The notes beneath the pieces are model-generated. The model did no database searches. It worked only from the letters and a program-made list of their open reading frames with translations, and had not been told where the DNA came from. The position numbers and the translations under genes are program-made. Shown here piece after piece: positions 1 to 48,746 of a stretch of DNA of 48,746 nucleotides. Source of the DNA: Flavobacteriaceae bacterium (GTDB lineage: Bacteria; Bacteroidota; Bacteroidia; Flavobacteriales; Flavobacteriaceae); NCBI GenBank assembly GCA_012959395.1, contig DUDG01000001.1, positions 1 through 48,746 of the forward strand, given 5' to 3'. Numbering within the stretch: position 1 is the first letter of the stretch; every line of letters starts with the position of its first letter.

Positions 1-1732
1 TTGTTGTTTTATCTCCTTTCTTATCATCCTCTTTTTTATCAACTTTAGGTTTTTCCTCATCGTTTTCTTTTGCTAAAGGAGATTTCACATCTTTTTGAAG
101 GGTTACTAAATAAATTGATTGTGTTAATTCTTTATCAATATTAGATTGGTCAAACCAGTTTACTAAAGGTCCAGCATCAGTTGAAGCTAACATATATAAA
201 TATTTTCCACTAGGATCAAAAACAGGTTCTGAAACATTGGATAAGCCATCAGAAAGTGGATGTGATTTATTTTCAGAAAGTGAATACGCATAGGCTCTTT
301 CAAAATTTGCGTCTGTTATTATGGTGTATGAAATCCAATTTGAATCGTGTGACCAACTTCCAAAAAGGTCTCTAATATCTCCTGGAACAAACAATACATC
401 TTGTGCTATTTTTGTGATTTTTTTAGATAAAATATCAGTGACATACAAATTACGTCCATTATCAACATAACTCACTTTTTTACTGTCTGGAGACCAATGT
501 ATATTGGCATAAAAACCTGTTCCCGTTAATGGAATGGTGTTAACGTTTCCAGAATTCATATTTTTAATATGTAATGTGTATTCGCCAGATGCATCAGAGA
601 AATATGCTATAGATGTTCCGTTTGGTGACCATTCTGGATATTTTTCATGCACTCCTGTGGTTGCAGTTGTATTTTCAGGATCGCCTTTTTCAGCAGGAAC
701 TGTAACAATGTCACCTCTAAAATCAACAACAACTCTTGCTCCTGAAGGAGAAATTGATCCTGAACGTACATAGTTTTTGCCAGAAATAAAACGTTCTCGA
801 AGCTCTAATAAATCTGTAGTAATGTTTATGTTAAAGTGTTTATTAGCTCCAGTTTTAGCATTATAAATGTGCAGCGTTCCAGCCTGTTCATAAATTACAA
901 AACCATTATTTGCTGCAATATTTATAACTGGAAAATCTTTGTAATCTGTCAGTTTATCAATAGCCTTTGTGTTTGTGTTGTAACTGTATAAATTAAATTC
1001 GCCATCTCTATCACTTTTAAAATAAACATCTTCGCCCATCCATTTTGGTTGTGAGTCATTGCTTCCACCAGCAGGTTTTTGAATTTCTTCTACTTTGTGG
1101 GACTTCGTATTGTACAACCAAATACGAGTTGCTGTGCCACCACGATAATGTTTCCATTGGTTGAATCTATCAGGAATAGGTGTATAAGCAATATGGGAAT
1201 TGTCATCAGAATAAGATGCCCAAAATGCATTTGGAATATCTAATTGCGTCGTCGTTCCTCCATGAATCGAAATGGTAAATAGTTGCATATATCTATTGGT
1301 AAACGAATTTCGTTGGGATGCAAACAGGATTGTTTTTCCATCGGCAGAAAAATCTCTAACTAAATCATTATAAGGATGCCACGTTAAACGCTTTGGTATG
1401 CCACCGTTTACAGGAACAATAAACACATCGGAATTGCCATCATATTGCGCATTGAAAGCAATCATGGAACCATCGGGCGAAAATATTGGATTCGATTCAA
1501 TGCCTTCATCAATAGTTAATCGTGTAGGATTAGATCCATCCTTATTAGCTATCCAAAGATCTTCAGCATAAATAAAAGCAACATGAGTATCGCTTAATGC
1601 AGGTTGTTGCATGAGCCTTGTCTGTGCTTTCAAGTTATAACCTGAAAAAAAAATTATAAAAAGTAGTAGTACAGTAATCCTAGGAATTCTAAATATTATT
1701 AGGTTTTTCTGAATATTAATTGTATTGTTCAT
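1..1732 (-). CDS. Tricorn-like protease, N-terminal part (C-terminus beyond window edge)
   Basis: This is an open frame of about 577 codons from the ATG at 1732 to the window edge. A short N-terminal hydrophobic segment (about residues 14-35, ending GYNLKAQ) looks like a signal peptide for export. The rest is beta-propeller material with repeated TolB/WD40-like blades: IFSPDGSMIAF, PEWSPNGTSIAYFSD and HWSPDSKKVSYVDN. The visible end is a charged Lys/Asp/Glu linker (KVDKKEDDKKGDK), as found between the propeller and the C-terminal PDZ/S41 protease part of bacterial tricorn homologues. The catalytic part is outside the window, so the protease call is by architecture. About 9 of 20 arginines are CGN codons, more than in the neighbours, which mostly use AGA. 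It is divergent from aconitase. Confidence 0.8.
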   Translation of the reverse strand, partial: MNNTINIQKNLIIFRIPRITVLLLFIIFFSGYNLKAQTRLMQQPALSDTHVAFIYAEDLWIANKDGSNPTRLTIDEGIESNPIFSPDGSMIAFNAQYDGNSDVFIVPVNGGIPKRLTWHPYNDLVRDFSADGKTILFASQRNSFTNRYMQLFTISIHGGTTTQLDIPNAFWASYSDDNSHIAYTPIPDRFNQWKHYRGGTATRIWLYNTKSHKVEEIQKPAGGSNDSQPKWMGEDVYFKSDRDGEFNLYSYNTNTKAIDKLTDYKDFPVINIAANNGFVIYEQAGTLHIYNAKTGANKHFNINITTDLLELRERFISGKNYVRSGSISPSGARVVVDFRGDIVTVPAEKGDPENTTATTGVHEKYPEWSPNGTSIAYFSDASGEYTLHIKNMNSGNVNTIPLTGTGFYANIHWSPDSKKVSYVDNGRNLYVTDILSKKITKIAQDVLFVPGDIRDLFGSWSHDSNWISYTIITDANFERAYAYSLSENKSHPLSDGLSNVSEPVFDPSGKYLYMLASTDAGPLVNWFDQSNIDKELTQSIYLVTLQKDVKSPLAKENDEEKPKVDKKEDDKKGDKTT

Positions 1733-1839
1733 TGTTTTGTTCTAATGGTCCTTTAAATTTATTATAAAATTAATTTAAAAAAAAATTCTTTCAAATTCTT
1801 TTGATATAAGCTATTTTTACAATACAAAATAAAAAGTAA

Positions 1840-4107
1840 ATGGCATTCAATATTGAAATGATCGAGAAAGTTTATAAGCAAATCAAAAATAAAGTTGATA
1901 AAGCTCGAACTATAAAACAAACTCCATTAACTCTCTCTGAAAAAATACTTTATGCCCATTTGTGGAATTCTGAATTAGATTCTCCTTTTAAAAGAGGAGA
2001 GGACTATGTTGATTTTGCTCCCGATAGAATAACTTGTCAAGATGCAACTGCTCAAATGGCATTATTGCAATTTATGCAAGCTGGAAAAAATAAGGTAGCC
2101 GTTCCAACAACCGTTCATTGTGATCACTTAATTCAGGCATCTCTTGGAGCGACTAAAGATCTTCAGTCAGCACTAAATAGCAGTAATGAAGTATTTAATT
2201 TTTTAGAGTCCATTTCAAATAAATATGGAATAGGATTTTGGAAACCTGGTGCTGGAATAATTCATCAAGTAGTTTTGGAAAACTATGCATTTCCTGGTGG
2301 AATGATGATAGGGACCGATTCACATACTGTAAATGCTGGAGGATTAGGAATGATCGCTATTGGTGTGGGTGGAGCAGATGCTGTTGATGTTATGGCTGGC
2401 ATGCCTTGGGAATTAAAATTTCCTAAATTAATAGGAATAAAACTTACCGGTAATTTATCAGGATGGACAGCCCCTAAAGATGTTATATTAAAAGTTGCTG
2501 GTATTCTAACTGTAAAAGGAGGAACTGGAGCAATTATTGAATATTTTGGGCCTGGTGCTGAATCTATGTCATGTACGGGAAAAGGAACTATATGTAATAT
2601 GGGTGCTGAAGTTGGCGCGACCACATCTGCTTTTGGTTACGATGACTCAATGGAAAGATATTTAAGATCAACAGATAGAGATGATGTCGCTGATGCCGCA
2701 AATAAAGTAAAAGAACACCTAACCGCTGACCCTGAAGTATACCAAAATCCTGAAAAGTATTTTGATCAAGTTATTGAGATAAACTTATCAGAATTAATGC
2801 CTCATATAAATGGTCCATTTTCTCCAGATATTGCAACTCCAGTAAATGAAATGGCCGAAAAATCAAAAAAAAATGATTGGCCGTTAAAAGTTGAATGGGG
2901 ATTAATTGGATCTTGTACTAACTCATCTTATGAAGATTTATCTAGAGCTGCTTCAATAGCTCAACAGGCTATTGACAAAGGCCTTGAGACTAAATCTGAA
3001 TTAGGAATCAATCCTGGCTCTGAACAAGTAAGATTCACTGCAGACAGAGATGGATTCTTGGATATATTTGAAAATTTAAATGCGAAAATATTTACAAACG
3101 CTTGTGGACCTTGTATTGGGCAGTGGGCTAGAAAAGATGCAGCCCTACAAGAGAAGAATACAATAGTTCATTCTTTTAACAGGAATTTTGCTAAAAGAAA
3201 TGATGGAAATCCAAATACCCATGCTTTTGTGGCTTCACCTGAAATGGTTGCAGCTATTGCAATTTCTGGAAAATTAGACTTTAATCCATTAACTGATTCT
3301 TTAATTAATTCTTCTGGAGAAAAAGTAATGCTTGAAGAACCAACAGGTTGGGAACTTCCCCCAAAAGGATTTGAAGTTAAAGATTCCGGATACTTAGAAC
3401 CAATTTCTGATGGGTCTAAAATAAATATTACTATAAATAAAGAATCTAAAAGACTACAATTACTTGAACCGTTCAAACCTTGGGATGGTAAGAATATAAC
3501 AAATGTTAGGTTATTAATAAAAGCTTTGGGTAAATGTACAACTGATCATATTTCAATGGCAGGTCCATGGTTAAAATTTAGAGGGCATCTAGACAATATT
3601 TCGAATAATTGTTTAATTGGTGCTGTTAATGCTTTTAATAAAAAAACAAATTTTGTAAAAAATCAATTAAACGGCGAATACCAAGGGGTTCCTGACGTTC
3701 AAAGAATATATAAAGAAAATAATATTGACACAATAGTAGTTGGTGACCATAATTATGGGGAAGGCTCTTCTAGAGAGCATGCTGCAATGGAACCTAGACA
3801 TCTAGGAGTTAAGGTTGTGCTTGTTAAATCTTTTGCAAGGATTCATGAAACCAATTTAAAGAAACAAGGCATGCTAGGGATTACTTTTAATAATGAAAGT
3901 GATTACGACTTAATCCAAGAAGATGATTTGTTTAATTTTACTGATTTTGAATCCTTTAGTCCTGGCAAACAAATCAGCATTGAAGTAATTCATATAGATA
4001 AGTCTAAAGATTTAATTATAGCTAACCATACTTATAATGACCAGCAAATAGAATGGTATAAAGAAGGGTCTGCTTTAAACTTAATTAAGAAACAAAATTT
4101 GATGTAA
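1840..4107 (+). CDS. acn: Aconitate hydratase (mitochondrial-type aconitase)
   Basis: This enzyme interconverts citrate and isocitrate through cis-aconitate in the TCA cycle, in the cytoplasm. The 755-residue length is that of the mitochondrial-type family. The 4Fe-4S ligands are visible as C359 (GSCTNSS) and C422/C425 (ACGPCIGQW). The substrate motif GTDSHT lies near residue 165, and the C-terminal swivel domain has [17 protein letters not shown]. The ATG at 1840 has no purine-rich ribosome site before it, as is usual in Bacteroidota. The gene stands alone on this strand. Its stop is 3 nt from the stop of the convergent ferredoxin gene, leaving no room for a separate terminator. Confidence 0.97.
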
Positions 4108-4110
4108 TTT

Positions 4111-4428
4111 TTATTCAGGTGCTAATTCAAAATGACAACCATCAATATCTTTATTGATTTGAATTTGACAACCTAATCTAGAATTACTTTTAACGTAGAA
4201 TGCTTCAGAGAGCATAGCTTCTTCATTTAAACTTTTATTTTCTATTAGCAAATCTGAGTCAACATATACTTGACAAGAAGCACACATAGCCATACCACCA
4301 CATATACCTTCAACAGGTAATTCATAGCTTTTACAAAGTTCCATAATATTCATATTCATATCTGTAGGAGCAGTCAAAGAATGTTTCTTTCCCTCTCTAT
4401 CTATTATATGAATTGTAATATCTTTCAA
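4111..4428 (-). CDS. fdx: 2Fe-2S ferredoxin, adrenodoxin/ISC type
   Basis: This is a 105-residue electron carrier of the vertebrate/ISC-type ferredoxin family, normally serving iron-sulfur cluster assembly or a monooxygenase-type partner. The cluster ligands are C43-x5-C49-x2-C52 (ICGGMAMCASC) and C87 (RLGCQI), and the C-terminus ELAPE is typical of the Bacteroidota proteins. The start codon is TTG (bases 4428-4426). The next in-frame ATG, at residue 24, would remove the first beta strands, so TTG is preferred. A terminator hairpin sits only 17 nt upstream of this start, so its promoter is unclear. No isc genes are next to it. Confidence 0.92.
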   Translation of the reverse strand: MKDITIHIIDREGKKHSLTAPTDMNMNIMELCKSYELPVEGICGGMAMCASCQVYVDSDLLIENKSLNEEAMLSEAFYVKSNSRLGCQIQINKDIDGCHFELAPE

Positions 4429-4445
4429 GTAAATAAAAGTATAAA

Positions 4446-4469
4446 AAAAGGGGCTTTAAAGCCCCTTTT
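4446..4469 (-). terminator. Intrinsic terminator downstream of gldN / just upstream of fdx
   Basis: A perfect palindrome, AAAAGGGGC-TTTAAA-GCCCCTTTT, is followed on the minus strand by a run of seven T, which makes it a good rho-independent terminator for minus-strand transcripts. On the plus strand only four T follow. It lies about 250 nt beyond the gldN stop and 17 nt before the fdx start. It probably ends the gldK-N transcript or a small RNA from the intervening sequence. Confidence 0.8.
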
Positions 4470-4717
4470 ATAAAGTAAATATAAATTATTATTCTTTTCT
4501 TAAAGAAAACATGCTTAAGCGTATGTTTGGTTATTGCTAATAAAAAAAATTTGTAACAATTATAAAACAACTAAAGTATTAACATAATTAATTCATAAAA
4601 ATGTTATAATTAAAAACAATTTTAAAATTATTAATTCATAAAAAGTAATATATATATAATAATATTAGTTCGTAAATTCAGATGTAAAATGAGATTTAAA
4701 TATAATACATTGAAACA
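4470..4717 (-). other. Intergenic region, possible long gldN 3' UTR or small RNA
   Basis: There is no open frame of note. The sequence is very AT-rich, with one bulged inverted repeat around 4509-4530 (AAACAT, GCTTAAGC, ATGTTT). It ends in the strong minus-strand terminator at 4446-4469. It is either an unusually long 3' untranslated region of gldN or the site of a small RNA. I see no clear promoter motif inside it. Confidence 0.35.
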
Positions 4718-5563
4718 CTATCTGTTCCACATGTCTTGCTCAAAATCAAGAATTTCTTTTTTAATTCTTTCTGATTCAAGAATGGACTCCAATCCAGGTT
4801 TTTTATAATCCTTTATTGACCTATCACCATAAATATTATCCTCTTTATATATATAGGAGCTGAATCTTCTAGAAACAAGCAGTTGATCAAAAGAAATTCT
4901 GTTAGCATTATTTATATCGTTAAACACTAATTCTTTATGTAATATTTTTCTAATACTTGGATACCATATCCAAAACAAATCAGTATTGTTTTTGCCATCG
5001 TCATCCTTAATGTTTTTACCAACAGGCATTATCCCTAAAAGCCTGTATCTCATCTCTCCTTGCCTTTTGTCAAAATACCACATTCCTTTTATTCTATAAG
5101 CCCTTATATCTATTGATTTCAGAACTTCAGGTTTCATAGCTACCCCATTAATCACTTCATTCAAATAAATAACTTCCATGACATCATTGTAAGTCATAGG
5201 ATCTTTAAAATTGTCATTTCTATTAAAGTATAGTTTAGTAATGTTTTGGTTAACTATATTTTCTTTTAGAACTCTCCATAAAGACTTTCTGTTTCTCTCA
5301 TAAGTTTCGTCATTAATAGGAAATAGTAAAGGAAAATTCAACCTTTCGTTTAAATCTATTTTTTCATAAACAATCCTTGACCAAAGAATATCTCTATCAT
5401 CTATATAATCATATTCAAGGAAAGAATCATGATCAGATTGTATTTGATCAAGATTCTGAATTCCAATTTCTGCTGGATTATTAGCATTCAAAATATTAGA
5501 CTGGCCAAAAATATTAGCACAAATCAAAATAAAAACACTACTAAAAACTATATTTTTTTTCAT
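4718..5563 (-). CDS. gldN: Gliding motility / type IX secretion protein GldN
   Basis: This 281-residue exported protein has a signal peptide (residues 1 to about 20, ending IFGQ). The family hallmark block DILWSRIVYEKIDLNERLNFPL lies near residues 57-79, here with the usual tryptophan and the NFPL motif. GldN (PorN) is periplasmic and forms the ring attached to the outer-membrane lipoprotein GldK in the type IX secretion and gliding machine. The gene overlaps the end of gldM by 4 nt (ATGA), so the two are translationally coupled. It is the last gene of the gld cluster, followed by a long non-coding stretch and a terminator. Confidence 0.93.
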   Translation of the reverse strand: MKKNIVFSSVFILICANIFGQSNILNANNPAEIGIQNLDQIQSDHDSFLEYDYIDDRDILWSRIVYEKIDLNERLNFPLLFPINDETYERNRKSLWRVLKENIVNQNITKLYFNRNDNFKDPMTYNDVMEVIYLNEVINGVAMKPEVLKSIDIRAYRIKGMWYFDKRQGEMRYRLLGIMPVGKNIKDDDGKNNTDLFWIWYPSIRKILHKELVFNDINNANRISFDQLLVSRRFSSYIYKEDNIYGDRSIKDYKKPGLESILESERIKKEILDFEQDMWNR

Positions 5564-7266
5564 TCTAGTATTACTATAAAATCATTAACAGTATAATTAG
5601 GATTTACAAAATCTCCATCTTTTGCATTAGCTTTAATATTTGATATCCTTACCACAGTTCCCCTACCTAGACTATTTATATCTGCAACTGCTTCACTATT
5701 ATTTCTAGCAGTATTACCCTTCACCGATTTTGAAGGAGAATTTCCTACTTTTATATCAAATGACGTAACTTCTATAACAAAATCGTATAAAAAGTCTTTT
5801 GGTTTATTACCAGTAATCATCCCATTGGCAAGGTATTTTTTAGAAATATTTTCTGTTGGTTTATAATATTTATCATTAACCCTAATAGATCCAAAACCTG
5901 GTGGCGGCTCTAAAATTCTAAACTCTCCACCATCAAATTGCTTTCTTTCACCATTTAATATACCTGACACCATTACTTTCATTGTTTTCTTAGAAAAATC
6001 ACTGGAAGGTATCGCACCCCACAATCCTTTTGTTTGCTTAATAAATTTACCATTATTACTTGATGGAATTATAGTATTTTCAGCAACTCCTGGAATAGAA
6101 ATTGAACTAGGATTTCTCAAACCTCTATAAAAAACTTTCATATTATCAGCTGACACAACTGCAAAATTTGGTTCTTCAATTACAACTATTTTTTGATTTA
6201 CAGGAATTGAAATAGACTCTTGAGTATCTGCATTTTTTTTGGTAATAGTTCCAGATAATTCATATGTTCCAGGAGATGATAGTCTTTTGTTTAAAACTAC
6301 TTTACCACTTTCAATATTATATTCACTTGGATTTAATAGTATTCCACTTCTACCTTTTAAATTTATAAATAATTCAACTTTATCAGGCCTAAAACTTTCA
6401 TCTTTTTTACCCATTACAACAGCAGCATCAATTACATCACTTGTATAATAAACTGGCTTAGTTGTCTCAAGTAATGTTTGAAAGGTGCTGAAATTCAAAC
6501 CCTTATTTTGTAAAGCATCTAAAATTTGAGTAAGCACTTTGTTTTCAACATACCTAATATCAGTCTGAATTTTAGTTAATTTAGAAATTGAAGCAATCAT
6601 TGGAAATCCTTTATAATTATACTCTAAATAAGGCTGTAGAGTTCCTTCACTGGTAACTACATTTTCAGAATATTTAAATCTGTTATTTAAATCTAATGTT
6701 GTAAATGAAAAATCATAACCAACCTTAGTCTCTTTAAGACTTGCCTCCTCTTTTATTAAAATTTCATCCAAAATTGAATTAATTACAATAGGATAGTTTA
6801 TAAACTTTTCAATAAATAAGTTGCCATTTTCAGTATTTCTATCTTTGATAAATAAATAGTTGTCCAAAACTTGAGAATTATCCATAATTTGATAATCTGT
6901 CATATTAATGATAGAGTCTCTATTAGATTTTACCTTAACTTCTTTTTGGAACTTTTTTGAATCAGAATTTATTAAAGAGTCTTTTATGGTCTGAATGAAA
7001 TAATAAAAATCATTCGAAACCATTTTCATTTCACTTACCTTACTAGCTGCAATTTTATAATCTAAGTTTTCAGAATTTGAAGCTATTTGATCATAACTTA
7101 CTTTTGATGAAGATTCTAATTCAAGAATAGAAGACTCCAAATCATCATTTAAAATACCTAGGGTGCCTAATACTTCTTTACTTATATTTAAAGCAAGCAT
7201 AGCAATAAACACAAGATACATCATGTTTATCATTTTTTGTCTAGTATCTACTTTTTTTATAGCCAT
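5560..7266 (-). CDS. gldM: Gliding motility / type IX secretion motor protein GldM
   Basis: This protein has 568 residues. The N-terminus is diagnostic: a short cytoplasmic stretch, RQKMINMMYLVF, then one transmembrane helix (about residues 13-33, continuing IAMLALNISKEVL). The rest is a long periplasmic region of beta domains with few cysteines. GldM (PorM) pairs with GldL in the inner membrane to form the proton-driven motor and reaches across the periplasm to GldK/GldN. At 568 residues it is about 50 longer than the roughly 515 of well-known GldM and PorM; I cannot place the extra segment. It starts 2 nt after the gldL stop and overlaps gldN by 4 nt. Confidence 0.93.
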   Translation of the reverse strand: MAIKKVDTRQKMINMMYLVFIAMLALNISKEVLGTLGILNDDLESSILELESSSKVSYDQIASNSENLDYKIAASKVSEMKMVSNDFYYFIQTIKDSLINSDSKKFQKEVKVKSNRDSIINMTDYQIMDNSQVLDNYLFIKDRNTENGNLFIEKFINYPIVINSILDEILIKEEASLKETKVGYDFSFTTLDLNNRFKYSENVVTSEGTLQPYLEYNYKGFPMIASISKLTKIQTDIRYVENKVLTQILDALQNKGLNFSTFQTLLETTKPVYYTSDVIDAAVVMGKKDESFRPDKVELFINLKGRSGILLNPSEYNIESGKVVLNKRLSSPGTYELSGTITKKNADTQESISIPVNQKIVVIEEPNFAVVSADNMKVFYRGLRNPSSISIPGVAENTIIPSSNNGKFIKQTKGLWGAIPSSDFSKKTMKVMVSGILNGERKQFDGGEFRILEPPPGFGSIRVNDKYYKPTENISKKYLANGMITGNKPKDFLYDFVIEVTSFDIKVGNSPSKSVKGNTARNNSEAVADINSLGRGTVVRISNIKANAKDGDFVNPNYTVNDFIVILE

Positions 7267-7268
7267 AT

Positions 7269-7865
7269 TTACTTATTCATACCTGCAAGCATTGCACTAT
7301 ATTTTGCATTAAGCTCATTAATGATTGCTTTCATCTCGGTTAACTCTTCACCAAGTCCTTCAGGGATGTTCATAGAACCTGTAACCAAATTAACTTCGGT
7401 TAATGTTTTATTTAAGGAATCGTATAATTGATTGATATCCTCTAATTTAGACGCAGCAGAAGATAAATTTGCATTATAACTGTTTATGTTATCTTTTATA
7501 TCTGTTGGAACGGAAAGGGCGCTTGTGGCAGCCGTAGCAGCATTAAGATTTTTATTTAATGATCCCAAACCGCTCACAGTCTGATCAACTGCTGCTTGAA
7601 GAGATTGTGTTTCTGCTTCAATAGTTTGTAATCCTTTATCTTCAAGAGAAGAATCTCCTGTCATATAACCTTGGATTCCAGAAATCGCAAAGATAATAGC
7701 TTCGGTAACTAAACCAATTGTAAGCATGGTATTTCCTGTAATAATTCCAGGAATTAAATCAGCATGTGTTATTTTTAGCAGTGCTCCAATAATTACAATT
7801 GATGCTCCAACTCCAAACATCAACTCAATTACATTTTCAGGTAAAAATTTTCTTTTATTATTCAT
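7269..7865 (-). CDS. gldL: Gliding motility / type IX secretion motor protein GldL
   Basis: This 198-residue inner-membrane protein has two N-terminal transmembrane helices (about 14-31 and 44-62), followed by a cytoplasmic coiled-coil-rich tail with many Ala, Leu and Asn. The membrane-buried glutamate of the second helix is present (E55 in GLVTEAIIF), as is a lysine at the end of the first (K31 in ALLKITH). These are the charged residues expected for the proton pathway of the GldL-GldM motor. It lies directly upstream of gldM and downstream of gldK after a 73-nt gap that holds a stem-loop. Confidence 0.94.
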   Translation of the reverse strand: MNNKRKFLPENVIELMFGVGASIVIIGALLKITHADLIPGIITGNTMLTIGLVTEAIIFAISGIQGYMTGDSSLEDKGLQTIEAETQSLQAAVDQTVSGLGSLNKNLNAATAATSALSVPTDIKDNINSYNANLSSAASKLEDINQLYDSLNKTLTEVNLVTGSMNIPEGLGEELTEMKAIINELNAKYSAMLAGMNK

Positions 7866-7918
7866 TTTTTTAGAATTTAAATGATTAGAAATTGTATAAC
7901 TTCAATAATTAAGACAAT

Positions 7919-7935
7919 AACTATTCACAATAGTT
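7919..7935. repeat. Short inverted repeat between gldK and gldL
   Basis: A perfect inverted repeat, AACTATT-CAC-AATAGTT, lies in the 73-nt gldK-gldL gap. No T-run follows on the minus strand, so it is not a typical terminator. It could set the relative level of gldK and gldLMN message, or it could be chance. Confidence 0.35.
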
Positions 7936-7938
7936 TAT

Positions 7939-9375
7939 TTAAAATATTTTATTAGGGTTTTGATTCAAACCTATATCCTCTCCTAAATAATCTTGAACTG
8001 TTCTAAAGCCAAGATAAGATCTCTTTTCGTCTTTATATTCATAATCTCTTGTACTAACTCTTAAAAAATAAGCTACATCTTTCCAAGAACCTCCTCTTAT
8101 TACTTTTCTTAAATTAGTTGAATCTGAAATATTTGGATTCAAGCCTGAGTCAAAATTGTAAGAACCTTTATCATAAGAAGATTCTGTCCATTCAGAAACA
8201 TTACCAGACATATTATAAAGTCCGTAATCATTAGGCCAATAAGATTTTGCTTCAACGGTATAAAGCGCATTATCAGAAGCATAATCTCCTCTATTAGGTT
8301 TAAAGTTAGCTAAAAAACATCCTTTAGAATCAATAGTATAGGGTCCACCCCAAGGGTAGGTTGCAGATTCTAAACCTCCTCTAGCAGCGTATTCCCACTC
8401 GGCTTCACTAGGTAATCTAAACGAAGCAACTCTTTGGCTTTTTTTCTTTTTAGACCTTTGATATTGATTTTTGTACATGGTTCTCCAATGAGCAAAAGCT
8501 TTTGCTTGTTCCCAAGAAACACCAACTACTGGGTAATCAGAATAAGCATCATGCCAGAAATAATCATTGTGCATTGGCTCATTATAGCTGTATAAAAAAT
8601 CTTTAATCCAGGCGGTAGTATCTGGATATACAGAAATAGTTTTTTCTTTAAAGAAATTTTTTCTTGACTCACTATTAGACTTAATAGCAGCTTCAGCATC
8701 AAAAGTAGTATAGGTATATTCTATTTTTTTAGTATTAAAAGTTCTTTCAGCATTATAAGATTCTTCCTTAGGAAGAAAAAAGCCTGTACCCTCTTCAAAT
8801 TCACCTTCCATCACTTGAGCATAAGCTAAATCTGGGTAATCTTCTCTTTCCCAAATAAGATCGGCATCATAATTTAATACAAAAGTATTTTTATCTGAGA
8901 AATCAATGCCTATTAGATTATCTTCCTTATACTTAACATAGCCTCCTTTTTCATCGTCTGGAATATCATCTTGAATTTCATATTTTGGATAAAACTGATT
9001 AATACTATTATCCATATCTAAATCTTCCTGAGAAGGAGCATCTCCTAAATCAAAAATTGCTCTTTTAGCTAAAGCATCTCTTACTACTGAATCTCTCACC
9101 CAGTTAACAAACTGCCTATACTCCCCATTAGTAATTTCTGTCTCATCCATATAAAATGCTTTAACAGAAACGGTACTTATTGGAGCATTTTGCAATTGAA
9201 CCATGTCATCATCTGACATACCCATTAAAAAAGAACCACTGGGAATTAGAGTCATTCCGGATGGCTTATCAGGAAAAAACTTTTTGAATTTTAACCCAGT
9301 AAGTTCTCCTCTATCAGATTTAGAACATGATATTATAAATATCGAAATGACAAAAAATAAAAATATTTTTTTCAT
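7939..9375 (-). CDS. gldK: Gliding motility / type IX secretion lipoprotein GldK
   Basis: This is a 478-residue outer-membrane lipoprotein. The frame is open from 9438, but the ATG at 9375 gives a proper lipoprotein signal (MKKIFLFFVISIFIISCS, Cys at residue 18), so it is chosen. The body has the formylglycine-generating-enzyme/sulfatase-modifying fold: GSFLMGMSDDD, MDETEITNGEYRQFV, VVGVSWEQAKAFAHWR, RLPSEAEWEYAARGG, LYNMSGNVSEWT, RGGSW and a final YLGFR. GldK forms the periplasmic ring with GldN. It is the first gene of gldKLMN. A 78-nt gap separates it from the arginase-like gene; I see no convincing promoter there. Confidence 0.93.
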   Translation of the reverse strand: MKKIFLFFVISIFIISCSKSDRGELTGLKFKKFFPDKPSGMTLIPSGSFLMGMSDDDMVQLQNAPISTVSVKAFYMDETEITNGEYRQFVNWVRDSVVRDALAKRAIFDLGDAPSQEDLDMDNSINQFYPKYEIQDDIPDDEKGGYVKYKEDNLIGIDFSDKNTFVLNYDADLIWEREDYPDLAYAQVMEGEFEEGTGFFLPKEESYNAERTFNTKKIEYTYTTFDAEAAIKSNSESRKNFFKEKTISVYPDTTAWIKDFLYSYNEPMHNDYFWHDAYSDYPVVGVSWEQAKAFAHWRTMYKNQYQRSKKKKSQRVASFRLPSEAEWEYAARGGLESATYPWGGPYTIDSKGCFLANFKPNRGDYASDNALYTVEAKSYWPNDYGLYNMSGNVSEWTESSYDKGSYNFDSGLNPNISDSTNLRKVIRGGSWKDVAYFLRVSTRDYEYKDEKRSYLGFRTVQDYLGEDIGLNQNPNKIF

Positions 9376-9453
9376 TAAAAATTTAATTTTATCCAACTTT
9401 GAGCTCATAAAAATAACAATATTTAATACACTAAACATAAACTTTGAATTTAA

Positions 9454-10587
9454 TTATATAAAATTTCTTTTTAAACATATTAATAATTTATTTGAAATAT
9501 TATTGTTACAAGCATCAAGATAGTCTTCATAGTTACATGGAATTAACGAAAAATCAATAGATTTATTGTTCTTTTCTAATAATTCAAACCACCATTTTTG
9601 ACTTAGATCACTTTGATAAAATTTTATTTGATGATTCCCAATATCTATATGATAGTGTTTTCCCTTAAAATGTTCTGATTTTGGATCTTCTTCTATTCTC
9701 AAGCAAAATCCTTCAATAAAATACCAGACTGTTTGAGCTAATAAAGCATTCGAAATATCATTTTCAAAAATTTCAAAAATTCCTATAGTGGAAATTCTAT
9801 TACTCAAACCTGCATATCTAGCTATAGAACATATCTGACTGCTTTCAAAACCGTTTGGATAATTATGAATAAAATTTAATTCAGAAGCTTTAATAGATCT
9901 AAAATCAATTGATAAAATATCTGTAAACCTTAAACTTGGCTCTACTAAATCTATTTTTCGGGCTATTTTCCCTAATCTATGAGATTCAAAATGTAACTTT
10001 TCTAGCAAATCAATTTCTTCTTGAGAATTTAAAAATGTTTGAAAACCTAAATTACAATAATGACTAAGTTTATTGTTTTCATCCATTATTATTTTGGACA
10101 TATAAGATGTCGATTCAAAATCATTTTTAACCTGACCAAAATCAAATTTATTATCAATGGAAGTTAAATTTACATACTTTCCAATAGTTGCATAAGTTTG
10201 ATAAATTGGAAATGATAAATCTTGAGTTCCTCCTATAAAAAAGGATATTATATTTTTCTTTAATAGTGTTTCATTAATAGTCTTAACAGCATAGTATGTG
10301 TCCGAAATACTTTCTCCATTAATGACATCACCCATATCAATGATATTGACTTTCCAATTTCCAAAATAAAGAGAATAAAACTCCCTTCTAAATGAATTAA
10401 GATCTATATACTTTTTTTCTTTTGATTTGCGAGATTCTTTTAAACCAATAATAGCAATATCAATATTATTTAAATTTGATGCTTTAGAATTATAAAAAGA
10501 AATACTTTTACCTATTGCTAAAGGAGATAATTTTTTATTAAAATCTATTATAGATTGATTAACTGGTAAAAGATACTCATCTATCAT
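9454..10587 (-). CDS. Arginase/formimidoylglutamase-fold protein with degraded metal site
   Basis: This 377-residue protein has the ureohydrolase (arginase/HutG) fold, but key metal ligands have changed. The GG(G/D)HD motif reads GGTQD (Q122 for His). The DAHxD motif reads DNKFD (D145 and D149 kept, K147 for His). The SxDxDxxD motif reads SIDFRSIK (D228 kept, R230 and K233 in place of Asp). Three of six manganese ligands are therefore missing and hydrolysis looks unlikely. From memory, similar altered forms sit beside topA and gld genes in other flavobacteria. It starts 3 nt after the topA stop, so the two are an operon. I infer a non-enzymatic role and cannot name it. Confidence 0.8.
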   Translation of the reverse strand: MIDEYLLPVNQSIIDFNKKLSPLAIGKSISFYNSKASNLNNIDIAIIGLKESRKSKEKKYIDLNSFRREFYSLYFGNWKVNIIDMGDVINGESISDTYYAVKTINETLLKKNIISFFIGGTQDLSFPIYQTYATIGKYVNLTSIDNKFDFGQVKNDFESTSYMSKIIMDENNKLSHYCNLGFQTFLNSQEEIDLLEKLHFESHRLGKIARKIDLVEPSLRFTDILSIDFRSIKASELNFIHNYPNGFESSQICSIARYAGLSNRISTIGIFEIFENDISNALLAQTVWYFIEGFCLRIEEDPKSEHFKGKHYHIDIGNHQIKFYQSDLSQKWWFELLEKNNKSIDFSLIPCNYEDYLDACNNNISNKLLICLKRNFI

Positions 10588-10589
10588 TT

Positions 10590-13082
10590 TTATTTTTTAG
10601 ATTTAAAAGAAGATTTCTTCTTTTTCTTCTTTTTCTTCTTTTGAAATAAAATTTTGACATCATCTATAGTAAACTTATCTACATCAGTTCCTTTAGGTAG
10701 TTCTACTTTAAATTTTCCTTTAATAACATTGAATCTTCCCCATCTAGCTTTCTCAATTCTAATTCCTTCATCTTCCCATATTCTAACAAGTTTTTCTGCT
10801 TCTTTTTTCTTTTTATCTTCAATTAAATTGACGCAATCTTCTTGAGATAAATTATCGAAATCATAGCTCTTATTAACATTAATAAATAATCCTTTCCATT
10901 TTATAAATGGTCCAAATTTTCCTTTACCTTTATTAACATCATGACCTTCATAATTGCTTATCGGAGCATCTGCTCTTCTTTTTTCTAAAATTAATTCAAT
11001 TGCCTGGTCTAATGAGATTTGCAAAGGATTTAAACCTTTAGGTAAAGAAACAAAAAGGTTATTATGTTTAATATATGGTCCATACCTGCCGGTATTTGAT
11101 TCTATTTTTTCATTTTCAAAATCACCTAAATAACATGGTAACTTAAAAAGTTCTAAAGTTTCTTCTAAAGTAATTTTACTTATTTTTTGTTCTGGCAAAA
11201 GTCCAGCAAAAATTAGCTTATCTTCTTCATCGACACTTCCAATCTGAGCCATAGGTCCAAATTTACCTAATCGAACACTGACTTTTCTTCCCGAAACAGG
11301 ATCAGTACCTAATATTCTTTCTCCAGATTCTCTAGAAGCATTCTTTATAACATCTTCAACTATTGGATGAAAAGAAGAATAAAAATCTTTTAACATATTA
11401 GTCCACTCTTTTTCTCCATTTGCAATTTTGTCAAAATCTTCTTCCACACTAGCAGTAAAATTATAATTCAATATGTTTTGAAAATTATTGACTAAAAATT
11501 CTGTAACTATAATTCCGACTTCAGTAGGAACTAATTTTCCTTTATCAGATCCTGTAGTTTCTTTACTTGTTTTGGACTGAATAGATCCATTTTGCAAAAC
11601 AAGCTCCCTATACTCTCTTTCATTTCCTTCGAATGAACCTTTAACAACATATTTTCTATTTTGAATAGTTGTAATTGTTGGTGCATAAGTAGATGGTCTT
11701 CCAATTCCCAGTTCTTCTAATTTTTTTACGAGTGCTGCCTCAGAATATCTATATAAAGGACGAGAAAATTTTTCAGAAGCAATCATTTTTATATTATTTA
11801 AACTTTCGCCTTGTGAAAGAGCAGGTAATATTCCGCTATTTTCTTCATCATCATTGTTATCTACTCCATCAATATATAGTTTTAAAAAGCCGTCAAATTT
11901 TATTACTTCACCGTTAGCGCTAAATTCATTATTATAATTATTTGATGCTATTTTAAAAGTTGTTCTTTCAAGAATTGCATCACTCATTTGAGAAGCAACA
12001 GTTCTTAACCATATTAACTTATATAATTTAGACTGGTCAAATTCCATATTAACTTCCTTATTTTCAAAATTAGTTGGTCTTATAGCCTCGTGAGCTTCTT
12101 GAGCTCCTTTATTCTTGTTTTGAAAATTTTTTCTTCTTGAATATTGCTCTCCATAATTATTTTTAATTACAGCCTCAATAGATTTCAATGCATCATCTGA
12201 TAAATTAACACTATCAGTTCTCATATAAGTAATATTCCCTGACTCGTACAGCCTTTGAGCAGCTAACATAGTCCTGCTAACGTTAAAACCTAACTTTCTT
12301 GAAGCTTCCTGCTGTAAGGTTGAAGTAGTAAAAGGAGCAGATGCTGATTTTTTAAAAGGAGTTTTATCAATAGATAAAATGCTGAAATTTGAATTAATAC
12401 TTTTTTCTAAAAAACGATTAACTTCTTCCAATGAGGAAAAACTACCAACATGCTGAGCGGTAAACTCTGCATTGTTTGAATTCTTAAACCTAGCTAAAAC
12501 TTTAAATGATGAAATTGGTATGAAATCATTAATTTCTTTTTCTCTATCAACTAAAAGTCTTACAGCAACAGACTGTACCCTTCCAGCTGAAAGTCCACCC
12601 TTGACTTTTCTCCATAATATTGGTGAGATTTCAAATCCAACGAGCCTGTCAATGACTCTTCTAGCTTGCTGGGCATTGACTAAATTGTAATTTATTTCTC
12701 TAGGATTGTCAATTGCTTTTAAAATAGCACCCTTTGTTATTTCACGAAAAACTATTCGTTTAGTTTTATCTTTATCAAGCTTTAAGCTTTCAAACAAATG
12801 CCAAGCTATAGCCTCACCTTCTCGATCTTCATCACTTGCTAACCATACAAAATCAGCAGCTAATGCCTTCTTCTTTAATTCCCTAACAACATCTTTTTTG
12901 TCTTTAGGTATTATATATTTAGGTTTAAAATCATTATCTACGTCAACTCCTAATTCTTTTGATGGCAAATCAGAAATGTGCCCATAACTTGAAAAAACTT
13001 TAAAATCGCTTCCTAAATATTTTTCAATAGTTTTTGCCTTGGCAGGAGATTCAACAATTACTAAGTTTTTAAACATTTGCAT
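10590..13082 (-). CDS. topA: DNA topoisomerase I
   Basis: This type IA topoisomerase relaxes negative supercoils. The Toprim domain opens the protein (LVIVESPAKAKTIEKYLG, then DEDREGEAIAWHL near residue 120). The active-site tyrosine is Y286 in ITYMRTDS. The C-terminus carries several non-zinc Toprim C-terminal repeats (GKFGPMAQIG, TGRYGPYIK, GKGKFGPFIKW, RWGRFNVIKG) and a poly-lysine tail. Translation may begin at residue 3 (ATG at 13076), which matches the usual M-x-K-N-L-V-I-V-E-S-P start. The gene is divergent from miaB and is followed within 3 nt by the arginase-like gene. Confidence 0.97.
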   Translation of the reverse strand: MQMFKNLVIVESPAKAKTIEKYLGSDFKVFSSYGHISDLPSKELGVDVDNDFKPKYIIPKDKKDVVRELKKKALAADFVWLASDEDREGEAIAWHLFESLKLDKDKTKRIVFREITKGAILKAIDNPREINYNLVNAQQARRVIDRLVGFEISPILWRKVKGGLSAGRVQSVAVRLLVDREKEINDFIPISSFKVLARFKNSNNAEFTAQHVGSFSSLEEVNRFLEKSINSNFSILSIDKTPFKKSASAPFTTSTLQQEASRKLGFNVSRTMLAAQRLYESGNITYMRTDSVNLSDDALKSIEAVIKNNYGEQYSRRKNFQNKNKGAQEAHEAIRPTNFENKEVNMEFDQSKLYKLIWLRTVASQMSDAILERTTFKIASNNYNNEFSANGEVIKFDGFLKLYIDGVDNNDDEENSGILPALSQGESLNNIKMIASEKFSRPLYRYSEAALVKKLEELGIGRPSTYAPTITTIQNRKYVVKGSFEGNEREYRELVLQNGSIQSKTSKETTGSDKGKLVPTEVGIIVTEFLVNNFQNILNYNFTASVEEDFDKIANGEKEWTNMLKDFYSSFHPIVEDVIKNASRESGERILGTDPVSGRKVSVRLGKFGPMAQIGSVDEEDKLIFAGLLPEQKISKITLEETLELFKLPCYLGDFENEKIESNTGRYGPYIKHNNLFVSLPKGLNPLQISLDQAIELILEKRRADAPISNYEGHDVNKGKGKFGPFIKWKGLFINVNKSYDFDNLSQEDCVNLIEDKKKKEAEKLVRIWEDEGIRIEKARWGRFNVIKGKFKVELPKGTDVDKFTIDDVKILFQKKKKKKKKKSSFKSKK
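10614..10640 (-). repeat. Nine-base microsatellite in topA tail
   Basis: Three tandem copies of AAGAAGAAA (minus strand) encode nine lysines near the C-terminus of topoisomerase I. In-frame gain or loss of a unit would only change the lysine count. A basic tail is common in Bacteroidota TopA. Confidence 0.85.
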
Positions 13083-13097
13083 TGAAATTTAAGATCA

Positions 13098-13105
13098 CAA
13101 AAGTA
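13098..13105 (-). promoter_or_regulatory. Possible -7 element for topA
   Basis: TACTTTTG on the minus strand matches the Bacteroidota -7 consensus TAnnTTTG, 15-22 nt before the topA start. No TTG lies at the expected 17-23 nt upstream, so support is limited. Confidence 0.35.
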
Positions 13106-13255
13106 TATTATTTTTTTTATTTCTTTTTTTATTACACTAAAAATGACTTATTACTAACTAAAGTATTTACTAAAATTACAATTGAAATAATAGCAATAAT
13201 CCCTTTTAATCCTCTCAAATAACAATTATTAGTAACTAAAAATATTACTGACATA

Positions 13256-13286
13256 TTGTCATAATTTGATTTTAATATTATATTTG
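13256..13286 (+). promoter_or_regulatory. Flavobacterial-type promoter for miaB
   Basis: TTG at 13256-13258, a 20-bp spacer, then TATATTTG at 13279-13286 match the Bacteroidota housekeeping consensus TTG-N17-23-TAnnTTTG. The start point should fall near 13290, about 20 nt before the ATG at 13311. This also argues against the longer reading frame that begins at 13266, inside the promoter. Confidence 0.75.
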
Positions 13287-13310
13287 CGTCAGATTATAAT
13301 AAAAAGATCT

Positions 13311-14747
13311 ATGAGCATTGGATTTGAAACTAAAAATGAAATATTAAAAACTGATAAAGAAAAGAATATTTCTAAAAAATTTTATATAGAGAGCTACGGA
13401 TGTCAAATGAATTTTGCAGATAGTGAAGTAGTGGCATCTATAGTATCTAACCATGGATATAATTCAACAACAAATTTAAATGATGCTGATTTAATATTAT
13501 TAAACACTTGTTCAATAAGAGAAAAAGCTGAGCTTACTGTCAGAAAAAGATTAGAGAGTTTTAATAAATTAAAAAATAATAATAAAAATTTAAAAGTTGG
13601 CGTTCTTGGATGTATGGCTGAACGTTTAAAAAATAAATTTTTAGACGAAGAAAAAATTGTTGATTTAGTTGTCGGGCCTGATGCCTACAAAGATCTTCCA
13701 AACCTACTTGAAGAAATAAATGAAGGAAGAAATGCAGTAAATGTTCTTTTGTCAAAAGAAGAAACTTATGGAGACATTAGTCCTGTACGTTTATCATCAA
13801 ATGGAGTAAATGCTTTTGTATCTATAACAAGAGGGTGTGATAATATGTGTACCTTTTGCGTTGTACCTTTTACAAGAGGAAGGGAAAGAAGCAGAGATCC
13901 TAAAAGTATTTTAAAAGAAATTCGAAAATTAGTCGATTCTAATTATAAAGAAGTTACTTTATTAGGACAAAATGTAGATAGTTACCTATGGTATGGCGGA
14001 GGTTTAAAAAAGGATTTTAAAAAAATTAGTGATTTAAGAAAAAAGACTTCTATAGATTTTTCAAAATTATTGAAATTAGTTGCTGAATCCTTTCCAAAAC
14101 TCAGAATACGATTTTCAACATCAAATCCTCAAGACATGAGTTTAAGTGTGATTAATACGATGTCTAATTATGAAAACATCTGCAACTACATTCATCTCCC
14201 GGTTCAATCAGGCAGTGATAAAGTATTAAAAGCAATGAATAGACAGCATACTAGAGAAGAATACTTGACACTAATTAAAGAAATTAGAAAAGCTATTCCT
14301 GATTGCGGAATTTCTCATGATATGATAACTGGTTTCCCTAATGAATCTGCAAAAGACCATAAGCTTACTCTAGATTTAATGAAACAAATAAAATATGATT
14401 TTGGCTATATGTTCAAATACTCTGAAAGACCCGGAACTTATGCAGATAAAAAATTTGATGATAATGTAGCTGAAGAAATAAAAAAAGCTAGGTTACAAGA
14501 AATAATTGACTTACAACAAAAACATAGTAATTACAGAACTATGCAATATATTGGAAAAGTTGTAGAAGTTTTAATTGAAAAAGAATCCAAAAAATCGAAT
14601 ATTCAATGGAGTGGAAGAAATCAACAAAATACTGTTGTAGTATTTCCAAAAGGAATTTACAATATAGGAGATTTTGTTGATGTGATTATTAATGACTGTA
14701 CTTCAGCAACATTGATGGGTTTAGCTATAGATTACTCAAAAAAATAA
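13311..14747 (+). CDS. miaB: tRNA-2-methylthio-N6-dimethylallyladenosine synthase
   Basis: This radical-SAM methylthiotransferase adds a 2-methylthio group to i6A37 of tRNAs reading UNN codons. It has 478 residues from the ATG at 13311. The N-terminal UPF0004 domain holds the auxiliary cluster cysteines C31 (SYGCQMNFADSE), C67 (NTC) and C101 (LGC). The radical-SAM triad is C176-x3-C180-x2-C183 (RGCDNMCTFC). A C-terminal TRAM domain follows (about 415-478). The frame extends upstream to 13266, but a promoter covers that stretch. The sigma-54 activator gene follows after 3 nt, so they probably share a transcript. Confidence 0.96.
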   Translation: MSIGFETKNEILKTDKEKNISKKFYIESYGCQMNFADSEVVASIVSNHGYNSTTNLNDADLILLNTCSIREKAELTVRKRLESFNKLKNNNKNLKVGVLGCMAERLKNKFLDEEKIVDLVVGPDAYKDLPNLLEEINEGRNAVNVLLSKEETYGDISPVRLSSNGVNAFVSITRGCDNMCTFCVVPFTRGRERSRDPKSILKEIRKLVDSNYKEVTLLGQNVDSYLWYGGGLKKDFKKISDLRKKTSIDFSKLLKLVAESFPKLRIRFSTSNPQDMSLSVINTMSNYENICNYIHLPVQSGSDKVLKAMNRQHTREEYLTLIKEIRKAIPDCGISHDMITGFPNESAKDHKLTLDLMKQIKYDFGYMFKYSERPGTYADKKFDDNVAEEIKKARLQEIIDLQQKHSNYRTMQYIGKVVEVLIEKESKKSNIQWSGRNQQNTVVVFPKGIYNIGDFVDVIINDCTSATLMGLAIDYSKK

Positions 14748-14750
14748 ATT

Positions 14751-16010
14751 ATGGAATCCTCAACAATAAATATTAAACAACGTTTTGGAATAATTGGAAA
14801 TGATCCAATTTTAAATAGATCAATTGAAAAAGCAATGAGAGTGTCTCCAACTGATATTTCTGTACTTGTTACTGGAGAAAGTGGGGTAGGAAAAGAAAGT
14901 TATCCTAAAATAATACATCAACTTTCTCATAGAAAACATAATAAATACATTGCTGTAAACTGCGGAGCTATACCAGAGGGAACTATTGACTCCGAACTAT
15001 TTGGTCATGAAAAAGGAGCATTTACTGGTGCAGCTAATAGTAGAAAAGGGTATTTTGAGGTAGCAGATGGAGGTACAATTTTTCTTGATGAAGTTGGAGA
15101 GTTACCGTTAACTACTCAAGTGAGACTTTTAAGAGTATTAGAAAATGGAGAATTTATTAAAGTTGGATCATCTGATGTACTAAAAACTAACGTAAGAATT
15201 GTAGCGGCTACAAATTTAGATATGGAAGAGGCTATACAAAAGGGTAAGTTTAGGGAAGACTTATATTATAGACTGAGTACTGTAGAAATTAAAATTCCAC
15301 CTTTAAGAAACAGAAAAGAAGATATTCATTTGTTATTCAGAAAATTTGCAAGCGATTTTGCAAAAAAATATAACATGCCTACCATCAGACTAGATGATAG
15401 TGCACAAAAATTATTGAATCTATATCGTTGGAATGGAAATATCCGTCAACTAAAAAATGTAGCAGAGCAATTATCTGTTCTTGAAGAAAAAAGAGATATT
15501 TCTATTTCTCTTCTTCAAACTTATTTACCTGATTTCCATTCAACATTACCTGCAGTAATAAACAAAAATAGTTCATCAAGTGATTTTTCAAATGAAAGAG
15601 AAATACTTTATAAAATTCTCTTTGACATGAAAAAAGATTTAAATGATTTAAAAAAAATTACAAATCATTTAAAAAATGATAATAGATCTGTCAATTATAA
15701 AGAGGAAGAAATTAATGTTTTTGAAAAATTACATAAAGAAAAATCAAGTAACGACGATAAGGGTGCTGAATTAATTGAAATTAAAGAAAAAGAATCTATT
15801 TTTAATGTTTCAAATTCGCCTGAAGATAAATATCATTTCGCAGAAGAAATAAATGAAGAGGAAACCTTATCTATTCACGATAAAGAATTAGAGTTAATAA
15901 TTAAAGCGTTAGAAAGAAACAATGGTAAGAGAAAAGCTGCTGCAATTGAGCTGGGCATTTCTGAAAGAACACTTTACAGAAAAATTAAACAACATGACAT
16001 TGAACTTTAA
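14751..16010 (+). CDS. Sigma-54-dependent transcriptional activator without sensor domain
   Basis: This is a 419-residue bacterial enhancer-binding protein. The AAA+ domain begins almost at the N-terminus: Walker A GESGVGKE at 42-49, the sigma-54-contacting GAFTGA loop at 89-94, Walker B GGTIFLDE near 115-122, and the sensor region RIVAATN. A charged, low-complexity linker (about 265-370) leads to a Fis-type helix-turn-helix at the C-terminus (NNGKRKAAAIELGISERTLYRKI). There is no receiver, GAF or PAS domain, so activity may be set by its amount or by a partner protein. It lies in a block with lptE, secG and groESL, and a sigma-54-like promoter precedes groES. The last 17 nt overlap lptE. Confidence 0.93.
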   Translation: MESSTINIKQRFGIIGNDPILNRSIEKAMRVSPTDISVLVTGESGVGKESYPKIIHQLSHRKHNKYIAVNCGAIPEGTIDSELFGHEKGAFTGAANSRKGYFEVADGGTIFLDEVGELPLTTQVRLLRVLENGEFIKVGSSDVLKTNVRIVAATNLDMEEAIQKGKFREDLYYRLSTVEIKIPPLRNRKEDIHLLFRKFASDFAKKYNMPTIRLDDSAQKLLNLYRWNGNIRQLKNVAEQLSVLEEKRDISISLLQTYLPDFHSTLPAVINKNSSSSDFSNEREILYKILFDMKKDLNDLKKITNHLKNDNRSVNYKEEEINVFEKLHKEKSSNDDKGAELIEIKEKESIFNVSNSPEDKYHFAEEINEEETLSIHDKELELIIKALERNNGKRKAAAIELGISERTLYRKIKQHDIEL

Positions 16011-16524
16011 TATTAGAATTAAGATTTACTATATTATAGGTGCATTTCTTATTTTAGGTTGTGGAAGCTACTCATTTACAGGAGCTTCAATTCCAGAAGG
16101 TACTGAAACTTTTCAAGTGAATTATTTTGAAAATGATGCTGGAAATAATATTGGTTCAATCTTTGAACCTGGACTTGACAGAGATTTTACATTAGCTCTT
16201 CAAAACATCTTACAGAATCAAACTAATTTACAATTAGTTTCTATAGACGGAGACCTTATATATGAAGGCGAAATTATTGAATACAGGGTCAGTCCTATGA
16301 CAGCTACTTCTAATCTAACTGCATCACAAAATAGACTAAGCGTTGGGATAAATGTTAGATTTATTAATATAAAAAAAGAAGAAGATAACTTTGAAAGAAG
16401 ATTCTCTTTTTATTATGATTATCCAGCTGAAGTTCAATTACTTAATGTAAAATCTGAAGCACATAATATTATTTTTGAAAGAATAACTCAAGATATTTTT
16501 AATGCCTCTTTAGCAAAATGGTAA
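15994..16524 (+). CDS. lptE: LPS assembly lipoprotein LptE
   Basis: This 176-residue lipoprotein starts at the ATG at 15994. The frame is open further upstream, but this start gives a lipoprotein signal with the lipobox ILGC followed by GSYSFTGASIPEG, the characteristic N-terminus of Bacteroidota LptE. It plugs the LptD barrel in the outer membrane and helps place lipopolysaccharide on the surface. The start lies inside the sigma-54 activator gene (17-nt overlap), and its end overlaps the next gene by 7 nt, so the three are translationally linked. Confidence 0.88.
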   Translation: MTLNFNIRIKIYYIIGAFLILGCGSYSFTGASIPEGTETFQVNYFENDAGNNIGSIFEPGLDRDFTLALQNILQNQTNLQLVSIDGDLIYEGEIIEYRVSPMTATSNLTASQNRLSVGINVRFINIKKEEDNFERRFSFYYDYPAEVQLLNVKSEAHNIIFERITQDIFNASLAKW

Positions 16525-17141
16525 CATTAAACAAAAACAGCTTTTCTGATTTAGTGAAAAATTCAAAAAAAATTACTTTGGATGAAAGTATTTCTATCAA
16601 AAAAATCATAAAACAATATCCTTATTTTCAAATTGCAAGAATAATTGAATTAATAGGTCTTAAAAAACATAATAGCCTTAGATTTAATAAAGTTTTAAGA
16701 GATTGCGCTATTTATTCAACTGATAGAAGTGTTTTGTATGATATTATAGAGCATGAAGAGATTGATCTAAATAGTAAATCGTATGATACTATAAATGTTT
16801 TGTCTTCTGAAAAAACTAAAAATTCTTTTATAGAATGGTTAAAGATTACTAAACCAGTTTTAAAGAAAACAAAAAACAACAACGAGACTTTGATAAGTAA
16901 TTTTTTAAAAATAAATCATAAGATTTCACCAAATACATCTAAGTCTAATGATAATTTAGCAAATGATTTTAAGCTTAGTAAAAAAGAGTACATGACAGAA
17001 ACACTGGCAAAAATTTATTTTGAACAAAAAAAATTCAATGAAGCTATTAAGGCTTATGAAATTCTTTGCTTGAAATATCCAGAAAAAATCAGTTTATTTG
17101 CAGATCAGATAAAAATCATAAAAAATAGTTTAAAAAAATAA
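16518..17141 (+). CDS. Unknown protein with TPR-like C-terminus, between lptE and secG
   Basis: This is a 207-residue, lysine-rich, soluble protein with no signal peptide or membrane segment. The N-terminal half (residues 10-75) is helical with a KKIIKQYPYFQIARII block. The C-terminal 50 residues read as a single tetratricopeptide-like helix pair (TETLAKIYFEQKKFNEAIKAYEILCLKYPEK). As far as I recall, a protein like this sits between lptE and secG in many flavobacteria, so it is a genuine conserved gene. Its function is not known to me. It overlaps lptE by 7 nt and precedes secG by 9 nt. Confidence 0.8.
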   Translation: MVTLNKNSFSDLVKNSKKITLDESISIKKIIKQYPYFQIARIIELIGLKKHNSLRFNKVLRDCAIYSTDRSVLYDIIEHEEIDLNSKSYDTINVLSSEKTKNSFIEWLKITKPVLKKTKNNNETLISNFLKINHKISPNTSKSNDNLANDFKLSKKEYMTETLAKIYFEQKKFNEAIKAYEILCLKYPEKISLFADQIKIIKNSLKK

Positions 17142-17150
17142 ATAATAATT

Positions 17151-17489
17151 ATGAGCAGTTTTTCAATATTTTTAGTCTTAATACTTTCAGTATCATTTTT
17201 ATTAATTTTAGTAATTATGGTCCAAAATCCTAAAGGAGGAGGTCTGTCATCTTCATTTGGAGGAGATTCTCAACAATTGGGTGGTGTAAAAAAAACAACT
17301 GATTTTCTTGATAAAAGCACATGGGTGTTAGCTGGAATATTATTAATACTAATATTATTATCAAACCTTACCGTAAAAAAAAATACAGAAAATATTGATT
17401 CAAAACTTTTAAACCCTAATGATATTGAATCGACTATTCCTGAAGCTTTACCTGAAGATATTCCTTTGGAGATTCCAGTTAAAGATTAA
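17151..17489 (+). CDS. secG: Preprotein translocase subunit SecG
   Basis: This is a 112-residue inner-membrane protein with two transmembrane helices (about 4-22 and 59-75). Between them is the conserved cytoplasmic loop VQNPKGGGLSSSFGG, the SecG signature. It assists SecYE in protein export. The C-terminal acidic tail (about 85-112, ending EDIPLEIPVKD) is a common Bacteroidota extension. It ends 120 nt before groES, where a separate promoter is proposed. Confidence 0.93.
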   Translation: MSSFSIFLVLILSVSFLLILVIMVQNPKGGGLSSSFGGDSQQLGGVKKTTDFLDKSTWVLAGILLILILLSNLTVKKNTENIDSKLLNPNDIESTIPEALPEDIPLEIPVKD

Positions 17490-17509
17490 GACTTGAAGCT
17501 AATTTTCAA

Positions 17510-17580
17510 TGTCACTCTGTCATTTTGTAAAGTATAATATTATCAATTTGACAGTTTAATTAATTTGGCACGATTGATGT
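17510..17580 (+). promoter_or_regulatory. Candidate sigma-54 promoter and TGTCA boxes before groES
   Basis: TTGGCACG at 17565-17572 followed by ATGT at 17577-17580 fits the sigma-54 -24/-12 layout (TGGCAC-N5-TTGCA). GG and the -12 G are correctly 10 bp apart, and the final C of GC is T here. Upstream are TGTCA at 17510-17514 and 17518-17522 and an inverted TGACA at 17549-17553, which could be activator boxes. The predicted start is near 17590, 20 nt before the groES ATG. No CIRCE element (TTAGCACTC-N9-GAGTGCTAA) is present. Confidence 0.55.
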
Positions 17581-17609
17581 AAAATAATTTAAAAATAAAT
17601 CTTAAAATA

Positions 17610-17888
17610 ATGAGTAAATTAAACATTAAACCATTGGCTGACCGAGTGTTAGTTGAACCTTTAGAGGCAGAGACAAAAACTGCTTCTGGAATCATTATCC
17701 CCGATTCTGCTAAAGAAAAACCTCAAAAAGGTAATGTAGTAGCAGTTGGACCTGGGACAAAAGAAAATCCTATCACAGTTAAAGTTGGTAATTCTGTTTT
17801 ATACGGAAAATACTCTGGAACTGAACTTAAACTAGAAGGTAAAAATTATTTGATAATGCGAGAAAGTGATATTCTTGCAATTGTTTAA
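17610..17888 (+). CDS. groES: Co-chaperonin GroES
   Basis: This is a 92-residue protein of normal family length. It opens with [46 protein letters not shown], which includes the mobile loop around residues 20-35 that contacts GroEL. The end, [19 protein letters not shown], is typical. It forms the heptameric lid over the GroEL cage. groEL follows after 18 nt on the same transcript. Confidence 0.98.
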
Positions 17889-19538
<1,650 letters not shown>

Positions 19539-19557
19539 AATCATAAATTAAAAACTA

Positions 19558-19589
19558 AACTGCCCTAATTAAATTAGGGCAGTTTTTTT
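19558..19589 (+). terminator. Intrinsic terminator after groEL
   Basis: A 12-bp perfect stem (AACTGCCCTAAT / ATTAGGGCAGTT) with a 3-nt loop is followed by a T-run. It ends the groESL transcript. The T-run runs directly into the ATG of the next gene at 19590. Confidence 0.92.
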
Positions 19590-20042
19590 ATGTATAATTC
19601 AGACTTTAATAAAATTAAAAGAATTACAAAGAATCTAGATCTTGAAACTAGTCTAAATTCAATTTGCTCATACTTAGAAAGCACTATAAATGGATACGAT
19701 TGGGTTGGATTTTATTTTCATAATGAAATAAAAAAAGAGCTTGAATTAAAAGCATATTCTGGAATACCTACACAACACACTAAAATTCCTTATGGTAAAG
19801 GCATTTGCGGACAAACAGCAGAATCAAACAAGCATATGATAGTTGCTGATGTTTTAAAAGAATCTAATTATATTTCTTGTAACATAAATGTAAAATCAGA
19901 AATTGTTGTTCCTGTTTTTATTAAAAATATAAATGTTGGTCAAATTGATATTGATTCAAATATCCCAAATAGATTTTCAAAAATTGATTTAGAATTTTTA
20001 ACTAGAATCAACAATTTAGTATCAGAAAAATTATTAAAATAA
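19590..20042 (+). CDS. GAF-domain protein, free methionine-(R)-sulfoxide reductase type
   Basis: This is a single GAF domain of 150 residues. The motifs WVGFYF, YGKGICGQTAESN, YISCNINVKSEIVVPVF and GQIDIDSN match the fRMsr family, which reduces free methionine sulfoxide with thioredoxin. Cys 73 and Cys 97 are 24 residues apart, the spacing of E. coli C94 and C118. The third cysteine (E. coli C84) is absent. The ATG is fused to the groEL terminator T-run, so a conventional leader is impossible unless transcription reads through. Read-through would put it under groESL control, which would suit a stress-repair enzyme. Confidence 0.85.
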   Translation: MYNSDFNKIKRITKNLDLETSLNSICSYLESTINGYDWVGFYFHNEIKKELELKAYSGIPTQHTKIPYGKGICGQTAESNKHMIVADVLKESNYISCNINVKSEIVVPVFIKNINVGQIDIDSNIPNRFSKIDLEFLTRINNLVSEKLLK

Positions 20043-20057
20043 ATATAATTTTCTAAT

Positions 20058-20086
20058 TTGTTTATTTTAAAAAAAACCTACTTTTA
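20058..20086 (+). promoter_or_regulatory. Flavobacterial-type promoter for purH
   Basis: TTG at 20058-20060, an 18-bp spacer, then TACTTTTA at 20079-20086 (one mismatch to TAnnTTTG). The start point should be near 20091, in agreement with the ATG at 20112. Confidence 0.55.
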
Positions 20087-20111
20087 TACTTCATTTTTAT
20101 ATCCATTAAAT

Positions 20112-21629
20112 ATGTTACAAATAAAATCTGCTTTAATTTCAGTATTTGATAAAAACGGATTAGAACCAATAGCAAAAAAGCTTCATTCTTTAGGAGTTAA
20201 AATTTATTCAACTGGTGGAACAGAACATTTATTAAATAAGCTTGAAATTCCTGTTGTTAAAGTAGAAGATATTACTAGCTATCCATCTATTTTAGGGGGA
20301 AGGGTTAAAACATTACACCCTAAAATTTTTGGCGGAATATTAAATAGAAGTGATAATGAAAATGACATAGCTGATATCGAAAAATATAATATTCCTAATA
20401 TAGATTTAGTAATCGTTGATTTATATCCATTTGAAAAAACAGTAGCTTCTGGAGAAAGTGAAGAAAATATAATTGAAAAAATTGATATTGGAGGAATCTC
20501 TTTAATTAGAGCTGCTGCAAAAAACTTTAAAGACGTTATTTGTGTATCATCAAAGAATGACTATGATTACTTTTTATCAAAACTTGATGAAGGATCAGGT
20601 AAAATTAATGAATCTTTAAGCAGAGAATTTGCAGCTAAAGCATTTAATATTTCATCCCATTATGATACAGCTATATTTAATTATTTTAACAAAGAAAGCA
20701 ACAATTTTAAGACTAGTTTTCAAAATGGAAGAATCCTAAGATATGGCGAAAACCCACACCAAAAAGGAATTTTTTATGGAGATTTTAATTCTATTTTCAC
20801 TCAGGCTAATGGAAAAGAACTGTCTTATAATAATTTTCTTGATATTGATTCTGCTATTAATATAATGAATGAGTTTCAATTAGATTCGCCAACATTTGCC
20901 ATTTTAAAACATAATAACGCTTGTGGTTTAGCAATAAGAAACTCATTGCTAGAAGCCTATAAGGATGCATTAGCTGCAGATCCAGTTTCAGCTTTCGGAG
21001 GGGTTTTAATTTCAAATAAATTAATTGATTTATCAACTGCAGAAGAAATTAATAAATTATTCTGTGAAGTTGTTATTGCACCCAGTTATGAAAAAAAAGC
21101 TCTGGAATTATTATGCACAAAGAAAAATAGGATCATCCTAATTAAAAAAGAGACTAAATTAAGTAATGATTCAATCAGAACATGTTTAAATGGAGTTTTA
21201 TACCAGGGTAAAGACAATATTACTGATACTAAATCTAACTTTAAAACATGTACAATTAAACATCCAACTGAAAAGGAAATTCAAGACATGATTTTTGCAT
21301 CAAAAATATGTAAGCATACAAAATCAAATACTATAGTTTTGGTGAAAGACAAACAGTTGATTAGTTCAGGAACTGGTCAGACTTCTAGGGTTGACGCATT
21401 AAAACAAGCTATTGAAAAATCTATCAATTTTAGTTTTGATTTAAATGGTGCTGTAATGGCTAGTGATGCTTTTTTTCCATTTCCAGATTGTGTTGAAATA
21501 GCTCATAATCAAGGTATTTCTTCTGTAATTCAACCTGGTGGATCTATTAAAGATAACTTGTCTATTGATTATTGTAATAAAAATAACTTATCAATGGTTT
21601 TAACTGGAACACGTCATTTTAAACATTAA
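20112..21629 (+). CDS. purH: Bifunctional AICAR transformylase / IMP cyclohydrolase
   Basis: This enzyme carries out the last two steps of IMP synthesis in the cytoplasm. It has 505 residues from the ATG at 20112. The frame extends upstream, but the added residues cover a promoter and are not conserved-looking. The N-terminal MGS-like cyclohydrolase domain has SALISVFDKNGLE, STGGTEHLL and GGRVKTLHPKIFGGIL. The C-terminal transformylase has RYGENPHQKG, LKHNNACGLA (catalytic Lys-His), DPVSAFGGV, and SDAFFPFPD followed by IQPGGSIKD. mreB starts 30 nt later. Confidence 0.97.
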   Translation: MLQIKSALISVFDKNGLEPIAKKLHSLGVKIYSTGGTEHLLNKLEIPVVKVEDITSYPSILGGRVKTLHPKIFGGILNRSDNENDIADIEKYNIPNIDLVIVDLYPFEKTVASGESEENIIEKIDIGGISLIRAAAKNFKDVICVSSKNDYDYFLSKLDEGSGKINESLSREFAAKAFNISSHYDTAIFNYFNKESNNFKTSFQNGRILRYGENPHQKGIFYGDFNSIFTQANGKELSYNNFLDIDSAINIMNEFQLDSPTFAILKHNNACGLAIRNSLLEAYKDALAADPVSAFGGVLISNKLIDLSTAEEINKLFCEVVIAPSYEKKALELLCTKKNRIILIKKETKLSNDSIRTCLNGVLYQGKDNITDTKSNFKTCTIKHPTEKEIQDMIFASKICKHTKSNTIVLVKDKQLISSGTGQTSRVDALKQAIEKSINFSFDLNGAVMASDAFFPFPDCVEIAHNQGISSVIQPGGSIKDNLSIDYCNKNNLSMVLTGTRHFKH

Positions 21630-21659
21630 TTTTATTAACTTGTAATACACTTAAAAATT

Positions 21660-22688
21660 ATGGGATTTTTTGATTTTTGGACTGAATCTATAGCAATTGA
21701 TCTTGGCACAGCTAATACACTTATTATACATAACGATAAAGTAGTAGTGGACAGTCCTTCAATAGTTGCTATTGACAAACGAACAAATAAAATTATTGCT
21801 GTTGGAACTGAAGCCAGTTTAATGCAAGGCAAAACTCACGAAAACATTAAAACAGTTAGACCTTTAAAAGATGGTGTAATAGCTGATTTTAACGCTTCTG
21901 AGCAAATGATAAGTTTGCTGATTAAAAGCATTCCTGCTTTAAAGAAAAAATTTTTTACTCCAGCTCTTAAAATGGTAATTTGCATTCCATCAGGTATTAC
22001 AGAAGTTGAAATGAGAGCTGTCAGAGAGTCTGCTGAAAGAGTAAATGGAAAAGAAGTGTATTTAATTCATGAACCAATGGCAGCAGCAATTGGAATTGGT
22101 GTAGATATAATGCAGCCAAAAGGGAATATGGTTGTTGATATAGGAGGAGGCACAACTGAAATAGCTGTAATTGCATTATCAGGAATAGTTTGTGATAAAT
22201 CCGTTAAAGTAGCTGGAGATGTTTTTACAGGTGATATAATCTATTACATGAGAACGCAGCATAACTTATTTATTGGAGAAAGAACTGCTGAGAAAATTAA
22301 AATTAATATAGGATCCGCTTCAGAAGAACTTGAAAGTCCTCCTGATAACATTTCTGTACAAGGAAGAGACTTGCTGACTGGTAAACCTAAAGAGATTACA
22401 CTAGGGTATCGTGAAATTGCAAAAGCGCTCGATAAAACAATTTTAAGAATTGAGGACGCTGTAATGGATACATTATCTCAAACTCCACCAGAACTCGCTG
22501 CAGATATTTATAATACAGGTATTTATTTAGCAGGTGGTGGATCTATGCTTAGAGGTTTAGACAAAAGACTTTCTCAAAAAACAGATTTACCAGTTTTTAT
22601 TGCTGAAGATCCTCTAAGAGCAGTTGTTAGAGGAACAGGCATAGCCTTAAAAAACATAGATAGATATAAAAGTGTCTTGGTGAAATAG
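21660..22688 (+). CDS. mreB: Rod shape-determining actin-like protein MreB
   Basis: This 342-residue cytoskeletal ATPase forms membrane filaments that guide lateral wall synthesis. Actin-fold motifs are visible: phosphate-1 IDLGTANTLI (residues 13-22), the connect region HEPMAAAIG, phosphate-2 VDIGGGTTEIAVI (about 158-170) and the adenosine motif YLAGGGSMLRGL near 300. It is the first gene of the five-gene set mreB-mreC-mreD-PBP2-rodA, which implies a rod-shaped cell. Nine nt separate it from mreC. Confidence 0.98.
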   Translation: MGFFDFWTESIAIDLGTANTLIIHNDKVVVDSPSIVAIDKRTNKIIAVGTEASLMQGKTHENIKTVRPLKDGVIADFNASEQMISLLIKSIPALKKKFFTPALKMVICIPSGITEVEMRAVRESAERVNGKEVYLIHEPMAAAIGIGVDIMQPKGNMVVDIGGGTTEIAVIALSGIVCDKSVKVAGDVFTGDIIYYMRTQHNLFIGERTAEKIKINIGSASEELESPPDNISVQGRDLLTGKPKEITLGYREIAKALDKTILRIEDAVMDTLSQTPPELAADIYNTGIYLAGGGSMLRGLDKRLSQKTDLPVFIAEDPLRAVVRGTGIALKNIDRYKSVLVK

Positions 22689-22697
22689 ATTATAATT

Positions 22698-23507
22698 ATG
22701 CAACGAATCATTGATAGCATCTTAGCAAAAAAAGATGTTTTAGTTTTTTTAATTCTGTTGTTATTTTCTCTTTATTTAATCACTAATTCTAATTTCTATC
22801 ATAAAGCAAAAATTTTAAAAGTATCCAATAATTTCACTAATCTTATTTTTGATGAATATTCCTACTTAAATGAATATTTTAGGTTAGAAGATTATAATGA
22901 TGCATTAATTAAAGAAAATGTAAGATTACATAATGAATTGCAAAATTTTAAATCTATAAATATAGATAGTTCGTTATTAAAAAAAGATTTCATTTATAGT
23001 AATGCTAAAATTATTTCAAATAATATTTCTTTATTAAAAAACTATTTAATAATAAATAAAGGGAGTATCGATGGTGTTGTAAGGGAAATGGGAATTATAA
23101 GTTCAGAAGGAATTATAGGGATTGTAGATGAAGTCTCTGAAAACTACTCTTCTGTTATGTCTATACTAAATTTAAACTTAAAGATTAATGCCAAAGTTAA
23201 AAGAACCTCACATTTTGGTAGTTTAGAATGGGAAGGATTAGATATAGACATACTTATTCTAAAAGATATCCCTAAAACAGCTAAAATTAATATTGGAGAC
23301 AGTGTAGTAACTGGTGGAATGTCAGCAATTTTTCCAGAAAATATTAAAATAGGAATTGTATCAAACGTAAGCACAAATAATAATTCAGACAATTACTTAA
23401 GAATAGAAATTAAACTTCATAATGACATGTCAAAACTTAGGAATATATACCTATTATCAAGTTTATTTAAGAATGAAATTGAGCAGCTAAAAACAAAAAA
23501 TCAATGA
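22698..23507 (+). CDS. mreC: Rod shape-determining protein MreC
   Basis: This 269-residue protein has one N-terminal transmembrane helix (about 14-30), a coiled coil (about 50-85), then the beta-rich periplasmic MreC domain (KNYLIINKGSIDGVVREMGIISSEGIIGIV, then GDSVVTGGMSAIFPENIKIGIV). It binds PBP2 and activates the elongation complex. Its stop overlaps the mreD start (ATGA, 4 nt). Confidence 0.95.
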   Translation: MQRIIDSILAKKDVLVFLILLLFSLYLITNSNFYHKAKILKVSNNFTNLIFDEYSYLNEYFRLEDYNDALIKENVRLHNELQNFKSINIDSSLLKKDFIYSNAKIISNNISLLKNYLIINKGSIDGVVREMGIISSEGIIGIVDEVSENYSSVMSILNLNLKINAKVKRTSHFGSLEWEGLDIDILILKDIPKTAKINIGDSVVTGGMSAIFPENIKIGIVSNVSTNNNSDNYLRIEIKLHNDMSKLRNIYLLSSLFKNEIEQLKTKNQ

Positions 23508-24025
23508 ATAACTTATATTTTTCAATAATCATTAGATTTGTAATGTTAGTTTTATTACAAGGCTTGATTTTTAATAGGTTTGATTTATTTGGTACATATG
23601 ACCCATATATATGCTTGGTATTTATTTTAATATTTCCTATTAAAATTAACAGAATAGCATTTCTAATTATATGTTTCTTTTTCGGAATTATTTTAGATTT
23701 ATTTTCTAATTCATATGGAATTAATGCTGCTGCATGTTTGTCTATTGCATTTTTAAGACCCTTTATATTAAATTTTGTTTTTGGATCTTTTTTCGATCCT
23801 CATGGAGTTAAAATGATGAAACATTATTTTAATGATTCATCAATATATCAAAAAATAATTTATCTTTTTACAATAATATTTATACATCATCTTATTTTAT
23901 TTTCATTAGAGATTTTCTCAATAAATCACTTTAATTTAATTTTTATAAAAACTCTAAATACTTCAATTTTATCATTTATTTTCTGTTCAACTTTTATATA
24001 TCTTTTAGTTCAAAATGAAAAATAA
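23504..24025 (+). CDS. mreD: Rod shape-determining membrane protein MreD
   Basis: This is a 173-residue, very hydrophobic protein with about five transmembrane helices. The segment LLQGLIFNRFDLFGTYDPYICLVFILIFP and the FGIILDLFSNSYGINAAACL block are typical of Bacteroidota MreD. It is a partner of MreC in the elongation complex. It overlaps mreC by 4 nt and the PBP2 gene by 11 nt, so all three are translationally coupled. Confidence 0.92.
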   Translation: MNNLYFSIIIRFVMLVLLQGLIFNRFDLFGTYDPYICLVFILIFPIKINRIAFLIICFFFGIILDLFSNSYGINAAACLSIAFLRPFILNFVFGSFFDPHGVKMMKHYFNDSSIYQKIIYLFTIIFIHHLILFSLEIFSINHFNLIFIKTLNTSILSFIFCSTFIYLLVQNEK

Positions 24026-25877
24026 ACTATTTCCAATATTAATTATTTCAACCAGTATCTTATTTGTTTTAAGATTATTTTGGGTGCAGTTAATAAATAT
24101 TAATGATGTACAGCTTTCAAATAAAAATTCAGTTCAAAGAATCTATAACTACCCTGAAAGAGGTTATATTTTTGATAGAAACAATAATCTATTAGTTGAG
24201 AATAAGCCTTATTATGATTTAATGATAATTCCTAAAGATTTAAAAGAAATTGACACAATTGAATTCTGTAAAATATTAAAAATTGAAAAAAGCATTTTAA
24301 TTGAAAAAATTGATAAATCTAAAAAATTCTCATACATCAAGCCCTCTGCATTTTTATCTCAAATTTCAAAATCTGATTATGCTATCATTCAAGAAAAACT
24401 ATGGAAATACAAGGGTTTTTATATTCAAAGAAAATCAAATAGAAACTATCTTTTAAATTCAGCTTCAAACATATTAGGATATATAAGTGAGGTTAATGAT
24501 TACGAAATAAAAGATAATAGTTATTACGAGTCAGGTGAATTAATTGGAAGACAAGGTGTAGAAAAAGCTTACGAAAAACAGTTAAGAGGAACAAAAGGAG
24601 TAAGCTATTATCAAAAAGATAAGTTTAATAGAATAACAGGATTGTATAAGGAAGGGATTTATGATACAATTTTTAGCCCTGCAAATGACATTACCTTAAC
24701 AATAGATTTAAATCTCCAAACCTATGGAGATTCTTTAATGATAAATAAATTTGGTAGTATTATAGCTATTGAACCTAATAGTGGTGAAATCTTATCTCTT
24801 ATTAATGCCCCTACATTTGATCCTAATTTACTTATAGGACGAGATAGATCAAAAAATTATATAAATTTAAAAAATGATACTATAGGGAAGCCTTTATTTG
24901 ATAGAGGACTTCAAGGTCAATACCCTCCTGGCTCAACATTTAAATTAGTAAATGCACTAATCGCTTTACAAGAAAATGTTATAAATGAAAAAACGATTAT
25001 TTTATGTAATCTAGGGCATTATTATTCCAAAAATAGATTTATGAAATGTCACTGTGAAATAGGGACAAGAAATAACTTAAATAAAGCGATTTATAACTCT
25101 TGCAATACTTATTTTGCAAATATATACAAACAAACTATTGAAAAATTTCCTAACGCTGGAGCCGGTATAGATCATTGGAAAGAACACGTTAGTAGTTTTG
25201 GCCTTGGCAATTACTTAGGATACGATCATCCCACTGGAAGTCCAGGTTTAATCCCTGATTCAAAATATTATAATAAATGGTATCCTAATGGTAAATGGAA
25301 AGCTGCAACTACAATTTCAAATGGAATAGGTCAAGGAGAAATACTTACTACTCCAATACAGTTAGCAAACCTAACTGCTACCATAGCAAATAGAGGATGG
25401 TTTAAAACACCACACTTAGTTAAAGCAATTAGCAATAATTCTATTACTAAAGATTTTACAATAAAAAGACATACAACAATAGATTCAATTCATTATGAAA
25501 AAGTAATTCAAGGAATGTTTAATGTAATAGAAAAAGGTAGTGCGCAAAATGCTAAAATTAAAGGAATTAATGTTGTGGGGAAAACTGGTACTGCAGAAAA
25601 CTTTATCAAAATTAATGGTAAAAGGCTCCAATTAACAGATCATTCTATTTTTATTGGTTTTGCTCCAAAAAACAATCCGAAAATAGCGATTGCTGTGTTT
25701 ATTGAAAATGGTTATTGGGGAACACGATGGGCCGCGCCTATAGCTAGCTTAATGATGGAAAAATATTTAAATAAAAAAATTAACAGAAAGTACTTAGAAA
25801 ACTATATTATTAATGGAAATTTAATGGAAGAATATCTAAAGCCTTATTTAAACTCAAATTTTAAAATAAATGAGTAA
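24015..25877 (+). CDS. mrdA: Penicillin-binding protein 2 (elongation transpeptidase)
   Basis: This 620-residue class B PBP has an N-terminal signal anchor (about 3-20). The dimerisation domain includes RGYIFDRNNNLL and GRQGVEKAYEKQLRG. The transpeptidase domain has the active serine S307 in SxxK (STFK 307-310), SxN at 362-364 (SCN) and KTG at 523-525. It cross-links peptidoglycan along the side wall together with the glycosyltransferase RodA, encoded next with an 8-nt overlap. Confidence 0.96.
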   Translation: MKNKLFPILIISTSILFVLRLFWVQLININDVQLSNKNSVQRIYNYPERGYIFDRNNNLLVENKPYYDLMIIPKDLKEIDTIEFCKILKIEKSILIEKIDKSKKFSYIKPSAFLSQISKSDYAIIQEKLWKYKGFYIQRKSNRNYLLNSASNILGYISEVNDYEIKDNSYYESGELIGRQGVEKAYEKQLRGTKGVSYYQKDKFNRITGLYKEGIYDTIFSPANDITLTIDLNLQTYGDSLMINKFGSIIAIEPNSGEILSLINAPTFDPNLLIGRDRSKNYINLKNDTIGKPLFDRGLQGQYPPGSTFKLVNALIALQENVINEKTIILCNLGHYYSKNRFMKCHCEIGTRNNLNKAIYNSCNTYFANIYKQTIEKFPNAGAGIDHWKEHVSSFGLGNYLGYDHPTGSPGLIPDSKYYNKWYPNGKWKAATTISNGIGQGEILTTPIQLANLTATIANRGWFKTPHLVKAISNNSITKDFTIKRHTTIDSIHYEKVIQGMFNVIEKGSAQNAKIKGINVVGKTGTAENFIKINGKRLQLTDHSIFIGFAPKNNPKIAIAVFIENGYWGTRWAAPIASLMMEKYLNKKINRKYLENYIINGNLMEEYLKPYLNSNFKINE

Positions 25878-27123
25878 AATGAATATAAAGAAGATTGATT
25901 GGCTAAGTATAGTTATACTTTGTTTCTTAATTTTACTAGGACTAATTAACATATATTCATCAGCTCATACAAACTTACTTGACTCTATGTTTTCCTTGAA
26001 ACATCCTTTCGGAAAACAATGTTTATTTATTATCGCTTCAATTATTTTATTTTTTTTAGTTCAACTATTCCCTTTTAAATTTTTTGAAAAATTTGCTAGT
26101 ATATCTTATGTTTTATCCATAATATCATTACTGGGTTTATTTGTATTTGGCAAAAGTATATCTGGAGCAACGGCTTGGTATCAAATTTTTGGATTTGGAA
26201 TTCAACCAAGTGAATTCGCTAAGCCAATAACTGCTCTTGCATTGGCTAAATACTTAAGTGATTTTAACTCAAATATTAAAACAATTAAAACTCAATTCTA
26301 TTCTTTTTTAATTATTTTAATTCCTATTATATTGATTTTTTTACAAGGTGATCCAGGAACAACTTTGGTATTTTTAAGTTTTTTTTTAGTGTTTTATAAA
26401 ATTGGGCTTCCTTCAATATATCTGAATTTATTTATTGGATTTATTGGATTATTTTTTCTTACAATTCTTTTTAATAAACAAATAATAATTATATCTATCT
26501 TTTTCCTATCTCTTTTATTAATCTCCTACATGAAAAGAAAGAAAAAATCGATAAAAAAAATTATAATGTATAGTTTTGTTTTTTCAGCTTTTACCTTATC
26601 AGTTGACTTTATTTTTAATAATATTTTTGAACAACACCATAGAGATAGATTCAATATTGTAATGGGTTTACAAGAAGATAATAGAGGTGTTGGTTATAAT
26701 ACTAATCAGTCTAGAATAGCATTTGCTTCGGGAGGTTTTTTTGGAGAAGGATTTTTGGAAGGTTCTCAAACTAAAGGAAGCTTTGTTCCTGAGCAGCATA
26801 CCGATTATATATTTTCAACAGTTGGTGAAGAATGGGGGTTTTTAGGAGCTAGTTTAGTGATTTTTCTATTTTCTTATTTAATGCTTAGAATATCTAAAAG
26901 AGCCGAGCTTCAAAGAAATTTATTTAGCAAAATATTTGCCTATTCTACAGTAACTATAATATTCACTCACTTTTTTATAAATATCGGAATGGTTCTAGGT
27001 TTAGTCCCTACTATTGGAATTCCTTTACCATTCTTTAGTTATGGGGGGTCTAACTTACTTGGTTTTACTTTATTATTTTCAATATACATAAAGCTTGACT
27101 CTCAAAGAACTAGTAAGTGGTAA
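25870..27123 (+). CDS. rodA: Peptidoglycan glycosyltransferase RodA
   Basis: This is a 417-residue SEDS-family membrane protein with about ten helices. SEDS landmarks are ARG/GAxAW-type GATAWYQIFGFGIQPSEFAKP (near 97-117), the glycine-rich GVGYNTNQSRIAFASGGFFGEGF (about 272-294), the loop VPEQHTDYIFSTVGEEWGF (about 306-325) and PTIGIPLPFFSYGGSN near the C-terminus. It polymerises lipid II for the side wall with PBP2. The stop lies 5 nt from the stop of the convergent permease gene. Confidence 0.96.
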   Translation: MSKMNIKKIDWLSIVILCFLILLGLINIYSSAHTNLLDSMFSLKHPFGKQCLFIIASIILFFLVQLFPFKFFEKFASISYVLSIISLLGLFVFGKSISGATAWYQIFGFGIQPSEFAKPITALALAKYLSDFNSNIKTIKTQFYSFLIILIPIILIFLQGDPGTTLVFLSFFLVFYKIGLPSIYLNLFIGFIGLFFLTILFNKQIIIISIFFLSLLLISYMKRKKKSIKKIIMYSFVFSAFTLSVDFIFNNIFEQHHRDRFNIVMGLQEDNRGVGYNTNQSRIAFASGGFFGEGFLEGSQTKGSFVPEQHTDYIFSTVGEEWGFLGASLVIFLFSYLMLRISKRAELQRNLFSKIFAYSTVTIIFTHFFINIGMVLGLVPTIGIPLPFFSYGGSNLLGFTLLFSIYIKLDSQRTSKW

Positions 27124-27128
27124 GTTGC

Positions 27129-28208
27129 TTATTTTTTAACAAAAAAATCATTTAAATTATTTCCTAAAAACATAAAACATGTAACAAGTAACATAATTGC
27201 AGTTCCTGGAATAATAGCTAAGTATGCTTTACCTAAAATGATATATTGATAATTATCTTTTATCATTGATCCCCAACTTGGCATTGGAGGTTGAGTACCT
27301 ATACCTAAAAAACTTAATCCACTTTCAATTAAAATAGCAGATGCAAAATTAGCGGCAGAAATTATTAAAATTGGACCAATAATATTTGGTATCAAATGTT
27401 TAAAAAAAATTCTAAAGTCTGAAAACCCTAAAACTCTTGCTGCAGTTATATAATCTTTATTTCTTTCAGAAATTACTTGCCCTCTAACAACCCTAGCAAC
27501 TTCAACCCACATGGTTAACCCGACTGCAACATAAACTTGCCAAAAGCCTTTCCCTAAAGCAAGAGAAATTGCTATAACTAAAAGTAATGTAGGTATAGCC
27601 CAAAACATATTTATCACCATCATAGAAATCTTATCAATTAGACCTCCATAATAGCCACTAACCAATCCTATTGTAACTCCAATTAACAAAGAAATTAAAA
27701 CAGCAATAAAACCTATAAACAAAGAAACTCTAGTGCCTAACATTACTCTTCCAAAAACATCTCTTCCAAAACTGTCAGTTCCAAAAATAAATTTTCTATC
27801 AATTATAAATTTATTTTCAATTTCATTAGGACTTAATTTTTTAGGAAATAAATTATATGAAATAAAGTTTTTTTCAAATTTTAAATCATCATAGCCTACA
27901 TACTCAATTCCATCATCAAAAAACTTGTATGTTTTAATTAAAATTTCTTGATCTGGAGATTTATCTCCAAAAAAAAGGAGATTCATTAAAGACTGATTAT
28001 AATTTAATTCATTTGGAATTAAAATCATTTTCGCTTTAAATCCAGGAGACTTAGAGTGAATAGCTAAATGCATTTGATTTGAATGTTCTGAATTATCTGA
28101 AATAAAAAAATATGAAAAAACAGAAATTAAAAAGCAGAAAAAAATAAAAAAAGAAGAAAGTAGTATACCAAAGTGGTTATACATAAAACTAAATTTATTA
28201 GTTGACAT
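27129..28208 (-). CDS. ABC transporter permease, OppC/DppC family
   Basis: This is a 359-residue inner-membrane permease. There is one N-terminal helix (about 15-35), a periplasmic insert of about 100 residues, the signature FGTDSFGRDVFGRVMLGTR, then five helices. The cytoplasmic EAA loop that docks on the ATPase is clear (about 234-262: RGQVISERNKDYITAARVLGFSD). OppC-type permeases pair with an OppB-type partner, an ATPase and a binding protein; none of these is nearby. The start codon overlaps the stop of the upstream protease gene by 1 nt, so the pair is an operon. The substrate is unknown; peptides are the family default. Confidence 0.9.
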   Translation of the reverse strand: MSTNKFSFMYNHFGILLSSFFIFFCFLISVFSYFFISDNSEHSNQMHLAIHSKSPGFKAKMILIPNELNYNQSLMNLLFFGDKSPDQEILIKTYKFFDDGIEYVGYDDLKFEKNFISYNLFPKKLSPNEIENKFIIDRKFIFGTDSFGRDVFGRVMLGTRVSLFIGFIAVLISLLIGVTIGLVSGYYGGLIDKISMMVINMFWAIPTLLLVIAISLALGKGFWQVYVAVGLTMWVEVARVVRGQVISERNKDYITAARVLGFSDFRIFFKHLIPNIIGPILIISAANFASAILIESGLSFLGIGTQPPMPSWGSMIKDNYQYIILGKAYLAIIPGTAIMLLVTCFMFLGNNLNDFFVKK

Positions 28209-30337
28209 TAATCAATTTTAGCAAGTATTTTTTTTACTTCAATATTCTTTGATTTTAAATTTGAAAGCACATTAATACTTTCATTTAAATAATAATCTGA
28301 CTGTAAATTAGAATGCCATTTTTTTCTTCTTTCTAATAATTCATCAGATTTTTCTAAAGATTTATTTTCATTGACTAATAAATCAAATTTTAAATCATTT
28401 TTATAATTTTTTATCTCATCAAACTTGGAAAGAAAATCCTTATCATTACTTTGAGATTTTTTAAATGAATTATAATTTAAAGAAAAAGATTTTAAGTCCC
28501 TTTTAGATGCAATCCATTTAGCATTTTCATTTATTAAAGTTGCTAATTTACTTTCTTTAATTCTATCATTTCCATTATCAATTACATCCTTTAAATTATA
28601 ATAACCATCCCATAAGTTATAAGCTACAGGATCTATTTGATCCCAGCTTAAAGGATTTTTTTCATCATTTTCTCCAATCTCTAAAAATGAATAAGTATTT
28701 GGTATGCTAATATCACTTTTTACTCCGTCAATCTGAACAGATCCACCATTGATTCTGTAAAATTTATCAGTTGTAATTTTTAATGCTCCTAAGTCAAATT
28801 GACTGTTTGATAAAAATCTATTTAAATCAATTATATTTTGTACTGTACCCTTTCCAAAACTCTGAGTACTACCAATAATGATAGCTCGACCATAATCTTG
28901 AAGGGCCGCAGCTAAAATTTCAGAAGCTGATGCCGACATTTGATTTACTAAAACAACTAATGGCCCATCCCAAACAATTGAAGGATCTTTATCAGATAGT
29001 ATTTTTTTCCTATTACCAGTTGACTTAACCTGAACTATTGGGCCTTTTTCAATAAATAAACCTGTCATTTCGACAACTGTTTGCAAAGCGCCCCCCCCAT
29101 TATTTCTTAAGTCGAGTACCAACCCATCAATACCTTCTTTTTTAAGTTTTAAAATTTCATTTTTAACATCTGAAGCACAATTTTTTTCATTATAGTTGTC
29201 AAAATCTACATAAAATTTGGGTAAGCTAATTAAACCATATGATTTATTATCTTTTTTGATCAAAGTAGATTTAGCATAAGTTTCTTCAAGTAAAACTAAA
29301 TCTCTTATTATAGAAACAACTTTAATTTCTCCATCGAATTTCTTTCTAATAGTTAGCTTTACTTCTGAACCTTTTGGTCCTTTAATTAATTTAATTGCAT
29401 CTTCCAATCTCATACCAATTACATCAACTGGAGATTGATCTCCTTGACCTACTTTTATTATTTCATCTCCAATTTCAAGTTTTTTATCTCTCCAAACTGG
29501 TCCGCCTAAAATAATATCAACAATTTCTATACCGCCATCTTTTTTGGATAATCGAGCTCCGATACCATCAAATTTACCAGAAATATTCATCTCAAAACGT
29601 TCCTTATCTTCTGGCTGAAAATAATAAGTATGAGGATCAAATTGGGTAACAAAAGAATTTATATAAGTCGCAAACCAATCCTTTTTTTCAAGGTCATTCA
29701 TCAAATCAAATATCTGGGTAATATTTTTTTTCACTAATTCAGTAGATTCATTTAAAATTTTAGAATTAGATTTAAGTTCAAATTCCTTATTATTTTTTAA
29801 ACTTAATTTCTGTTCTGAAATTTTAATATCATATATGTCTAAAGCCATATATTTAAGCTGCTTTCTCCATCTATCTATTCTCTGCTTATTATTTTTTGAG
29901 TAAGAAATATTTTCAAAATCAAAATTAATATTTTCATCTAGATCAAAATTAAATGACTTATCAAATAAAACAGGAATAAAAATTTCAACCTCATTCATTC
30001 TTTGAATAAGTCTTTCAAATGTTAAATTAAAAAAAGTTAAATCATAACTAAGCCACTGATCATCTAATTGTAATTTATATTTTTTAAATTCCCTTAAATC
30101 CGAAGCTAAAAAATATTTTTTTTGAGAATCAATTAATTCTAAATATGTGTCAAATATCTTTTCTGAAAATTCATCATTTATTTCCTTAGATTGATAATGA
30201 CCCTTATCAAGAACATATTTAATAATTTCAATTAATAATTTATCTTTATTTGGATCATCAAATTTTACATTGGTTAAATTCCAACTAGTAAAAAACAATA
30301 TAATTCCAACAAATACTATTATAAACTTTTTCTTCAT
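28208..30337 (-). CDS. prc: Carboxy-terminal processing protease, Prc/Tsp type
   Basis: This 709-residue periplasmic S41A protease has an N-terminal signal/anchor (about 4-20) and a long helical N-terminal domain (DUF3340-like, to about 230). A PDZ domain follows (about 255-345, GKFDGIGARLSKKDGGIEIVDIILGGPV). The S41 core has LVLDLRNNGGGALQ, then catalytic S470 in SASASE and K496 in SFGKGTVQ. This is the Ser-Lys dyad of Tsp, with one extra residue between the pair. A C-terminal helical domain ends the protein. It cleaves periplasmic proteins from the C-terminus. The permease gene follows directly. Confidence 0.95.
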   Translation of the reverse strand: MKKKFIIVFVGIILFFTSWNLTNVKFDDPNKDKLLIEIIKYVLDKGHYQSKEINDEFSEKIFDTYLELIDSQKKYFLASDLREFKKYKLQLDDQWLSYDLTFFNLTFERLIQRMNEVEIFIPVLFDKSFNFDLDENINFDFENISYSKNNKQRIDRWRKQLKYMALDIYDIKISEQKLSLKNNKEFELKSNSKILNESTELVKKNITQIFDLMNDLEKKDWFATYINSFVTQFDPHTYYFQPEDKERFEMNISGKFDGIGARLSKKDGGIEIVDIILGGPVWRDKKLEIGDEIIKVGQGDQSPVDVIGMRLEDAIKLIKGPKGSEVKLTIRKKFDGEIKVVSIIRDLVLLEETYAKSTLIKKDNKSYGLISLPKFYVDFDNYNEKNCASDVKNEILKLKKEGIDGLVLDLRNNGGGALQTVVEMTGLFIEKGPIVQVKSTGNRKKILSDKDPSIVWDGPLVVLVNQMSASASEILAAALQDYGRAIIIGSTQSFGKGTVQNIIDLNRFLSNSQFDLGALKITTDKFYRINGGSVQIDGVKSDISIPNTYSFLEIGENDEKNPLSWDQIDPVAYNLWDGYYNLKDVIDNGNDRIKESKLATLINENAKWIASKRDLKSFSLNYNSFKKSQSNDKDFLSKFDEIKNYKNDLKFDLLVNENKSLEKSDELLERRKKWHSNLQSDYYLNESINVLSNLKSKNIEVKKILAKID

Positions 30338-30466
30338 ACTTTAATATAAAAAATCTTTAGATAAACTTTATGATTACTTTTCAAAAATCATGCTAAACAT
30401 TAATTAATATAGCAATAATTGTAAACCGTATGAAAAATATATGTGAGTTTATTTTTTAAATATAAA

Positions 30467-30491
30467 AAACCCCAACTAAATGTTGAGGTTT
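30467..30491 (-). terminator. Intrinsic terminator of tRNA-Leu
   Basis: On the minus strand a 10-bp stem (AAACCTCAAC / GTTGGGGTTT, one G-T pair) with a 5-nt loop is followed by more T, only 3 nt beyond the tRNA CCA end. Confidence 0.88.
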
Positions 30492-30494
30492 ATA

Positions 30495-30579
30495 TGGTGC
30501 GGGTGAAGGGACTCGAACCCCCAAGCCGCGAAGCACTAGATCCTAAGTCTAGCGTGTCTACCAATTTCACCACACCCGC
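30495..30579 (-). tRNA. tRNA-Leu (anticodon UAG)
   Basis: The minus strand reads GCGGGTG...CACCCGC-A-CCA, a 7-bp acceptor stem with encoded CCA. The anticodon stem-loop is CTAGA-CTTAGGA-TCTAG, giving anticodon TAG at 30543-30545. A long variable arm (TGCTTCGCGGCTT region) and the T-loop GGTTCGAGTCC mark it as a class II tRNA, which fits leucine. It is 85 nt long including CCA. Confidence 0.97.
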
Positions 30580-30676
30580 AAAAGGCAAGCAAATATAAGC
30601 AAGATTATTAAAATATCACTATTGATTTTGCTATGTTAAAAAAGCATATTTAGTTATATTTATAAAAAATATTATA
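30580..30676. other. Region between tRNA-Leu and the M20 peptidase, with tRNA promoter
   Basis: The minus strand carries TATATTTG (30590-30597), a perfect -7 element 10 nt upstream of the tRNA-Leu 5' end, though no TTG is at the ideal spacing. The plus strand has TTG at 30628 and TATATTTA at 30655-30662, with a long 24-bp spacer, as a weak candidate promoter for the peptidase gene. No open frame is present. Confidence 0.5.
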
Positions 30677-32068
30677 TTGGGAAATTTTAAAACTTACATC
30701 GATAAAAATAAAGAGCGTTTTTTAAATGAATTATTTGAATTATTAAGAATACCATCTATAAGTGCTAATTCAGAAAATGATCCAGATATTAAAATAGCAG
30801 CGAATTCAATTAAAAAACACCTTTTAAAATTAGGATTGAATAATTGTGAAATATGTGAAACTGACGGACATCCAATTGTTTATGGTGAAAAAATAATAGA
30901 CCAAAATCTTCCTACAATTCTTGTATATGGTCATTATGATGTTCAACCAGTTGATCCTTTAGATTTATGGGATCAAGAACCTTTCCAGCCTTATATTAAA
31001 AAAACAGAAATTCATCCTGAAGGAGCTATTTTTGCCCGTGGAGCATGTGATGACAAAGGGCAAATGTTTATGCATATAAAAGCATTAGAAGTTATGATGC
31101 AAGATAGTGGGCTACCTTGTAATGTTAAATTCATGATTGAAGGTGAAGAAGAAGTTGGCAGTGATAATCTTGAAATATTTGTTAAAAATAATAAAAACAA
31201 ACTTTCTAACGATATAATTTTAGTTTCTGACACAGGTATGATAAATAAAACTACCCCATCTATTACTACTGGGTTAAGAGGACTCTCTTACATGGAAGTT
31301 GAGTTAACCGGAGCAAACAGAGATTTACATTCTGGTCATTATGGAGGTACAGTAGCAAATCCGATCAATATTTTATCTAAGATGATCGCTTCTCTTCATG
31401 ATTCTAATAATAAAATTACAATTCCTGGTTTTTATAATAAAGTGTCTGAAGCTTCAAACGATGAAAGAAAAGAAATTTCTTCCATTCCGTTTAATCTTGA
31501 TGAATTCAAAAAATCCATTGGAATTAATGCTGAACATGGCGAAACAGGATATTCAACAATCGAAAGACAATCCATTAGGCCTGCGTTAGATGTAAATGGA
31601 ATTTGGGGTGGCTATACTAAGGAAGGTTCCAAAACAGTACTACCAAATAAAGCAAATGCTAAAATTTCTATGAGATTAGTGCCTGGTCAAAATTGGAGAG
31701 AGATTAGTAAGCTTTTCACTAAACATATTAAAAATATTACACCTAAAACTGTTAGTGTCAAAGTAACAGAGCACCATGGTGGCGAACCTTATGTTGCTCC
31801 TACAAATACAGTAGGTTTTAAAGCTGCAAGCAATGCTTATGAGGACGTATTTAATTTAAAACCAATTCCTACAAAAGACGGCGGAAGCATTCCCATTATA
31901 GCACTATTTGAAAAAGAATTAGAAAGTAAAAGTATTTTAATGGGGTTTGGATTAGATAGTGACGCTATTCATTCTCCAAATGAACACTTTGGAGTTTCTA
32001 ATTTTTTATTAGGTATAGAGACAATTTCTAAATTTTATCATCATTTCACTAAGTTGTCTAAAGGTTAA
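30677..32068 (+). CDS. M20-family metallopeptidase (dipeptidase)
   Basis: This is a 463-residue zinc dipeptidase of the M20/CNDP-like group. Metal and catalytic residues are in VYGHYDVQPVDP, ARGACDDKGQ, EGEEEVGS, SDTGM and the C-terminal DAIHSPNEHF. The dimerisation (lid) domain lies in between with RDLHSGHYGG. It probably hydrolyses cytoplasmic dipeptides. The start appears to be TTG at 30677; no ATG occurs near the expected N-terminus. The 3' end overlaps the convergent hemW gene by 11 nt. Confidence 0.93.
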   Translation: MGNFKTYIDKNKERFLNELFELLRIPSISANSENDPDIKIAANSIKKHLLKLGLNNCEICETDGHPIVYGEKIIDQNLPTILVYGHYDVQPVDPLDLWDQEPFQPYIKKTEIHPEGAIFARGACDDKGQMFMHIKALEVMMQDSGLPCNVKFMIEGEEEVGSDNLEIFVKNNKNKLSNDIILVSDTGMINKTTPSITTGLRGLSYMEVELTGANRDLHSGHYGGTVANPINILSKMIASLHDSNNKITIPGFYNKVSEASNDERKEISSIPFNLDEFKKSIGINAEHGETGYSTIERQSIRPALDVNGIWGGYTKEGSKTVLPNKANAKISMRLVPGQNWREISKLFTKHIKNITPKTVSVKVTEHHGGEPYVAPTNTVGFKAASNAYEDVFNLKPIPTKDGGSIPIIALFEKELESKSILMGFGLDSDAIHSPNEHFGVSNFLLGIETISKFYHHFTKLSKG

Positions 32069-33185
32069 TTAAAAATAATTCTGAGGCGATTCCATCTGAC
32101 AGAAATTTCCCTTTAATTGTAGTTTTTACAATATCATCATTTAATATTAAATGATTTGAAACTATAAATTTTTGAGATTTATTAATGAAATGATTTCTGT
32201 ATTTAATTCCAAAATAATCTTTTAAGTATTTCAAAGAAATTCCCCAAATAGTTCTTAACCCAGTCATAATATACTCGTTGTATTGATCAACTATTGAAAG
32301 TTTTTCTTTTTCAAAAAACATTTTATTATTCTTTATAGCTTTAATATATAAATTATTATTAGACACATTCCAACTTCTATTAATTCCATCAAAACTATGG
32401 GCAGCTGGACCAATTCCAATATATTTTTTTCTTAACCAATAAGCTGTGTTATTTTTAGAAAAATAACCCTCTTTAGCAAAGCTAGACAACTCATAATTTA
32501 TGTATTCATTATCCAATAGTTTTTCATACATAAGCTCATACTGTTCAAAAACTAAGTCTTCTTCAAGTGGTTTTATAATATCCTTTTTAACAAATCTATC
32601 TAAAGCTGTATTTGGTTCAACAGTTAATGCATATGCTGAAATATGATTTAGATTTAAGCTTATAGCTAAATTTAAATTGTAATTCCAGCTTTTTAAATCA
32701 CTCCCAGGCATTCCATATATTAGATCAATAGATATATTGTCAAAATATTTTTTGGCGCTTTCAATACATTGATTAGAGTCTTTAGAGCTATGTGATCTAT
32801 TCATTATTTTGAGATCTTTTTCTTTAAAAGATTGTACTCCAATACTCAGTCTATTAATCTTGCTTTTTGATAATTCTTTTAATTTATAATCATTTAAATC
32901 ATCAGGATTAGCTTCTAAAGTAATTTCTGGATTTAATGAAATTTTAAAATTTTTAAAAACTGATACAATTAATTTATTTATTTCAAATATTTCTAAAAAA
33001 GATGGAGTCCCTCCTCCAAAGTATATAGTATCAACTAAATCATCATATCCATTAGATTTAACTTGTATTTCTTTTATCATAGATTCAATCACACTTTCTT
33101 TATTTTTCAAAGAAGTTGAAAAATGAAAATTACAATAGTGACATGCTTGCTTACAATATGGTATATGAATATATATTCCAGTCAA
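32058..33185 (-). CDS. hemW: Radical SAM heme chaperone HemW
   Basis: This 375-residue protein is related to oxygen-independent coproporphyrinogen oxidase. The radical-SAM triad is C11-x3-C15-x2-C18 in IHIPYCKQACHYCNF. Other family blocks are YFGGGTPSFL, TLEANPDDL, RLSIGVQSF, and DLIYGMPG followed by GIGPAAHSF. The short N-terminus before the first Cys is the HemW rather than HemN form. HemW binds heme and inserts it into respiratory proteins. The start is TTG at 33185, 7 nt after the ruvC stop, since no ATG precedes the conserved IYIHIPYC. Confidence 0.92.
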   Translation of the reverse strand: MTGIYIHIPYCKQACHYCNFHFSTSLKNKESVIESMIKEIQVKSNGYDDLVDTIYFGGGTPSFLEIFEINKLIVSVFKNFKISLNPEITLEANPDDLNDYKLKELSKSKINRLSIGVQSFKEKDLKIMNRSHSSKDSNQCIESAKKYFDNISIDLIYGMPGSDLKSWNYNLNLAISLNLNHISAYALTVEPNTALDRFVKKDIIKPLEEDLVFEQYELMYEKLLDNEYINYELSSFAKEGYFSKNNTAYWLRKKYIGIGPAAHSFDGINRSWNVSNNNLYIKAIKNNKMFFEKEKLSIVDQYNEYIMTGLRTIWGISLKYLKDYFGIKYRNHFINKSQKFIVSNHLILNDDIVKTTIKGKFLSDGIASELFLINL

Positions 33186-33192
33186 TGAAGTT

Positions 33193-33750
33193 TTATTTTA
33201 ACCTTTTAGGATTATTTTTGACAAAGGATTCCCAACCGCTATACTTACTTTCTATTGTTTTGTTGTTAGAATTATAAAAATGACATACGGCGGCAGCTAA
33301 CCCATCTGTTGAGTCTAAATTTTTAGGGAGCTCTTTAAATCCAAGTAAGCTTTGTAACATTTTAGCTACCTGTTCTTTTGAAGCATTACCATTTCCTGTA
33401 ATTGCCATTTTAATTTTTTTTGGCGAATACTCAGTAATAGGAACTTCCCTAGAAAGGCCTGCAGCCATTGCTACTCCTTGAGCTCGCCCTAGTTTTAGCA
33501 TAGATTGGACATTTTTGCCAAAAAAAGGGGCTTCAATTGCAATTTCATCAGGATGGAAATCATCAATTAATTCAATAGTTCTTTCAAAAATATGTTTTAA
33601 TCTTAAATAATGGTCATCATACTTATTAAGAATTAATTCATTTAACTGTAAAAAATTCATTTTTTTATCAATTACTTTAATTAACCCAAATCCCATAATT
33701 GTAGTTCCAGGATCTATACCTAAAATTATTTTTTCTTTTTTTGATTCCAA
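33193..33750 (-). CDS. ruvC: Holliday junction resolvase RuvC
   Basis: This 185-residue endonuclease cuts four-way DNA junctions with RuvAB. The acidic catalytic residues are visible: D13 in ILGIDPGTTIMGFG, Glu in AIEAPFFGKNVQSMLKLGRAQG, and the pair in LDSTDGLAAAVCHF. The start is TTG at 33750, which gives the usual short N-terminus; no ATG is available. It lies between the TonB-C-like lipoprotein gene and hemW, all on one strand with gaps of 7-13 nt. Confidence 0.95.
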   Translation of the reverse strand: MESKKEKIILGIDPGTTIMGFGLIKVIDKKMNFLQLNELILNKYDDHYLRLKHIFERTIELIDDFHPDEIAIEAPFFGKNVQSMLKLGRAQGVAMAAGLSREVPITEYSPKKIKMAITGNGNASKEQVAKMLQSLLGFKELPKNLDSTDGLAAAVCHFYNSNNKTIESKYSGWESFVKNNPKRLK

Positions 33751-33763
33751 TATATCGAAAAGA

Positions 33764-34228
33764 TTAATCTGATTTTAAAATTAAAGGTAATTCAAATTTT
33801 GAACTTACTTGAACGCCAATATTTGTCTTAGTAGCAGGTAATATATTAGGTAATCTATTTATAGCATCATTGAGAATCCTGTCAATTAATGGGATTTCTT
33901 CTTTAATTTTCAGATTACTTAATGCATTTAAAAATGATACTTTTCCGCTTTTATCAATTAGAATTGAAACCAATATCGTATCGTTTAGATGTCTCTTAAC
34001 CTCTGTTTTAGTAAAATCTAAATTTTCTGAAATTAACTTTATTAAATTATTTTTAAAACAAATTAATCGTTCCGTATCACTACTAATTTTATCGCATAGC
34101 TTAATTGATGGGGGCTCATCATTTTCAGACCAATTAACTGAAGGAATTGGAATATCTAAATTTTTAGGATTATAATTACATCCTAAGATTAAAAATATTA
34201 AAAAAAATAATTTTATTATTTTCATCAT
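33764..34228 (-). CDS. Small lipoprotein with TonB C-terminal-like domain
   Basis: This 154-residue protein has a lipoprotein signal (lipobox LILGC, Cys about residue 17). The C-terminal half resembles a TonB C-terminal domain: TILVSILIDKSGKVSF, then DAINRLPNILPATKTNIGVQVSSKFELPLIL. It has no transmembrane anchor or proline-rich spacer, so it is not a classical TonB. Two cysteines in the middle (KLCDKI, RLICFK) might form a disulfide. It is the first gene of the ruvC-hemW group. Translation starts at 34228 or at the adjacent ATG at 34225. Confidence 0.75.
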   Translation of the reverse strand: MMKIIKLFFLIFLILGCNYNPKNLDIPIPSVNWSENDEPPSIKLCDKISSDTERLICFKNNLIKLISENLDFTKTEVKRHLNDTILVSILIDKSGKVSFLNALSNLKIKEEIPLIDRILNDAINRLPNILPATKTNIGVQVSSKFELPLILKSD

Positions 34229-34280
34229 TGACGTAAATTACAAAAAAAGTAGGGTTTATATTTTAGTTAATTAGAATTTT

Positions 34281-34790
34281 ATGGACGTATTTATTCTTAT
34301 CATAGGATTGTTGTTTTGTCTAATTGGACTAATAGGAAGTTTTATTCCAATAATACCTAGTCCTATTACTAGTTGGCTGGGTTTATTAATTATAAATTTC
34401 TCGACCAATGTAGAATTTAGTTATTCTTTTCTTTTTATAACCTTTATTATAGCTGTTATTATATTTTCTTTCGACCTAATAATCCCAATGATTGGATTGA
34501 AAAAATTTGGAGGAACTAATAAAGGTATGATTGGTGCTACTATCGGCTTATTATTGGGGGGGATTATTGGTGGGCCTATAGGGATCATTATAGGTCCATT
34601 TATTGGAGCTATTTCAGGAGAGTTAATGAATAATTTGAAATTAAAAAAAGCAATTAAAGCATCAATAGGAACATTAATTGGACTTCTTGCTGGGATAGCA
34701 ATGAAATTTATAATATCTCTAGTTTATTTAATCTTTTACATAATAGAAGTTAAAGATATCTTTCTAGGAAATATTTTAGAATCTTTTTAA
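34281..34790 (+). CDS. DUF456 family membrane protein
   Basis: This is a 169-residue protein with about four hydrophobic segments. The N-terminus (LIIGLLFCLIGLIGSFIPIIPSPITSWLGLLI) and the glycine-zipper-like centre (GATIGLLLGGIIGGPIGIIIGPFIGAISGEL) are typical of DUF456. Its function is unknown. It is a single gene, divergent from the ruvC group, and it shares the 4-bp stop sequence TTAA with the convergent chaperone gene. Confidence 0.88.
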   Translation: MDVFILIIGLLFCLIGLIGSFIPIIPSPITSWLGLLIINFSTNVEFSYSFLFITFIIAVIIFSFDLIIPMIGLKKFGGTNKGMIGATIGLLLGGIIGGPIGIIIGPFIGAISGELMNNLKLKKAIKASIGTLIGLLAGIAMKFIISLVYLIFYIIEVKDIFLGNILESF

Positions 34791-36919
34791 TAGTATAAAG
34801 AACGATTGTCAACTATATCAGAGGTTTCTTTAGCCACTTGATAAACTGCATTATCAAGGTTAGATCTTGAATTATTCAACAGTTGATTTTGATATGAAAT
34901 TATAAAATTAAATTTATTTGAATCATAATTTTCATTATCTGAAACTTTACTCTTTTTTAATACTTTAATTTTATAAACACCGTATTCTCCAATAATAAAA
35001 TCAGAAATCTGATTTGTATTTAGCCCAAAAGCATGTCCTATTAATAATGGTTCTCTTCCAGATCCACTAATTGTAGCATTTTTTTGATTAAGAGCTAAAG
35101 CCTTTTTAATTTCTACATTATTACTCTTTGCTAAATCTTCTAAAGAAAGCTTATTATCATTTTGTTTTATAATTAAAACTGCTTTTTTAGAATTTAAAAC
35201 TTCAGGAAGAACTCTGAAAGAAGCATTTGAAACTGAAGAAAGACCATCTTCTATAATATCAGTTACTTGCGCGATAAGATAGCCTCCATTGGAAAGATCA
35301 AACCTTTTGTAATCATTTACTTCAACATCTTCTGAAAATAACCACTGAACTACCCTTCTTTGATTGGATAGCCCAGGTAAATTATCATCCAAAATTCTAA
35401 TTCCATTTACAGGCTTAACGATATAATCATTCTCAGCTGCTAAAGCATTTAAATTAAGATTTTTTGATAAATTAATTTCAAATTTAGTTGCAAGATTAAA
35501 AACTTTATCACTTGTTTCTTCAGATGGTATATTTTTTTCAGCTATTGATGCTAATAATACTATATCTTCTTTTGCTACTACTTTTATTACATGAAAGCCA
35601 AAATCAGTCTCAACTAATCCAATACTACCTTTTCTTTTAGAAAAAGCATAATCATTAAAAGGTTTAACCATAGCTCCCTCTTGAAAAAAACCAAGATCAC
35701 CACCACTAGATTTTGAAGGTCCATCAGAAAATTCGAAAGCTAATTCAGAAAAAGTATCTGGTTTTCTCTTAGCTAGTCTTAAAATTCGATTAGCTTCTTT
35801 CTTTGCTTCCAATTTAGATCTAGATATTTGTGGATTAGCGCTTTGTGCTCCTTTATAGGAAATTAGAATGTGGCTAGCCCTAACAGATCCGCCTTTTTTC
35901 TTATTTAACATCCTAGAGATTTTATAATATTCTCCATCTATATATGGGCCATAAGTTTGATCATTATCTAAATTGAATAAAATATTAGCATGATCTGTAG
36001 CTAACGATCCTTTAGGTAAATAAATAGAATCAAATTTAATTTCAGAATTTTCATTAACAAACTCTGTAATATTCTTTGTCGTTAATAAACTTGGAATGGA
36101 TTCTTCTAATTTTGACACATTATTATATTCTTTTTTCTCATTTAAAAAAGCTTGTAACCGAATTTTAATTGCATTTTCATCCTCTAATGAAGGTTTCTCT
36201 TCAAAAATTACAAATTCTATATTTCTTGAAGCCTCAACTTTAAAATCATTTCTATTAGATTCAATATATTTTTTAATATCTGATTTTTTGTATGTAATCA
36301 AACTGTCGGCAATAGATGAATATGGTATTTGAACGTACTCAATATCAACGTTATCATTTTGAAAGAAATACTCATTTTCACCATCTTTTTGAGTAAAATT
36401 AATTCCAGATCTAATTAAATTTAAATAAATCTGCTCATTAGATTGAGATTGAAAAATTTGCTCTTGATTTTTCCATTGCTCATATGATTGAGGATTAGTT
36501 GACTTCATTTCTAAAATTAGATCAATGAATTTTTCAATTTCAAAAATCCCTGCTTCATTTAAAAATCTTGAATCAGAATTAAAACTAGGGTTTTGAGATA
36601 ATATAAACTCAATATGATCTTTGCCGGATTCTATTCCACTTAATTCGAACTGAGTTTTTAACACTTTATTTCTTACTGTCTGATCCCAAACATTATTTAC
36701 AGCCACCATTCCAGAAAGATTATAATTTCTTTCTAAAAAATCAACTTGATTTCTGAACTCTTCGATTGAAATATCCTCTCCATTTACCTTACCAATTGGT
36801 TCCTGAGAACTCATTCCCGGATCAGTAAAAACTCCTGATATAACAAAGGCAAAAAGAGCCATACCAATTACAAGAATTAAAAAAATTGATCTCTCTCTTA
36901 TTTTTCCTAAAACTGCCAT
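34787..36919 (-). CDS. ppiD: Periplasmic peptidyl-prolyl isomerase / chaperone, PpiD/SurA type
   Basis: This 710-residue protein has one N-terminal transmembrane anchor (about 13-30), a SurA/PpiD N-terminal chaperone region (EPIGKVNGEDISIEEFRNQV), and a parvulin domain at about 346-452 (RASHILISYKG, ELAFEFSDGPSKSSGGDLGFFQEGAMVKPF, ETDFGFHVIKV). A C-terminal domain with a second, weaker parvulin-like stretch follows. It helps fold exported and outer-membrane proteins. It lies 66 nt downstream of the CorC-like gene; with lptC and the beta-barrel gene it forms an envelope-building group. Confidence 0.92.
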   Translation of the reverse strand: MAVLGKIRERSIFLILVIGMALFAFVISGVFTDPGMSSQEPIGKVNGEDISIEEFRNQVDFLERNYNLSGMVAVNNVWDQTVRNKVLKTQFELSGIESGKDHIEFILSQNPSFNSDSRFLNEAGIFEIEKFIDLILEMKSTNPQSYEQWKNQEQIFQSQSNEQIYLNLIRSGINFTQKDGENEYFFQNDNVDIEYVQIPYSSIADSLITYKKSDIKKYIESNRNDFKVEASRNIEFVIFEEKPSLEDENAIKIRLQAFLNEKKEYNNVSKLEESIPSLLTTKNITEFVNENSEIKFDSIYLPKGSLATDHANILFNLDNDQTYGPYIDGEYYKISRMLNKKKGGSVRASHILISYKGAQSANPQISRSKLEAKKEANRILRLAKRKPDTFSELAFEFSDGPSKSSGGDLGFFQEGAMVKPFNDYAFSKRKGSIGLVETDFGFHVIKVVAKEDIVLLASIAEKNIPSEETSDKVFNLATKFEINLSKNLNLNALAAENDYIVKPVNGIRILDDNLPGLSNQRRVVQWLFSEDVEVNDYKRFDLSNGGYLIAQVTDIIEDGLSSVSNASFRVLPEVLNSKKAVLIIKQNDNKLSLEDLAKSNNVEIKKALALNQKNATISGSGREPLLIGHAFGLNTNQISDFIIGEYGVYKIKVLKKSKVSDNENYDSNKFNFIISYQNQLLNNSRSNLDNAVYQVAKETSDIVDNRSLYY

Positions 36920-36985
36920 ATTATTTTTTTATAGCTAACGAAAATACAATATCCTTATCAATAAAAAAAAGTGTTCTACTTAAAT

Positions 36986-38254
36986 TTAATTTAGAATTTT
37001 TAATTCTATAGTCTCAATTTTAGTATTAGTAACTTCTTTTATTTTAAATTCAAATTGATCTATTTTTAAAATATCTCCATTTAAAGGAATATCTTGATTA
37101 TTATGAACTATAAATCCTCCTAAAGTTTCGTACTGATCACTTTCGGGTATATTCAATTTATATTGATCATTTAAATAGTCTACTTCTAATCTAGCAGAAA
37201 AAAGGAATAAATTTTTTTCAATTTCTTTTTCTAAAAATTTAGGAGAATCATGTTCGTCTTCTATTTCACCAAATAATTCTTCTATTATATCCTCTATAGT
37301 TATTATTCCTGATGTTCCTCCATATTCATCAATAACTACTGCTATTCTTTTTCTTTTTTTAGTTAACAGATTTAAAAGATCGTTAACAAACATTGATTCT
37401 GGAATATATTCAACAGGATGAATTATAGGTTTAAAATTTTTATAATCTTTAAACATGTCCATCAAACTAACATATCCAACAACATTATCAATATTTTCTC
37501 TATGAATTAAAATTTTTGACAATCCACTTTTAATGAAAATTTGATTCAATTCAGAAGGTTTAACATACTTATCGACAGAAATAATTTCAGCTCTAGGAAT
37601 CATTACTTCTCTGGCTCTAACATTAGAAAATTCTAAAGCATTTTGAAAAATTTGAATTTCAGAATCAATATTATTATTTTCAGATTCATCCCCTAACTCT
37701 TGGTTAATATAATCGCCTAGTTCGTCTTTACTAAAAACTACTCTCATTTCATCTTCTTTAGTTTTAAAATACTTACTTAAAACACTATTAGATATCCAGT
37801 TTAACACAAAAGTTATTGGGCTTAACAAAATATAAAAAAGATAGGCGGGAAAAGAGAAAAACTTAAGCAAGCTGTTTGCATATATTTGAAATAAAACTTT
37901 TGGTAAAAATTCAGCTGTGATTAAAATCACTAAAGTTGAAATTATAGTCTGACATAAAATGTATATAAAACCTAATGAGTTCGAAGTATTTAAATATGGA
38001 AAAAAAATATCTAAAATTAATTGACCTGAATAAATTCCATATACAACCAATGCCACATTATTTCCAAGTAACATAGTTGCAATAAACTTTGATGGTTTTC
38101 TAGTTGTTTTTTTTAATAAAAATGCAATAAAACCTCCTTGCTTCTTTTCAATCTCTAAATAAATTTTATTAGATGATATAAAGGCAATTTCCATTCCAGA
38201 AAAAAAAGCAGAAAAAAATATTGAAATTATTATTACTACAACTTGTGAAATCAT
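36986..38254 (-). CDS. CNNM/CorC-HlyC family membrane protein with CBS pair
   Basis: This 422-residue protein has an N-terminal DUF21/CNNM membrane domain (about 1-190, several helices, EIAFISSNKIYLE, MLLGNNVALVVYG). Two CBS domains follow (about 215-330: AREVMIPRAEIISVD, then RKRIAVVIDEYGGTSGIITIEDIIEELFGEIEDEHD), and then a CorC_HlyC domain (about 345-420). Family members are linked to magnesium or other cation export. GldE belongs to the same family, but context does not show this copy is GldE. Confidence 0.9.
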   Translation of the reverse strand: MISQVVVIIISIFFSAFFSGMEIAFISSNKIYLEIEKKQGGFIAFLLKKTTRKPSKFIATMLLGNNVALVVYGIYSGQLILDIFFPYLNTSNSLGFIYILCQTIISTLVILITAEFLPKVLFQIYANSLLKFFSFPAYLFYILLSPITFVLNWISNSVLSKYFKTKEDEMRVVFSKDELGDYINQELGDESENNNIDSEIQIFQNALEFSNVRAREVMIPRAEIISVDKYVKPSELNQIFIKSGLSKILIHRENIDNVVGYVSLMDMFKDYKNFKPIIHPVEYIPESMFVNDLLNLLTKKRKRIAVVIDEYGGTSGIITIEDIIEELFGEIEDEHDSPKFLEKEIEKNLFLFSARLEVDYLNDQYKLNIPESDQYETLGGFIVHNNQDIPLNGDILKIDQFEFKIKEVTNTKIETIELKILN

Positions 38255-38259
38255 TAAGC

Positions 38260-38445
38260 TTATTTAATTCTATTTTGAAATTTTTTTCTGTAATATCTTC
38301 TGAAAAAAAACATACATAAAAATATAACTGCAAATAGTAATAAGATATTTTTTCTATCATCATTATTACTCCCAAAAAGATAATCTGCAGTGGCTATTAT
38401 TGACATAGATAAATATAGTACTTCTGAAATTTTTCTAATTTTCAT
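38260..38445 (-). CDS. Small membrane protein between lptC and the CorC-like gene
   Basis: This is a 61-residue protein starting at the ATG at 38445. A longer frame back to 38526 would lie inside lptC and is unlikely. It has two hydrophobic segments (about 8-22 and 32-48) and a basic tail (FFFRRYYRKKFQNRIK). Small proteins of this form, with FFxxRxRKKF endings, occupy the same place in other flavobacteria as far as I recall, which supports a real gene. It overlaps lptC by 11 nt. Its function is unknown. Confidence 0.7.
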   Translation of the reverse strand: MKIRKISEVLYLSMSIIATADYLFGSNNDDRKNILLLFAVIFLCMFFFRRYYRKKFQNRIK

Positions 38446-38992
38446 TAGCCTTGTTTTCATTATCCTCAACAACAACTTGACCATCAAGTTCTCCTGTATT
38501 AAATATAGTAAATGATCTATTGGCATCTAATCTTGTAGCTACAATATCGTAATCAACACTTTTAAAAGTAAATTTTTTTTCGGTGAACAACCACTCTTGT
38601 TCCGGATCCCAATAGAGCTGAGAAGTTTTTAAAATTGATCCATCATAAGTATTTATAATAACGTTCCCAACTAAATCTACTATGTGTGTTTTATTATAAA
38701 TTATTGCATAATTAGCTGTTACAATAGTTTCTTGATTTTTTTTATCAAAAAAAGTAATTTTTATTCCATCTGGAAATTCAGAGTAAGGAAAAGATTCATT
38801 AGTATAATCATAATTTATAGGAGAAGTTAAAATAGCTTTAACTTTTGCTGAATCAGTATAAATTAACTTTATATTCTGAGCTACACCTATTGGAAAATTG
38901 CCGTAATTATTAATATTTTTTATTTCTTGAAAATTATCTTCACATGAAATAAAACATAAAAAAAATATAATTAATAATTTATAAGCATTCAT
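38435..38992 (-). CDS. lptC: LPS export protein LptC (lipoprotein form)
   Basis: This 185-residue protein has a lipoprotein signal (lipobox CFISC, Cys about 18). It carries the LptC beta-jellyroll (LIYTDSAKVKAILTSPINYDYTNE, FPDGIKITFFDKK, ANYAIIYNKTHIVDLVGNVII, DGSILKTSQLYWDPEQEWLFTEKKFTF). It passes lipopolysaccharide from the inner-membrane ABC exporter to LptA. The lipoprotein anchor in place of a membrane helix is usual in Bacteroidota. The gene lies 2 nt after the TPR gene stop and overlaps the small membrane protein gene. Confidence 0.88.
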   Translation of the reverse strand: MNAYKLLIIFFLCFISCEDNFQEIKNINNYGNFPIGVAQNIKLIYTDSAKVKAILTSPINYDYTNESFPYSEFPDGIKITFFDKKNQETIVTANYAIIYNKTHIVDLVGNVIINTYDGSILKTSQLYWDPEQEWLFTEKKFTFKSVDYDIVATRLDANRSFTIFNTGELDGQVVVEDNENKANEN

Positions 38993-38994
38993 TA

Positions 38995-40380
38995 TTATAA
39001 GGAAGGGACTTTTATGGATTTACCTATCCAACATTTAATTGAAATAATTTTTCCTCCCATAGCTTCACTAAATATATCGGTTTTAGATGGAGCTCTCCCT
39101 TCGTAACTAAGTGCTGTTTTTCTCGCTATTCTTCTAACGGATGCATCTACAGCAGATGCTTTTTTAGCTTCTTTAGCAGCTAACCAATAAATAGATCTTT
39201 TCTCAAATTGCGAAGTTCCACAATTATTAGCGCTAGAAGCATAAAGATTACCTATTAGCAAATAGGCGCTTCCCATTGAGGGCTGAAATTTCAAAGCTTT
39301 TAAAGCATAACTTCTTGATTGACTATATTGTCTAGATTTTTTGAATTTTAAAGCAATTTTATATAAAGTTTTAGCTTTTTTAAGATCACTAGTCTCTAAT
39401 TTAATAGATTCGTTATAATAATTGATAGCTAACTTAGTTTTTCCTTTTTTGTCATTTAACAACCCTAAATAATAAGCAGAATTAGCTGAAGGGTTTAATT
39501 GATGTAAGGCTTCTACCATTTCACCAAATAAAGGATCATCTGAACAATCTTTACTATCCATTCTACTGGCAGCCCTATTAAGCCAAACAGTATCTGACTT
39601 AAACTTATCAAAATTCTTTCTATATAAAGGAATTAAGTTTTCACAAGTTGATTCTTTTGCGATAATTGCATTTAAATTGTTTAAATAAGTAGCACACGCG
39701 ATCATATTTACTTCGTACACTTTCTTATTTCTTAATTCTCTTGCAGAAATAAGATCATTATTTTCCTCTTTTTTAAGTAATAAATCTAGCTTAGAAGTGT
39801 AAGCCTCCATTTCAAACTCAAATTTTTCGGTTAATTCTTCGTATTTTTCAAAAAGTTTTTCTAAACTAACATTTGAATTATTTTCTTTATATAATTCGAA
39901 ATAAATTTTAAAATAATTATACAATCCTTTTGGGGATTTGAAGCTTTGTGGATCATTAGTAAATGCCATATCATAAACATCGTAGATAGTCTCATTATCA
40001 GCCAATTTATAATCTATCATTGTCTGAGCTTTTATAGCTAAAATTTTTCCCATTTCATTTTTACCGCTTTTAGATTTTGAAAAATGTTTTAGCCATTCGT
40101 CATAAAGATCTAAAAGATCTTCTTGATACTCATCTCTCTTATTACCTTCAGATTTTTTGATAAAACTTTTTAACAAGCGCTCTCCATAAACATAAATAGC
40201 TATATTCAATTTTGGACATTGAGATTTAACTTCTAACCATGGCTCATATGCAGCATCATAATTTTTCACTTTCGCATATTCTGCAAAAATTGAAAGATTC
40301 GACAAACAATCTTCTTTTGACTGAGAAAAACTATTTATTGAAAAAATTAATAATAAACTAAGAGTTAATATTTTTTTCAT
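38995..40380 (-). CDS. Exported TPR protein
   Basis: This 461-residue protein has a signal peptide (MKKILTLSLLLIFSINSFSQS). Helical repeats fill the rest, with clear tetratricopeptide units near residues 285-385 (SAYYLGLLNDKKGKTKLAINYYNESIKLE, ARxYALKALKFQPSMGSAYLLIGNLYASSA). The conserved end CWIGKSIKVPSL is notable. It sits between lptC and an outer-membrane barrel gene in what appears to be a common flavobacterial order; the exact role is unknown. A -7-like TAACTTTG lies at 40398-40405 without a well-placed TTG, so an internal promoter is possible. Confidence 0.85.
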   Translation of the reverse strand: MKKILTLSLLLIFSINSFSQSKEDCLSNLSIFAEYAKVKNYDAAYEPWLEVKSQCPKLNIAIYVYGERLLKSFIKKSEGNKRDEYQEDLLDLYDEWLKHFSKSKSGKNEMGKILAIKAQTMIDYKLADNETIYDVYDMAFTNDPQSFKSPKGLYNYFKIYFELYKENNSNVSLEKLFEKYEELTEKFEFEMEAYTSKLDLLLKKEENNDLISARELRNKKVYEVNMIACATYLNNLNAIIAKESTCENLIPLYRKNFDKFKSDTVWLNRAASRMDSKDCSDDPLFGEMVEALHQLNPSANSAYYLGLLNDKKGKTKLAINYYNESIKLETSDLKKAKTLYKIALKFKKSRQYSQSRSYALKALKFQPSMGSAYLLIGNLYASSANNCGTSQFEKRSIYWLAAKEAKKASAVDASVRRIARKTALSYEGRAPSKTDIFSEAMGGKIISIKCWIGKSIKVPSL

Positions 40381-40462
40381 TTGTAAATTTTTTAAAACAA
40401 AGTTATTGATTGAAAATCAAGTATTTAAAAATACTGATAGAACAAAAACGATGCCTAAATTA

Positions 40463-41719
40463 TTAATTATACTTGTTTTTAACAAACCAGCGATCATTAA
40501 GCGAGAGTCCAAGTCTAATACTAAAAAAATCTTCTTGGATTAAACCAGCATTTTTCGTGCCTCTTCTTCCAACTTCAAAACCTAAATTAATATTAGAAAA
40601 ACCCTGAAAAGGCAATCCAAATCCAAAGTTAATACCAAATTCATTTATAGCTTGGTTTTGAATATGCAAACCTGTTTCCTCTATTCTAATACCTGCTCTA
40701 TATACTATTCTACTAAAATAGCTTGTAAACGAATCATATTTAGGAATCCAAAAACCACCAAAAGCTATTTTAGATGCTTCTTTAAACTCAACATTTTTAA
40801 GAGTAAATAATTTATTTTCTAAACCTCCTCCATCAGTCTTAGAATAGTCAACACCAATAAACCATTTCGTATCCTCACCAATTCCTATCCCAAAAGAGTG
40901 AGATTTTGGAATTATTATTTCAGTTTTATCTAGGTTTAAAGCAGATAAATCAATTTGTTCAAAATCTCCTCCATACGATCCTGAGGGTGGCATAGTTGCT
41001 AAAATTTGAGTATTGTTAGAGCTTAATTTTGATTCTGGCTTAAAAATATAAGTAGCATGTAATATTAGATTTTTAGATATTTTTTCTCTTATTAAAGTAG
41101 AGTACACAAAATTAACTCCACTCAGAGAAGAATTATTTTCAAGCCTAGTTGATAATTCTATATCTTTTAAAAATCTAGAATTAACATGTTTTAAATTTCC
41201 AAATTGGTAATTAGCTGTAAACCCAACACCAATTCGCTTAAATAATTTAAAACCAAAAGTTAAAAAGGCAGTATTTACTCCACCTTCTCCTTCATACCTA
41301 TCCACTTGCTCTGGCACTACAGTTTCATCTATACTTTTAAGAAAATATCCCACCGAAGTTTGAGGAATAATTCCAAATCCAAAATTAAGATGTTTAGTAG
41401 GAATACCAACTGCTAAATAATTAATATTAGCACTAGTAGCTGATTCATTAGTAGCATCTGTTTTAAAATTATAATTGTTATAATTTAACCCAATAGAATA
41501 ATTCACAAGCTTTAACTCAGAATAGGCAGCAGGATTAGTTAAATTTAAGTGAATACTATCACTATAAACATTTAAGCCACCCATTGAACGATTGTCCATT
41601 GATCCTTTAAAAGTGTTAACGCCAACTCCATAAAAAGAATAAGGAGATAAACTTCCTGTTTGAGAATACATTATTAATGTATTTAAAATTATAAAAATAG
41701 CAAGAAGTAATTTTTTCAT
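40463..41719 (-). CDS. Outer-membrane beta-barrel protein (FadL/PorV-like)
   Basis: This 418-residue protein has a signal peptide (1 to about 20, ending MYSQ), then GSLSPYSFYGVGVNTFKGSMDNRSMGGLNVYSDS, an N-terminal pattern of Bacteroidota barrels resembling FadL or PorV. Amphipathic strands with glycine and aromatic residues follow, ending in RLGLSLNDRWFVKNKY. Its substrate or role is not evident. The start overlaps the coaX stop by 4 nt (ATGA). Confidence 0.8.
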   Translation of the reverse strand: MKKLLLAIFIILNTLIMYSQTGSLSPYSFYGVGVNTFKGSMDNRSMGGLNVYSDSIHLNLTNPAAYSELKLVNYSIGLNYNNYNFKTDATNESATSANINYLAVGIPTKHLNFGFGIIPQTSVGYFLKSIDETVVPEQVDRYEGEGGVNTAFLTFGFKLFKRIGVGFTANYQFGNLKHVNSRFLKDIELSTRLENNSSLSGVNFVYSTLIREKISKNLILHATYIFKPESKLSSNNTQILATMPPSGSYGGDFEQIDLSALNLDKTEIIIPKSHSFGIGIGEDTKWFIGVDYSKTDGGGLENKLFTLKNVEFKEASKIAFGGFWIPKYDSFTSYFSRIVYRAGIRIEETGLHIQNQAINEFGINFGFGLPFQGFSNINLGFEVGRRGTKNAGLIQEDFFSIRLGLSLNDRWFVKNKYN

Positions 41720-42441
41720 TCTTTTTTATTCATTTCAACTAGAAAGTTTAGTCCAACTAGAAGAAAATTCGAATGAGCAAAGATGGTATTTTTTATGCTA
41801 TTGAGCAAGAATTTAGAATCCCCGCCTGTTAAAATTATCCTAATTTCTTTAAATTCATTTTTATATTGCTCAATTACTCCATTTAATTCTTTAACAACTC
41901 CATTAATAACTCCTGAATGAATAGAATCTTCAGTAGATTTTCCTATAAAATTTTTAATATTTTTCCTAGAAAGTAAAGGAAGATTTTCTGTTTGGTCATT
42001 TAAAGACATATATCTCATATTAATTCCAGGTGAAATACTACCTCCTAAGTAGTCATTATTAAAATTTTTAAAATCATATGTTATACAAGATCCTATATCT
42101 ATAATTAAAACATTTTCGTTTGAAAATTCTATTGAGGCAGCACTAACAAGAGCAATTCTATCTTTACCTAAAGTGCTTTTAGTAGAATAGCTATTTTTAA
42201 AAGGAATTATAATTGAGTCATTAAAGGGAATTAATTTAGTTCTTTGTAACAACAAATTATTTAACTCTTCATTAATACTAGAAACATTAGAAATAATCGA
42301 ATGGGTAATTGGATATTCATCTAGTAAATCTTCAACTTTTGATATAAAATCATTATTAAATTCATGATTTAATATCACTGAATTATTATCAAAAACAGCA
42401 ATTTTTAAAAGAGAATTTCCAATATCTATAACTAAATTCAA
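41716..42441 (-). CDS. coaX: Type III pantothenate kinase
   Basis: This 241-residue ASKHA-fold kinase phosphorylates pantothenate in the first step of coenzyme A synthesis. Its motifs are VIDIGNSLLKIAVF (phosphate 1, Asp6), NVLIIDIGSCITYDF, GGSISPGINMRYMSLN and LTGGDSKFLL. The start is TTG at 42441, directly before the conserved first strand; no ATG is nearby. It is the first gene of the minus-strand envelope group running to 34787. Confidence 0.94.
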   Translation of the reverse strand: MNLVIDIGNSLLKIAVFDNNSVILNHEFNNDFISKVEDLLDEYPITHSIISNVSSINEELNNLLLQRTKLIPFNDSIIIPFKNSYSTKSTLGKDRIALVSAASIEFSNENVLIIDIGSCITYDFKNFNNDYLGGSISPGINMRYMSLNDQTENLPLLSRKNIKNFIGKSTEDSIHSGVINGVVKELNGVIEQYKNEFKEIRIILTGGDSKFLLNSIKNTIFAHSNFLLVGLNFLVEMNKKE

Positions 42442-42490
42442 TTGATAATTGTTTATTGGTAAAAATACAGAAGATTTTTAACATGTTTTT

Positions 42491-42520
42491 TTGCTGCTCT
42501 CATAAAACAATTTATATTTG
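42491..42520 (+). promoter_or_regulatory. Promoter of tRNA-Phe, perfect flavobacterial consensus
   Basis: TTG at 42491-42493, exactly 19 bp, then TATATTTG at 42513-42520 give a full match to TTG-N19-TAnnTTTG. The start point should be near 42525, about 18 nt before the tRNA. Confidence 0.85.
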
Positions 42521-42542
42521 CTCTTGCTAAAAAACAAGCAAT

Positions 42543-42615
42543 GGTACCTTAGCTCAGTTGGTAGAGCAAAGGACTGAAAATCCTTGTGTCCCTGGTTCGA
42601 TTCCTGGAGGTACCA
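42543..42615 (+). tRNA. tRNA-Phe (anticodon GAA)
   Basis: The acceptor stem is GGTACCT / AGGTACC with discriminator A at 42615. The D arm is AGCTCAGTTGGTAGAGCA, the anticodon loop CTGAAAA (anticodon GAA at 42576-42578) and the T arm CCTGGTTCGATTCCTGG. CCA is not encoded: ACAT follows position 72, unlike tRNA-Leu in this window. Its last bases form the left copy of the direct repeat that bounds the insertion downstream. Confidence 0.97.
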
Positions 42616-42617
42616 CA
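42604..42617 (+). repeat. Left direct repeat (attL-like) in tRNA-Phe 3' end
   Basis: CTGGAGGTACCACA spans the 3' side of the T stem and acceptor stem of tRNA-Phe plus two bases. It is identical to 43468-43481. Confidence 0.85.
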
Positions 42618-42621
42618 TTTT

Positions 42622-42652
42622 AACCCTATGAGTCCTTGACCTATAGGGTTTT
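42622..42652 (+). terminator. Possible replacement terminator for tRNA-Phe inside the insert
   Basis: AACCCTAT (42622-42629) pairs with ATAGGGTT (42643-42650) across a 13-nt loop, followed by TT and then A. It is a modest hairpin placed 6 nt after the tRNA, so the insertion seems to have brought its own stop for the tRNA transcript. Confidence 0.55.
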
Positions 42653-42669
42653 ATGTTTCTATAAACCTA

Positions 42670-42692
42670 TTTGTGTAAAGTTTTGTGTAAAG
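42670..42692 (+). repeat. Tandem TTTGTGTAAAG repeats, left end of insert
   Basis: Two exact copies of TTTGTGTAAAG lie at 42670-42680 and 42682-42692, a 12-bp period. The core TGTGTAAAG returns several times at the other end of the insert, which suggests binding sites for a recombinase or accessory protein. Confidence 0.8.
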
Positions 42693-42793
42693 ATAAATGG
42701 TTCTATTTGTATATTTAGTGATTCTTGTGGAAAAGTATGTAACATTTAATTAAACACTTCGTCATAATTACAAACCTATAAAATAAAAAAACA

Positions 42794-43258
42794 ATGAAAA
42801 TTAAATTACTTATTCTGACTATTATGACGATATCATGGTCATACTCTCAAAAGAATTTCAAGAAATCAGACATCTATGGTAAATACAAATTAGAACTAAA
42901 TCTTACAGATGTGGTTAAAAGTGAAAACGATGACTTGAATTTGTTAGAAAAAATAATTGTAACAAGTATTACAAACTCAATAGATAGGGTTTCAAGTGAA
43001 TATGTAAATATCACATTTGATTTCAAAAACAACAACTCTCTACTCGTTAGTGTAAAAGTAGAAGATGAAAAAGAAGAAAATGAATATATCCGATGGAAAA
43101 CAAACAACAACAAAATATATTTTGATGATTCGGGTAATGACCATATAAATGTTAAAATGAACAATGGGGAAGGATATTGGGTTTTGGAAAATAAAAACCT
43201 GGTAAAATACAATGATGATGGAACTAAAGTAAATGGAATTTCCCTTATTAGGATTTAG
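42794..43258 (+). CDS. Unknown secreted protein, lipocalin-like layout, cargo of the insert
   Basis: This 154-residue protein has a signal peptide (residues 1 to about 19, ending SWSYSQ). The mature part is rich in Asn, Asp and Lys and looks like a small beta-barrel: IYGKYKLELN near the start, ITFDFKNNNSLLVSVKVEDE, IRWKTNNNKIYFDDSGND and GYWVLENKNLVKYNDDGTKV. This is the shape of lipocalin-like proteins that report or bind small ligands, but I recognise no specific family. It is the only convincing gene between the two tRNA repeats and is followed by the repeat-rich right end. Confidence 0.7.
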   Translation: MKIKLLILTIMTISWSYSQKNFKKSDIYGKYKLELNLTDVVKSENDDLNLLEKIIVTSITNSIDRVSSEYVNITFDFKNNNSLLVSVKVEDEKEENEYIRWKTNNNKIYFDDSGNDHINVKMNNGEGYWVLENKNLVKYNDDGTKVNGISLIRI

Positions 43259-43345
43259 TATCACTGATGTGGTACAAAGTGAAAGATATTATCTTTTATT
43301 AAAGAAAAATTTGGAAAAACTTTCAGGTTTAAGTTATTCTACGAA

Positions 43346-43415
43346 CTTTACACAGAAGAAATTACTTTACATAGTGTGTAAACTAAACGGATATAACTTT
43401 ACACAATGTGTAAAG
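43346..43415 (+). repeat. Cluster of CTTTACACA / TGTGTAAAG half-sites, right end of insert
   Basis: Five half-sites lie here: CTTTACACA at 43346-43354, the imperfect pair CTTTACATA / TGTGTAAAC at 43365-43373 and 43375-43383, and the perfect inverted pair CTTTACACA-a-TGTGTAAAG at 43397-43415. They share the core found in tandem at the left end (42670-42692). Confidence 0.8.
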
Positions 43416-43467
43416 TCTATTGATATAAAATATTCAATACTAGATAGTTAAATGAAGGGTATTAGTA

Positions 43468-43481
43468 CTGGAGGTACCACA
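43468..43481 (+). repeat. Right direct repeat (attR-like)
   Basis: CTGGAGGTACCACA is identical to the tRNA-Phe 3' end at 42604-42617. Similarity stops within one or two bases on either side. Confidence 0.85.
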
Positions 43482-43504
43482 AACCCCCTTCAAGGGGGTT
43501 TTTT
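43481..43504 (+). terminator. Intrinsic terminator, probably the original one of tRNA-Phe
   Basis: AAACCCCC-TTCAA-GGGGGTTT is followed by more T. It begins at the last base of the right repeat, so before the insertion it would have stood immediately after tRNA-Phe, just as the tRNA-Leu terminator stands 3 nt after its tRNA. Confidence 0.9.
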
Positions 43505-43534
43505 GATTATTTATCGTTAATTTCATTAACTTTA
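43503..43534 (+). promoter_or_regulatory. Flavobacterial-type promoter for the YwaF-like gene
   Basis: TTG at 43503-43505, a 21-bp spacer, then TAACTTTA at 43527-43534 (one mismatch to TAnnTTTG). It lies 24 nt before the ATG at 43558. Confidence 0.55.
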
Positions 43535-43557
43535 AAAAAATTTATATAAAATTTATT

Positions 43558-44274
43558 ATGGATTATGCTATAGAAATTTTAAGTTCTGAATGGATAACAA
43601 CTTCATTAAGTAGCATAGCTTTTATCCTGTTTATTCTATATATAGGTAAAATTAGTTCTGAAAACAATAGAATTAAGTTTATTAAGATTATTGCCTTAAT
43701 AATGATATTATTCACTGTTACTAATCATGTTACTCATTTAATTAATGGAACCTGGACATTAGACAAACAGCTTCCAGTACATCTTTGTGGAATTTCTGCC
43801 TTGATCTGTTGTGTAATAATGTTTATACCAGAAAATAAAAGACAATTTCTTTTTGAGTTTCTTTTTTATTTCGGAATTATAGGTGGGACAATGTCTATAC
43901 TAACTCCTCTAATTGATAATCAAGATAGCGAAAATGAAATCTTTTTCTACATACAGTTTTTTGTAAAACACTCAATTATTATAGCTTTCCCTATTTACTT
44001 AAGGAATCATTTGAATATGGAACTAAGAACATACTCATGGCTAAAAGCATTTATTGCCATAAATGTATTGCTAGTTATAATAATGATTATAAATTCTTCT
44101 ATTGGTTCAAATTATATGTATTTAGCTCATGTTCCAATGGATTCAGCAGGAAATGTAGTAAAAAATCCATTAATTATAATTAATGATTGGCCATGGTATA
44201 TATTAACATGGGAGCCAATTGTATTTACACTAATATTAATTACATATTATTTTTCTAAACCAAAAAAGGCTTAA
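43558..44274 (+). CDS. YwaF / TIGR02206 family membrane protein
   Basis: This is a 238-residue integral membrane protein with about six or seven helices. The family signature is the histidine-containing LPVHLCGISALI block near residue 77, with NHVTHLINGTW before it. Further on are YFGIIGGTMSILTPLI and a helix ending in a conserved NDWPWYILTWEPIVF segment. Members are of unknown function. A promoter precedes it, and the next gene, for a lipoprotein, starts 28 nt after its stop. Confidence 0.85.
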   Translation: MDYAIEILSSEWITTSLSSIAFILFILYIGKISSENNRIKFIKIIALIMILFTVTNHVTHLINGTWTLDKQLPVHLCGISALICCVIMFIPENKRQFLFEFLFYFGIIGGTMSILTPLIDNQDSENEIFFYIQFFVKHSIIIAFPIYLRNHLNMELRTYSWLKAFIAINVLLVIIMIINSSIGSNYMYLAHVPMDSAGNVVKNPLIIINDWPWYILTWEPIVFTLILITYYFSKPKKA

Positions 44275-44302
44275 TTTTTTTAACTACTAATAGAAAATAA
44301 AG

Positions 44303-44812
44303 ATGTTACTTAAATTTCGTTTACTAAGCTTAATTATTATTTGTGGTATTTTTATAAGTTGCAATAATCAACAAAACAAAAGTGCTTCTGTAGATAATTA
44401 TAAAAAAATAGATTATTATTCTGATTCAATTAATACTGTTAGAATAGACAATATCAGTTTAACTACTATAAATGTTTTAAATAATTGGATTGAATATCAA
44501 GAGTTGAAAGAAGTAATTAGTTCATTAGAAAATAATGAATTCTCATTCTTTAAGGATAATAAAGAATATATTAGTAGATTTTTTGATGGAATTAAGAGAA
44601 GCACGCCAAAATCAATTAATAAACCAGGTATTATCGCTAGAATTTCTGTCTTAGAAACAAAATTTTTAATACTTGAAAGCTATTTTACATCAAATATTAT
44701 TGATGAAAAACAAAAGAAAAACAGAATAAATGATGTATTGTCTGCTAATTCGAATTTTATATATCAGATAAATAAGTTAATTGAAAGATCAAATCAAAAA
44801 ATTGAGGACTAA
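44303..44812 (+). CDS. Unknown lipoprotein
   Basis: This 169-residue protein has a lipoprotein signal (lipobox IFISC, Cys about residue 20, followed by NNQQNKS). The mature part is mainly helical, with charged heptad-like stretches (WIEYQELKEVISSLENNEF, ISVLETKFLILESYF). I recognise no family. It probably shares a transcript with the YwaF-like gene. Its stop overlaps the stop of the convergent TPR gene through CTAA. Confidence 0.65.
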   Translation: MLLKFRLLSLIIICGIFISCNNQQNKSASVDNYKKIDYYSDSINTVRIDNISLTTINVLNNWIEYQELKEVISSLENNEFSFFKDNKEYISRFFDGIKRSTPKSINKPGIIARISVLETKFLILESYFTSNIIDEKQKKNRINDVLSANSNFIYQINKLIERSNQKIED

Positions 44813-45495
44813 TCTTTCTTCTTTTGAGCATTCAATGCATTTTTACTAATCACTGCCAAATTAAAATTTGGTGCTATCGTTAATGCCTGATCCATTATAG
44901 CAATTGCTGCATCTATGTTTTCTTCCTTATTTTCCTTAAATTTTACCAAACCTTTTAAATACAAAAAAGCTGCTTTCATAGGAACCTGATATTGACCTTG
45001 AGACTCATAATAAGTTCTCATGACATCATTATTTGAATTTGCTATTCCAAAAGTTATATTTTTAGTAGCTCCCATCAGATCATCTAATTGAATTTTTATA
45101 TCAGCTAATTCATATGCAATTAGTGGATTAGGTTTTCTTCTAAACAACTCCTCATAATGAACAATAGATCTATCAAGCTGATTTAAAAATTGAAGTGAAA
45201 TTGCTTTTACTTCAACTGCCATATCAGAATCATTTTTATTGCTTTCAATACCAATTGTATTTAAAGCTTGAACATGTCTCCCTTCATTCATATATAATAC
45301 CGCAAGGGTATCAGCTCTAGCTTGACTTGGATCTAATATGTTTAAGTGAGTTAAACCATTTATTACTCCTTGAATGTCTCCTTGAGATTTCATTTGCTCA
45401 TAATATTGTTTATAATGATTTAATAGAGAATTATTATCCTGACCATAACTAAAGAAAGTAATAGAGAATAATAATAGGATGTATACATTTCTCAT
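44809..45495 (-). CDS. Exported TPR protein downstream of the porin
   Basis: This 228-residue protein has a signal peptide (1 to about 18, ending FFSYGQ) and tetratricopeptide-like helices across the mature part (HYKQYYEQMKSQGDIQGVINGLTHLNILDPSQARADTLAVLYMNEGRHVQALNTI, later AIAIMDQALTIAPNFNLAVISKNAL). It is periplasmic by prediction. It begins 43 nt after the porin stop, so the two are probably one operon, and a role in assembly or function of that porin is possible. Confidence 0.8.
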   Translation of the reverse strand: MRNVYILLLFSITFFSYGQDNNSLLNHYKQYYEQMKSQGDIQGVINGLTHLNILDPSQARADTLAVLYMNEGRHVQALNTIGIESNKNDSDMAVEVKAISLQFLNQLDRSIVHYEELFRRKPNPLIAYELADIKIQLDDLMGATKNITFGIANSNNDVMRTYYESQGQYQVPMKAAFLYLKGLVKFKENKEENIDAAIAIMDQALTIAPNFNLAVISKNALNAQKKKD

Positions 45496-45538
45496 AATTT
45501 TATAATTTAATAATGACGAAACTAATAATAATTAATAT

Positions 45539-46774
45539 TTAAAATGCAATTTGTACTAAAAATTCTCCATAAGTTATTTCATTTCCTGAATCAAAATCTA
45601 CTTTATAAGCACCCAATTGCATTTTTAGATTATTTCCTTTCAAATATTTAGAAATACCTAATCCATAACTATCAAATGATTGTAATAGTGATTCTGTATT
45701 CATATCAAATTCTGGATTAGCCATTTCATATCTAAGATCTACTCCAAATCCATTTTGAATCATATATCCTAAATGAACATTGTAACTATCTCCTAAAATC
45801 AGGTATTCACTAATTTGTTGTGAAATAAAAATATTAGATGCATTTTCATCGGTATACACCTGATTTAGGCTACTTGCATATGAATCTGCATATTCAAACA
45901 AAAATGAAAAACCTTTGTACTTTAATAATAAATCAAAAAATAATTGAGAATAATCAGGTAAATTGTAATTTCCACTACTATCATATAATAAAAAATCTCC
46001 ATGGCCATCACCCATACTATTGCTAACTTCAAAGCTTTTAGAATATGCAAGCCCTAATTGTATTTTTAAGTTTTCTTCACCGATTAAATCAACTGCAGTA
46101 ATTTCATTTCCATCGCTAAAGGCTCCTAATGGATACAGATTCAGCCTAGATCCTAATTTGACACCTCCAATATCTATATTTCTTAAATTCTCTCCAAATG
46201 AATCTCCTCCGTCACCTGAAGTAACTGCTAGTTTTGGTTCTATAATAAATTTATCTCCAAAACTGCTCTCAATAAATATTCCAAACTCTTCACCACTTTG
46301 AGTATAGTTTTGACTAAGCAGCCCTCTATCAGTAAAACGCAACGCATTATCATCGTGAACCATCTCTAAATTATTATGTTGTACCTGCCTTTGACCAAAA
46401 TAAATTGTAGTTGAATTGTCTAGTTGATATTCAATAAAAGCTTCTACTAATGGCTTTGAAATACTATAATCCATCTGAATTGTAAAACTAATCTTTTCCT
46501 TAAACGCTCTTCCTTCAATAAATAAATTTGAGTTTTTAAACTTAAACTGTCTTGATATTTCCTTATACGTAACTTCCTGTGCATTGGACAGAATATCATT
46601 GTAAATATATGCTGGTCTTATAAAACCATAAACATTAAAAAGATAATTACCTTCATTAAAAGAAAATGAAATTCCATCTCCTAAATCATAACTTGAATTA
46701 TTTATTTGGTTTTCCTGTGCATTTACAATAACTGAAAAACATATAATAATAATTGTTATTAGACTTTTTTTCAT
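45539..46774 (-). CDS. Outer-membrane porin, phosphate-selective porin O/P family
   Basis: This 411-residue protein has a signal peptide (1 to about 19, ending VNAQ). A 16-strand-type barrel pattern follows: GISFSFNEGNYLFNVYGFIRPAYIYND, LFIEGRAFKEKISFTIQMDYS, TIYFGQRQVQHNNLEMV and the ending YGEFLVQIAF with a C-terminal Phe. OprP/OprO-like members in Bacteroidota have varied substrates. The gene is divergent (77-nt gap) from a carboxylate transporter gene, so uptake of an organic acid is as likely as phosphate. Confidence 0.82.
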   Translation of the reverse strand: MKKSLITIIIICFSVIVNAQENQINNSSYDLGDGISFSFNEGNYLFNVYGFIRPAYIYNDILSNAQEVTYKEISRQFKFKNSNLFIEGRAFKEKISFTIQMDYSISKPLVEAFIEYQLDNSTTIYFGQRQVQHNNLEMVHDDNALRFTDRGLLSQNYTQSGEEFGIFIESSFGDKFIIEPKLAVTSGDGGDSFGENLRNIDIGGVKLGSRLNLYPLGAFSDGNEITAVDLIGEENLKIQLGLAYSKSFEVSNSMGDGHGDFLLYDSSGNYNLPDYSQLFFDLLLKYKGFSFLFEYADSYASSLNQVYTDENASNIFISQQISEYLILGDSYNVHLGYMIQNGFGVDLRYEMANPEFDMNTESLLQSFDSYGLGISKYLKGNNLKMQLGAYKVDFDSGNEITYGEFLVQIAF

Positions 46775-46851
46775 TTGTTAATTTATCTATATTATAATTT
46801 TATTTATTTAATCTAAATAATTGATCAAATATCATTAATTTTTAATTAATT

Positions 46852-48318
46852 ATGAATTTATCAAAAAAAATTATTGGTTTATTTCTAGGTCCTATAGTAT
46901 TTACTTTAATATTATTATTCTTTAATCCTGAGGGACTAAACTATGAAGCCAAATGTATATTAGCATCCACTATGTGGATGGCTATATGGTGGGTTACTGA
47001 ATGTGTGCCAATAGCTGTAACTGCCTTACTTCCGATTGTTCTTTTTCCGCTTTCTGGAGGTTTAGATCTCCAATCGACAACTGCCTCTTATGGGCACAAG
47101 TTAGTTTTCTTATTTGTTGGTGGATTTATTATTGCTCTAGCAATTGAAAAATGGAATCTACACAAAAGAATAGCCTTAAATATTATTAGAATAACAGGAT
47201 CAAAAAAATCAAAAGTTATTCTAGGATTTATGATTGCTACTGCATTTTTATCAATGTGGATTTCAAACACAGCAACTTCAATTATGATCCTACCAGTAGG
47301 ATTAGCAATTATCGCACAACTAAAAGATGATCCAAATACAATAGAAAATGAAAATGTAGTTTTTGGTAAATCTATTATGATAGCAATAGCTTATAGTGCA
47401 TCTATTGGTGGTATGGCTACATTAATTGGAACACCTCCAAATATGATTTTTGCAGGAGTTGTTGAAGAAAGCTATGGAATAAAAATTAGTATGTTTGACT
47501 GGATGAAATTTGGTATTCCAATAAGTGCTACCCTACTAATTATTTGTTGGTTATATCTAACTAAAGTTGCTTACAAATTTTCTAATGAAGAATTCTCAGA
47601 AGGAAGAAAAGAAATATTAAACCAAATTAAGCTATTGGGTAAATTTTCATATGAAGAATCTAGAGTTTTAATTGTATTTACTCTAACAGCAATTGCATGG
47701 GTTTTAAGAGGTTATCTTGAAACAATTATACCAACAATTGATGATACCATAATCGCTATTTCATTTGCTGTAATTTTATTCATTATTCCAACCAAAAAAA
47801 ATTCGGTTGATAAAACTTTACTGGTATGGAAAGATACTGTTAAATTACCGTGGGGCATATTACTATTATTTGGTAGTGGCATGGCTATAGCAAGTGCATT
47901 TACAAAAAGTGGACTTTCACTTTGGATTGCTGATCTACTTATAAACCTTGATGGTGTCCCATTAATACTTGTAATTCTTACAATTGTTACAACTATTAAT
48001 TTACTTACTGAACTGACATTAAATATGGCTACAACAGCAATGCTACTCCCAATATTGGTAACAATTGCTCTTGCAATTAATGTTCATCCATATTTTTTAT
48101 TAATTAGTGCAACCCTAGCAGCATCATGTGCATTTATGTTGCCTACTGCAACTGCTCCAAATGCCGTAGTCTTTGGTTCAGGACTATTAAAAATAGAAGA
48201 TATGTTTAAAAAAGGAATTTGGATGAATATAATATCAATAATTATAATTACTCTTATTGTATATTATTTCCTACCATCAATATTTGATGTTTCTACTGAA
48301 CTAATTCCGATAAATTAA
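46852..48318 (+). CDS. Sodium/dicarboxylate symporter, DASS (SLC13) family
   Basis: This is a 488-residue inner-membrane transporter with about 11-12 helices. The two substrate/sodium motifs are present: SNTATS (about 142-147, with TLIGTPPNMIF further on) and the matching C-terminal pair LTELTLNMATTAMLLPI and PTATAPNAVVFGSG. The start MWMAIWWVTECVPIAVTALLP is typical. It should import di- or tricarboxylates with sodium, which suits a marine cell. Its stop shares TTAA with the convergent nitronate monooxygenase gene. Confidence 0.94.
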   Translation: MNLSKKIIGLFLGPIVFTLILLFFNPEGLNYEAKCILASTMWMAIWWVTECVPIAVTALLPIVLFPLSGGLDLQSTTASYGHKLVFLFVGGFIIALAIEKWNLHKRIALNIIRITGSKKSKVILGFMIATAFLSMWISNTATSIMILPVGLAIIAQLKDDPNTIENENVVFGKSIMIAIAYSASIGGMATLIGTPPNMIFAGVVEESYGIKISMFDWMKFGIPISATLLIICWLYLTKVAYKFSNEEFSEGRKEILNQIKLLGKFSYEESRVLIVFTLTAIAWVLRGYLETIIPTIDDTIIAISFAVILFIIPTKKNSVDKTLLVWKDTVKLPWGILLLFGSGMAIASAFTKSGLSLWIADLLINLDGVPLILVILTIVTTINLLTELTLNMATTAMLLPILVTIALAINVHPYFLLISATLAASCAFMLPTATAPNAVVFGSGLLKIEDMFKKGIWMNIISIIIITLIVYYFLPSIFDVSTELIPIN

Positions 48319-48746
48319 TACTTGTCTAAAAGTTTCGATTGCTCTTTTATGGATTCCTTAAATTCATTGGTAATTCTATCAACTAATTCTTGAACAGGAA
48401 GATCATCAGAAATATTTGTAACTCCTTGACCTGCAGACCAAATGGTGCTCCATGCTTTTGCTTCACTTTTTGCAGCATCAAGTTCCTTTCCAAAATCCAT
48501 TTTAGCTTTTCTTCCCCACATTTCTTCAGTTATTCCCATAGATTCTAGGCTAGGTCTTAAAAAACTAGCAGGGACACCAGAAACTGCAGCTGTATATACA
48601 ATATCAGTTGCTCCTGAATCTATAATCATTTGTTTATAATCCTCTGGAGCTCTACTTTCTTTTGTGTTTATAAATCTAGTTCCCATATATGCTATATCTG
48701 CTCCCATCTGTAATGCTGAAGCTACATCCCTGCCATTACTTATACA
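48315..48746 (-). CDS. Nitronate monooxygenase, C-terminal part (N-terminus beyond window edge)
   Basis: The frame is open to the window edge, leaving about 143 C-terminal residues. SNGRDVASALQMGADIAYMGTRFINTKES is the phosphate/FMN-binding end of the TIM barrel of 2-nitropropane dioxygenase-like flavoproteins. The helical tail follows (GMTEEMW-type SMGITEEMWG, then WSAGQGVTNI). The active-site histidine lies upstream, outside the window. The family oxidises nitronates; some members are enoyl reductases, which cannot be excluded here. Confidence 0.88.
   Translation of the reverse strand, partial: CISNGRDVASALQMGADIAYMGTRFINTKESRAPEDYKQMIIDSGATDIVYTAAVSGVPASFLRPSLESMGITEEMWGRKAKMDFGKELDAAKSEAKAWSTIWSAGQGVTNISDDLPVQELVDRITNEFKESIKEQSKLLDKY

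Follow-up and report, generated by a model that had tools for sequence, protein, structure and literature searches.

An 864-bp insert at tRNA-Phe in a Flavobacteriaceae bacterium: probably an integrase-deleted island that keeps its attachment sites and one gene

The insert and its attachment sites

A tRNA-Phe gene lies towards the right-hand end of the window, by which we mean the whole 48,746-nucleotide stretch of Flavobacteriaceae contig DUDG01000001.1 that was analysed. The gene is followed by a short insert that ends in a second copy of the tRNA 3' end, and beyond that copy stands a segment of different gene content, called segment A here. The features of the locus are given below in order; the genomes and loci with which they are compared are described in the sections that follow.

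42543–42616, plus strand: tRNA-Phe (GAA), the integration target (ARAGORN; Rfam RF00005, 69.8 bits)
42604–42616, plus strand: attL core, the 13 bp CTGGAGGTACCAC (14 bp with the next A), identical to the 3' end of tRNA-Phe
42622–42650, plus strand: terminator-like hairpin of the left end (inverted repeat; similar, by inspection, in G016, L092 and L100)
42671–42692, plus strand: two direct arm-type sites TTGTGTAAAG (P' arm), 12 bp apart, at +55 and +67; distances identical in L092
42725–42734, plus strand: third arm site TTGTGGAAAA, degenerate (2 mismatches), at +109; exact in L092 at +110, beside the integrase start codon
42737–42742, plus strand: putative integrase-start remnant, ATG directly followed by TAA (alignment with L092)
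42794–43258, plus strand: cargo gene, 154 aa, signal-peptide-like N-terminus (ORF; no known family by hmmscan)
42961–43276, plus strand: part of the cargo that matches a broken copy in G198 at 84% DNA identity, extending 18 bp past the stop codon
43320–43480, plus strand: right end of the element, agreeing with that of L093 at 146 of 161 positions
43346–43415, both strands: right-end arm sites at 43346 (minus), 43365 (minus)/43374 (plus) and 43397 (minus)/43406 (plus), with 0 to 2 mismatches
43404–43480, plus strand: 77 bp identical to the start of contig C41 of the same assembly (G000:C41, L033), where the flank of the relatives follows
43468–43480, plus strand: attR core CTGGAGGTACCAC, which with TAGTA at 43463–43467 forms the imperfect inverted repeat TAGTAC-TGGAG-GTACCA
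43481–48746, no strand assigned: segment A, with TMEM164-like, lipoprotein-like, TPR, porin-like and DASS transporter genes and an NMO fragment (Pfam and flank comparison; lipoprotein-like and porin-like labels by inspection)

The original prediction placed a perfect 14-bp copy of the tRNA-Phe 3' end 864 bp downstream of the gene, and both positions proved exact: CTGGAGGTACCACA stands at 42604–42617 and 43468–43481. Even when two mismatches are allowed, these are the sole matches in the window (dinucleotide-shuffle mean, 0.01). The exact 14-mer is also limited to two copies in the assembly (1.49 Mb, 46 contigs, 67.7% complete), which at that completeness speaks against a repeat common in the genome, the outcome named beforehand as contrary to the prediction. 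The first 13 bases, CTGGAGGTACCAC, have a third copy at bases 65–77 of contig C41, and we therefore take the true shared core to be 13 bp and the 14th base to be incidental. By inspection, the inverted repeat formed by the right core and the preceding TAGTA is what would be expected of an attP core. Across genome_contigs, 20 stretches contain TAGTACTGGAGGTACCAC, 18 from Bacteroidota and 2 from Chloroflexi that look like chance matches; this sequence has no match in IMG/VR, and the wider pattern DCTGGAGGTACCAC is present in 39 of 397 family genomes.

The repeats that flank the cores would most naturally be read as arm sites of tyrosine integrases. Those on the right lie at −122, −103, −94, −71, and −62 from the core and make up one single site and two inverted pairs. 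The element has three exact copies of TTGTGTAAAG, where shuffled sequences average 0.01 and reach 1 at most; matches with at most one mismatch number five against a mean of 0.19 (most, 3; 500 shuffles in each case); at up to two mismatches there are nine against a mean of 2.2, and the best shuffle also reached nine. Direct repeats spaced by 12 bp (at least 9 bases, at most one mismatch), differing in sequence from one another, occur in 10 of 17 left ends, these being the tRNA-Phe elements among the loci examined and not a random sample, as against none of six empty sites in the genus and none of six tiny tRNA-end duplications. Among the first 13 of these left ends, eight have the 12-bp repeat; 60 shuffles gave an average of 0.32 and never more than 1, and the remaining spacings between 10 and 16 stayed close to or at chance level. 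The left arms of G014 were missed by the script and recognised by eye only.

No Pfam or NCBIfam family matches the cargo protein above cut-off; judging from its N-terminus, the protein is probably secreted. The proposal that the insert holds one secreted-protein gene thus stands as regards the one main ORF of 154 aa, its putative secretion being a reading of the N-terminus alone. Three further ORFs of at least 50 aa overlap it, two on the minus strand (112 and 74 aa) and one on the plus strand (72 aa, with no Pfam match above cut-off). Neither the ORF list of the insert nor the Pfam comparison of the main ORF contains a recombinase gene, as had been predicted. A single-sequence structure prediction of the cargo gave a mean pLDDT of 34.9; no relative was found in IMG/VR (14 pattern matches, none confirmed), and one Lactococcus phage, in two records, matched weakly (E 0.4).

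Matches to the cargo protein at an E value of at most 0.01 are found in 35 of 397 family genomes, that of the window included, and many of them are weak. The best other match, in G198 of another genus, is 77% identical in amino acids and 84% in DNA over 319 aligned positions; this copy lies at a contig start and is broken by two stops. The gene, or its recent source, is therefore common to genera. Similarity between the window and G198 stops at 43276, just short of the right-end module, and since the 1,798 bases around the G198 copy contain no exact core fragment or arm site, the cargo is not tied to the tRNA-Phe attachment site. None of the 14 cargo-homolog loci L228 to L241 carries an exact GGAGGTACCAC or arm site.

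The tRNA-Phe site in related genomes

We surveyed the site with a 1,241-base query against 22 genomes of the genus, all of which matched. Weak matches over the tRNA part in G003, G011, G013, and G020 were taken as other tRNA genes and scored as having no site, and G008, whose second tRNA-Phe contig is cut, was counted once, through contig C145. So scored, 13 sites are empty, four are occupied (in the window genome, G016, G014, and G009), one is cut off 23 bp past the core (G019), and four genomes show no site. At the empty sites, tRNA-Phe and its terminator lead directly to the gene for gluconate-dehydrogenase subunit 3 (Pfam name), with the C-terminal motif 76 to 85 bp on. The search for strains with tRNA-Phe and no insert, which the original prediction proposed, was thus rewarded in 13 of 22 genomes; the contrary outcome that it named, the same 864 bp in all relatives and no empty site, is not the pattern of this genus.

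The other occupants differ from the window's and from one another. The element in G014 measures 6.2 kb; a tyrosine recombinase of 531 aa (Pfam) adjoins its left end, and it has genes that by inspection are resolvase-like, cation-efflux-like, and DNA-methylase-like. In G009 the left end runs into an integrase-like start (by inspection), where its contig stops; a comparable right end lies on a separate contig. G016 (L034, G016:C6) carries after tRNA-Phe a decayed 741-bp insert with a broken DUF1572 gene; it further contains a left hairpin resembling that of the window element and a stretch of 46 bp that nearly duplicates (98%) the tRNA end. Other cargo at the site, for which a search had likewise been proposed, therefore exists in the form of these three elements; none with the window's arms was found in the genus. 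Empty sites, differing elements in relatives, and arm sites at both ends together give good support to site-specific integration at tRNA-Phe.

A separate observation concerns the target itself. Seven genomes of the genus (L038 to L041, L045, L050, and L051) have a tRNA-Phe with GCAGTTCGATTCTGCGA, as against CTGGTTCGATTCCTGGA in the others. All seven GCAGTTCGATTCTGCGA-type sites are empty, whereas four of the 11 CTGG-form sites, the window's included, are occupied; the variant may escape integration, the numbers being small.

The two ends of the insert have their closest counterparts at two other loci. In L092 (JAQWFW010000020.1, a Flavobacteriaceae MAG), tRNA-Phe is followed by a 1,062-bp element with the same arm motif at +55, +67, and +110 on the left and at −123, −104, −71, and −62 on the right. 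These distances agree with the window's to within 1 bp at seven sites, three left and four right; L092 has no −94 site and has an extra two-mismatch site at −232. It contains an integrase-like frame of 101 codons, which matches the L100 integrase at an E value of 4e-15 in a search with two query proteins that detects near relatives only, and in which Arm-DNA-bind_5 falls just under cut-off (20.4 versus 22.6 bits); one reverse-strand lipoprotein-like gene follows. L092 looks like a relative half-way to the stripped state. The left end of the window element can be aligned with it up to and including the integrase start codon (42737–42739, ATG) and no further; TAA follows directly. The right end is 91% identical (146/161) to that of L093 (CAJJCA010000019.1), upstream of which different island sequence extends for 3.2 kb to what is apparently the end of the contig; a search of L093's genome found no tRNA-Phe left end to pair with it. 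Because 42617–42739 matches L092 and roughly 43320–43480 matches L093, the insert looks like an island without its middle.

Other arrangements were seen at tRNA-Phe in the course of the comparison. G187 (L122, G187:C3:428000-430302) has cores at 569 and 2182 that bound a 1,613-bp element without an integrase; each end of this element has a pair of GGTTGCTC arms spaced by 12 bp, and its one protein, of about 266 aa, looks secreted. In G170 (L123, G170:C1:2873500-2887500), four frames with a shared YD-repeat-like (Rhs-like, by inspection) start lie downstream of tRNA-Phe, the cores being 3.0, 6.0, and 3.0 kb apart with different small genes between them. G347 (L124, L201; G347:C1:303500-328500) holds a row of four tRNA-Phe cores at intervals of 5.8, 6.6, and 11.9 kb, an arrangement that would suit three islands stacked at one site. 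At L098 and L108, left-end-like hairpins and one arm-like motif occur directly past an island right end (by inspection), as if further stripped elements were stacked there. Two genomes, G155 (G155:C1, L206) and G298 (G298:C1, L197), contain arrays of tRNA-Phe 3'-end copies 91 to 149 bp apart with one 360-bp gap, in which a CCCCGA...TCGGGG stem precedes the copies after the tRNA and the G155 gap holds a GIY-YIG-like gene (by inspection); we rejected these repeats as comparable elements, for they are a different thing. Core spacings of 132 to 179, 177, 243, and 415 to 420 bp in other genera were set aside as duplicated tRNA 3' ends or tandem tRNA-Phe genes.

Origin, flank, and possible movement of the insert

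We consider it probable that the 864-bp insert is a CIME-like, integrase-deleted derivative of a tyrosine-integrase island at tRNA-Phe. The original prediction had offered two origins, and we favour the remnant of a larger island because the left end follows the integrase-bearing type as far as the start codon and the right end matches a larger island; no direct evidence emerged for the other, a satellite moved by an integrase encoded elsewhere. Under the favoured origin, the tyrosine integrase of the parent island would have inserted the parent into tRNA-Phe, and the two ends would once have made up an attP whose strands were exchanged within CTGGAGG. Deletion or recombination would subsequently have removed or swapped the interior and left the cargo gene beside the old integrase promoter region. 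Self-movement would have been lost, and excision may be possible by an integrase with GTGTAAAG arm specificity; carriage in tandem with a newcomer element is the conceivable alternative. Against deletion stands the fact that no complete, intact parent carrying GTGTAAAG arms was found, L093 being visible in part.

The published description of CIMEs, as far as its accessible part goes, has integration and transfer genes lost, attL and attR kept, and newcomers joining in tandem (PMC5704250). The core repeat and arm sites of the window element suggest that both attL and attR have been retained; its integration gene is gone, the left end ceasing to follow the integrase type at the start codon, and tandem accretion would be possible, as that part of the description has it for CIMEs. 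The differences are that the window element measures 0.86 kb, has one gene, and belongs to another phylum, whereas CIMEs were described for streptococcal ICE and IME families, and that its parent is not known to be an ICE or IME. Conjugation or phage genes, which a strict CIME would imply for its parent, are hypothetical for the parent here, of which L093 shows a part. Compared with tRNA-targeting elements in general, the insert has the empty site in relatives and lacks an integrase of its own.

An origin without any integrase, in which the tRNA end was duplicated by chance or slippage, or in which short repeats underwent the RecA-independent exchange reported for the microcin H47 island of Escherichia coli, strikes us as very improbable. 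Plain tRNA 3'-end duplications with terminators do exist in other genera (L117 to L120, 132 to 179 bp), and the H47 island is mobile without its own recombinase in the portions of the reports available (PMC3191183, PMC5426353). The window insert, however, has arm sites at conserved distances that are missing from the tiny duplications and the empty sites, an attP-type half site TAGTAC at its right end, and ends homologous to elements with integrase sequence. According to the same portions of those reports, the H47 island resembles the insert in being a small island that is flanked by direct repeats and lacks a recombinase of its own, and differs in its 13 kb, its extensive imperfect repeats, and its experimentally shown excision and integration.

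The integrase-deleted origin that we prefer is compatible with a further reading, which we think unlikely, namely that the insert is a non-autonomous one-gene cassette still moved in trans by the integrase of a resident or incoming island. Core and arm sites are kept at both ends, L092 (1,062 bp) and G187 (1,613 bp) similarly have one main gene and no intact integrase at the same tRNA, and the right end is present twice in the assembly with differing DNA from the first base after the core. Set against this, the arms are no better conserved than their surroundings in the comparison with L093 (changes at 6 of 52 positions within arms and at 9 of 109 outside them), and no element seen in the genus combines them with other cargo, G016 sharing the left hairpin region only. 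The exact double arm TTGTGTAAAG was found in one of 397 family genomes, the window's own; allowing up to three mismatches, the pattern matches 52 of the 397, one of which besides the window's has two mismatches and the rest three, and a reversed-pattern control matches more (about 70 of 397). Judged from these pattern matches, no helper integrase was found by arm pattern in the 397 genomes. The tyrosine-recombinase search that the prediction called for used the G014 integrase and came back empty from the assembly, which is 67.7% complete; such a query reaches near relatives only, since it also missed G009, and so no helper integrase was found there within that reach. The companion search for further copies of the ends succeeded for the right end, whose 77 bp recur at the start of C41, and gave the window's genome alone for the exact left double arm. 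As to a viral helper, TTTACACAATGTGTAAAG and TGTGTAAAGTTTTGTGTAAAG each match one IMG/VR contig; because the matches lie inside coding frames without visible attachment structure, they were taken as chance and the candidate was rejected.

The repeated right end bears also on what lies beyond the insert, for it implies either stacked elements, or a mix of strains, or a misjoined contig. The window and C41 diverge at the first base after the 13-bp core. On C41 an asparaginase gene comes next, followed by the gluconate-DH3 gene, in the same order as G016, and segment A is not the flank seen at tRNA-Phe in relatives. There is accordingly a considerable chance, which we put somewhat below even, that the insert is real and that the window is misassembled or strain-mixed at 43480, with C41 as the true flank; this is compatible with the other readings. 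The porin gene of segment A is unmatched in 21 other genomes of the genus, many of them incomplete, and has its closest match, at 54%, in another genus (among 319 family genomes); the left end of segment A has no 12-bp-spaced arms. An overlap of 77 bp is moreover the k-mer size that assemblers commonly use last. Against misassembly or a strain mix stand the G+C content of segment A, which resembles its surroundings, and the fact that islands do stack at one attachment site in Flavobacteriaceae, as the row of four cores in G347 exemplifies.

Known elements and significance

The Flavobacteriaceae islands at tRNA-Phe (G014, 6.2 kb; L100, 6.4 kb; and G009) share the target and the core of the window element. 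L100 and G009 have the TAGTAC half site at the right end, and left arms 12 bp apart were found in both by script and in G014 by eye. Unlike the window element, G014 and L100 carry a complete integrase at the left end and G009 what looks like the start of one, and the arm sequences differ. MITEs and CALINs, in the part of the account available to us (PMC11389934), likewise keep their ends, lose the enzyme, and are mobilised in trans, which for the window element is a possibility; they belong to transposase or integron systems, whereas the window has island attachment sites. Marine satellites of the PICMI and tycheposon type are similar, in the excerpts consulted, as small elements adjoining a conserved gene. 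The PICMI model, as given in its excerpt, requires an integrase, AlpA, a primase, and fis (PMC10803314). The window insert consists of one main 154-aa gene without known family, contains none of those four, and has tRNA-Phe as its target. Titles and abstract openings in the literature yielded no description of this element or of one-gene islands in Flavobacteriaceae.

The window element is of a known kind, small and well marked, and its movement in trans is possible. The one-gene elements L092 and G187 leave room for a positive reason behind the form as opposed to plain decay. We regard it as rather improbable, more so than movement of the single insert in trans, that Flavobacteriaceae harbour a class of one-gene, integrase-free cassettes with full attP, the window element, L092, and G187 among them, that are shuttled by the integrases of other islands; were it true, single secreted-protein genes would travel like integron cassettes, but with island-type attachment sites.

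The locus is a compact and easily read example of an island apparently reduced to its attachment sites and one gene. From it the arrangement of attachment sites in a Flavobacteriaceae island family can be sketched, with a core half site, a left pair of arms spaced by 12 bp, and one single and two paired sites on the right, and a helper integrase is therefore findable by its arm sequence. If such remnants do move in trans, single genes could spread while no mobility gene is in sight, and programs that look for islands by way of an integrase gene would overlook them.
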